Shown here: positions 1 to 36,275 of the stretch, one piece after another
Layout of the letters: each line of letters starts with the position of its first letter
Numbering within the stretch: the first letter of the stretch is position 1
NCBI GenBank assembly: GCA_903836515.1
Contig: CAILQW010000031.1
Span: 1 to 36,275 of the forward strand
Direction: 5' to 3'
Length of the DNA: 36,275 bases
DNA from: Candidatus Omnitrophota bacterium
GTDB lineage: Bacteria > Omnitrophota > Gorgyraeia > Zapsychrales > Fredricksoniimonadaceae
Program-made: the position numbers and the translations under genes
Notes under the pieces: model-generated
Databases searched by the model: none
Told to the model about the DNA's origin: nothing
The model's input: only the letters and a program-made list of their open reading frames with translations

Positions 1-3000
1 GAGATCGTGATCGGGCCGTTGTAGCTGGTGTCGCCCGAAAGGTTCAACGCCCCCATGACCGTCAACGAATCCGTCACCGCATCGCCCAGATACACATTGC
101 CGTCGACCTCAAGGTCTTTTTGCACATACAAACTTCCAGGCGTTGTGGCATGGTCAACGCTCGCGGCCACCGTCCCCTCCAGTATCCGCGCGGCACCGCC
201 CGACACATCCAGCCGGCCGCCGGGTGTGACGGAACCCACCCCTACATTACCGCTCGTCGCATCGACAAAAAACTTGTTGGTATTCACCGCCAGATTACCG
301 GTCATGGCGGTGTTACCATTCGCCGCTGTCACAACAAACTTGTTTGTATTCACTTCCACATCACCCGTCACCTGGGCTATGCCGCCCACCAGCGCATTCC
401 CCGTCAAAGATGCCTGCGCGCCATAGATCGTCCCGTCGGTCTGGATATTGCCCTTCACGTCCAGCTTCTGGCCCGGCACTGTCGTCCCGATCCCCACATT
501 CCCCGCGGTCGTCACCAGCGCATCCCCGGACACCGGACTCAAGATCAATCCGCCGGTCATGGTGTCGCCGGCTTTAAGGACTTTCGTGCTATCCGTGCCA
601 AGAACATTCGTCAACAACGAACCATCGCCGTAGATCTTGCCGTCGACGACAAGATTACTCTTGATAGCCACGGCGGGTGTAGAACCTGCCGGGATCGCTG
701 GATTGACGCCGACCTGCAACAGGGCCACAGGTAACGTGGACCCGATGCCCACGTTACCCATCGTCGAAGTGATGGCATTGGTGGTGTCCACATTAAAGAT
801 CTGGGTGCCGTCGGCCTTACGCACAAGAAGCGCATTAGGATGGGTTGTCGAGATTGTGATCGGGCCGGTGTAGCTGGTGTCGCCGGAAAGGTTCAGTGCC
901 CCCATGACGGTCAAGGTATCCGTGACAGCATCCCCCAAATAAACATTGCCGTCGACCTCAAGGTCTTTCTGGACATACAAACTGCCGGGCGTTGTGGCAT
1001 GGTCAACGCTCGCGGCCACCGTCCCCTCCAGTATCCGCGCGGCACCGCCCGACACATCCAGCCGACCGCCAGGTGTGACGGAACCCACCCCTACATTACC
1101 GCTCGTCGCATCGACAAAAAACTTGTTGGTATTCACCGCCAGATTACCGGTCATGGCGGTGTTACCATTCGCCGCTGTCACAACAAACTTGTTTGTATTC
1201 ACTTCCACATCGCCCGTCACCTGGGCCATGCCGCCCACCAGCGCATTCCCCGTCAAAGATGCCTGCGCCCCATAGATCGTCCCGTCGGTCTGGATATTGC
1301 CCTTCACGTCAAGCTTTTGGGCCGGCACTGTGGTGCCAATACCCACATTTCCCATGGTCGAGGTAATCGCGCTCTGGGTGTCCACATTGAAGATCTGCGT
1401 GCCGTCGGCCTTGCGGACAAGAAGCGCATTGGGATGCGTGGTCGAGACCGTGATCGGGCCGTTATAGCTGGTGTCCCCCGAAAGATTCAACGCCCCCATG
1501 ACCGTCAACGAATCCGTCACCGCATCGCCCAGATACACATTGCCGTCGACCTCAAGGTCTTTCTGCACATACAAACTGCCGGGAGTCGTGGCATGATCCA
1601 CGCTCGCGGCCACCGTCCCCTCCAGTATCCGCGCGGCACCGCCCGACACATCCAGCCGGCCGCCGGGTGTGACCGAGCCAACGCCCACATTGCCGCTCGT
1701 AGCGTCTACGAAAAATTTATTCGTGTTAACCGCCAGATCCCCCGCCACATGTGCCGTGCCGCCAACGACGGCGTTCCCCGTCAGGGATGCCTCTGCACCA
1801 TAGATCGTGCCATCAGTCTGGATATTGCCCTTCACGTCAAGCTTCTGTGCCGGTACGGTGGTGCCAATGCCCACATTCCCCATGGTCGAGGTAATGGCAT
1901 TTGTGGTATCTACATTAAAAATCTGGGTCCCGTCGGCCTTACGGACCAGAAATGCATTAGGATGCGTTGTTGAAATCGTGATCGGCCCCGTATAATTCGT
2001 GTCGCCGGAAAGATTCAAGGCACCTGTCACGGTCAATGTATCGGTCACCGCGTCACCCAAATAAACATTGCCGTCGACCTCAAGGTCTTTCTGGACATAC
2101 AAACTGCCGGGTGTCGTGGCATGATCCACGCTCGCGGCCACGCCCCCCTCCAGGATCCGCGCGACACCCCCCGACACATCCAGCCGGCCGCCGGGTGTGA
2201 CCGAACCCACGCCCACATTGCCGCTCGTGGCATCCACAAAGAACTTGTTGGTATTCACCGTCAGGTCACCGGCCATCGCGGCATTACCATTCACGGCAGT
2301 CACCACGAACTTGTTGGTATTGACGCGCACATCACCCGTCACATCAGCCGTACCGCCCACCAGCGCATTCCCCGTAAGCGACGCTTGGGCGCCGTAAATG
2401 GCTCCGTCGGTCTGAATATTGCCCTTCACCTCGAGCTTTTGGGCCGGGGCTGTCGTCCCCACGCCCACATTCCCCATGGCCGAGCTGATGCCGTTGACTG
2501 TATCCACATTGAAAATCTGGGTGCCATCGGTTTTGCGGACAAGCAGGGCATTCACATCCGTGGTGGTGATGCTCACCGCACCGCCGTAACCCGTATTCCC
2601 GGAAAGGGTCAGGCTTCCGGCCACGGTCAGATTGTCGGTCACGGCGTCGCCCAGGTAGACACTACCGTCGACTTCAAGGTCGTTTTGCACGTACAAACTG
2701 CCGGGTGTCGCGGCATGGTCCACGCTCGCGGCCGAGGACCCGTTGACGATCCGGGCCGCGCCGCCGCTCACCTCGAACTTCCCGCCGGGCGCGCTTGATC
2801 CGATACCCACATTGCCGGCAGACGTGATCGTCATCTTCTCTGTGCCGTCGCCGGCCCCGAAATGGATGTCCGCATCTCCCAGGGAAATGCGCGCATTGCC
2901 GGCCCCGCCAAGAATATTGAGATAACCGGAAGCCATGGACGGACGCAGGGCATTGTCCGTCCCCAGGCGCGTGCCTGCCCCCGTGCCGGCATAATAAACG

Positions 3001-3362
3001 CCGCCCGCATGCACATCGCCCGCCACGTCAAGTCCCGCGCGCGGGACGGCCGTACCGATGCCGATATTCCCGTCGACCACAAGGCTCTGGGGCGAGGTGC
3101 ATTTGGTGAGTGTACCGTTGAGGCGAAGGCACCCCTTGAGGGTCATGTTGCCGGTGGAATCGATGCCGGCGGCCGGTGCGGTGGCAGAGTCCTGGACAAC
3201 AAAAGAACTTGAACCATCGGTCGAATCAAGAACGGCTTCAATGTTGGCAGCAAAAGTAGATGGCACGACGATGAAAACGAGGAAGATCAGAAAAAGGAAA
3301 AGAAATGCGGCGCGCAGAACGCGCGTATATAAGTAAAAATTATTAAAATGCGGACGGGACAT
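1..3362 (-). CDS. Large secreted repeat protein, N-terminal part (runs off left edge)
   Basis: One reading frame stays open from the ATG at 3362 to base 1, so about 1120 codons are visible and the C-terminus lies outside. An in-frame TAG four codons upstream fixes this as the first ATG; no good ribosome site is seen. Residues 1-40 look like a signal peptide: a basic start, then a Leu/Phe/Ile-rich core ending in PSTFA. After it come phrases such as GNVGIGTTVPAQKLDVKGN, TPGSLYVQKDLEVDGNVYLG, TQIFNVDT and NTNKFFVDATSGNVGVG, repeated in blocks of about 198 residues. The insertion-bearing block also has YGDGSLLTNV and KAGDTMTGGL, a style known from phage tail-fibre and surface-fibre proteins. The composition (Gly, Val, Asn, Thr; almost no Cys) suggests an extended beta-rich fibre. 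A secreted or surface adhesin-like role is inference. Plus-strand frames here are mirror images of this gene. Confidence 0.85.
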   Translation of the reverse strand, partial: MSRPHFNNFYLYTRVLRAAFLFLFLIFLVFIVVPSTFAANIEAVLDSTDGSSSFVVQDSATAPAAGIDSTGNMTLKGCLRLNGTLTKCTSPQSLVVDGNIGIGTAVPRAGLDVAGDVHAGGVYYAGTGAGTRLGTDNALRPSMASGYLNILGGAGNARISLGDADIHFGAGDGTEKMTITSAGNVGIGSSAPGGKFEVSGGAARIVNGSSAASVDHAATPGSLYVQNDLEVDGSVYLGDAVTDNLTVAGSLTLSGNTGYGGAVSITTTDVNALLVRKTDGTQIFNVDTVNGISSAMGNVGVGTTAPAQKLEVKGNIQTDGAIYGAQASLTGNALVGGTADVTGDVRVNTNKFVVTAVNGNAAMAGDLTVNTNKFFVDATSGNVGVGSVTPGGRLDVSGGVARILEGGVAASVDHATTPGSLYVQKDLEVDGNVYLGDAVTDTLTVTGALNLSGDTNYTGPITISTTHPNAFLVRKADGTQIFNVDTTNAITSTMGNVGIGTTVPAQKLDVKGNIQTDGTIYGAEASLTGNAVVGGTAHVAGDLAVNTNKFFVDATSGNVGVGSVTPGGRLDVSGGAARILEGTVAASVDHATTPGSLYVQKDLEVDGNVYLGDAVTDSLTVMGALNLSGDTSYNGPITVSTTHPNALLVRKADGTQIFNVDTQSAITSTMGNVGIGTTVPAQKLDVKGNIQTDGTIYGAQASLTGNALVGGMAQVTGDVEVNTNKFVVTAANGNTAMTGNLAVNTNKFFVDATSGNVGVGSVTPGGRLDVSGGAARILEGTVAASVDHATTPGSLYVQKDLEVDGNVYLGDAVTDTLTVMGALNLSGDTSYTGPITISTTHPNALLVRKADGTQIFNVDTTNAITSTMGNVGIGSTLPVALLQVGVNPAIPAGSTPAVAIKSNLVVDGKIYGDGSLLTNVLGTDSTKVLKAGDTMTGGLILSPVSGDALVTTAGNVGIGTTVPGQKLDVKGNIQTDGTIYGAQASLTGNALVGGIAQVTGDVEVNTNKFVVTAANGNTAMTGNLAVNTNKFFVDATSGNVGVGSVTPGGRLDVSGGAARILEGTVAASVDHATTPGSLYVQKDLEVDGNVYLGDAVTDSLTVMGALNLSGDTSYNGPITI
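102..2666 (-). repeat. Tandem array of about 594-bp coding repeats
   Basis: Using the recurring GTCGAC that encodes the Glu-Val-Asp-Gly junction as an anchor, copies begin at 102, 951, 1545, 2073 and 2667. The intervals are 849, 594, 528 and 594 bases, all multiples of three. The standard unit is 198 codons. The 528-base unit lacks exactly 22 codons, and the 849-base unit carries 85 extra codons. Units at 102 and 951 are almost identical at DNA level over several hundred bases, while the copy nearest the N-terminus (2667 onward) is clearly diverged. This pattern fits expansion by unequal recombination with recent homogenisation. Confidence 0.9.
503..757 (-). repeat. 85-codon insertion module within one repeat unit
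   Basis: Relative to the 594-base unit, the leftmost full unit carries about 255 extra bases between two versions of the phrase GNVGIG. The extra part encodes an Ala/Pro-rich stretch, then YGDGSLLTNV and KAGDTMTGGL, found nowhere else in the visible protein. The two flanking GNVGIG phrases could have served as recombination points for module gain. Boundaries are approximate because the flanks are themselves repeats. Confidence 0.7.
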
Positions 3363-3572
3363 CAGGGGTTTCTATATCTCGCGCGTTTTAATTAAAAATA
3401 ATTATTCCTCTTTAATGATTTAATACTAACAAATAGGAATAGTAGTTCAATAAAATACCAAGAAATTTTAATAGGCCCAACATGACGGTGATCTCTCGTC
3501 GTGCTTGTTTAGCGCCTAAAATCTTTCTACCTGCCTTAACGCGCAAAAACACATGGCACCAAACAGACTCCC

Positions 3573-3683
3573 GTCGTCCTGAGCGAAGCGAAGAACCGCA
3601 ACACCTTGATATTGATTGATTTATGTTAGAGGGAAGCATGACTTCGCGGGATTCTTCGCCGCCTCGCGGCTGAGAATGACGGC
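3573..3683. repeat. Small inverted-repeat element (REP/MITE-like) in the 3363-3750 gap
   Basis: The left end reads GTCCTGAGCGAAGCGAAGAA and the right end, inverted, reads TTCTTCGCCGCCTCGCGGC followed by TGAGAATGAC. The ends are imperfect inverted copies about 70 bases apart, and each holds its own short GC hairpin. A related half-copy occurs at 25383. Such non-coding repeats are dispersed in many environmental genomes. The rest of the 388-base gap is AT-rich, and no convincing gene was found in it. Confidence 0.55.
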
Positions 3684-3750
3684 AAGGATCAACTGTGAAA
3701 ATACTTCTTTACGTCAATGAGCGGCCACGAACACTGCTCTGAACAAGACG

Positions 3751-5454
3751 TTAGAGTTTACCGCGGGTTTGAAGATCGAGGAGCATGTCTTTGGCGGCAA
3801 GGCAGGCATTGGCGCTGGAACCGCCATTTTCCAAAAGCAGGACAAAAACCAGGGTGTGTCCGGGAGTCTTGACCACCCCGGCAAAAGAAGCATGATCCGC
3901 CTTCCCTACCCCGGCCTGGGCGGTGCCGGTCTTGCCGTAGATCTCAAACCCGGGAAGATCGAGGACATGGGCGGTCCCGTTATCCATCTGGACCACCTGG
4001 TGCAGGCCGTTCTTAAGGACACTCCAGACTTCAGGACGCAGGACCGCCACGCGGGTCGACCCGGAAATAAACTGTTTTTCAACGCCGCCCAGCGACTTTT
4101 TGATGTGCAGCAAAGGAATACGCCCTTCATTCTCGACGATCGCCATAAGGCGGGCCAGCTGGATCGGCGTGGCGAGCACATAGCCCTGACCGATGGACAT
4201 GTTGACCGTATCCCCGCGGAACCATTGACGGAAGGCCGCATGCCGCGGGATCGTGCCCTTGGCCTCGTAAGGCAGGTCGACCCCCGTACGCTCGCCCAGC
4301 GCGAAAAGCGAGGCGTAATGCGCGATCATATCAGGCCCGATGGCCAGACCAATGTGAAAGAAATACTCGTTGGCGGAATGGGCAATGGCCTGGATCAAAT
4401 CCTGCGATCCAAACGCGTGCGGAAATTTGTACCTGTGGTTGCCCAGGTCAAAATAGCCGGGGCAATCGAAGGAGGTCTCGGGCGTGATCTTGCGTTCCTG
4501 AAGCCCGCCGGAAGCCACCGCGACCTTGAACACCGATCCCGGCGGAAACTGGGCCGACACGGCGCGGTTAAGCAAGGGAGAACTGGCATCCTTCAGATAC
4601 GCCCCCGCCTGGGTGCGGTCATCGCGGCTGGAAAAATCATTCGGGTCAAACGCGGGAGAACTGACAAGCGCCAGCACCTCGCCATTGGCCGGATCCAACA
4701 CCACCACCGCGCCTTTGCGGCCGGCCATGGCCTGATGCGCCGCCTCCTGGATATCCTTGTCAATGGTCAGGACAAGATCCCGCCCCTCGGATGGCTCACG
4801 CACACTGAGCAGGCGCACCTGCTGGCCGCGGCTGTTGACCTGGATCTGGCGGCCGCCTGGCGCGCCCCGCAGATCGTCATCGTAATATTCCTCGACACCG
4901 GAATAACCCACCGGATCGTCCGCGCTGTAGCCATACGCCTCGATCTCCCGCATCTTTTCCTCGTTCGCCCGGCCGACATAACCGACCACATGCGCCCCCG
5001 CCGCACCCTCAGGATAATGCCGGCGAAACCGCTCCATGACCAGAAGGCCCGGGTACTGGTAGGCATTTTCTTCGACGAGGATCGCCTGCTGGCGCGAAAT
5101 ATCCCACGCCACGATGACCGGCGAGAACGCGGTCAGCCGGTTCTTTTTATATCTTGTCTCAAGCTCCGCCGTCCCCAAGTTGAGTGCGCCCGAAAGAAAA
5201 CGGAACACATCCCGCTTGTCCCTGATATCCTGCGGCAACAGCGCCACACAAAAATTCTTTTCATTGTCTGCCAGGACATTGCCGTTGCGGTCAAGGATGC
5301 GCCCGCGCTTGCCCTCGAAAGGAATGACCCGGATGGAATTGCTTTCGCTCTGACGGTAAAAATACCCCCCGCAAATGACCTGAATATAAAAGAGGTCGAG
5401 GGCCATGAGAATAAACAGGCCGATGATGACATTGCGGATCACGTTGATGTGCAT
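3751..5454 (-). CDS. mrdA: Penicillin-binding protein 2 (elongasome transpeptidase)
   Basis: PBP2 cross-links peptidoglycan during cell elongation, anchored in the inner membrane with its catalytic part in the periplasm. This 567-residue protein has one N-terminal membrane segment (about 8-28), a PBP dimerisation region with the typical GKRGRILDRNG (48-58), and a C-terminal transpeptidase domain. All three active-site motifs are visible: SVFK with nucleophile Ser307, Ser-Ala-Asn at 360-362 and Lys-Thr-Gly at 508-510. The frame is open 21 codons further upstream, but that longer form would overlap mreD by 47 bases and place a hydrophilic Cys/Arg stretch before the membrane anchor; the ATG at 5454, 16 bases after the mreD stop, is preferred. 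It is the last gene of the mre cluster. rodA, its usual glycosyltransferase partner, is not next to it. Confidence 0.93.
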   Translation of the reverse strand: MHINVIRNVIIGLFILMALDLFYIQVICGGYFYRQSESNSIRVIPFEGKRGRILDRNGNVLADNEKNFCVALLPQDIRDKRDVFRFLSGALNLGTAELETRYKKNRLTAFSPVIVAWDISRQQAILVEENAYQYPGLLVMERFRRHYPEGAAGAHVVGYVGRANEEKMREIEAYGYSADDPVGYSGVEEYYDDDLRGAPGGRQIQVNSRGQQVRLLSVREPSEGRDLVLTIDKDIQEAAHQAMAGRKGAVVVLDPANGEVLALVSSPAFDPNDFSSRDDRTQAGAYLKDASSPLLNRAVSAQFPPGSVFKVAVASGGLQERKITPETSFDCPGYFDLGNHRYKFPHAFGSQDLIQAIAHSANEYFFHIGLAIGPDMIAHYASLFALGERTGVDLPYEAKGTIPRHAAFRQWFRGDTVNMSIGQGYVLATPIQLARLMAIVENEGRIPLLHIKKSLGGVEKQFISGSTRVAVLRPEVWSVLKNGLHQVVQMDNGTAHVLDLPGFEIYGKTGTAQAGVGKADHASFAGVVKTPGHTLVFVLLLENGGSSANACLAAKDMLLDLQTRGKL

Positions 5455-5470
5455 GAATAATATCCCGTGT

Positions 5471-5959
5471 TCAAAAACGCAGTATTTTCGCCGTGTCGCG
5501 CAGGCGCTCGAACACAAAGAGCGCCACGATCATGGTCGCCAGTATTTCAGGAAGCCAGACACTGCCCAGCACATCCAGCCATCGGATGTCCTCGAAGACC
5601 ATCTTGTACAAGAACGCCATGATGAGCGTATGCGCGCTTGTCACCGCAAACACCATCAACAGTTTGGACCCCGACGATCCGCGCTCATACCAGTTCTGGC
5701 GGATATACGTCGACAGGCAGGCGCAGACCATGTAGCTGAAAATGTGCGTGCCAAAAGGCATGGTGCTGAAACAATCCTTGATCGCGCCCCCGCACACGGC
5801 GGTCCAGAGGCTAAACCGTATGCCGGAGTAAAGGTTAAAGAAGATGACCAGAATGAGCATCAGGTGCGGATCCCCCCAGCGCCCGAAAAGGCTGAAGAGG
5901 CAGTATTCCAGCAATTGGAACAGAAAACACAACAGCGGGATGACGAGGATCTGGTTCAT
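5471..5959 (-). CDS. mreD: Rod shape-determining protein MreD
   Basis: This 162-residue, very hydrophobic protein has four to six likely membrane segments (for example residues 3-24, 33-48, 68-88, 100-120 and 130-150). That length and topology are typical of MreD, the integral membrane part of the MreBCD elongation complex. MreD sequences are poorly conserved, so the name rests mainly on position: directly after mreB and mreC and 16 bases before the PBP2 gene, all on the same strand. A cluster with mreB and mrdA makes other identities unlikely. Confidence 0.85.
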   Translation of the reverse strand: MNQILVIPLLCFLFQLLEYCLFSLFGRWGDPHLMLILVIFFNLYSGIRFSLWTAVCGGAIKDCFSTMPFGTHIFSYMVCACLSTYIRQNWYERGSSGSKLLMVFAVTSAHTLIMAFLYKMVFEDIRWLDVLGSVWLPEILATMIVALFVFERLRDTAKILRF

Positions 5960-6001
5960 AAGTTTTTACCGTCGTCGTGCGGGTTGACACCTGATGGGTA
6001 C

Positions 6002-6022
6002 GGGCGGGTCTTAGACCCGCCC
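6002..6022. repeat. GC hairpin between mreC and mreD
   Basis: A perfect 9-bp stem, GGGCGGGTC and GACCCGCCC, closes a three-base TTA loop. The same stem occurs at 15803-15823 and a variant at 6827-6847. No T-run follows on the minus-strand transcript, and it lies inside the mre gene cluster, so a dispersed repeat fits better than a strong terminator. Confidence 0.7.
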
Positions 6023-6037
6023 CTACTGGACGATTGA

Positions 6038-6817
6038 TTACTTGACGATTAATACTTCCTCGATCTTGCCGACATCGACGGCTGGATCGACTTCGGCGCG
6101 GGCATCGGAAATGCCCCCGGGCGGATAAACGCGTGTCACCCGGCCCACCAGAAGCCCGGCGGGAAACGCCGTACTGATGGGCGAGGTCACGATCTCATCC
6201 CCCTCCTTGACATCGCTGTCCTGGGGCAGGTACGACAACCGGCACATGCCGGACAACGATCCGCTCAAAAGCCCGGCCTCGCGCGAACGCTGGTTGACCA
6301 CAGACACGCTGAAATTGGGGTCGTTGACCAGGATCACCTTGGAAGAATTTTCTGCCGTTTCCGCGACCTTGCCGGCCACGCCCAGGGCATTGAGGATCGG
6401 CATGCCCGGCTTGATGCCCTGACGGCTCCCCTTGTCGATCATGAGCGACGAATTCCAGTTGGCAGGATCGCGGGCAATGACGCGCGCGGCAGAACTCGTG
6501 AATGACTGCGACGACCTCATCCCCAGCAGGCGCTCCAGACGATCATTCTCCTCAAGCGCCTCATCGAGGCGGACAACCTGGGCCCTCAGCTTGAAATTTT
6601 CACGCTGGAATTTCTGATATTCGGCGTATGTCTTGCGGTAGGAAAGCAGGATCTGCACTTCCTTGAGAGGGCTGTTGGCCACGCTCACCCCTGACGCGGC
6701 CGCGCCCATGGTCTTCAGTTTGAGCCCGTGCCAGAAAGGCGAATTGAAAAAAAGAAGCCAGAACGGGGCGATAATGACAATGACGTAGATGAATTTTTTA
6801 GGGATTTTTTTTAGCAT
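6038..6817 (-). CDS. mreC: Rod shape-determining protein MreC
   Basis: MreC is the periplasmic scaffold linking cytoplasmic MreB to the cell-wall enzymes. The 259-residue protein has a short basic cytoplasmic start, one membrane segment (about 9-25), a coiled coil (about 60-98, rich in Glu, Arg and Leu) ending at RLLGM, and then the beta-rich C-terminal domain with GLLSGSLSGMC and AGLLVGRV, phrases typical of MreC. Length matches the family. It lies 61 bases after mreB; a GC hairpin occupies that gap just in front of the start codon and no purine-rich ribosome site is visible, so translation may depend on local structure. Confidence 0.93.
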   Translation of the reverse strand: MLKKIPKKFIYVIVIIAPFWLLFFNSPFWHGLKLKTMGAAASGVSVANSPLKEVQILLSYRKTYAEYQKFQRENFKLRAQVVRLDEALEENDRLERLLGMRSSQSFTSSAARVIARDPANWNSSLMIDKGSRQGIKPGMPILNALGVAGKVAETAENSSKVILVNDPNFSVSVVNQRSREAGLLSGSLSGMCRLSYLPQDSDVKEGDEIVTSPISTAFPAGLLVGRVTRVYPPGGISDARAEVDPAVDVGKIEEVLIVK

Positions 6818-6826
6818 GAAAAATAC

Positions 6827-6847
6827 GGGCGGGTTACAAACCCGCCC
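6827..6847. repeat. GC hairpin immediately upstream of mreC start
   Basis: A 9-bp stem, GGGCGGGTT and AACCCGCCC, with a three-base loop, sits only 9 bases before the mreC ATG, where a ribosome site would be expected. It is the third member of the GGGCGGGT hairpin family in this window. Confidence 0.7.
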
Positions 6848-6878
6848 ATACCGCCCAATCCGTCAACAACGAACATTA

Positions 6879-7952
6879 TCAGAAATCCAGTTTGGCCTGT
6901 GCCATCAGGCGCTTGCGCAGATGCGCGGGCATGTTGAGGGTATCGCCGGTGCCCATGACAACCGCAATGGTCGGATCATCGGCCACATGAACCGGCAGGC
7001 CCGTCTCCTCGGCGACGCGCTTGTCGAGCCCGCGCAGGAGAGAGCCGCCTCCGGCCATGACAATGCCGCGGTCGATCAGGTCGGCCGCAAGCTCGGGCGG
7101 CGTGTGTTCAAGGGTCGATTTCGACGCGTCCACGATCGCCTGGACGGTGTCGGAAAGGGCTTCACGGATCTCGACAGATGTGATGGAAATGGTCTTGGGC
7201 AGGCCTGCGATCAGGTCGCGCCCGCGCACATCCATGGCCAGCTCCTCTTCGAGCGGATAGGCAGAACCGATGCGGATCTTGATCTCTTCGGCCGTGCGCT
7301 CGCCGATCATGATGTTATAGGTGCGGCGCAGATATTCCATGACCGCCAGATCCATCTCATCGCCCGCCACTTTGATCGACTTGGCATAGACGATGCCGCC
7401 CAGGGAAATGACCGCAAAATCCGTGGTGCCGCCGCCGATATCGATGATCATGTTGCCGCCCGGCTCCTGGACCGGAAGGCCCACGCCGATGGCCGCGGCC
7501 TTGGGCTGTTCGATCAAAATGACATTGCGGGCACCCGCGTGTTCCGCGGAATCGATGACCGCGCGCTTCTCGACCTCGGTGATTCCCGGCGGGATCGCGA
7601 TCACGATGGACGGACGCACCAGAAACCTGCGCGGCTGGACCTTCTTGATGAAATATTTGAGCATCGCCTCGGTCACTTCCGGGTCGGAAATAACGCCGTC
7701 TTTCATGGGACGGATCGCCACAATGCTTTCGGGGGTGCGGCCCAGCATGCGCTTGGCCTCATCGCCCACCGCCACAACACGGTTGGTGTCTTTTTCAATA
7801 GCCACGACGGACGGCTCGCACAGGACAACCCCTTCGCCCTTGACGAATACCAGCGTGGTGGCCGTGCCGAGGTCGATCCCCATGTCGTTGGAGAACATCC
7901 CCAGGACGTTTTCGTAAAGACCGCGCAAGAACTTGATGGCTTTCTGGATCAT
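6879..7952 (-). CDS. mreB: Actin-like cell-shape protein MreB
   Basis: MreB polymerises under the inner membrane and directs lateral wall growth. The 357 residues contain the actin-fold ATP motifs: phosphate-1 loop GIDLGTATT (25-33), phosphate-2 loop DIGGGTTDF, and the adenosine motif [10 protein letters not shown] near the C-terminus. The usual MreB start resembles MFSNDMG, found here at residue 19; the 18 extra residues form a possible amphipathic membrane helix. The upstream ATG is preceded by AAAAGGATGCC, a good ribosome site, so the longer form is preferred. It is the first gene of mreB-mreC-mreD-mrdA and is probably co-transcribed with them. Confidence 0.96.
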
Positions 7953-7988
7953 GGCATCCTTTTCACATTTGGGTGCAGGAAGACAGCC

Positions 7989-8008
7989 CCTGCCTGCCGG
8001 CAGGCAGG
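7989..8008. repeat. Perfect 20-bp palindrome of the TGCCGGCA family
   Basis: A fully self-complementary sequence centred on CCGG, with half-site CCTGCCTGCC, lies in the 128-base gap between aroA and mreB. Related degenerate copies lie at 34979-34998 and 35852-35861. Nothing else in this gap was recognised apart from the mreB ribosome site and a partial TACGGGC repeat near 8034. Confidence 0.75.
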
Positions 8009-8080
8009 CGCATTACCTTCTTCTATTGAAAAATACGGGCTAAAATGGTTCCCCAATATTAACGAAAAAGGCGATTTAAG

Positions 8081-9376
8081 TCAAAAGGTTTCTAAGGCTG
8101 TAAATGCTTCGACAAAACCGGGATAGGACTTGGCCGTGCATTCGACATCCCTGATCCTGACAGGGGTCTTGAGGCCTAACACCGCAAAAGCCATGGCCAG
8201 GCGGTGGTCGTGATGCGGATCAAGCTCGGGGACAGGGCGCCCTGCCACCTCACCGTATGATGGGCGCGGATGGATCACAAGCTCGCCGGGCTTCTCGGCG
8301 ATATCCGCGCCGACTTTTTGCAATTCACGGCGCAGGTCGCTGATACGGTCGGATTCCTTGACACGGGCATGGCCGATGCCGGTCAAGCGCGTGGTCCCGC
8401 GGGCAAACATCGCGGTCACCGCCATGATGGGCACAAGGTCCGGGCAATGCTTGAGCGAAAATGTCCCGCCCTTGAGCGCAAAAGGCCCTTTCACCCGGAT
8501 GCTCCGGGCCGAGCGTTCCATCTTCACCCCCATGTCGGCCAAGAGCTCAAAGATCGCACCGTCCGACTGGACCAGGGTGTCGTCAAAATATCCCTTGAGC
8601 CTCACATCGGACGGGACCAGCGCGGCCGCTGCCATGAAGAACGCCGCCAGCCCGTGATCGGAAGGGACATGGAACGCCTTGAGGCCCCGGTAAGACTGAC
8701 CGCCGGGAATAAAGAACGTGCGCGGCCCTTTGGGCTCAACCTTGATCCCTGCCCGGGCCAGGATCTGGCGGGTCATCAGGACATAATCCCGGGAAACAAG
8801 ATCCTTGCCCGTCATCACAAGATGCGTATCCCCGCCGTCAGCCAGGGGTGCGGCGATCATCAGCGCGGAAATAAACTGGGAACTGACCGAGCCATCAATG
8901 GCAACCTGGCCGCACGGCACATTCCCGCCGCGAAAAGTCACGGGCACGGATTCACCGCGGCCTTCTCCCCTGATCGCCAGGCCGCGCGCGCGCAGTGCCT
9001 CGCACAAATGCTTGTTGGGCCTTCCCACCAGCGTGCCCCGGCCTGTCACCGCCGCCTCACCGGAGAAATGCGGCAGGAGCGGCAGGATAAAGCGCAAGGA
9101 CGTGCCGGATTCACCGACAGCAATGGCAAGTTTGGCTTTCTTTTTCTGGAACGCCGGGGCCGCCAACAGGAGACCGCCCCGGACCAACGACACCTGCACG
9201 CCCAGGGCACGGGCCACGTTCAGGGCCGCCCTGGCATCGTCGCAATCCGAGGCGCCCAGCACCCGCGACACCCCGCCGCAGGCCGCGACAAAGAACGCGC
9301 GTATCGAATAGGACTTGGACGCGGGCAGGTTGACCGTGCCACGCAATTTACGGACGGGGGCGACGTTGAGGATCAT
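8081..9376 (-). CDS. aroA: 3-phosphoshikimate 1-carboxyvinyltransferase (EPSP synthase)
   Basis: This enzyme joins shikimate-3-phosphate and phosphoenolpyruvate in the sixth step of the shikimate pathway to chorismate and aromatic amino acids. The 431 residues match the family length. Visible signatures are LPASKSYSIRAFF at the start (family LPGSKS..NRA), GESGTSLRF (family GNAGTS.R), the Ser-Ser-Gln substrate motif, RVKESDRI, HHDHRLAMAFA and SYPGF. The pattern is nearer to class II-like or divergent EPSP synthases than to the E. coli form, because GES replaces GNA. Its ATG overlaps the stop of the upstream coiled-coil gene by one base (TGATG), which implies translational coupling. Confidence 0.95.
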   Translation of the reverse strand: MILNVAPVRKLRGTVNLPASKSYSIRAFFVAACGGVSRVLGASDCDDARAALNVARALGVQVSLVRGGLLLAAPAFQKKKAKLAIAVGESGTSLRFILPLLPHFSGEAAVTGRGTLVGRPNKHLCEALRARGLAIRGEGRGESVPVTFRGGNVPCGQVAIDGSVSSQFISALMIAAPLADGGDTHLVMTGKDLVSRDYVLMTRQILARAGIKVEPKGPRTFFIPGGQSYRGLKAFHVPSDHGLAAFFMAAAALVPSDVRLKGYFDDTLVQSDGAIFELLADMGVKMERSARSIRVKGPFALKGGTFSLKHCPDLVPIMAVTAMFARGTTRLTGIGHARVKESDRISDLRRELQKVGADIAEKPGELVIHPRPSYGEVAGRPVPELDPHHDHRLAMAFAVLGLKTPVRIRDVECTAKSYPGFVEAFTALETF

Positions 9377-10245
9377 CAGCGTTTCGCAACGACCTGGTCG
9401 TTTTTGCGGACCTTTCGGCTGGAGAAAGGAGGGATAAAATCAGCGGCCGACATCTCTTCCTGGACGCGCGAAACGCGCACATCGCCAAGATACGCCTTGC
9501 CGCGGTAAACCGACATGATATCGCTTTCCTTGATGCCGTGCCTGGCGCCAAGGTCAAAGATCAGGAATTCCGTTTCGGCATCCACATTGAGGACATGCCC
9601 TTCCCGCGCGGAATCCGGCGTAACGACAATGCGGTCAAGATCGACCTTTTCCTGCATGGCCGGCGCCGACGGCGGAATGATCTCGTTGCGCGGCTGGCGC
9701 GCAGGCACCGGAGCCGCCGCCGGAACGACTGACGGAAGCGTCTTGATTTTTTGTTCGAGCTCGTCGTTGAGCTTCTGGAGATTGGCGATTTTTTGCTGAA
9801 AATCGGTCACAGCTTTTTCCTGCCCGGCGGCCTTGTGTTCGGCCTCCCTGAGCCTGGCATGAACCGCTTCCATTTCCCGGATCAGCTTCTGGCGCATCTC
9901 TATCCGGTTGCGCGCGGCCGTTTCCAGGTCGTCGCGAAGTTTTTTGTTGTCTGTCTTGATCTTTTCGTTAAGCGCCTTTTCCAGGTCCATCTCTTCAAGA
10001 AGGCCGTTGACGCGGTCCTCGATATCTTTTTTCTTGGCCTGAAGGACATCGATCTCCTTGCGGGAATCCTTGAGCGCGGATGTGACCTTGGTGTTGCGGA
10101 TGGTCAAGTCGTCGATGGTCTGCTCAGCCGCCTTGCGGACAGCTGTTTCGCTCTGAAGAAGGAACAGGCTGATAAACACACCCGAGACCAGGATCACGAT
10201 GATCAGGACCAGGAAAATGAACAGCGTCCGCCCGCCTTTTTTCAT
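9376..10245 (-). CDS. Membrane-anchored coiled-coil protein, unknown function
   Basis: The 289-residue form starts at the ATG at 10245, where TGGAGA lies about nine bases upstream; a longer frame opening ten codons earlier lacks such a site. The layout is a short cytoplasmic MKKGGR, one membrane segment (about 7-30), a long heptad-rich coiled coil (about 35-168), a Pro/Ala linker (about 170-205), and a small C-terminal domain holding LIFDLGARHGIKESDIMSVY, YLGDVRV and SAADFIPP. That last pattern (a hydrophobic strand, G..GI..GD, YR....G, SAA) resembles small beta-barrel domains found in many PVC-group envelope proteins. Topology resembles MreC but the sequence does not. It is coupled to aroA; its function is unknown. 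Confidence 0.8.
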   Translation of the reverse strand: MKKGGRTLFIFLVLIIVILVSGVFISLFLLQSETAVRKAAEQTIDDLTIRNTKVTSALKDSRKEIDVLQAKKKDIEDRVNGLLEEMDLEKALNEKIKTDNKKLRDDLETAARNRIEMRQKLIREMEAVHARLREAEHKAAGQEKAVTDFQQKIANLQKLNDELEQKIKTLPSVVPAAAPVPARQPRNEIIPPSAPAMQEKVDLDRIVVTPDSAREGHVLNVDAETEFLIFDLGARHGIKESDIMSVYRGKAYLGDVRVSRVQEEMSAADFIPPFSSRKVRKNDQVVAKR

Positions 10246-10279
10246 AAAAATATCTCCAGAGTATTTTTTTCTCAACCTT

Positions 10280-10307
10280 ATTATAAAAAATTACCAAATG
10301 AAGTAAA
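10280..10307 (-). promoter_or_regulatory. Candidate sigma-70-type promoter for the coiled-coil/aroA unit
   Basis: On the minus strand TTTACT (10307-10302) and a perfect TATAAT (10285-10280) are separated by 16 bases, in an AT-rich stretch after the rluD stop. Transcription would start near 10273 and leave a leader of about 28 bases that includes the ribosome site of the gene at 10245. No experimental support exists. Confidence 0.5.
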
Positions 10308-10344
10308 GACTAAAACAAAAAATATTATGTTCAGGACGAGGAGA

Positions 10345-11268
10345 TCAGATATACGGGAGGAATTCGGGCGGGAGCGGGACGGAAATTTCCAGCGGCTTGC
10401 CGGTACGCGGATGGGTGAAAAAAACGGCCTGGGCATGAAGGGCGAGCCGGGGGAAATTGCTGCGGGTGCCGTAATTTTCATCGCCCATAATGGGATGCCC
10501 GATATGGCGCATGTGCAGGCGCAGCTGATGCGTGCGCCCGGTCTCCGGGAAAAGGGCTATCGCGCTCACGGCACGCGAACGCCGGATAACCGTATAATAC
10601 GTCACGGCCGCCTTCCCCTCACCCGACGGGACGATCTTGCGCATGTCATGGTACTTGGCATGGCGCCCGATCGCCGCATCGACAAGCCCTTCGTCGAACT
10701 GGACTTCACCCTCGACCAGCGCGACATATTTTTTCTCGATGGTGTGCTTCTCGAACTGGCGGGCCAGGCGCGCGTGCGCCATGTTGGTCCTGGCCACCAA
10801 AATGATCCCCGATGTTTCGCGGTCCAGCCGGTGCACAATCCCGGGACGGCGCGGGCCGTTGACATCCGAAAGGCCGCCGAAATAATGCACCAGGGCATTG
10901 ACCAGGGTCCCGCCGTAATTCCCGGAAGCCGGATGAACCGTCATGCCTGCCGGCTTGTTAACCGCGACAATATCCTCGTCATCATAAACGATATCAAGAG
11001 GAATGGCCTCGGGCTTGATCCGCTCGTCGGGATAATCCGCCGTATCGATCTCAATGGCAATTTCTTCGCCCGCCTGGACCTTGTGCTGGGCCTTGACCGC
11101 CTTGCCGCCGGCCAGAACCCGTCCGGCATCGATGAGGCGCTTGACAAACATGCGCGAAGGCACAATGTCGCCCAGAGCGCGGGTGATGAAAACATCAAGG
11201 CGGACCCCGTTATCTTCCTCGCCGGCCTTCAGGGTGTGTCGGGTCATGCCGTTATCCGCGGGAGTCAT
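10345..11268 (-). CDS. rluD: Ribosomal large-subunit pseudouridine synthase, RluD family
   Basis: Enzymes of this family isomerise specific uridines of 23S rRNA to pseudouridine. The 307-residue form has an N-terminal S4-like RNA-binding domain (about 20-75) and a RluA/RluD catalytic domain with HRLDRETSG, whose Asp149 is the expected nucleophile, followed by GRTHQLRLHMRHIGHPI.GD, a strong family signature. The ATG at 11268 overlaps the lgt stop in an ATGA arrangement and is preferred over an open extension 18 codons upstream that would lie inside lgt; another ATG at 11247 is possible. RluD, RluA and RluC cannot be told apart with certainty, but the S4 domain favours RluD or RluC. Confidence 0.9.
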   Translation of the reverse strand: MTPADNGMTRHTLKAGEEDNGVRLDVFITRALGDIVPSRMFVKRLIDAGRVLAGGKAVKAQHKVQAGEEIAIEIDTADYPDERIKPEAIPLDIVYDDEDIVAVNKPAGMTVHPASGNYGGTLVNALVHYFGGLSDVNGPRRPGIVHRLDRETSGIILVARTNMAHARLARQFEKHTIEKKYVALVEGEVQFDEGLVDAAIGRHAKYHDMRKIVPSGEGKAAVTYYTVIRRSRAVSAIALFPETGRTHQLRLHMRHIGHPIMGDENYGTRSNFPRLALHAQAVFFTHPRTGKPLEISVPLPPEFLPYI

Positions 11269-11993
11269 TTTACACCCAGGCGGGCATTCACCGCAACGGC
11301 CGCCGCCATGATGAGCAGACATACATACTGGAAAAGGCTGAGGCCGCCCCAGAGCAGGATGTGGTCGGCACGGAAAAATTCAACCCCAAAACGTTCCAGC
11401 GAACTCAAAAAAAGATAGAGCACAAACAGGCGTCCCTCAGGCTGACCCCCGCGCCGCTGCAGGGCGCGCAGGATCAAAAAGACCGCGAGCTCCCCGAGCG
11501 CCATATAGATCTGTGTCGGGTGAAGGCGTTCGCCCCATACGGGAAAATAAAGCCCCCACGCCACGGCCTTGCCGTAGCAGCAGCCGTTGAGCAGGCACCC
11601 GATGCGGCCAATGGCATGGCCCAGGGCCACAAAAGGCGCTGCCGTATCCAGAAGCGTCCACAACGGCAATTTGTGCCGCCGGATAAAAACAATACCCGCC
11701 AGGATACCGGCCGCCAGGCTTCCCTGCCAGGCCAGGCCGCCTTTTTGAAGCATCAATATCTCCACAGGAAACTGACGGAAATAATCAACGTTGAGCAAAA
11801 CGTAAAACAGCCGCGCCCCCAGAATGCCCCAGAGCACAACCCAAAAAGCAAGATCGTAAACCGTTTCACGCGCGATCCCCCGCCCTGCGGCCTCGCGTGC
11901 CGTGAGAAAGCTCGCGGCCATGACCGCCAGGGCCAGCATCAAGCCGTAGGAGTAAAGGGCGAAAGGACCTATCTGGCAGATCACAGGGAACAT
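11265..11993 (-). CDS. lgt: Prolipoprotein diacylglyceryl transferase
   Basis: Lgt transfers diacylglycerol from phosphatidylglycerol to the lipobox cysteine of prolipoproteins, the first step of lipoprotein maturation, in the inner membrane. From the ATG at 11993 the protein has 242 residues and about seven hydrophobic segments, with GRIGCLLNGCCYG matching the Lgt signature, LHPTQIYMALGELAVF, and a late ERFGVEFFR motif. The frame is open 37 codons further upstream, but that extension lies inside lspA and is hydrophilic, so it is not used. It begins four bases after the lspA stop, which places the first two lipoprotein-processing enzymes together. Confidence 0.94.
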   Translation of the reverse strand: MFPVICQIGPFALYSYGLMLALAVMAASFLTAREAAGRGIARETVYDLAFWVVLWGILGARLFYVLLNVDYFRQFPVEILMLQKGGLAWQGSLAAGILAGIVFIRRHKLPLWTLLDTAAPFVALGHAIGRIGCLLNGCCYGKAVAWGLYFPVWGERLHPTQIYMALGELAVFLILRALQRRGGQPEGRLFVLYLFLSSLERFGVEFFRADHILLWGGLSLFQYVCLLIMAAAVAVNARLGVK

Positions 11994-11997
11994 GACG

Positions 11998-12522
11998 TTA
12001 ATCCGGAAGATTGAAATGTTTTTCTTGTTTGGGACGCACAAACCACGGGCAGCACTTGAACATGACGACGCACGCCCCCACCGTAATGGCGCTGTCGGCG
12101 ACATTGAATACGGGCCATACGCGCAGGTCGATGAAATCGATCACATGCCCCAGCGTGATCCGGTCCACCAGATTGCCGATCGCCCCGCCCATGATGAGCG
12201 AAAAGCCGATGATGTACATCAGGTCGAGTTCGCCAACCTTATGATAATAATACAGGTTATACCCCAACAACACAACAGCGATCACGGGGATGACAAAGAA
12301 AACAAACCCGTTATCCCGGAAAAGCCCGAAAGCGATACCGGTATTATGGACCAGGGTGAAATGAAAAACCCTTTTGATAACAGGAATGGATTCGCCGACC
12401 TGGAGGATATTGGAAAAAAGGATCTTGGTCAAACGGTCCATGACCACGACAAGGGTCACGGTGGAAAGACAAATGACGATATCAAGGTATGAGCGCTGAC
12501 GCTGGAACATGGGCGCCATCAT
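11998..12522 (-). CDS. lspA: Lipoprotein signal peptidase II
   Basis: LspA cleaves the signal peptide of diacylglyceryl-modified prolipoproteins. The 174-residue protein has four membrane segments (about 12-30, 72-90, 100-118 and 140-156). The paired catalytic aspartates appear in GHVIDFID (Asp129) and NVADSAI (Asp143), with the usual GNLVDR between. The start codon directly follows the dksA-like stop (TGAATG); alternatives are the ATGs three and twelve bases downstream. Co-location with lgt supports the assignment. Confidence 0.95.
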   Translation of the reverse strand: MMAPMFQRQRSYLDIVICLSTVTLVVVMDRLTKILFSNILQVGESIPVIKRVFHFTLVHNTGIAFGLFRDNGFVFFVIPVIAVVLLGYNLYYYHKVGELDLMYIIGFSLIMGGAIGNLVDRITLGHVIDFIDLRVWPVFNVADSAITVGACVVMFKCCPWFVRPKQEKHFNLPD

Positions 12523-12909
12523 TCAACGGCCCGGTTTGCGGTCCATTTCTTCCTGAACCTCCAGGCTGTACTCCGCGTACGGGATCGCCTTGAGACGGGG
12601 TTCAGGGATCCGCTTGCCGCTTTTCAGGCAAAAGCCGTAGGTGCCTTTTTCAATACGGTCAAGCGCGGCATTGATCCGCTGGAGGATCTCGCGGTCGTTG
12701 GACGCCAGGGAAAGATTGAACTCGCGGTCATACATGTCCGTGGCCACATCGGCCATATGCATCGCGTGGCCGGAAACATCGCCCTTGTCCGCCTGGTCAC
12801 CCTCATTCTCATCGGCCATGCTCCGGATGTCACCGGCGATCTGTGCCTTCATCTTCAACAAAAGCTTCTTGAAGAAATCAAGTTTCCTGGCGTCCATTTT
12901 ATCGGGCAT
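12523..12909 (-). CDS. DksA/TraR-family protein with degenerate zinc finger
   Basis: DksA-like proteins enter the RNA polymerase secondary channel and modulate initiation, often with ppGpp. The 128 residues show an N-terminal coiled coil (about 5-85), a tip sequence DQADKG (38-43) resembling the functional D..D.A tip, and the C-terminal YGFC...IPE.RLKAIPYA fold. The four zinc cysteines of canonical DksA correspond to Cys94, Ser97, Ser115 and Val118, so only one remains. The spacing is kept, which argues for a stable metal-free finger rather than decay. It lies between ileS and lspA, with no gap before lspA. It may be a housekeeping regulator or a cysteine-poor paralogue. Confidence 0.88.
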   Translation of the reverse strand: MPDKMDARKLDFFKKLLLKMKAQIAGDIRSMADENEGDQADKGDVSGHAMHMADVATDMYDREFNLSLASNDREILQRINAALDRIEKGTYGFCLKSGKRIPEPRLKAIPYAEYSLEVQEEMDRKPGR

Positions 12910-12947
12910 GTGCTAAAGCTCCTTGATTGATCCGGCCCGCGCCGGCG

Positions 12948-15740
12948 CTATAGAACGTCTTTGATATCGAGCCCCTTGACCGCCCTGGCGCAACGGGTAC
13001 AAATATCGGGATGATCCTTATCCGTGCCTATATCCGTTTTGTAATTCCAGCAGCGCGGACACTTGGCACCGCTGGCCTTCTCTATAATAATATTGGCAAA
13101 CATCTGGGACTGTTCCGGCTTCCTGCCGGAGGCATCCGCTTTTTCAAGACGTATTTGCGACACAATGAACAGCATGGGAAGTTCGGCCGACAACCCCTCC
13201 AGGTAGGCCGCATCGCGCACGGAAAACACCTGCAGAACGATCGCCGCTTCCAGCGAAGCCCCAATGAGGCCTTGCGCACGCTTTTCCTCGAGCGCCTTAA
13301 GGACAGGAGGCCGAAGCTCCAGAAGCCGGGCATACCGCTCCTCGAAGCGCACATCTTCCCAGCCTGCCCCCGCCTTGGGCCAATCGGCCAGATGAACGCT
13401 TTCCCCGGGTTTGCGCCCCGGCAGGAATGCGGCCATTTCCTCGGCCGTGAAACACATGACAGGCGCCAGAAAACGTGTGAGCACGTCGGCAATATGATAC
13501 AATACCGTCTGGGCCGAACGTCTTTTCAGAGAAAGAGCGCTCGAAGTATACAGTCTGTCCTTGAGGATGTCAAGATAAATGCTGGACAGATCCTCATTGC
13601 AAAACTGATGTATTTCCTTGTAAACTTTCGGAAAATCGTAGGCCGCATACGCCGCATCCACCCGCCTGATCAAGCCGGAAAGGCGGTTCAATGCCCAGCG
13701 GTCTACCGGCAGGATCTCCTCCAGCGGCAGGGTATGCACTGCCGGGTCAAAACCATCCAGATTAGCCAACAAATACCGCGCCGTATTGCGGATCTTGCGA
13801 TAAGCATCGATCAGCCGGTCCATGATCTCCTTGGACAGGCGGATATCATCATTGTAATTGGACGCCGCCACCCACAGGCGCAGGATATCCGCGCCGTTAT
13901 TCCTGATGAAATCATCCGGCGTCACGACATTGCCCAGCGACTTGGACATCTTGCGGCCTTCACCGTCCACCACAAACCCGTGCGTCAGGACTTCGCGGTA
14001 CGGGGGGCGTCCATCAAGGGCAACAGAAGGGATCAAGGACGACTGGAACCACCCGCGGTGCTGGTCCGAGCCCTCCAGGTAAAGGTCCGCAGGAAGCGGC
14101 CGCTGCATCATCCCGTGAAAAACCGCCCGGTGGCTGACGCCGGAATCAAACCAGACATCCAGGATGTCATGGGTCTTTTCCATATCTTCCACCTTCCCGT
14201 CAGGGCATGTAAAGCCCGGCGGCAGAAGGTCTTTAAGGTCTTTTTCAAACCAGATGTTCGAACCGAAATTCTTCGCCAGGCCAGCCACATGTTCCACCAG
14301 CTCCGGATACAAATATTGCGTCTCGGAACCCTTGAAACGAACCGCCGGAATCGGCACGCCCCAATAACGCTGGCGCGAAAGGCACCAGTCGGGCCTGGTT
14401 TCAACCATGGCCTTGATGCGCCCCTCACCCGCCGGAGGCACCCAGCGCACAGCCTTGTGGATGGCATCCTTGAGCTTTTCCCGCAAGCCGTTATGATCGA
14501 TCTTCATGAACCACTGCCATGTCGCGCGGAAAATGATCGGCTTCTTGCAGCGCCAGCAGTGCGGATAGGAATGCTGGATCTTTTCTGTACGGAACAAAAG
14601 CCCGCGGGCGTTGAGGTCTTCAATGATCTCGTCATTGGCTTTAAGCACATGCTTGCCCGTGAAGGGCGCCCCCTCCGTGGTGAAGACGCCGCGGTCGTTG
14701 ACCGGCATCAGGATCGGGAGTTTATGACGCAGGCCTGTCTGGTAATCCTCCTGCCCATGGCCGGGCGCTGTATGGACCAGACCGGTGCCGTCTTCCCGGG
14801 TCACATAATCCGCCGTCACTACCGGGCAATTCGCAAGGATTCCAAAAGGATGGGTGTAGCGCAGGCCTGTCAGATCACGGCCCTTCAGGCGCTTGACAAC
14901 CGCATGCTCCGGCATGAGCGCCAGGGCCCTGTTGTGTTCCACAATCAATAGCTCATCCCCCGTTTTAAGAAGGACATAATCGAAATCCGGATTCACCGCC
15001 ACCGCCACATTGGCCAGCAGTGTCCAGGGCGTGGTGGTCCAGATCAGCAGGGATGCTTGGCCGTCAGCCGGAAGCCCGGCCGCCACGGGATTGTTGATCG
15101 GAAAACGCACATAGACCGTCGGAGAGGTATGGTCTTCATACTCCACCTCGGCCTCGGCCAGTGCGGTCTCGCAGTCGAAACACCAGTTGACGGGTTTAAG
15201 GCTGCGGTAAATATAACCTTGCCGGGTCAGGTCCGCGAGGGCCTTCAAGATCCAGTATTCATACCCGGGTGACAAGGTCAGATACGGCTTGTCCCACTCA
15301 CCCATGACACCCAGGCGCTTGAACTGACCGCGCTGGAGATCCACATATTTCATGGCGTAATCATGGGCTTTCTTGCGGACATCCAGCCCGTCCACGTCGG
15401 ACTTGCGGGCCTTCTGCTCCTTGAGCAGGGCGTGCTCGATGGGCAGGCCGTGGCAGTCCCAGCCGGGAACATAGAGGCTGTCATACCCCTGCATGGTCTT
15501 GACGCGGACAATGATATCCTTAAGGACCTTGTTGAGCGCGTGGCCGATATGGATATTGCCGTTAGCGTACGGCGGCCCGTCATGAAGAATAAACGACGGA
15601 CGCCCCTTGGCACGGGCGCGGATGCGGGCATAAAGCCCGTCCTTCTCCCATTGCGCGAGCATCACGGGTTCTTTCTGGACAAGGCCGGCTTTCATCGAAA
15701 AATCGGTCTTGGGAAGATTCAGGGTCTTGGCGTAATCCAT
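12948..15740 (-). CDS. ileS: Isoleucyl-tRNA synthetase
   Basis: This class I synthetase charges tRNA-Ile with isoleucine and edits valine. The 930 residues match bacterial IleRS. Visible are the HIGH motif in NIHIGHALN (64-67), the editing region around WTTTPWTLLANVA and GTGLVHTAPGHG, the KMSKS loop in GRKMSKSLGN, and a C-terminal zinc finger with Cys894, Cys897, Cys914 and Cys917 (CPRC...CTRC). The length and this C-terminal zinc finger are typical of the usual bacterial form rather than the eukaryote-like mupirocin-resistant form, although that was not tested by alignment. No clear ribosome site precedes the ATG at 15740. Confidence 0.97.
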   Translation of the reverse strand: MDYAKTLNLPKTDFSMKAGLVQKEPVMLAQWEKDGLYARIRARAKGRPSFILHDGPPYANGNIHIGHALNKVLKDIIVRVKTMQGYDSLYVPGWDCHGLPIEHALLKEQKARKSDVDGLDVRKKAHDYAMKYVDLQRGQFKRLGVMGEWDKPYLTLSPGYEYWILKALADLTRQGYIYRSLKPVNWCFDCETALAEAEVEYEDHTSPTVYVRFPINNPVAAGLPADGQASLLIWTTTPWTLLANVAVAVNPDFDYVLLKTGDELLIVEHNRALALMPEHAVVKRLKGRDLTGLRYTHPFGILANCPVVTADYVTREDGTGLVHTAPGHGQEDYQTGLRHKLPILMPVNDRGVFTTEGAPFTGKHVLKANDEIIEDLNARGLLFRTEKIQHSYPHCWRCKKPIIFRATWQWFMKIDHNGLREKLKDAIHKAVRWVPPAGEGRIKAMVETRPDWCLSRQRYWGVPIPAVRFKGSETQYLYPELVEHVAGLAKNFGSNIWFEKDLKDLLPPGFTCPDGKVEDMEKTHDILDVWFDSGVSHRAVFHGMMQRPLPADLYLEGSDQHRGWFQSSLIPSVALDGRPPYREVLTHGFVVDGEGRKMSKSLGNVVTPDDFIRNNGADILRLWVAASNYNDDIRLSKEIMDRLIDAYRKIRNTARYLLANLDGFDPAVHTLPLEEILPVDRWALNRLSGLIRRVDAAYAAYDFPKVYKEIHQFCNEDLSSIYLDILKDRLYTSSALSLKRRSAQTVLYHIADVLTRFLAPVMCFTAEEMAAFLPGRKPGESVHLADWPKAGAGWEDVRFEERYARLLELRPPVLKALEEKRAQGLIGASLEAAIVLQVFSVRDAAYLEGLSAELPMLFIVSQIRLEKADASGRKPEQSQMFANIIIEKASGAKCPRCWNYKTDIGTDKDHPDICTRCARAVKGLDIKDVL

Positions 15741-15802
15741 AAGGGCAATACTTTAACGAAAATAGGGGGTTTGTCAAGATGATAGGGCTCAAGAGCCTGA
15801 CA

Positions 15803-15823
15803 GGGCGGGTCTAAGACCCGCCC
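15803..15823. repeat. GC hairpin between mtnP and ileS
   Basis: The 9-bp stem GGGCGGGTC with GACCCGCCC and a TAA loop has the same arms as the copy at 6002-6022. It lies in the 94-base gap between the mtnP stop and the ileS start. The minus-strand transcript shows no T-run after the stem. Confidence 0.7.
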
Positions 15824-15834
15824 GTACATTATAA

Positions 15835-16698
15835 TTATCGGATATATTTGCCGATAATGATATCCAGGTCCTTTTTTTTCTGGTCCGGGATCATGGCGGA
15901 ATTTGTCATGATGGCACACTTGAGCGCGTGAGCCGCGGAAAATTTTGTCAGCGCGGCGGCCCTGGGAAGGGCGGCCTTGAGGATCCGGCGGGTATTGCCG
16001 ATATTCTTGTCCAGAAAATCCATGATCATCTCTACCGTCACCGCGTCATGGGAATGATGCCAGCAGTCGTAATCCGTCACCGCGGCGAGTGTCGCATAGG
16101 AAATCTCGGCCTCACGCGCAAGCTTAGCTTCCGGCAGGTTGGTCATGCCAATGATGTCGCACCCCCAACTGCGGTAGAGGGTCGATTCCGCCTTGGTTGA
16201 AAACTGGGGGCCTTCCATATTGAGATAGGTGCCGTTCTTGTGCACCGTGAGGCCCGCTTCCTCACAGGCATCATAAAGGATATCCGCGATCTCCTCGGAC
16301 ACAGGATCGGCCATCGGCACATGCGCGACAATCCCGCCCTCAAAGAACGTGCTGTGCCGGCGCGATGCGGTCCGGTCGATGAACTGGTCGGGAACCACAA
16401 AATCCATGGGCTTGATATGGAGCTGAAGGCTGCCGACCGCCGAAACCGCGATGATGGCGTCAACGCCCAGCTTCTTCATGGCCCAGATATTCGCGCGATT
16501 ATTAATCTCCGATGGAGAAATCCGGTGGCCCCGCCCGTGGCGCGGGAGAAAAACAACAGGTGCCCCCTCCAGCATCCCTGTCATGAAAACATCAGACGGA
16601 TCGCCAAAGGGCGTCTTGACCGCGACTTCCTGAATGCCCACGACCCCGTCGATCTGATAAAGCCCGCTGCCGCCGATAACGCCGATCTTGGATGACAT
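15835..16698 (-). CDS. mtnP: S-methyl-5'-thioadenosine phosphorylase
   Basis: MtnP splits methylthioadenosine, a by-product of polyamine synthesis and other S-adenosylmethionine reactions, into adenine and 5-methylthioribose-1-phosphate. The 287 residues belong to the trimeric purine nucleoside phosphorylase family: GGSGLY near the start, PRHGRGHRISPSEINNRAN (phosphate and ribose site), NMEGPQFSTKAES, IGMTN.PEA and TDYDCW, whose Asp pair recognises adenine. A GGGAG ribosome site lies eight bases before the ATG at 16698. It follows proC by 45 bases. Closely related 6-oxopurine phosphorylases cannot be excluded, but the TDYDCWH motif favours the methylthioadenosine enzyme. Confidence 0.92.
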   Translation of the reverse strand: MSSKIGVIGGSGLYQIDGVVGIQEVAVKTPFGDPSDVFMTGMLEGAPVVFLPRHGRGHRISPSEINNRANIWAMKKLGVDAIIAVSAVGSLQLHIKPMDFVVPDQFIDRTASRRHSTFFEGGIVAHVPMADPVSEEIADILYDACEEAGLTVHKNGTYLNMEGPQFSTKAESTLYRSWGCDIIGMTNLPEAKLAREAEISYATLAAVTDYDCWHHSHDAVTVEMIMDFLDKNIGNTRRILKAALPRAAALTKFSAAHALKCAIMTNSAMIPDQKKKDLDIIIGKYIR

Positions 16699-16743
16699 GA
16701 TTGATTCTCCCGTTGCATATATAAATATATTATTGGATACACA

Positions 16744-17526
16744 TTAATGCGACAATTGTTTGGCGCGGTCGCGGGCGGCTTTGAGGGCCGTTGCGAACAA
16801 TCCGCTCATATCCTGGGCCATGAACACATCCATGGCCGCCTGTGTGGTCCCGCCCTTGGAGGTGACCCTGGCACGCCAGACCCCCGCGGGATCTTCACTT
16901 TGAGCCAGCAGGCGTGCGCTCCCCGAAAGTGTCTGATACACGAGCAGCCTCGCCTCTTTAGCGTCAAACCCAAGCTTGCGCGCCGCCTCCATCATACACT
17001 CGACAAACAAAAAGACATACGCCGGGCCGCTGCCGGACACAGCCGTGACCGCATCGATCTGACGCTCGGGCACAACAAGCGTTTTCCCGACAACATCAAA
17101 AACACCTTTAACCAGCGCCGCATCTTTGGGGGTCGCGTTCTTGCCGCGGCACAGGCCGCTCATGCCCTCTCCCGCCATGGCCGGCAAGTTGGGCATGACA
17201 CGAACCACACGCACCCTGCCCCTAAGTTTCTTTTCGATCGACCCGGTGGTCACACCCGCGGCGATGGAAATGACAAGTTTTTTCCCTAACGGGATCCGGC
17301 GCATTTCAGCCAGGACATCCGGAAGGTCCTGGGGCTTGACAGCAAGAAAAACAGCATCCGCGGCCCTGACCACATCCGCCAGCATGCCAAAGGCCACCCG
17401 GTATTTCTTTTTCAGCGCGGCCTGGCGCTCCGCGCGCGGCTCACACACATAACAGGTATGCTGACGATGAATACCGGCAAGGATAGCCTCGCCCATGTTC
17501 CCGCAGCCAATGAACGCGATCTTCAT
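16744..17526 (-). CDS. proC: Pyrroline-5-carboxylate reductase
   Basis: ProC reduces pyrroline-5-carboxylate to proline with NAD(P)H. The 260 residues have the Rossmann start MKIAFIGCGNMGEAIL, AVKPQDLPDVL, VISIAAGVTTGSIE, RVVRVMPNLPA, and the C-terminal dimerisation domain with VSGSGPAYVFLFVECM and VTSKGGTTQAA, all family signatures. The start overlaps the yggS stop as ATGA. The yggS-proC order is common in bacteria and suggests joint expression. Confidence 0.96.
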   Translation of the reverse strand: MKIAFIGCGNMGEAILAGIHRQHTCYVCEPRAERQAALKKKYRVAFGMLADVVRAADAVFLAVKPQDLPDVLAEMRRIPLGKKLVISIAAGVTTGSIEKKLRGRVRVVRVMPNLPAMAGEGMSGLCRGKNATPKDAALVKGVFDVVGKTLVVPERQIDAVTAVSGSGPAYVFLFVECMMEAARKLGFDAKEARLLVYQTLSGSARLLAQSEDPAGVWRARVTSKGGTTQAAMDVFMAQDMSGLFATALKAARDRAKQLSH

Positions 17527-18224
17527 GATGATGCCCCTTTGAATAACGCGGAACCAATCCGCACCATGGTCGCCCCTTCTTCAATGGCGATCTCATAATC
17601 CCCGCTCATGCCCATGGATATATGTTCCAGTCCGCGGGCAAATGCCGGAGAACGTTCTTGCCTAAGACGGTCGAACTGCCCGCGCAGGCGGCGAAAAACG
17701 GCACGGATGACATCCGCATCGCCCGTCAACGGCGCCATGGCCATGAGCCCGCGGGTGCGTATATGGGAACACCCCTCCAGATAGCCTGCAAGCGCATCCA
17801 GGTCTTCTTCCGCCACGCCGAATTTCTGTTCTTCCCGGGCGATATCCACCTGCACCAGAATATCCTGCACCTTGCCGATGACCGCTGCGCGCTTATCTAT
17901 CTCCGCCGCCAGTTTCAGGCTGTCCACCGACTGGATCACATCAAAAAGACGCACCGCATCCCGGGCCTTGTTGGTCTGCAGATGTCCGATCAAATGTTTG
18001 ATGACCGTACGTCCTTCGCTTGCCAGAAGGGGGAATTTTTCCTCGGCGGCCTGCACGCGATTTTCCGCAATATCCTTAAGACCGGCGGCCAGCGCGTCAT
18101 TGACCTCGTCGGCAGAAGAATACTTCGTCACCCCGATGAGGGTCACCGCATCCGGTGAACGGCCCACGCGGGCACAAACGGCCGCGATGCGTGAATGAAC
18201 AGCATCAATTCTTGGCTGCATCAC
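17523..18224 (-). CDS. yggS: YggS/PLPBP-family pyridoxal-phosphate homeostasis protein
   Basis: These single-domain alanine-racemase-like barrel proteins bind pyridoxal phosphate without a known enzymatic reaction and help keep the cofactor and amino-acid pools balanced. The 233 residues show the cofactor lysine in IGVTKYS (Lys34), IAENRVQ (family GENRVQ), HLIGHLQTNKAR, VDSLKLA, VQVDIA.E.KFG and the late SMGMSGDYEIAIEEGATMVR. It overlaps the upstream response regulator gene by about 20 bases and proC by 4. The second ATG at 18221 is an alternative start. Confidence 0.94.
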   Translation of the reverse strand: MMQPRIDAVHSRIAAVCARVGRSPDAVTLIGVTKYSSADEVNDALAAGLKDIAENRVQAAEEKFPLLASEGRTVIKHLIGHLQTNKARDAVRLFDVIQSVDSLKLAAEIDKRAAVIGKVQDILVQVDIAREEQKFGVAEEDLDALAGYLEGCSHIRTRGLMAMAPLTGDADVIRAVFRRLRGQFDRLRQERSPAFARGLEHISMGMSGDYEIAIEEGATMVRIGSALFKGASS

Positions 18225-18579
18225 CCAGCACTTCCCTGATCTTGACCAGCAGATCCTGAATCTTGAGCGGCTTGTGGAGATACGAGGCGATCCCGTAACG
18301 CTTGAAAATCGGCTCCATGGAATCGTACGCCGTCAGGACAATGACCGGCGGCCGGTTATCACCGGGGATCTTGACCAGTTCGGACATGAAGGCATATCCG
18401 TTCATTTTGGGCATCTCCACATCCAACACGATCAGGTCCACCGGCCCTTCGCGCAGAACCTGCAGGGCCGCCTCGCCATCCCCCACACCAATGGCGCCAT
18501 ACCCTTCCTGCTGCAGTTTGCGCTTGGTGATATCCACCACAACATCTTCATCATCAACAATCAAAATGGTTTTTGGCAT
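18205..18579 (-). CDS. Single-domain response regulator receiver
   Basis: The 124 residues make up only a CheY-like receiver domain: acidic pair Asp9/Asp10, phosphorylation site Asp53 in VLDVEMPKMNG, Thr83 and Lys103 in HKP. No output domain follows, so it would act by protein-protein interaction or as a phosphorelay element. No histidine kinase is in the window. A TATAAT lies only six bases before the ATG (18586-18591), with just a weak TAACGA 17 bases further up, so initiation close to the start codon is possible. Its end overlaps yggS by 20 bases. Confidence 0.92.
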   Translation of the reverse strand: MPKTILIVDDEDVVVDITKRKLQQEGYGAIGVGDGEAALQVLREGPVDLIVLDVEMPKMNGYAFMSELVKIPGDNRPPVIVLTAYDSMEPIFKRYGIASYLHKPLKIQDLLVKIREVLGDAAKN

Positions 18580-18667
18580 GCATTAATTATATATTCGCCG
18601 CGGGATTTTCGTTAAAATTTTGTATTTTTTGTTCGTACCCCCTCCCGTCCCTCACCATATTCTCTTT

Positions 18668-21478
18668 TCAAACATCGAATTTTCTTAATTCGTCATCCAC
18701 AAAAGGCCGGGCGGGATCGAGGATCTCGGCCATCACACGCCCCAGGGCGTCCTTGTAGGGCGCGCCAAAAATATCCGGTGCCGGCATCGGCGTTTTATCC
18801 CTGGAGATCGTCCTCAAACGCGCCTCGCGCAGGCTGTAAAGGCCGGCTTCAATGCGCCTGCCGGGATACGCTTCCGCCATCATATGAACATAGAGCGGCA
18901 GCTGGAAGGAACCAACCGCCTCGAATATTTCCCGGCGGCCGGCTTCCGGCGGCAGGGCCAATACCGGCGGCGGGACATCATCCGCCGTGCCGGTCTTGTA
19001 GTCGAGGACCAGTATCCCGCCCGCGCTGTCCTCCTCGACACGGTCGATCCTGGCCTTGAACCTGAATTCACCCGGCGGCAGGACGATCCGGGCCGTGTAT
19101 TCCTTCTCAAGCCCCAGGATCAGGCGGATCCCCGCGGCACGTTCACGCTCGACATCCAGGAAAGCGCGCAGTTTGTGTTCCATGACCCCGCGCACCAGAA
19201 ACGCCTGCGCGCGCATACGCCGGGCCAAAACTTCCTCAAAACGACGGTTGAAAACAGACCAGAGCCGTTTTTCAAATGTGTCCCCGAAATCCGGCGTGTG
19301 CCCTTCCAAAGGCTTGTAGAGTTCTTCCAGCAGGCCGTGCATGAAATTGCCGATCAAAACCGCATCAGGCTCGTCGAGAAGATCATCGCTTTCGCGCAGG
19401 CCAAGGACATAATCCGTGTAAAACGTATACGGGTTGGCCAGGTAGGCGTTGACACTGCTGGCCGAATAAGAGAAGCCCTGCAGGAACCTGATCATGGCCG
19501 GGGTCTTGGCCGCGGCGCGCGGACGCTGATCCGCACGGACCGCAAACCCCGCCCTTACGGCGGGGAAATGATCCGGCTTCCCGTCACGGACCTGTTTTTC
19601 CCAGACAAGTTCCTCGAGAAAACGGCTGGGCTCCTTCTCCTTGTTCTTCTGACACACCAAATGCACGCTGCGGGCGGAAGAAACGAGGCGCATGAACTGG
19701 TAACGCTGGATCTCCTCCTCAAGGCGCAGGCTGTCCAGGTCAAGCTGGCCCATGACCTCGCGCGGGATCAAGGACGCACGCACCCGGATGCTCGGCAAAA
19801 CCCCCTCATTCACGTCCATGACGATCACATGGTCGAAATCAAGCGAACGCGTTTCCTCAAGCCCCAGGATCTGCAGGCCCTTGAGCGGCGTACCTTTGAA
19901 GCGCACCATCTGGGCGCCGGCATTCTCCTCGAAAATTCGGAACAGGTCTTCCTGCGCAAAACTTTCGCCGCTGAAAGACGCCTCCCTGAACTGCGCACAC
20001 ACCTCGTACATCCGCGCGGCAATATTAAGGTTAAGGGGATAATGCCCCATGGTACTCCGCCGGGAGGTTTCATCCAGAAGCGGTTCCAGCGCCAGGGCAA
20101 AAGAAGCAAGGCTGCTGACCCCCTCCCACGCCTCCAGAAAAATCCTGTGGATTCCCCGGAGCATCCCGGCCAGGCTGTCCCGGCGTCCGTCAAGGCCCAT
20201 CCCGGCCAGTGTCGCAGCGGCTTCCTCAAAGATAATACGGTCCTCGAAAATATCCTCCAGCGCAAGAAAAGAACTTCCGGACGTCGCACCGCTCAGACGC
20301 CCCTTAAGGACCTCCTCGATCTTGTGAACCAGAACGCGCATGGCCGCCGCCCCCTCCGCACGGCCTTCCCACTGCAAATTCTTGACAAAGGGATGACGGA
20401 GCAGGGCCAGATAATCCCGGGCATAATAACGTCCATCCTTGCCCGACAGCTGTGCCTGGAACACCGCCTGCAGAAGAAGATACAGGCTGCCGCGGCGCAA
20501 AGGATACCCCATGGATACGTTAAAGCCGTCCGCCTCCAGGGGCAACGCCGACAACAGCGGCACCAGCGCTTCGGTATCCGGCAGCACAACAACGGTGCGG
20601 TGCTTGTCAACGATACCAGCCAGGATATCCCGCACCATGGCGGCCCCGGCATGCGTATCCGCGGCGGTATAGATCTTCAGGTCGAACGACACCGGCGTGG
20701 GAACGACCCCCTCCTTCAGTTCACAGCCGAACTGCCCGGCGATATGCTCCAGCACCCGCCATTTCCGCTGGTCGCCCTGGAAGATCAGCGTGGCCTTGTC
20801 CGCGGCATGGAGCTGACGGACCACCCCGGCTTCCGTTTTGTGAAAATAAAAAAAATTGGCGAAGATGATCTCGTCGTAACGGGACGCGTCCCAGGCCCCC
20901 GCGTTGCGGGCGGCACGACGGTATTGCCCGCCGCGTGTGGTCCGGCCGGCCTCCTTCAGGCGGGCATGAAAAACATCCCTGAGCGTCAGGACCTTCTCCA
21001 GCATGCGATTGATATTCTCGGGAACAGGATAGCCGATGCGCGCACTTTCCTGGATAGGCGTCAACGCGGCCGGGCCAACATCCTCCAGGTCGAGCTGGTT
21101 GATGAAATCCAGGATATCTCCGGCCCAAGGCAGGAATTTCGCAAACGTTTCACGGCCCTGGAGCAGTTCCGGAGCCAGGTCACGCGCCAGGCTATAGAGC
21201 GTGAAACGGTCCTCCAGGTCAGAGGCGGCCCTGAGTTCACCGGTCACGTTGGCCAGCTCGTTCATGAACTCATCCATCGTATAAAAACGGGGCGGCATGA
21301 AGGCCCCTCCCGCACGGCGCGCGAGTTCGCGTTTTAAAAAATGCGCCGGGCGTTTGCCGCCGAAAACAACAGCCAGCCTCCCGGGATCCCGCCCGGCGGC
21401 GGCATGCCCGCGCTGAATATGATCCGCGAGTTCCGCCATAAAAGGTTTTGTGAAATCCGTTGTAAATATGCGCGCCAT
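18668..21478 (-). CDS. addB: AddB-like ATP-dependent nuclease subunit (PD-(D/E)XK)
   Basis: AddB is the partner of AddA in the AddAB double-strand-break processing complex. The 936 residues show a degenerate helicase-like body (LGLEETRSLDFDHVIVMDVN at mid-protein, as in UvrD-like pseudo-helicases) and a C-terminal PD-(D/E)XK nuclease. Expected nuclease residues are Asp812, Asp826 and Lys828 in VLDYKTG, with Gln859 downstream, plus an upstream His in NFMHGLLEELY. No intact Walker A was found. The cysteines needed for the AddB iron-sulphur cluster were not obvious. The ATG at 21478 follows GGAGGTGTG and overlaps the addA stop by one base (TGATG). A RecC-like or generic exonuclease V subunit name is the alternative. 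Confidence 0.87.
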   Translation of the reverse strand: MARIFTTDFTKPFMAELADHIQRGHAAAGRDPGRLAVVFGGKRPAHFLKRELARRAGGAFMPPRFYTMDEFMNELANVTGELRAASDLEDRFTLYSLARDLAPELLQGRETFAKFLPWAGDILDFINQLDLEDVGPAALTPIQESARIGYPVPENINRMLEKVLTLRDVFHARLKEAGRTTRGGQYRRAARNAGAWDASRYDEIIFANFFYFHKTEAGVVRQLHAADKATLIFQGDQRKWRVLEHIAGQFGCELKEGVVPTPVSFDLKIYTAADTHAGAAMVRDILAGIVDKHRTVVVLPDTEALVPLLSALPLEADGFNVSMGYPLRRGSLYLLLQAVFQAQLSGKDGRYYARDYLALLRHPFVKNLQWEGRAEGAAAMRVLVHKIEEVLKGRLSGATSGSSFLALEDIFEDRIIFEEAAATLAGMGLDGRRDSLAGMLRGIHRIFLEAWEGVSSLASFALALEPLLDETSRRSTMGHYPLNLNIAARMYEVCAQFREASFSGESFAQEDLFRIFEENAGAQMVRFKGTPLKGLQILGLEETRSLDFDHVIVMDVNEGVLPSIRVRASLIPREVMGQLDLDSLRLEEEIQRYQFMRLVSSARSVHLVCQKNKEKEPSRFLEELVWEKQVRDGKPDHFPAVRAGFAVRADQRPRAAAKTPAMIRFLQGFSYSASSVNAYLANPYTFYTDYVLGLRESDDLLDEPDAVLIGNFMHGLLEELYKPLEGHTPDFGDTFEKRLWSVFNRRFEEVLARRMRAQAFLVRGVMEHKLRAFLDVERERAAGIRLILGLEKEYTARIVLPPGEFRFKARIDRVEEDSAGGILVLDYKTGTADDVPPPVLALPPEAGRREIFEAVGSFQLPLYVHMMAEAYPGRRIEAGLYSLREARLRTISRDKTPMPAPDIFGAPYKDALGRVMAEILDPARPFVDDELRKFDV

Positions 21479-24400
21479 CACACCTCCACCACGGCAGATT
21501 CGCCGATAAAGACAAGATATCCTCTCACGCGCCGCCCCGGATAAATTTCACGGAGGATCCCCATATAGGCCTGGACCTGTTCGCCGCCGGCCTCTTCCGC
21601 GGCACGGCTCAACTTGAAATCAATGACGGTCACGCTGTCGGGGTTCACCAAAAGCCGGTCAACCCGCCGCGTGCGCCCGAAACGGTCCACACACTCCTGT
21701 TCTGTCAGCACCCGGGCATCACCGGCTTCAAAGAAAGGCCTGACACGTTCATCCGCCAGCAGACGCCGCAGCGGTTCACGCATCCCCGCCTCCTCCGTTC
21801 CCAGGGCCGTTGGCACGGCCAGCGCCGCCTCAAGGGCCGCATCCAGCCCGCCGGCCGGTACCGCACCGATGCGCGCCAGGACGGCATGAAACGCCTCGCC
21901 GGTACGGCATTCAGCGCGCGCGAACAAGGCCCGTGCATCCATGAACTCGTCATTTAAAAACGCGATCCAGTCGCGGCATGCGCAAGGCGCCAGTTCAACC
22001 GGCGCCGGCCCTGCGTCCCTGTCCTTGCGGGGGTAACCCGCGGCAGGCTCACCCACCGACAGCAAAGGCGCGGGAAAAAGATGCCGCGCCAGATTCACGC
22101 CCTTGCCAGCCCGCGGCGGGACATACACATACATTTCACAGGCGGCACGCGTCAGGGCCACATAGACATTGTTCAATTCCGAAAAAAAGACCGCCATGCG
22201 TTCCTCGACATCCAGTTCCTCGGCGAGGAGCGAGTAACGGGTATGGCAGGCATTGAAATGATAGAGCGCCAGGCCATCCTCACCGGGCCGCAAGACATAA
22301 TTCAAGGCCTTCTTCCCGGAGGACGCCCCGCGGGACAAGGACATCGTCAGAAACGGCAGGATGACCACCCGGAATTCCAGGCCCTTGGCCTTATGGACTG
22401 TCATGACCTGGACCGTATCCCCCCCCGGCACATCAACATAAAGTTCGGACCCTTCCAGCGCGTCATAATGCTCCAGGAAAGAGGCCATGTCGGGAAATTC
22501 AACTTCCTTCTTCTTGACCAGTTCCAGAAAATGCATGAAGAACGCCTGGTCGCCCGGAAAATTCTCGACCACCCCCAGCCGCCGATAAAAACTCGCCACC
22601 GTCTCATACAAGGGATAAAGCCCCGCATGACTGAAAAAATCGTCGATCAAGTTTTCCCATATCTCCGGGAAACGGCTGCGAAATGCCGTATAAAGATACC
22701 CCTTGCGCTCCTGGCGCCACGCCAGGATGAAATCCTGCACGGCTTCCGGCGGCATGCCGGCGGCAGCCCCAAAGATACGCCCCTGGATGAACTCCCCGAA
22801 GGCCGCGTTATCCACGGGCGCCGCCAGAAAATGCAGGAACGCCGTCACTTCACGCAGCAGCAGATGCTCCTTGATATCAAGGGTACGTTCCGAGGATGAG
22901 GGGATGGGCGGATCCGCCTCCAGGAGCCAGCGGGTCACTTCCTCAACCTGGTCATTCTTGCGGACCAGAATGCCGATGTCACGCCAGGCAAAACGCGTCC
23001 GCAGGTCAGCCAGGCGTGCCATAAGCCTGCGGCGGGCATCCTCGGAAACTTCCTCCCGGCCGGAACCTTCCAGGAGCTCCACCCGGACACAACCTTCAGG
23101 ATCCGGCTGTACCACTTCCTGTGCCGCCCCGGCGTAGACACGGCGCAGTTCATCAAAATCATCCGCCCTCGCCGGCACAAGCGCCGCTCCGTCCCTGCCG
23201 GGGGCGCGCATAAGCGCCTCAAGATTATCCAGGCTAAAGACACTGTTGTTAAAGGTGACAATGCTGCGATGACTACGGCGGCTGGTGTTCAAGATCTCGC
23301 AGGAAGGATGATATCCGGGCGCGGCATACCGGGCGCGGACATCGTCGAAGAGCCGCGTATCCCCGCCGCGGAATGAATAAATGGCCTGTTTCTTGTCGCC
23401 GACGTAAAACAAGGTCCCGCCGCGGGCAATCCCATCCTCGGGCAGAACGCAGAGGTTTTCCCACTGCAGGCGGCTGGTGTCCTGGAATTCGTCAAAAAGA
23501 TAATGCTCGAAACGTGTGGAGAGGCGGTAATAAAGCTCTTCGGGGGCCACACCCTCCTCGTAAACCTGGCGCGCCCTGGCGTTGAGCTCGCCCAAGAACA
23601 TGATGTCCTCGCGCAGGCACATCCCCACCAGATGCCGGCGGACATACTCCCACAGCCTCACATACGGGTCGTAGACATGGTTCACCTCCAGATCCGCGGC
23701 CTCCATAAAACCCTTCTGGATCGCGGCCCAGAGGTCGTGATGCCGCGGCAAAAGGACCAGGCTCTTTGTTGCCGGGATATCCTTCCCCGGCTCAAAATAC
23801 CCCGACAATCCCTGGGCAAAACGGAACCCGTTCTGATGGGCCTGAACAAACCCGGCGATACTTTTGACAAAAGTTTTGTGCGCGCCTTCAGGCATGTCTG
23901 CCGCCAGATCACGCACGGCGGCCACCACCTTGCGCTTGACACTGATCATGTCCGCGGGCACCTTCCCCGGCGGCACGAAGTCCCGCGCGTAGGTGTTATA
24001 TTCCCCCCACAGTTGTTCCAGGGTATCCAGCACCACATCCCGGGGGATCCAGGCGGACCGCGCCTCGACCAAGAGCATGCTCGTTAGAAAATCGTCAAAG
24101 GCACGGCGCAGGACCTTGTCGGAGGCTGCATCGTCGATGAGTTCGTCAAGGGCCAGCGCCAGGTATTCACGGGCATTGGTTTTGATGCGGAAATTGGCGG
24201 TCAAGCCGATCTGGAACGCGGAGCTGACCAGCAGGGAATTGATGAACTTGTCAATGGTCTCAACCTGGAAATAATTGTAGTTGCGCAGGATGGCATCAAT
24301 AACTTTGGAGGCAAATTCACGCGCCTCACCGGAGGGCATACCGATGCCTTCCAGGATCAGGCGTTCTTCCTCAGGCGGCATCACCCCCAGCGCCAGTTCC

Positions 24401-24633
24401 TTGAGGAACCGGAGGATCCGCTCTTTCATCTCGAAAGCGGCCTTGTTCGTGAAGGTGATCGCCAGGATGGTATGAATAGGCGGAACGGTGCGCTCACGCG
24501 TCAAATGCAGGACAAGCTGAACATAGCGTTTGGCGAGCGCATATGTTTTGCCGGATCCGGCGGAAGCCTCGACCACGCGCACTTCGGGGAACGCCAGGCC
24601 GTGAGGCACAGAGTCAGCGCACCCGGGGTTCAT
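21478..24633 (-). CDS. addA: AddA/RecB-like helicase-nuclease
   Basis: AddA-type proteins unwind and degrade DNA ends and help load recombinase. The 1051 residues contain Walker A in EASAGSGKT (22-30), TFTNKAAFEMKERI (motif Ia), LFDEFQDTS (Walker B), VGDKKQAIYSFRGG (motif III), VMTVHKAKGLEFRVVILPF (motif V) and NVYVALTRA (motif VI). A C-terminal nuclease follows with Asp992, Asp1005 and Lys1007 (VIDFK) and a Gln...Tyr pair about 15 residues later. Helicase and nuclease motifs are therefore both intact. Its ATG overlaps the upstream secreted-protein gene by four bases (ATGA), and it is coupled to addB. RecB is the alternative family name, but no recC or recD is present. Confidence 0.92.
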   Translation of the reverse strand: MNPGCADSVPHGLAFPEVRVVEASAGSGKTYALAKRYVQLVLHLTRERTVPPIHTILAITFTNKAAFEMKERILRFLKELALGVMPPEEERLILEGIGMPSGEAREFASKVIDAILRNYNYFQVETIDKFINSLLVSSAFQIGLTANFRIKTNAREYLALALDELIDDAASDKVLRRAFDDFLTSMLLVEARSAWIPRDVVLDTLEQLWGEYNTYARDFVPPGKVPADMISVKRKVVAAVRDLAADMPEGAHKTFVKSIAGFVQAHQNGFRFAQGLSGYFEPGKDIPATKSLVLLPRHHDLWAAIQKGFMEAADLEVNHVYDPYVRLWEYVRRHLVGMCLREDIMFLGELNARARQVYEEGVAPEELYYRLSTRFEHYLFDEFQDTSRLQWENLCVLPEDGIARGGTLFYVGDKKQAIYSFRGGDTRLFDDVRARYAAPGYHPSCEILNTSRRSHRSIVTFNNSVFSLDNLEALMRAPGRDGAALVPARADDFDELRRVYAGAAQEVVQPDPEGCVRVELLEGSGREEVSEDARRRLMARLADLRTRFAWRDIGILVRKNDQVEEVTRWLLEADPPIPSSSERTLDIKEHLLLREVTAFLHFLAAPVDNAAFGEFIQGRIFGAAAGMPPEAVQDFILAWRQERKGYLYTAFRSRFPEIWENLIDDFFSHAGLYPLYETVASFYRRLGVVENFPGDQAFFMHFLELVKKKEVEFPDMASFLEHYDALEGSELYVDVPGGDTVQVMTVHKAKGLEFRVVILPFLTMSLSRGASSGKKALNYVLRPGEDGLALYHFNACHTRYSLLAEELDVEERMAVFFSELNNVYVALTRAACEMYVYVPPRAGKGVNLARHLFPAPLLSVGEPAAGYPRKDRDAGPAPVELAPCACRDWIAFLNDEFMDARALFARAECRTGEAFHAVLARIGAVPAGGLDAALEAALAVPTALGTEEAGMREPLRRLLADERVRPFFEAGDARVLTEQECVDRFGRTRRVDRLLVNPDSVTVIDFKLSRAAEEAGGEQVQAYMGILREIYPGRRVRGYLVFIGESAVVEV

Positions 24634-25367
24634 GAACGGCTCACAAAGACCGGATCTTCCAGCACTTCACGGACAGCGGCCACCGCGGCCTCAAAGGTCC
24701 CCTGGCCGGCCTTCATCCCCCACGCGGTGCGGTCTGCGGCGAACACATCCAGTTTCTTGACCAGCTTGCCGCGCTCCCCCTCTGTCAGGGCGAGTTCCCG
24801 GCAATTCTCGTCCGAACAACGCTCGGCACTCAACAGGACCGTCCGGAACATCACCACGGCGTGCAGGATGCCCAGGGCCGCGGCCTTGCGGTCCTCGGCC
24901 AGGACCGCCATCTGCTGTTTAAATTCGTTTTCATTCATATCCCTGGGGACGCCTCTTTCCTTGAAACGCTGGTACATCTGCCACAGGCGGCGTTCCCGGG
25001 AACTGACAATGATATGTTGTTCATATGCGGCCATGGCATCATAGGCCACCTTGCGGATGAGCATATTCCTGGATTCCACATACTTCACCAGATAATTCTT
25101 GGCCACCCGCAATTCGGTATTGTCGAGCGTCCGCCCATCCACCAGCGCCTTGACGACCTTGATATCACGGGTATAACTGTCGCCGGCCCCCGACTCGGCC
25201 CTAAGACGCAGATCCAGTTTCCCGTAATAGCCCAAGCTTGATATAAAACTCCTGGCAAAAGCAACCTTGTCCACATCGGGATTATTCACCCGGAAGGACT
25301 GGGCCGATGCCGCCAGAGGAAAAACCAGCCCTGCTACACACAACAACGCGATCACGATAACGCGCAT
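24630..25367 (-). CDS. Secreted protein of unknown function, coupled to addA
   Basis: From the ATG at 25367, preceded by GGAAAGGAAAATGT, the product has 245 residues. The frame is open 25 codons earlier, but that part lacks a ribosome site and covers a repeat element. Residues 1-23 are a clear signal peptide (MRVIVIALLCVAGLVFPLA, then ASAQS). The mature part is charged and mostly helical, with GYYGKLDLRLRAESG, SSRERRLWQMYQRFKE and one pair of cysteines in CSDENC. No family was recognised. The gene overlaps addA by four bases, which is unexpected for an exported protein and a cytoplasmic nuclease. Confidence 0.8.
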   Translation of the reverse strand: MRVIVIALLCVAGLVFPLAASAQSFRVNNPDVDKVAFARSFISSLGYYGKLDLRLRAESGAGDSYTRDIKVVKALVDGRTLDNTELRVAKNYLVKYVESRNMLIRKVAYDAMAAYEQHIIVSSRERRLWQMYQRFKERGVPRDMNENEFKQQMAVLAEDRKAAALGILHAVVMFRTVLLSAERCSDENCRELALTEGERGKLVKKLDVFAADRTAWGMKAGQGTFEAAVAAVREVLEDPVFVSRS

Positions 25368-25382
25368 ACATTTTCCTTTCCA

Positions 25383-25418
25383 CGTCGTCCTGAACCCCGC
25401 AGGGGGGAAGGATCTCCT
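25383..25418. repeat. Half-copy of the CGTCGTCCTGA repeat element
   Basis: CGTCGTCCTGA, also present at 3572, is followed here by an ACCCCGCAGGGG hairpin and then GGAAGGATCTCC. It lies in the 137-base gap between the DUF4380-like gene and the secreted-protein gene. Nothing else in that gap was recognised. Confidence 0.5.
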
Positions 25419-25504
25419 GATTATTGACGCGATGTCACCCATGAGTATTTATTATAACAAAGAGGCCGGCCGAATAAATGAAAACCCGATACTTTTTCCT
25501 GTTT

Positions 25505-26389
25505 TCAGGCCGCACAAAGACGCCAGAGCTGGGTCAGGGAGACTTCGCCGCCGGGCGGGATAAGGGCAAGGGGGGCGTGGACCTCCATCTCGCCGTAAGG
25601 ATACCGGGGAGAATTAAACACCTCGACCATGGACTGATGGGCATACGGCGCGCCGGGTGCGATCTCAAACAAACGCGCGAACACAACGGTACCCCGGGAT
25701 GTTTCCTTCATGACCACGGCCTGGCCTTCACGCAGGATCCCGCCGAACTTGAAGCACACATCCTGGCGGCAGGGCACACGGGCCCAGCCGTCCTTCTCCT
25801 CCGGACAAAAACCCGGATCCGGCAGAGAAGCATTGTCATGGTGATACGATCGCAGGCCGCCCCGGACAACCGGCAAATACACATCGAAAGGTTTCCGGAC
25901 CTGGGTCACATTCCATACGCCGCGCTCCACCGGACGATCGGACACGTTGCGTAGCGTTTCCACCAGCGCGATATCGCCGTCCTGCCCGCCGGCAAGAAAA
26001 GCGATACGGCGAATAATCTGCAAGCCGGTCTCCCGGCAAACAGGGCTTGTCATCACACAGGCATCCTCCTGCGCCTCGCAGGTATACGTCCCGGCGTCAA
26101 GATCCACCGGCGGGGACCCTGCAAGCCAGGCCGACTCGGGAGCCACCCAGGTCTTATCCCCGCCAAAGATCGGAAAACCCAGGGACCTTTTGAACGCGGC
26201 AAGATCCTCAACCGCCTCAAGCGCCGGCAAGACAACCTCCCCTGGCTTGGGCGCATACAACAACTCCTCCCCGCGAAAGCACAGCGACATGATGCGGCCG
26301 CCAACCCGCGGCACGATCCCCAAAGAAACATCGCCGCAGGCCATCTCAAAACCCTGCCAACCACGGACGCAGGCGGGTGTGAGGATCAT
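25505..26389 (-). CDS. DUF4380-like beta-sandwich protein
   Basis: The 294-residue protein has no signal peptide. Its start, LGIVPRVGGRIMSLCFRGEELLY, and the general order of strands resemble DUF4380 and other mutarotase-like (galactose-mutarotase superfamily) domains that bind sugars. Later features are the basic-acidic ETLRNVSDRPVERGVWNVTQV and a C-terminal HAPLALIPPGGEVSLTQLWR. The domain name comes from remembered motif style, not a search, so it is tentative. The start overlaps the anti-sigma stop by four bases; the ending has no obvious terminator. Confidence 0.65.
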   Translation of the reverse strand: MILTPACVRGWQGFEMACGDVSLGIVPRVGGRIMSLCFRGEELLYAPKPGEVVLPALEAVEDLAAFKRSLGFPIFGGDKTWVAPESAWLAGSPPVDLDAGTYTCEAQEDACVMTSPVCRETGLQIIRRIAFLAGGQDGDIALVETLRNVSDRPVERGVWNVTQVRKPFDVYLPVVRGGLRSYHHDNASLPDPGFCPEEKDGWARVPCRQDVCFKFGGILREGQAVVMKETSRGTVVFARLFEIAPGAPYAHQSMVEVFNSPRYPYGEMEVHAPLALIPPGGEVSLTQLWRLCAA

Positions 26390-26688
26390 AACGCGCGGTC
26401 GATGCCGTCCTGGATGCGTTTTTTGGCTGTGTCGGTCAATTTTTCATCGGAAGCCGGCGGGGTGCCGTGAAGGAATTCTTCGTGGCGGATAAAAATAGCA
26501 CGGAGCGCTTTGATCTGACGGCCGTAAAACGTGCATGTGCGGCACCACACGAGGTGCAAGCGCATGGATACGCACTCACGGAAGGAAAGGCGGCGTTCAA
26601 AGGAGAGCGACACCAGAAGGGCCGCCTGTTTGCACGACAGACGCAAAGGTGTTTTTGATGGTTTTTCCAGGTCCAGGGATGTCTTCAT
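26386..26688 (-). CDS. Small zinc-binding anti-sigma-like protein
   Basis: The 100-residue form starts at the ATG at 26688, overlapping the sigma-factor stop as ATGA. It carries Cys19, then His45, Cys49 and Cys52 in RLHLVWCRTC, the H...C..C arrangement of zinc-binding anti-sigma (zf-HC2/ZAS) domains, inside a helical stretch SFERRLSFRECVSMRLHL. No membrane segment follows, so it would be a soluble anti-sigma. Position immediately after an ECF sigma gene supports the role. A longer frame of 110 codons would overlap the sigma gene by 34 bases and is less likely. Confidence 0.82.
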   Translation of the reverse strand: MKTSLDLEKPSKTPLRLSCKQAALLVSLSFERRLSFRECVSMRLHLVWCRTCTFYGRQIKALRAIFIRHEEFLHGTPPASDEKLTDTAKKRIQDGIDRAL

Positions 26689-27290
26689 TTCTTCTCGAAC
26701 CAGTTCCTTTCCAGGCATTCACGCAACTGGAGCCGTGCGCGGTGCAGCATAACCCATAAATTCGTCGGCGTGATGCCCAGCTCCTTACAAATGGCGGCGG
26801 TATCCATGTCATCCACTTCCCGCATGGCAAACGCACCGGCGGTCGGCCCGGGAAGCTTTTGCAGGCACCCGTGCAGGGTCGTCCAGAATTCCTTGGATAC
26901 CAGAGTGGCCTGCTGGTCGGGCATCCAGTCCTTGGGATATTTGCGGGGATTCTCCAGGGCATCGTAAAACGAGTCGATGGTCCGTTCTTCTTCCCCGAAA
27001 AAATCCTGCAGGTCGGTCACAGGACGCTCCCTGAAATCCTTGCGGTAATGGTCAATGATCTTGTGCTTAAGGATACCCACCATCCAGGTGCGCTCGCTGG
27101 AACGCCCGTTAAAAGACGCACGGCCCTTCAGCGCGGCCAAAAAAGTTTCCTGGACCATATTCTCGGCGGTATCACGGTCGCGCAGGCGCATCATGGCATA
27201 ACGGAACAGATAATCGCCGTGGTCGCGGACCCATGTCTCAGGGGAAGAAACCTGTTGCGGATAAGGCGTATGGCTGGCTTTCTCGGTCAT
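26685..27290 (-). CDS. ECF-type sigma-70 factor
   Basis: The 201 residues contain sigma region 2 (about 28-100, with YLFRYAMMRLRDRDTAENMV and later RTWMVGILKHKIIDHYRK) and region 4 (about 142-193, with MDTAAICKELGITPTNLWVM and HRARLQLRECLE, a helix-turn-helix). The long linker (about 104-136) contains many acidic residues. No region 1 or 3 is present, so this is an extracytoplasmic-function sigma. It overlaps the TPR lipoprotein gene upstream by four bases and the anti-sigma downstream by four. Target promoters cannot be assigned from this window. Confidence 0.93.
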   Translation of the reverse strand: MTEKASHTPYPQQVSSPETWVRDHGDYLFRYAMMRLRDRDTAENMVQETFLAALKGRASFNGRSSERTWMVGILKHKIIDHYRKDFRERPVTDLQDFFGEEERTIDSFYDALENPRKYPKDWMPDQQATLVSKEFWTTLHGCLQKLPGPTAGAFAMREVDDMDTAAICKELGITPTNLWVMLHRARLQLRECLERNWFEKK

Positions 27291-27706
27291 GGCTGATCCT
27301 TGATCTGCTTGATACGCAGCATGGCCTGCGCGCCCCAGAAATCCTGGTCGCCATAGCTGGTCACGATACGATTATACAGCGCCAGCGCTTCCTTGGTGTC
27401 GCCTGTCATCTGGTAACAATGGCCAAGGTAATACAGCGCCACCCGTAGAACCAAGCTGTCGGGGTACTGCCCCACATAGGTGTGGAAAAGATCCCTGGCC
27501 CTGGCATACTGCCCGCGCTGGTAATACGCCATCGCCTTGTCATACAACGCCGAGGCCGATCCATACTGCGCCGGCAGCGACGCATCTTCATCCGGAGTCA
27601 GCAGCGCACATCCGGCAACAAAGGCCCCAGACAACGCCCCGCACACGCCCAGGACAACCGGCAGCCGCAGCTGCGCCTTAACTCTTGCCCATTTCCAGGG
27701 AAACAT
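27287..27706 (-). CDS. TPR lipoprotein
   Basis: From the ATG at 27706 the product has 139 residues, with a basic N-terminus, a hydrophobic stretch LPVVLGVCGALSGAFVAGC and a lipobox cysteine at residue 33, so it should be lipidated. The rest holds TPR-like helices: SALYDKAMAYYQRGQYARAR, LYYLGHCYQMTGDTKEALAL. It resembles the YbgF/BamD class of outer-membrane lipoproteins in layout only. The start overlaps the yceI end by 29 bases (an ATG at 27718 would overlap by 41), and neither has a good ribosome site, so the exact start is uncertain. Lgt and LspA encoded in this window could process it. Confidence 0.78.
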   Translation of the reverse strand: MFPWKWARVKAQLRLPVVLGVCGALSGAFVAGCALLTPDEDASLPAQYGSASALYDKAMAYYQRGQYARARDLFHTYVGQYPDSLVLRVALYYLGHCYQMTGDTKEALALYNRIVTSYGDQDFWGAQAMLRIKQIKDQP

Positions 27707-28274
27707 TGACGTCCACATCGTTGGAGATCATGAGGCCCCCGTTATCCAGGACCTTGTTCCACTTGACATTGTAATCCTGACGGTTCACCACAATATGGGT
27801 CTCAAACCCCAGCCCGATACCGCCGGTCATAGGATTTTTCACAGGGCCCAGGACCGTCACAGGGATATTGATCCCGCGCGTCACATCCTTCATGGTCAGA
27901 TCCCCTGTCACGATGTAAATATTCCCTTCGCCCTTAACGATCTTCGTGCTTTTAAACGTGATCAAGGGATACTTTTCCGCATCGAAGAAATCGGCACTGC
28001 GCAGATGGTGGTCGCGCTGTTCGTTGCGGGTGTTGATGCTATCGGTCTTGATCGTGATATCGATCTTCGATCCGGCCAGGTCTTCGGGAGAGAACAAAAT
28101 AACGCTGTCGATATTATCGAACACGCCGTTAGTCCTGGAAAGCATCATGTGGGTCACGCCAAACCCGATAGACGAATGCACCTTGTCCAGCGTGTACGTA
28201 TCGGCCGCCAACGCTGCCGTGGCACACAACACACACATCCCCGCGCTCAATAAAAACATCCATGAATTTCTCAT
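27678..28274 (-). CDS. YceI-family periplasmic protein
   Basis: The 198 residues begin with a signal peptide (about 1-23, ending ALAAD) and continue with the YceI lipocalin-like beta-barrel: YTLDKVHSSIGFGVTHM, DNIDSVILF, SINTRNEQRDHHLRS.DFFD, YPLITFKST and VTGDLTMKDVTRGINIPV. Members bind isoprenoid or other lipids in the periplasm and are linked to stress responses. GGAGGTGATGT directly precedes the ATG at 28274, the strongest ribosome site in this block. It lies 29 bases after trpB2 and leads the overlapping run to the DUF4380 gene. Confidence 0.93.
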   Translation of the reverse strand: MRNSWMFLLSAGMCVLCATAALAADTYTLDKVHSSIGFGVTHMMLSRTNGVFDNIDSVILFSPEDLAGSKIDITIKTDSINTRNEQRDHHLRSADFFDAEKYPLITFKSTKIVKGEGNIYIVTGDLTMKDVTRGINIPVTVLGPVKNPMTGGIGLGFETHIVVNRQDYNVKWNKVLDNGGLMISNDVDVNVSLEMGKS

Positions 28275-28303
28275 ACATCACCTCCGTTATTCCAAAAAAC
28301 ACA

Positions 28304-29695
28304 TCACCATTTCCCCGTCTTGCGCGCCGGCGCTTGATGAGCCCGCTGAACACGCGCCAGGGATTTCTTTATTTCCTCCAGGGGGACCTTCGAACTCTCG
28401 AGCTTCCCGCCCAGGTATTTGTCATAACCCGACAGATCCAGCAACCCATGCCCGCTCAAGTTGAACAGGATGACCTTTTCCCTTCCTTCTTTCCGGGCCT
28501 TGTTGGCCTCTTCGATGACCGCGGCCACCGCATTCGATGTCTCGGGCGCGATCACAAAACCTTCGGTCCTGGCCCAGAGGATCGCGGCCTCGTAGCTGTG
28601 CAGCTGATCCACCGCACGCGGGCGCATCAAACCTTCGACGATAGCCTGGCTCACCAGGGGCGCCATACCGTGATACCGCAGCCCGCCGGCATGGATCGCG
28701 GGCGGGATGAACATATGCCCCAGGGTGTGCATGGGCAACAGCGGCGTCATCCGGGCCACATCCCCGTGGTCATAGGCAAAACGCCCTTTGGTCATTTTAG
28801 GACAGGCCGCAGACTCGACGGGAATAATATCGATCTTCGCGCCGTTGATCTTTTCACGCGTGAAGGGAAAAGCAATGCCCGCGAAATTACTCCCCCCGCC
28901 GGCACACCCGATCACCACATCCGGATTCCCGATCCCCGCCTTTTTCAACTGCTTTTGCGCTTCCAGGCCGATGATGGTCTGATGCAACAACACATGATTG
29001 AGCACACTGCCCAAGGCATAACGCGTCTTGCCCGATTTATCCGTCACGGCCTGCTCGATCGCCTCGCTGATGGCGATCCCCAGGCTCCCGGGCGTGTCGG
29101 GCATCTCTTTAAGGATCATCCGTCCGGCCTGGGTTTCGTTCGAGGGGCTCGCCACGCAATTGGCATTCCATAAATTCATCATGATCTTGCGCAGGGGCTT
29201 TTGCTCAAAACTCACCCGTACCATGAACACCTTGCACTCCAAACCAAAAACATGGCAGGCATACGCCAGCGCCGTACCCCACTGGCCGGCTCCGGTCTCG
29301 GTGGTGATGCGCTTGATGCCAAACTGCTTGTTGTACCACGCCTGGGCGACAGCTGTATTGGTCTTGTGACTGCCTGAAGGCGAAATGCTTTCATCCTTGT
29401 AATAAATTTTCGCCGGAGTTTTCAAGAACCGCTCCAGGTTGACCGCGCGCCGCAAGGGCGAAGGCCGCCACTGGTAAAGGGTCTGGCGGATCTCATCGGG
29501 AATAGCGATCCAGCGTTTGGTGCTCATCTCCTGATCGATCAAATTCCTGGGAAACACCGCCTCCAGCATCGCCGGTTCCAGCGGTTTGCCGTCAGGCAAT
29601 AAAGGCGGCAGCATCGGCGTGGGAAGATCCGCCGCCAGGTTGTACCACTGGCGGGGCATGTCTTTTTCGTCGAGAAAGATTTTGATCTGGTCCAT
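28304..29695 (-). CDS. trpB: Tryptophan synthase beta-like protein, TrpB2 type
   Basis: TrpB joins indole and serine to make tryptophan, using pyridoxal phosphate. The 463 residues are longer than classical TrpB (about 400) because of an N-terminal extension typical of TrpB2 forms (WYNLAADLP). The cofactor lysine is Lys111 in SGSHKTNTAVAQ; TETGAGQWG and the phosphate-binding GCAGGGSNF follow. TrpB2 enzymes often act without a partner TrpA, and none is present here. A candidate promoter lies upstream (29738-29766). The gene is divergent from metH. Confidence 0.93.
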   Translation of the reverse strand: MDQIKIFLDEKDMPRQWYNLAADLPTPMLPPLLPDGKPLEPAMLEAVFPRNLIDQEMSTKRWIAIPDEIRQTLYQWRPSPLRRAVNLERFLKTPAKIYYKDESISPSGSHKTNTAVAQAWYNKQFGIKRITTETGAGQWGTALAYACHVFGLECKVFMVRVSFEQKPLRKIMMNLWNANCVASPSNETQAGRMILKEMPDTPGSLGIAISEAIEQAVTDKSGKTRYALGSVLNHVLLHQTIIGLEAQKQLKKAGIGNPDVVIGCAGGGSNFAGIAFPFTREKINGAKIDIIPVESAACPKMTKGRFAYDHGDVARMTPLLPMHTLGHMFIPPAIHAGGLRYHGMAPLVSQAIVEGLMRPRAVDQLHSYEAAILWARTEGFVIAPETSNAVAAVIEEANKARKEGREKVILFNLSGHGLLDLSGYDKYLGGKLESSKVPLEEIKKSLARVQRAHQAPARKTGKW

Positions 29696-29737
29696 GGGAT
29701 CCCCGGAGATTGAAAAAATTCTTAACGGCTATCCCTT

Positions 29738-29766
29738 ATTATATGCAAGGGGGAGCATACGTCCAA
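29738..29766 (-). promoter_or_regulatory. Candidate promoter for trpB2
   Basis: On the minus strand TTGGAC (29766-29761) and a perfect TATAAT (29743-29738) are separated by 17 bases. The leader to the trpB ATG would be about 36 bases. It is divergent from the metH candidate promoter about 40 bases away. Confidence 0.5.
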
Positions 29767-29806
29767 TAAAGAGTTTTAATGAGGCAATACGCAAGAAACT
29801 ACTTAA

Positions 29807-29835
29807 TTGACTTTAATATATATTTCCATTATCGT
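29807..29835 (+). promoter_or_regulatory. Candidate promoter for metH, possibly leaderless
   Basis: TTGACT (29807-29812) and TATCGT (29830-29835) are separated by 17 bases. The metH ATG begins seven bases after the -10-like box, where transcription would start, and there is no ribosome site in the TTTAAGCC before the ATG. Box similarity is moderate, so the site is tentative. Confidence 0.4.
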
Positions 29836-29842
29836 TTAAGCC

Positions 29843-32800
29843 ATGAATAACTTAACCCGCAATCATCCCATCGCCCGGCTTTTGCGCGAGCGCATCCTGA
29901 TCCTCGACGGAGCCATGGGCACCATGATCCAGCGCCATCATCTGGGCGAAGCGGATTATCGCGGCGCGCGCTTTGCGGACTGGGCCGTAGACCTTAAAGG
30001 CAATAACGACCTTTTATCTCTCACCCGGCCTGACATCATTGCCGGCATCCACACGCTTTACCTTGAAGCGGGCGCGGATATCATCGAGACGAACACCTTC
30101 AACGCCAATGCGATCAGCATGGCGGATTATCATATGGAGAGCCTGGTCCATGAACTGAACGCGGCTTCCGCCCGTATCGCCCGCGGCGTGGCGGATGCCA
30201 TGACCCGCCAGAATCCGTCCCGACCGCGCTTTGTCGCCGGATCGATCGGGCCGACCAACCGCACGGCCTCCATGTCCCCTAACGTCAATGACCCGTCGTT
30301 CCGCGCGGTCGATTTCGACCGCCTGGCCGATGCTTACACCCTGCAGATCAAAGGACTGGCTGAAGGCGGGGTTGATCTTCTGCTCATCGAAACTATTTTT
30401 GACACCTTGAACGCCAAGGCCGCGATCCATGCCGCGCTTGCTTACAATGCTGGCGCCAAAAACCCCCTGCCCATCATGATCTCGGGGACCATCACGGATG
30501 CCTCGGGCCGCACCCTTTCGGGCCAAACCGCGGAAGCCTTCTGGGTCTCTGTCCAGCACGCAGAGCCTTTGGCCATCGGGTTTAATTGCGCGCTTGGCGC
30601 CAAAGATATGATCCCGCACATCGAAACCCTGGCCAGGATCGCCGATACCTTCATCAGCGCTTACCCCAACGCCGGGCTTCCCGACCAGTTCGGCCAATAC
30701 ACCCAGACACCCGATCAAATGGCCGTGCTGGTGGCTGCCATGGCCCAACGCGGGTTTGTGAATATCCTGGGCGGATGCTGCGGGTCAACGCCCGACCATA
30801 TCCGCGCTATTACCCGCACGGTCAAGGATATCCCGCCGCGGGCGATCCCGGCCATCGTTCCGCAATCCAATTACAGCGGCCTGGAACCTTTGTTCATCAA
30901 GGATCCTGTCCAGGCTCCGGAAGAAACCCGGCCGGTCGCCGCCTTCATCAACATCGGCGAGCGCACCAATGTCACAGGGTCCAAGAAATTTTCGAAGCTT
31001 ATCATTGACGGAAAATATGACGAGGCGCTCGCGGTAGCCCGCCAGCAGGTGGAAGCCGGCGCCCAGATCATCGACATCAACATGGACGATGCCATGATCG
31101 ACAGCAAGGCCGCCATGGTGAAATTCCTGAACCTCGCCATGAGCGAACCCGATATCGCGCGGGTGCCGGTCATGATCGATTCATCCACATGGGATGTGCT
31201 TGAGGCGGGCCTCAAATGCCTCCAGGGCAAGGCCATTGTCAATTCGATCTCCCTCAAGGAAGGGGAAGATATTTTCAAGGCCCAGGCCCAAAAGATCAAA
31301 GCCTATGGCGCCGCCGCGGTGGTCATGGCCTTTGACGAAGACGGCCAGGCGGATACCCGTGCGCGCAAGGTCGCCATCTGCCGCCGCGCCTACGACATCC
31401 TGACCCGTGAGGTCGGCTTCCCGCCGGAAGACATCATCTTTGACCCGAATATCTTTGCCGTGGCCACGGGGATCGACACCCACAACAATTACGCGGTGGA
31501 TTTCATCGAAGCTGTGCGGGAAATCAAGCGCACCCTGCCCTACTGCCGCGTTTCTGGCGGGGTCAGCAATGTGTCCTTCTCGTTCCGCGGCAACGACACG
31601 GTCCGCGAAGCGATGCATGCGGTTTTCCTTTATCATGCCGTCAAGGCCGGGCTCGACATGGGCATTGTCAATGCCGGCATGCTCGCTGTGTATGAAGAGA
31701 TCCCCCCGGAACTCCTCGTCTTGGTCGAAGACGTCATCCTCAACCGCCATAACGATGCCACCGAAAAGCTCGTGGCCTTCGCGGAAAAGCTCAAAGCCCG
31801 CGGCCCTAAGGCCGTGGAAGACCAAAGCTGGCGTCATGCGCCGCTGGAAGAACGCCTGACCCACAGCCTCGTCAAGGGTCTGACAGACTTCATTGAAGCG
31901 GATATCGCCGAGGCCCTTCAAAAATACCCGCGCGCCCTTTCCATCATCGAAGGCCCCCTCATGCAGGGCATGAACCATGTGGGCGATCTTTTCGGCGAAG
32001 GGAAAATGTTTTTGCCCCAGGTCGTCAAAAGCGCACGCGTGATGAAGAAAGCCGTGGCCTGCCTTCAGCCGGCCATCGAGCAAGGCAAGGACACCGGCAT
32101 AACAACCGCAGGACGCATCCTCCTGGCCACGGTCAAAGGCGATGTGCACGACATCGGCAAAAATATCGCGGGCGTTGTCCTGGCCTGTAACAATTTTGAG
32201 ATCATCGACCTGGGGGTCATGGTATCGGCGCAAACCATTCTCGCCAAAGCCAGGGAACTGAAAGCCGACATCATCGGTCTGTCAGGGCTCATCACCCCCT
32301 CGCTCGATGAAATGGTGAAGATCGCCGGCGCCATGGAAAAAGAAGGCTTCACCATCCCCCTCACCATCGGCGGCGCCACCACATCGGAAAATCATACAGC
32401 TGTCAAGATCGCGCCCTGCTACAGCGGGCCTGTGGTGCACATGAAAGACGCCTCCCGGAGTGTTGCGGCATGCCGCAGCCTCATGGACCCAAAAACCCGG
32501 GGCGCCTTCATTGCGTCCCATACCGCACGGCAGGAAGCACTGCGCCACACCTTCGCACAGGAACGCGCGGCCTGGCAGCTTGTGCCACTGACCGAGGCGC
32601 GTCACGGTAAATTGATAAGCCACTGGCCCAACGTTCCGGTCACGCCGCCATCTTTTTTAGGTGTTAAATCATTGAAGGACTTTGATATCCGCGAAATCCG
32701 TCCCTACATTGACTGGTCATTCTTCTTTTATGCGTGGGGGTTTAAAGGGCGATATCCGGCGATCCAGAAGGACGTCAACATGGGGGCCGAAGTCGCCACA

Positions 32801-33550
32801 CTTTATGCCGATGCCCAAGCCATGCTGGATGAGATCATCGCCAAAAGGCTCCTCTCCTGCCAGGGCGTCATCGGACTTTTTCCGGCCAACAGTGTGGGGG
32901 ACGATATCGAGGTTTACACGGATGAAACGCGCACGGTCAACGCGGCATCCTTCTTTACCCTGCGCCAACAGGTCAAGAAAACGGGGACGGGTGAAGCCTT
33001 CTATGCCCTGGCCGATTTTATAGCCCCCAAGACCACAGGGATCAGGGACCACATTGGCGCTTTCGCGGCCACGGCCGGGATCGGCATGGAGGAAGCCATC
33101 CGGCATGTGGATAACGATACGTACAAGGTCATGCTGCTCAAAACCCTCGCCGACCGCCTGGCCGAAGCGTTCACGGAAGTTTTGCACGCCAAAGTGCGCC
33201 GCCAGTACTGGGGTTACGCGCCGGATGAAAATCTTTCCCCTGAGGATATCCTGGCAGCCAAATACCGCGGCATCCGCCCCGCGCCCGGCTACCCCGCCTG
33301 CCCGGATCATACGGAAAAGATCACCCTGTTCAAACTCCTCAACGCCCAGGCGCTGACCGGCATCAAACTTACCGAAACCTTCATGATGATGCCCGCGGCC
33401 TCGGTCTGCGGCCTCTATTTGGCCCATCCCGCCGCCCGCTACTTCCCCATCGGACAGATCGACAATGCCCAGCTGGAAGACTACGCCAGGCGCAAAAGCA
33501 TGCCCATCGCCGAAGCCCGCCAATGGCTGGCGCCGATCCTGCATGCGTAA
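29843..33550 (+). CDS. metH: Cobalamin-dependent methionine synthase
   Basis: MetH transfers the methyl group of methyltetrahydrofolate to homocysteine through cobalamin. The 1235 residues cover all four modules: homocysteine domain (about 10-330, zinc ligands Cys249, Cys312, Cys313), folate domain (about 365-630, [15 protein letters not shown]), cobalamin domain (about 665-900; axial His769 in DVHDIG at 767-772), and the C-terminal reactivation domain (about 930-1235, with [12 protein letters not shown] and AASVCGLYL). Numbering is close to E. coli MetH (Cys247, Cys310, Cys311, His759). It is the only plus-strand gene. Only the 147-base gap lies upstream; no cobalamin or S-adenosylmethionine riboswitch was recognised there. 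Confidence 0.98.
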
Positions 33551-33575
33551 ACGATCTTTTTGATTTTACAAACGA

Positions 33576-33839
33576 TCAGGATGGGTCGATACCGCAGACA
33601 GCAATACGCAAATGATCATACAAAAATTCAGGCGCCAGATCCGCGCCATTATCCCATACAATCGTACGCATCAGGGGATCGACTTTTACCGTCTTGAACA
33701 ATAAGACATCCTTAAGGGGGCCAAAGACATCGCCTTCAAGTTCGTCAGCAAGATTAATTTCACCTGAAGCCCCGTCATTAAAGACGACATACAGTACATA
33801 GTCATGAAGGTATTGAACACGGTTGACATGAAGAATCAT
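33576..33839 (-). CDS. DUF2442 protein
   Basis: The 87-residue protein matches the short DUF2442 style: VLYVVFNDGASGEINLADEL, then FGPLKD and a late VWDNGADLAPEFLYD. Proteins of this family are often encoded beside DUF4160 proteins in toxin-antitoxin-like pairs of unproven function. Four bases separate it from the DUF4160 stop, and GGAATAAACAT precedes its ATG at 33839. It runs convergently with metH, whose end is only 25 bases away with no clear terminator between. Confidence 0.85.
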   Translation of the reverse strand: MILHVNRVQYLHDYVLYVVFNDGASGEINLADELEGDVFGPLKDVLLFKTVKVDPLMRTIVWDNGADLAPEFLYDHLRIAVCGIDPS

Positions 33840-33843
33840 ATGT

Positions 33844-34101
33844 TTATTCCAATGGCTTGATAGGAAAAAGTTGTTTCTTGTTAATAGCCAATTCCCATTC
33901 TTTTCTTAATTCATCCTGATGAATTTGACGCCACTCCTGAACAAGCCCCAAAGCACGTCTTGACATACTGCCGGTCACTTGACCACTTTCAATGTCGACA
34001 ATGACTTCATCATCACCATAACGGGCATGGAAATGTGCCGGCGCATGCTCACGCCAGAAAATGTAAATCACTATCCCATAAAACTGACTAATAATTGGCA
34101 T
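33844..34101 (-). CDS. DUF4160 protein
   Basis: The 85 residues carry the DUF4160 signature: an N-terminal IVIYIFWREHAPAHFHARY, then VDIESGQV and ALGLVQEWRQIHQDEL. The upstream region is AT-rich (34102-34185) with no confident promoter or ribosome site. The gene is coupled by position to the DUF2442 gene, the usual partner. Confidence 0.87.
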   Translation of the reverse strand: MPIISQFYGIVIYIFWREHAPAHFHARYGDDEVIVDIESGQVTGSMSRRALGLVQEWRQIHQDELRKEWELAINKKQLFPIKPLE

Positions 34102-34185
34102 ATCAATAACCGTGAAAAATTTTAATTCTTGATGAATAATGCTTCATAAGTTTAACATAAGAAACTATAAAATAAATCTTTTTAA

Positions 34186-34217
34186 ACGGGTGTGCAGGTT
34201 AGACCCGCTACACACCA
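34186..34217. repeat. Imperfect hairpin of the TTAGACCCGC family
   Basis: GGGTGTG and CACACC arms flank CAGGTTAGACCCGC. It is a relaxed member of the GGGCGGGTC repeat family and has a sister at 35866-35886. It lies downstream of the LamG gene and upstream of the DUF4160 gene. The rest of the 34102-34284 region is AT-rich and holds the readable tail of the LamG gene. Confidence 0.5.
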
Positions 34218-34462
34218 AGAGAATCTACCTGATCACGGCGTTGCGGATGATCGTTCCCCTGATCTTCGTCGGGCCGCCGTTGTTCTAAAGTGCCGTGACA
34301 TCTGTCTGGGTCAAGGCGCGGTTGTAGATGCGGACGTCATCGATGGAGCCTTTCCACAAATAAGTGCCACCTCCCACGAAGTTACCTATGGACCCTGCTA
34401 TAGGACTTGGTAAAGACAATACAGCGTTTCCTGTAAATGTTCCCTGCAGCATGCCATCTACA
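34198..34462 (-). repeat. Duplicated segment, copy A (3' part of LamG gene)
   Basis: This stretch is nearly identical to 35866-36132. It covers the last 59 codons of the LamG reading frame and its downstream flank. The copies differ by scattered substitutions near the start and by one inserted base in the other copy. The repeats are direct and enclose the LamG 5' part, the small ORF and hicAB. Confidence 0.9.
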
Positions 34463-35085
34463 TAAAGATAAGCATGACTGCTATCCCAGGTTCCTACGAC
34501 ATGATGCCATTCGTTATCATTATAAGTTGAGCTTGAAGAAGCCACATCTCTCGAGAAAGGAGCGAAATTAGTAAATAAATGCAAATAACCCCCTGAACCA
34601 CTAGTAGTAGCATTTGCCATCAATATCCCAATTCTATTGGCACTGATCCCAATTTCTACGACCCTTGCATTCCCATATGTTTGTGCCCCTCCTTTAATCC
34701 AAACACCGGGTGATCCTGTATTAACCACCAATGCTGTGGACGACGGGATAGACACATACTGACTGCTCGCCGGATCGAAACTCATCGCCGCAGTAGCCCT
34801 GCCAAATCTGTCCGTTGCCGCTGTCGCGCCGTGTATCGTGCCATCAATACCTTTACCACTATAATCCTTAGCATTACCATCCAGCTTCCAATGCCCCACC
34901 AACCCGGTAACGATATCAGCCGCCTGCACCGGCGTGGCCAGAAGGATAATGAATACGACGAGTGTAAGGATGGGGCCCCTGCCTGCCGGCAAACAGGTCA
35001 GACCCGTCCACAACAAATTATTTAAATGGAGTAAAGATGAAAACCATGTGGCGCGGCGCGACGTGGGAGGAATACAGAAGCTCAT
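34285..35085 (-). CDS. Secreted LamG (concanavalin A-like) domain protein, premature stop
   Basis: The 266-residue frame has a signal-like segment ILTLVVFIILLATPVQA (about 39-55) and then a LamG-type sandwich: GLVGHWKLDGNAKDYSGKG, SFDPASSQYVSIPSS, WHHVVGTWDSSHAYLYVDG and KGSIDDVRIYNRALT. Such domains bind glycans or other surfaces outside the cell. The reading frame before the signal segment includes a degenerate copy of the TGCCGGCA palindrome (encoding CLPAGRG), so the true start is unclear: the ATG at 35085 gives an odd 38-residue leader with no ribosome site. The frame ends at TAG where the sister copy has TAC (Tyr); 19 more sensible codons follow to a TAG at 34225, so the protein is probably truncated by a point mutation or sequencing error. 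Confidence 0.8.
   Translation of the reverse strand: MSFCIPPTSRRATWFSSLLHLNNLLWTGLTCLPAGRGPILTLVVFIILLATPVQAADIVTGLVGHWKLDGNAKDYSGKGIDGTIHGATAATDRFGRATAAMSFDPASSQYVSIPSSTALVVNTGSPGVWIKGGAQTYGNARVVEIGISANRIGILMANATTSGSGGYLHLFTNFAPFSRDVASSSSTYNDNEWHHVVGTWDSSHAYLYVDGMLQGTFTGNAVLSLPSPIAGSIGNFVGGGTYLWKGSIDDVRIYNRALTQTDVTAL
34979..34998. repeat. Degenerate TGCCGGCA palindrome inside LamG 5' region
   Basis: CCTGCCTGCCGGC matches one arm of the perfect palindrome at 7989; the other arm is altered to AAACAGG. It is followed by TCAGACCCG, a fragment of the second repeat family, so both types are joined here. Confidence 0.6.
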
Positions 35086-35088
35086 TGT

Positions 35089-35253
35089 TTAAGCATGGGC
35101 CATTCTCAGATGGAGCTGCCTGGACTTCCTCAACGCCGCCGCTTCCTTACGAATGGCCACGGCTATTCCATGAACAGACTTGTCCTTGCTATCTTTATAA
35201 ATAGCATCTTTCCAATCCCAAACCTGCTGAAGGGCTTTATCAACTTTCAACAT
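35089..35253 (-). CDS. Small protein of unknown function next to hicAB
   Basis: The 54-residue protein starts at the ATG at 35253, eight bases after GGGAGGTG, one of the best ribosome sites in the window. A longer frame opens 19 codons earlier without such a site. Residues 1-20 read MLKVDKALQQVWDWKDAIYK; the rest is basic and helical and ends in RQLHLRMAHA. No family was recognised with certainty. It lies 65 bases after the hicB stop, on the same strand, and three bases before the LamG frame's first ATG. Confidence 0.7.
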   Translation of the reverse strand: MLKVDKALQQVWDWKDAIYKDSKDKSVHGIAVAIRKEAAALRKSRQLHLRMAHA

Positions 35254-35318
35254 CGCCAACCACCTCCCAAGGTGTAATGACCTCGACTTTTTTATAAAAT
35301 CCGCGCGCAAGATTCATA

Positions 35319-35534
35319 TTACGCGTAAAGCAACCGGCCCTTGGGTTTCGGGATCGTGCGGCCCAATTCCTGGGCAGTCTCGATCCATTGACGCGTCACA
35401 ACCTCAACATTTTTTATCGCCTGGGCCCGGGTCGCCCCATCGGCCATGCACCCGGGAAGTTCGGGTACATCCGCGATAAAAGCACCATCATCCTTGCTCC
35501 AATAAATAATGACTTCATATCTGGAATCAGTCAT
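35319..35534 (-). CDS. hicB: HicB-family antitoxin
   Basis: HicB neutralises HicA and often represses the operon. The 71-residue form has the partial RNase H-like fold: YEVIIYWSKDDGAFIADVPELPGCMADG and the A..A..NVE....WI helix. The ATG at 35534 has GGGAG six bases upstream, while the ATG at 35540 would have that site touching it; the shorter start is preferred. No DNA-binding domain follows, so autoregulation might use HicA or another factor. It overlaps hicA by eight bases. Confidence 0.92.
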   Translation of the reverse strand: MTDSRYEVIIYWSKDDGAFIADVPELPGCMADGATRAQAIKNVEVVTRQWIETAQELGRTIPKPKGRLLYA

Positions 35535-35784
35535 TGCCATCTCCCATCTTGTATTTCAAAATCAATCCCCGAACCTGTTTAACCTGATAAGGCTTGGCCT
35601 TGCCCGCCCTGGATTGAATATTGATGATCTCTTCAACCCCATCCATTGAGAAAATATAATGGCTCCCGCGTATCCTTTTGGAGAAGCCCAGCCATGCCAG
35701 CAATTGACACATCTCCGTAAAGGAAATATTAGCGTCACTGGATCCCCTGAGAATAACTTCCAACAGCTTCGCAAATTTCGACAT
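35527..35784 (-). CDS. hicA: HicA-family toxin (mRNA interferase)
   Basis: HicA toxins cut mRNA through a double-stranded RNA-binding-like fold with a catalytic histidine. The 85-residue form from the ATG at 35784 shows the family tail GKAKPYQVKQVRGLILKY and the catalytic-type His in IRGSHYIFSM. Residues 1-40 are longer than in the shortest HicA proteins. A TTG two codons earlier is another possible start. It precedes hicB, the usual toxin-first order for this family. Confidence 0.92.
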   Translation of the reverse strand: MSKFAKLLEVILRGSSDANISFTEMCQLLAWLGFSKRIRGSHYIFSMDGVEEIINIQSRAGKAKPYQVKQVRGLILKYKMGDGND

Positions 35785-35851
35785 AAGCAAAGATTACCAC
35801 ATGTTCCAATTAACGTCCAACATCCACCTTAATGAATGTGTACCAGGGTCT

Positions 35852-35861
35852 CTGCCGGCAG
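35852..35861. repeat. Short TGCCGGCA palindrome fragment
   Basis: CTGCCGGCAG, the centre of the family seen at 7989, is followed within five bases by GTTAGACCCGC. This is the same repeat-next-to-repeat arrangement seen near 34990. Confidence 0.55.
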
Positions 35862-35865
35862 GCAA

Positions 35866-36132
35866 GTTAGACCCGCCTACACACCAAGAAACCCTACCTT
35901 ATGACAGCGTTACCGATGATCGTTCCCCTGATCTTCGTCGGGCCGCCGTTGTTGTAAAGTGCCGTGACATCTGTCTGGGTCAAGGCGCGGTTGTAGATGC
36001 GGACGTCATCGATGGAGCCTTTCCACAAATAAGTGCCACCTCCCACGAAGTTACCTATGGACCCGTGCTATAGGACTTGGTAAAGACAATACAGCGTTTC
36101 CTGTAAATGTTCCCTGCAGCATGCCATCTACA
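35866..36132 (-). repeat. Duplicated segment, copy B
   Basis: Direct repeat of 34198-34462. The match ends abruptly at 36132, where copy A continues with ATAAAG and this one with GAGAACG. One extra G near 36065 shifts the reading frame. Confidence 0.9.
35894..36132 (-). pseudogene. Frameshifted 3' fragment of a LamG gene
   Basis: Read on the minus strand it encodes the end of the LamG domain (YVDG.LQGTFTGNAVLSL), is shifted by the extra base near 36065 and meets a TAA shortly after. In the restored frame it continues through KGSIDDVRIYNRALTQTDVT to ALYNNGGPTKIRGTIIGNAV and a TAG at 35894. It keeps the C-terminus that the copy at 34285 has lost. No 5' part is present, so it should not be expressed. 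Confidence 0.85.
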
Positions 36133-36275
36133 GAGAACGAGAGAACGGGACAGTCCCCAACAAGGGGACAGACAAACCGAGCAAAAAGCATTATCATTCC
36201 ACATTCAGATCTTGACGCTCCAACTTTGTGGACTTGTTAAGCTGAAGCCTGAAATAACCTGACCCTATCCCTACC
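36133..36275. other. Right-edge segment without a recognised gene
   Basis: The stretch starts at the duplication breakpoint. It has GAGAACGAGAGAAC (a short direct repeat) and GTCCCCAACAAGGGGAC, a 6-bp hairpin with a five-base loop like the GGGGACA-type repeats seen near REP-associated transposases. No open frame of note was found, and no transposase is visible before the edge. Confidence 0.4.

Follow-up and report, generated by a model that had tools for sequence, protein, structure and literature searches.

A candidate MAT-like surface fibre gene with in-frame stalk repeats beside the cell-shape genes of an Omnitrophota genome

The minus-strand reading frame at the left end of contig C31 probably belongs to a chromosomal gene for a secreted surface fibre, of which it encodes the N-terminal part. 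The design resembles that of phage tail fibres and of the mosaic adhesive trimer (MAT) fibres of the predatory bacterium Bdellovibrio. The window, meaning the whole stretch of DNA analysed, was this entire contig of 36,275 bp, and its host assembly is a MAG of 2.02 Mb in 67 contigs with an estimated completeness of 96%. Our best reading is a trimeric surface adhesin of a MAT-like type whose phage-type tips can be exchanged, where MAT-like signifies a shared signature motif; membership of the MAT fibres by descent would hang on the head domain. Omnitrophota are uncultured and are suspected to be predators or parasites. We know of no account of their means of attachment to other cells, and a search of the available literature returned no report of such fibres in the phylum. 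A fibre family that resembles the prey-recognition fibres of Bdellovibrio, with a conserved locus and tips shared with the phage tail-fibre pool, would be a concrete candidate for attachment in Omnitrophota. The features of the window are listed in Table 1.

Table 1. Coordinates of the fibre gene, its parts and the conserved neighbouring genes in the window.
Feature	Positions	Strand	Basis
First 1,120 codons of the fibre gene (5' part), open at contig edge	3..3362	-	ORF list
Signal peptide, about 38 residues, MSRPHFNNFYLYTRVLRAAFLFLFLIFLVFIVVPSTFA	3249..3362	-	sequence pattern
Conserved head domain, 39 residues, IEAVLDSTDGSSSFVVQDS...IDSTGN	3132..3248	-	orthologue alignment
N-terminal region before repeats; first GNIGIG..P capping-type motif at residue 98	2796..3131	-	
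Unit 1, 198 codons, diverged	2202..2795	-	
Unit 2, 176 codons, 22 missing at about 1736/1737	1674..2201	-	
Unit 3, 198 codons	1080..1673	-	
Unit 4, 283 codons	231..1079	-	
Additional 85 codons within unit 4, including a separate capping-type GNVGIG..P motif and LVVDGKIY motif	504..758	-	
Unit 5, first 76 codons, cut by contig end	3..230	-	
Homogenised tract, exact 140-nt copy of 1072-1211	223..362	-	
Homogenised tract, exact 140-nt copy of 223-362	1072..1211	-	
pbp2-type transpeptidase (PBP_dimer + Transpeptidase), conserved upstream neighbour	3751..5517	-	
mreD	5471..5959	-	
mreC	6038..6817	-	
mreB	6879..7952	-	

The initial annotation had described a frame with a signal peptide, open across all 3362 bases and running off the left edge, and this description holds: the frame starts with ATG, continues without a stop and is still open at position 1. 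Since position 1 is the end of the contig, the frame is ended by the assembly rather than by the window edge and cannot be traced further. Searches of the host genome for the rest of the gene, using DNA, protein and tip domain, returned separate small proteins only. dN/dS between the repeat units was well below 1, which supports real coding, and the last 21 codons shared by units 2 and 3 carried 15 silent changes (of about 16 silent sites) with no amino-acid change. The plus-strand ORFs that overlap the gene were dismissed as shadows cast by a third codon position rich in G+C (GC3 0.70). The word giant, used for this protein in the initial annotation, went too far, as at least 1,120 residues are seen and the complete syntenic orthologues have 1,686 (genome G017) and about 1,687 (genome G007, including an N gap). 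Judged from these orthologues of about 1,690 aa, the full protein is probably between about 1,700 and a few thousand residues long. A head-bearing relative of another family in the same order has more than 5,109 residues; it is a repeat-built frame of more than 5,109 codons that is itself open at its contig end (L180:2348-17674, G206:C13).

The signal peptide is of the n/h/c type by sequence pattern, and its layout was the same in all aligned orthologues. The head that follows it was surveyed in 285 Omnitrophota genomes with a completeness of at least 80%. It was found in 20 of them, 15 belonging to the window's order and five more to its class. Among named genomes, close relatives of this N-terminal part came from Candidatus Omnitrophota MAGs at 17 of 18 loci, the remaining one being from Muiribacteriota.

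A head-bearing fibre gene lay directly after pbp2 in nine of the 23 family genomes in which pbp2 was found (G000, which is the window's genome, and G001, G007, G008, G010, G017, G025, G030 and G031), and this position was kept across six genera of the family. Several other family genomes had unrelated genes after pbp2, and for the head-bearing genes of more distant relatives pbp2 was not found within 8 kb of flanking sequence. No natural stop was reached in seven of the nine syntenic copies. The frame ran off a contig end in G000, G010, G025 and G030, and the copies in G008 and G031 had N gaps and ran off or ended at a contig end. In G001, a species of the same genus as the window, the copy was interrupted by a repeated element. 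The same 129-140 nt of this element end three contigs (G001:C44:1-140, in L022; C27:1-140; C5:1-129), and its other frame resembles a transposase start (MPWKVINKMDLKSELIQNWNNG). Such a fibre family also explains these recurrent short-read assembly breaks, which hide the part of the gene that would name the target. The complete G017 orthologue has few long repeats and the same design.

The scanned genes of the 36-kb contig included the housekeeping genes mreB, mreC, pbp2, lgt, an aroA-type gene and an ileS-type synthetase but no cluster of phage genes. Between pbp2 and the start of the fibre gene, a gap of 388 nt contains an imperfect inverted element at 3571-3690 (GTCGTCCTGAGCGAAGCGAAGAA ... 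ATTCTTCGCCGCCTCGCGGCTGAGAATGACGG), the core of which occurs once in the genome. The upstream GAGCGAAGCGAAGAA element was considered as a genome-wide repeat and rejected, having a single occurrence in the genome. Elsewhere in the window, adjacent genes for a UvrD-type helicase and a PD-(D/E)XK nuclease resemble an AddAB-type pair (18668-24633), and a secreted protein of the LamG lectin type, encoded close to the contig's right end (34285-35085), matches a phage virion structural family. A genome of the same genus as the window carried many clustered fibre genes with VGIGT motifs (L023 and L024, G004:C91:10000-49000), the largest frame having 2,983 codons.

Repeat units were delimited by anchoring on the PGGRLDVSGG motif. 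Start-to-start spacings were 594, 528, 594 and 849 nt, that is 198, 176, 198 and 283 codons, followed by a stub of 76 codons, and these agree with the initial annotation of 198-codon units with one variant lacking 22 codons and one having 85 more. The exact 140-nt match covers the junctions of units 3/4 and 4/5. Units 3 and 4 were 91.4% identical across their 198 shared codons (dS 0.34), with no differences in the last 43 codons. Unit 5 was 95.2% identical to unit 3 over its 76 codons, and unit 2 was 83% identical to units 3 and 4. Unit 1 was 68-75% identical to the other units with dS of 1.0-1.4, in keeping with its initial description as a diverged N-terminal unit, and silent divergence between units 1 and 2 was nearly saturated. 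Consequently, the terms near-identical and homogenised apply to tracts such as the exact one in units 3 and 4, but not to whole units. In permutation tests on shared runs of silent sites, the start of unit 3 against the start of unit 5 (R2-R4) gave p = 1e-4, this being one of six pairs, and an adjacent register pair gave p = 0.012. The corresponding values were p = 0.007 for units 2 and 4 and p = 0.017 for units 3 and 4. Relatives also contained in-frame duplications (for example, 1,559 nt at 95.6% in L079). The proposal of recombination among the repeats thus finds its footprints in in-frame offsets, patchy silent identity and the run-length tests. The simplest reading would be purifying selection combined with local conversion or unequal exchange between units, although part of the conversion signal could also arise from a recent tandem duplication that diverged unevenly, and mis-assembly of the contig within the repeats is possible.

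The fibre sequence is all-beta and contains eleven capping-type motifs of the form GNVGIG...P...L.V, compared with none in 200 shuffles. Its best match to a solved structure by sequence was the Bdellovibrio MAT fibre Bd2133 (8OND, E 1.2e-5), in which the motif has the same form (VGINTAAPLQKL and VGIGATAPTAKL); matches to MAT structures were short and lay mostly within this motif. The unit profile matched a solved phage tail fibre (9CUY, E 0.006), and its match to the "cell wall surface anchor" entry 8ON4 was not significant (E 0.25). The G017 orthologue matched 8OL4 and 8OJN, each with E 0.004. From their names and numbers, we take 8OND, 8ON4, 8OL4 and 8OJN to be entries of one MAT study. PHROGs tail-fibre families were matched with E down to 1e-27, and a related protein was present in 124 phage records, the top ones with E 1e-8 to 3e-14. 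The capping-loop consensus published for MAT fibres (VG..X..P...L type; PMC10769870) resembles the motif of the window protein. An AlphaFold monomer model of the repeat units was all-beta with a poor pLDDT of 50 and gave no significant fold match. Pfam matches of the window protein (PATR and others) were marginal and were judged to reflect chance or composition.

The two complete syntenic orthologues, from G007 and G017, end in different tip families, and distinct C-terminal tips were present in four complete head-bearing relatives (these two, L082 and L093). The tip of G007 was modelled with a pLDDT of 90.6 as a phage tail-fibre beta-sandwich, and the model had 200 matches with E <= 0.001 among predicted viral proteins, several of them named tail fibre. 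Relatives of this tip were encoded in 86 viral-contig stretches. Its best solved fold was a phage capsid spike (E 0.0016), and the Bd2133 structure was absent among the 50 fold matches listed for it. By sequence, neither the G007 nor the G017 tip family had a significant solved relative. The G007 tip recurs in L093, an Omnitrophota head-bearing protein, and in two small secreted proteins encoded by the window's genome. The G017 tip recurs in L082 and in one small protein of that genome. Proteins with a signal peptide, one capping-type motif and a phage-type tip, lacking the stalk, were seen in the same genome at L097:1357-1824 (G000:C51:16094-16561) and L098:1342-1860 (G000:C46:10096-10614). 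Pfam searches of the four complete relatives found no autotransporter barrel, YadA anchor, sortase, type IX sorting or S74 domain, and two of the four were also scanned with NCBIfam for sorting and anchor domains. The C-terminal secretion-sorting domain that the initial annotation had envisaged was found by neither Pfam nor NCBIfam in these relatives, which carry a tail-fibre tip instead. The S74 domain (PF13884) had no match in the assembled part of the host genome, the C-terminus of the window protein lying beyond the contig, and was present in 12 of 32 family genomes.

Three features support the initial view of a surface fibre: the signal peptide, the all-beta repeats related in sequence to tail fibres and MAT fibres, and the phage-fibre-type tips of syntenic orthologues. 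The signal peptide would direct secretion through the inner membrane, and the conserved head would keep the fibre at the cell surface. Three chains would wind into a beta rod, as suggested by homology, and the variable tip, judging from the orthologues, may bind a ligand, such as a glycan, on surfaces or on other cells. In-frame stalk repeats would exchange sequence by recombination, such that stalk length could be altered with the frame intact. With each species represented by one genome, the cell-to-cell variation in length proposed in the initial annotation, and any effect of it on adhesion or phage attachment, would be a possibility only. A role in predation, drawn by analogy from PMC10066038 and PMC10769870, neither of which is known to have dealt with this protein, is speculation. 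On a broader and tentative view, which we consider possible rather than probable, an Omnitrophota order has a dedicated MAT-like fibre locus beside its cell-elongation genes, where recombination lengthens and shuffles the stalk and the tip is swapped with phage tail-fibre tips, leaving lineages, perhaps cells, with different targets, possibly prey.

Other explanations were weighed against this fibre. The same repeats could form a structural stalk or coat (a surface layer, a cell-cell spacer or a sheath) with no binding tip, which we consider unlikely. The tip of the window protein lies beyond the assembled part, and Omnitrophota are reported to encode giant, poorly annotated surface proteins, one of which was proposed to form a coat (PMC10066038). 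However, both complete syntenic orthologues and two more complete head-bearing relatives have distinct tips, and one orthologue tip is predicted to fold like a phage receptor-binding tip. It is rather more doubtful that the gene is real and that the unit number and homogenised tract are short-read assembly artefacts, the repeat structure being otherwise. The contig does end inside an array containing an exact 140-nt repeat, and contig ends, N gaps or a mobile-element end also interrupt six other syntenic copies; yet the units differ enough (83-91% identity) for mostly unique joins, the frame is open throughout, and the unlike units 1 to 4 could not derive from the collapse of one unit. The complete G017 orthologue, with few long repeats and the same design, also speaks against this explanation.

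A prophage or tailocin tail-fibre gene that lies beside the shape genes by chance would account for the matching phage tail-fibre profiles and tip folds and for the presence of the same tip families in phages. The signal peptide, the housekeeping genes of the contig with no phage gene cluster among those scanned, and the conservation of the pbp2-adjacent position across six genera make this very unlikely. Even less credence was given to a type V adhesin (autotransporter or trimeric autotransporter) or one anchored by a sorting signal. Such repeat-built adhesins vary in length (PMC8859334) and the weak PATR (passenger repeat) match exceeded its Pfam cut-off by about 1 bit, but the four complete relatives contained no barrel, YadA anchor, sortase or type IX sorting domain.

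Among known systems, the giant surface ORFs of Omnitrophota (PMC10066038) come from the same phylum and encode large surface proteins suspected in attachment. They differ in exceeding 20 kb and in having membrane helices and other domains, and the available part of that source does not mention the fibre family. BadA-type trimeric autotransporter adhesins (PMC8859334) are long trimeric repeat adhesins reshuffled by recombination, as the window fibre would be, whereas no autotransporter or YadA-type anchor was found in its complete relatives. Periscope proteins (PMC9704523) are also repeat-built surface rods in which recombining repeats may alter length. That class is defined by monomeric folds, highly identical repeats and observed number variation, whereas the window fibre is expected to be a trimer, its repeats are identical in patches, and each species is represented by one genome. 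Phage tail fibres and tailspikes, including cyanophage S74 (endosialidase chaperone) fibres, share the repeat sequence and tip fold but differ from the window fibre in its signal peptide, its chromosomal housekeeping location and the lack of phage genes nearby. The MAT fibres of Bdellovibrio bacteriovorus (PMC10769870) are similarly secreted, about 1,000 residues or longer and beta-rich in the stalk, with a V-G-I-G/N..P...L capping-type loop as in the solved Bd2133. In both, one end is conserved and the tips are exchanged, the wider group having tips of the S74 type as well as others. The window fibre differs in its head, which has 39 residues and is found mostly in one Omnitrophota order, compared with the beta-rich MAT head of about 130 residues that directly follows the signal peptide, in the long in-frame repeat units of its stalk and in the position of its gene after pbp2 in a shape-gene cluster.
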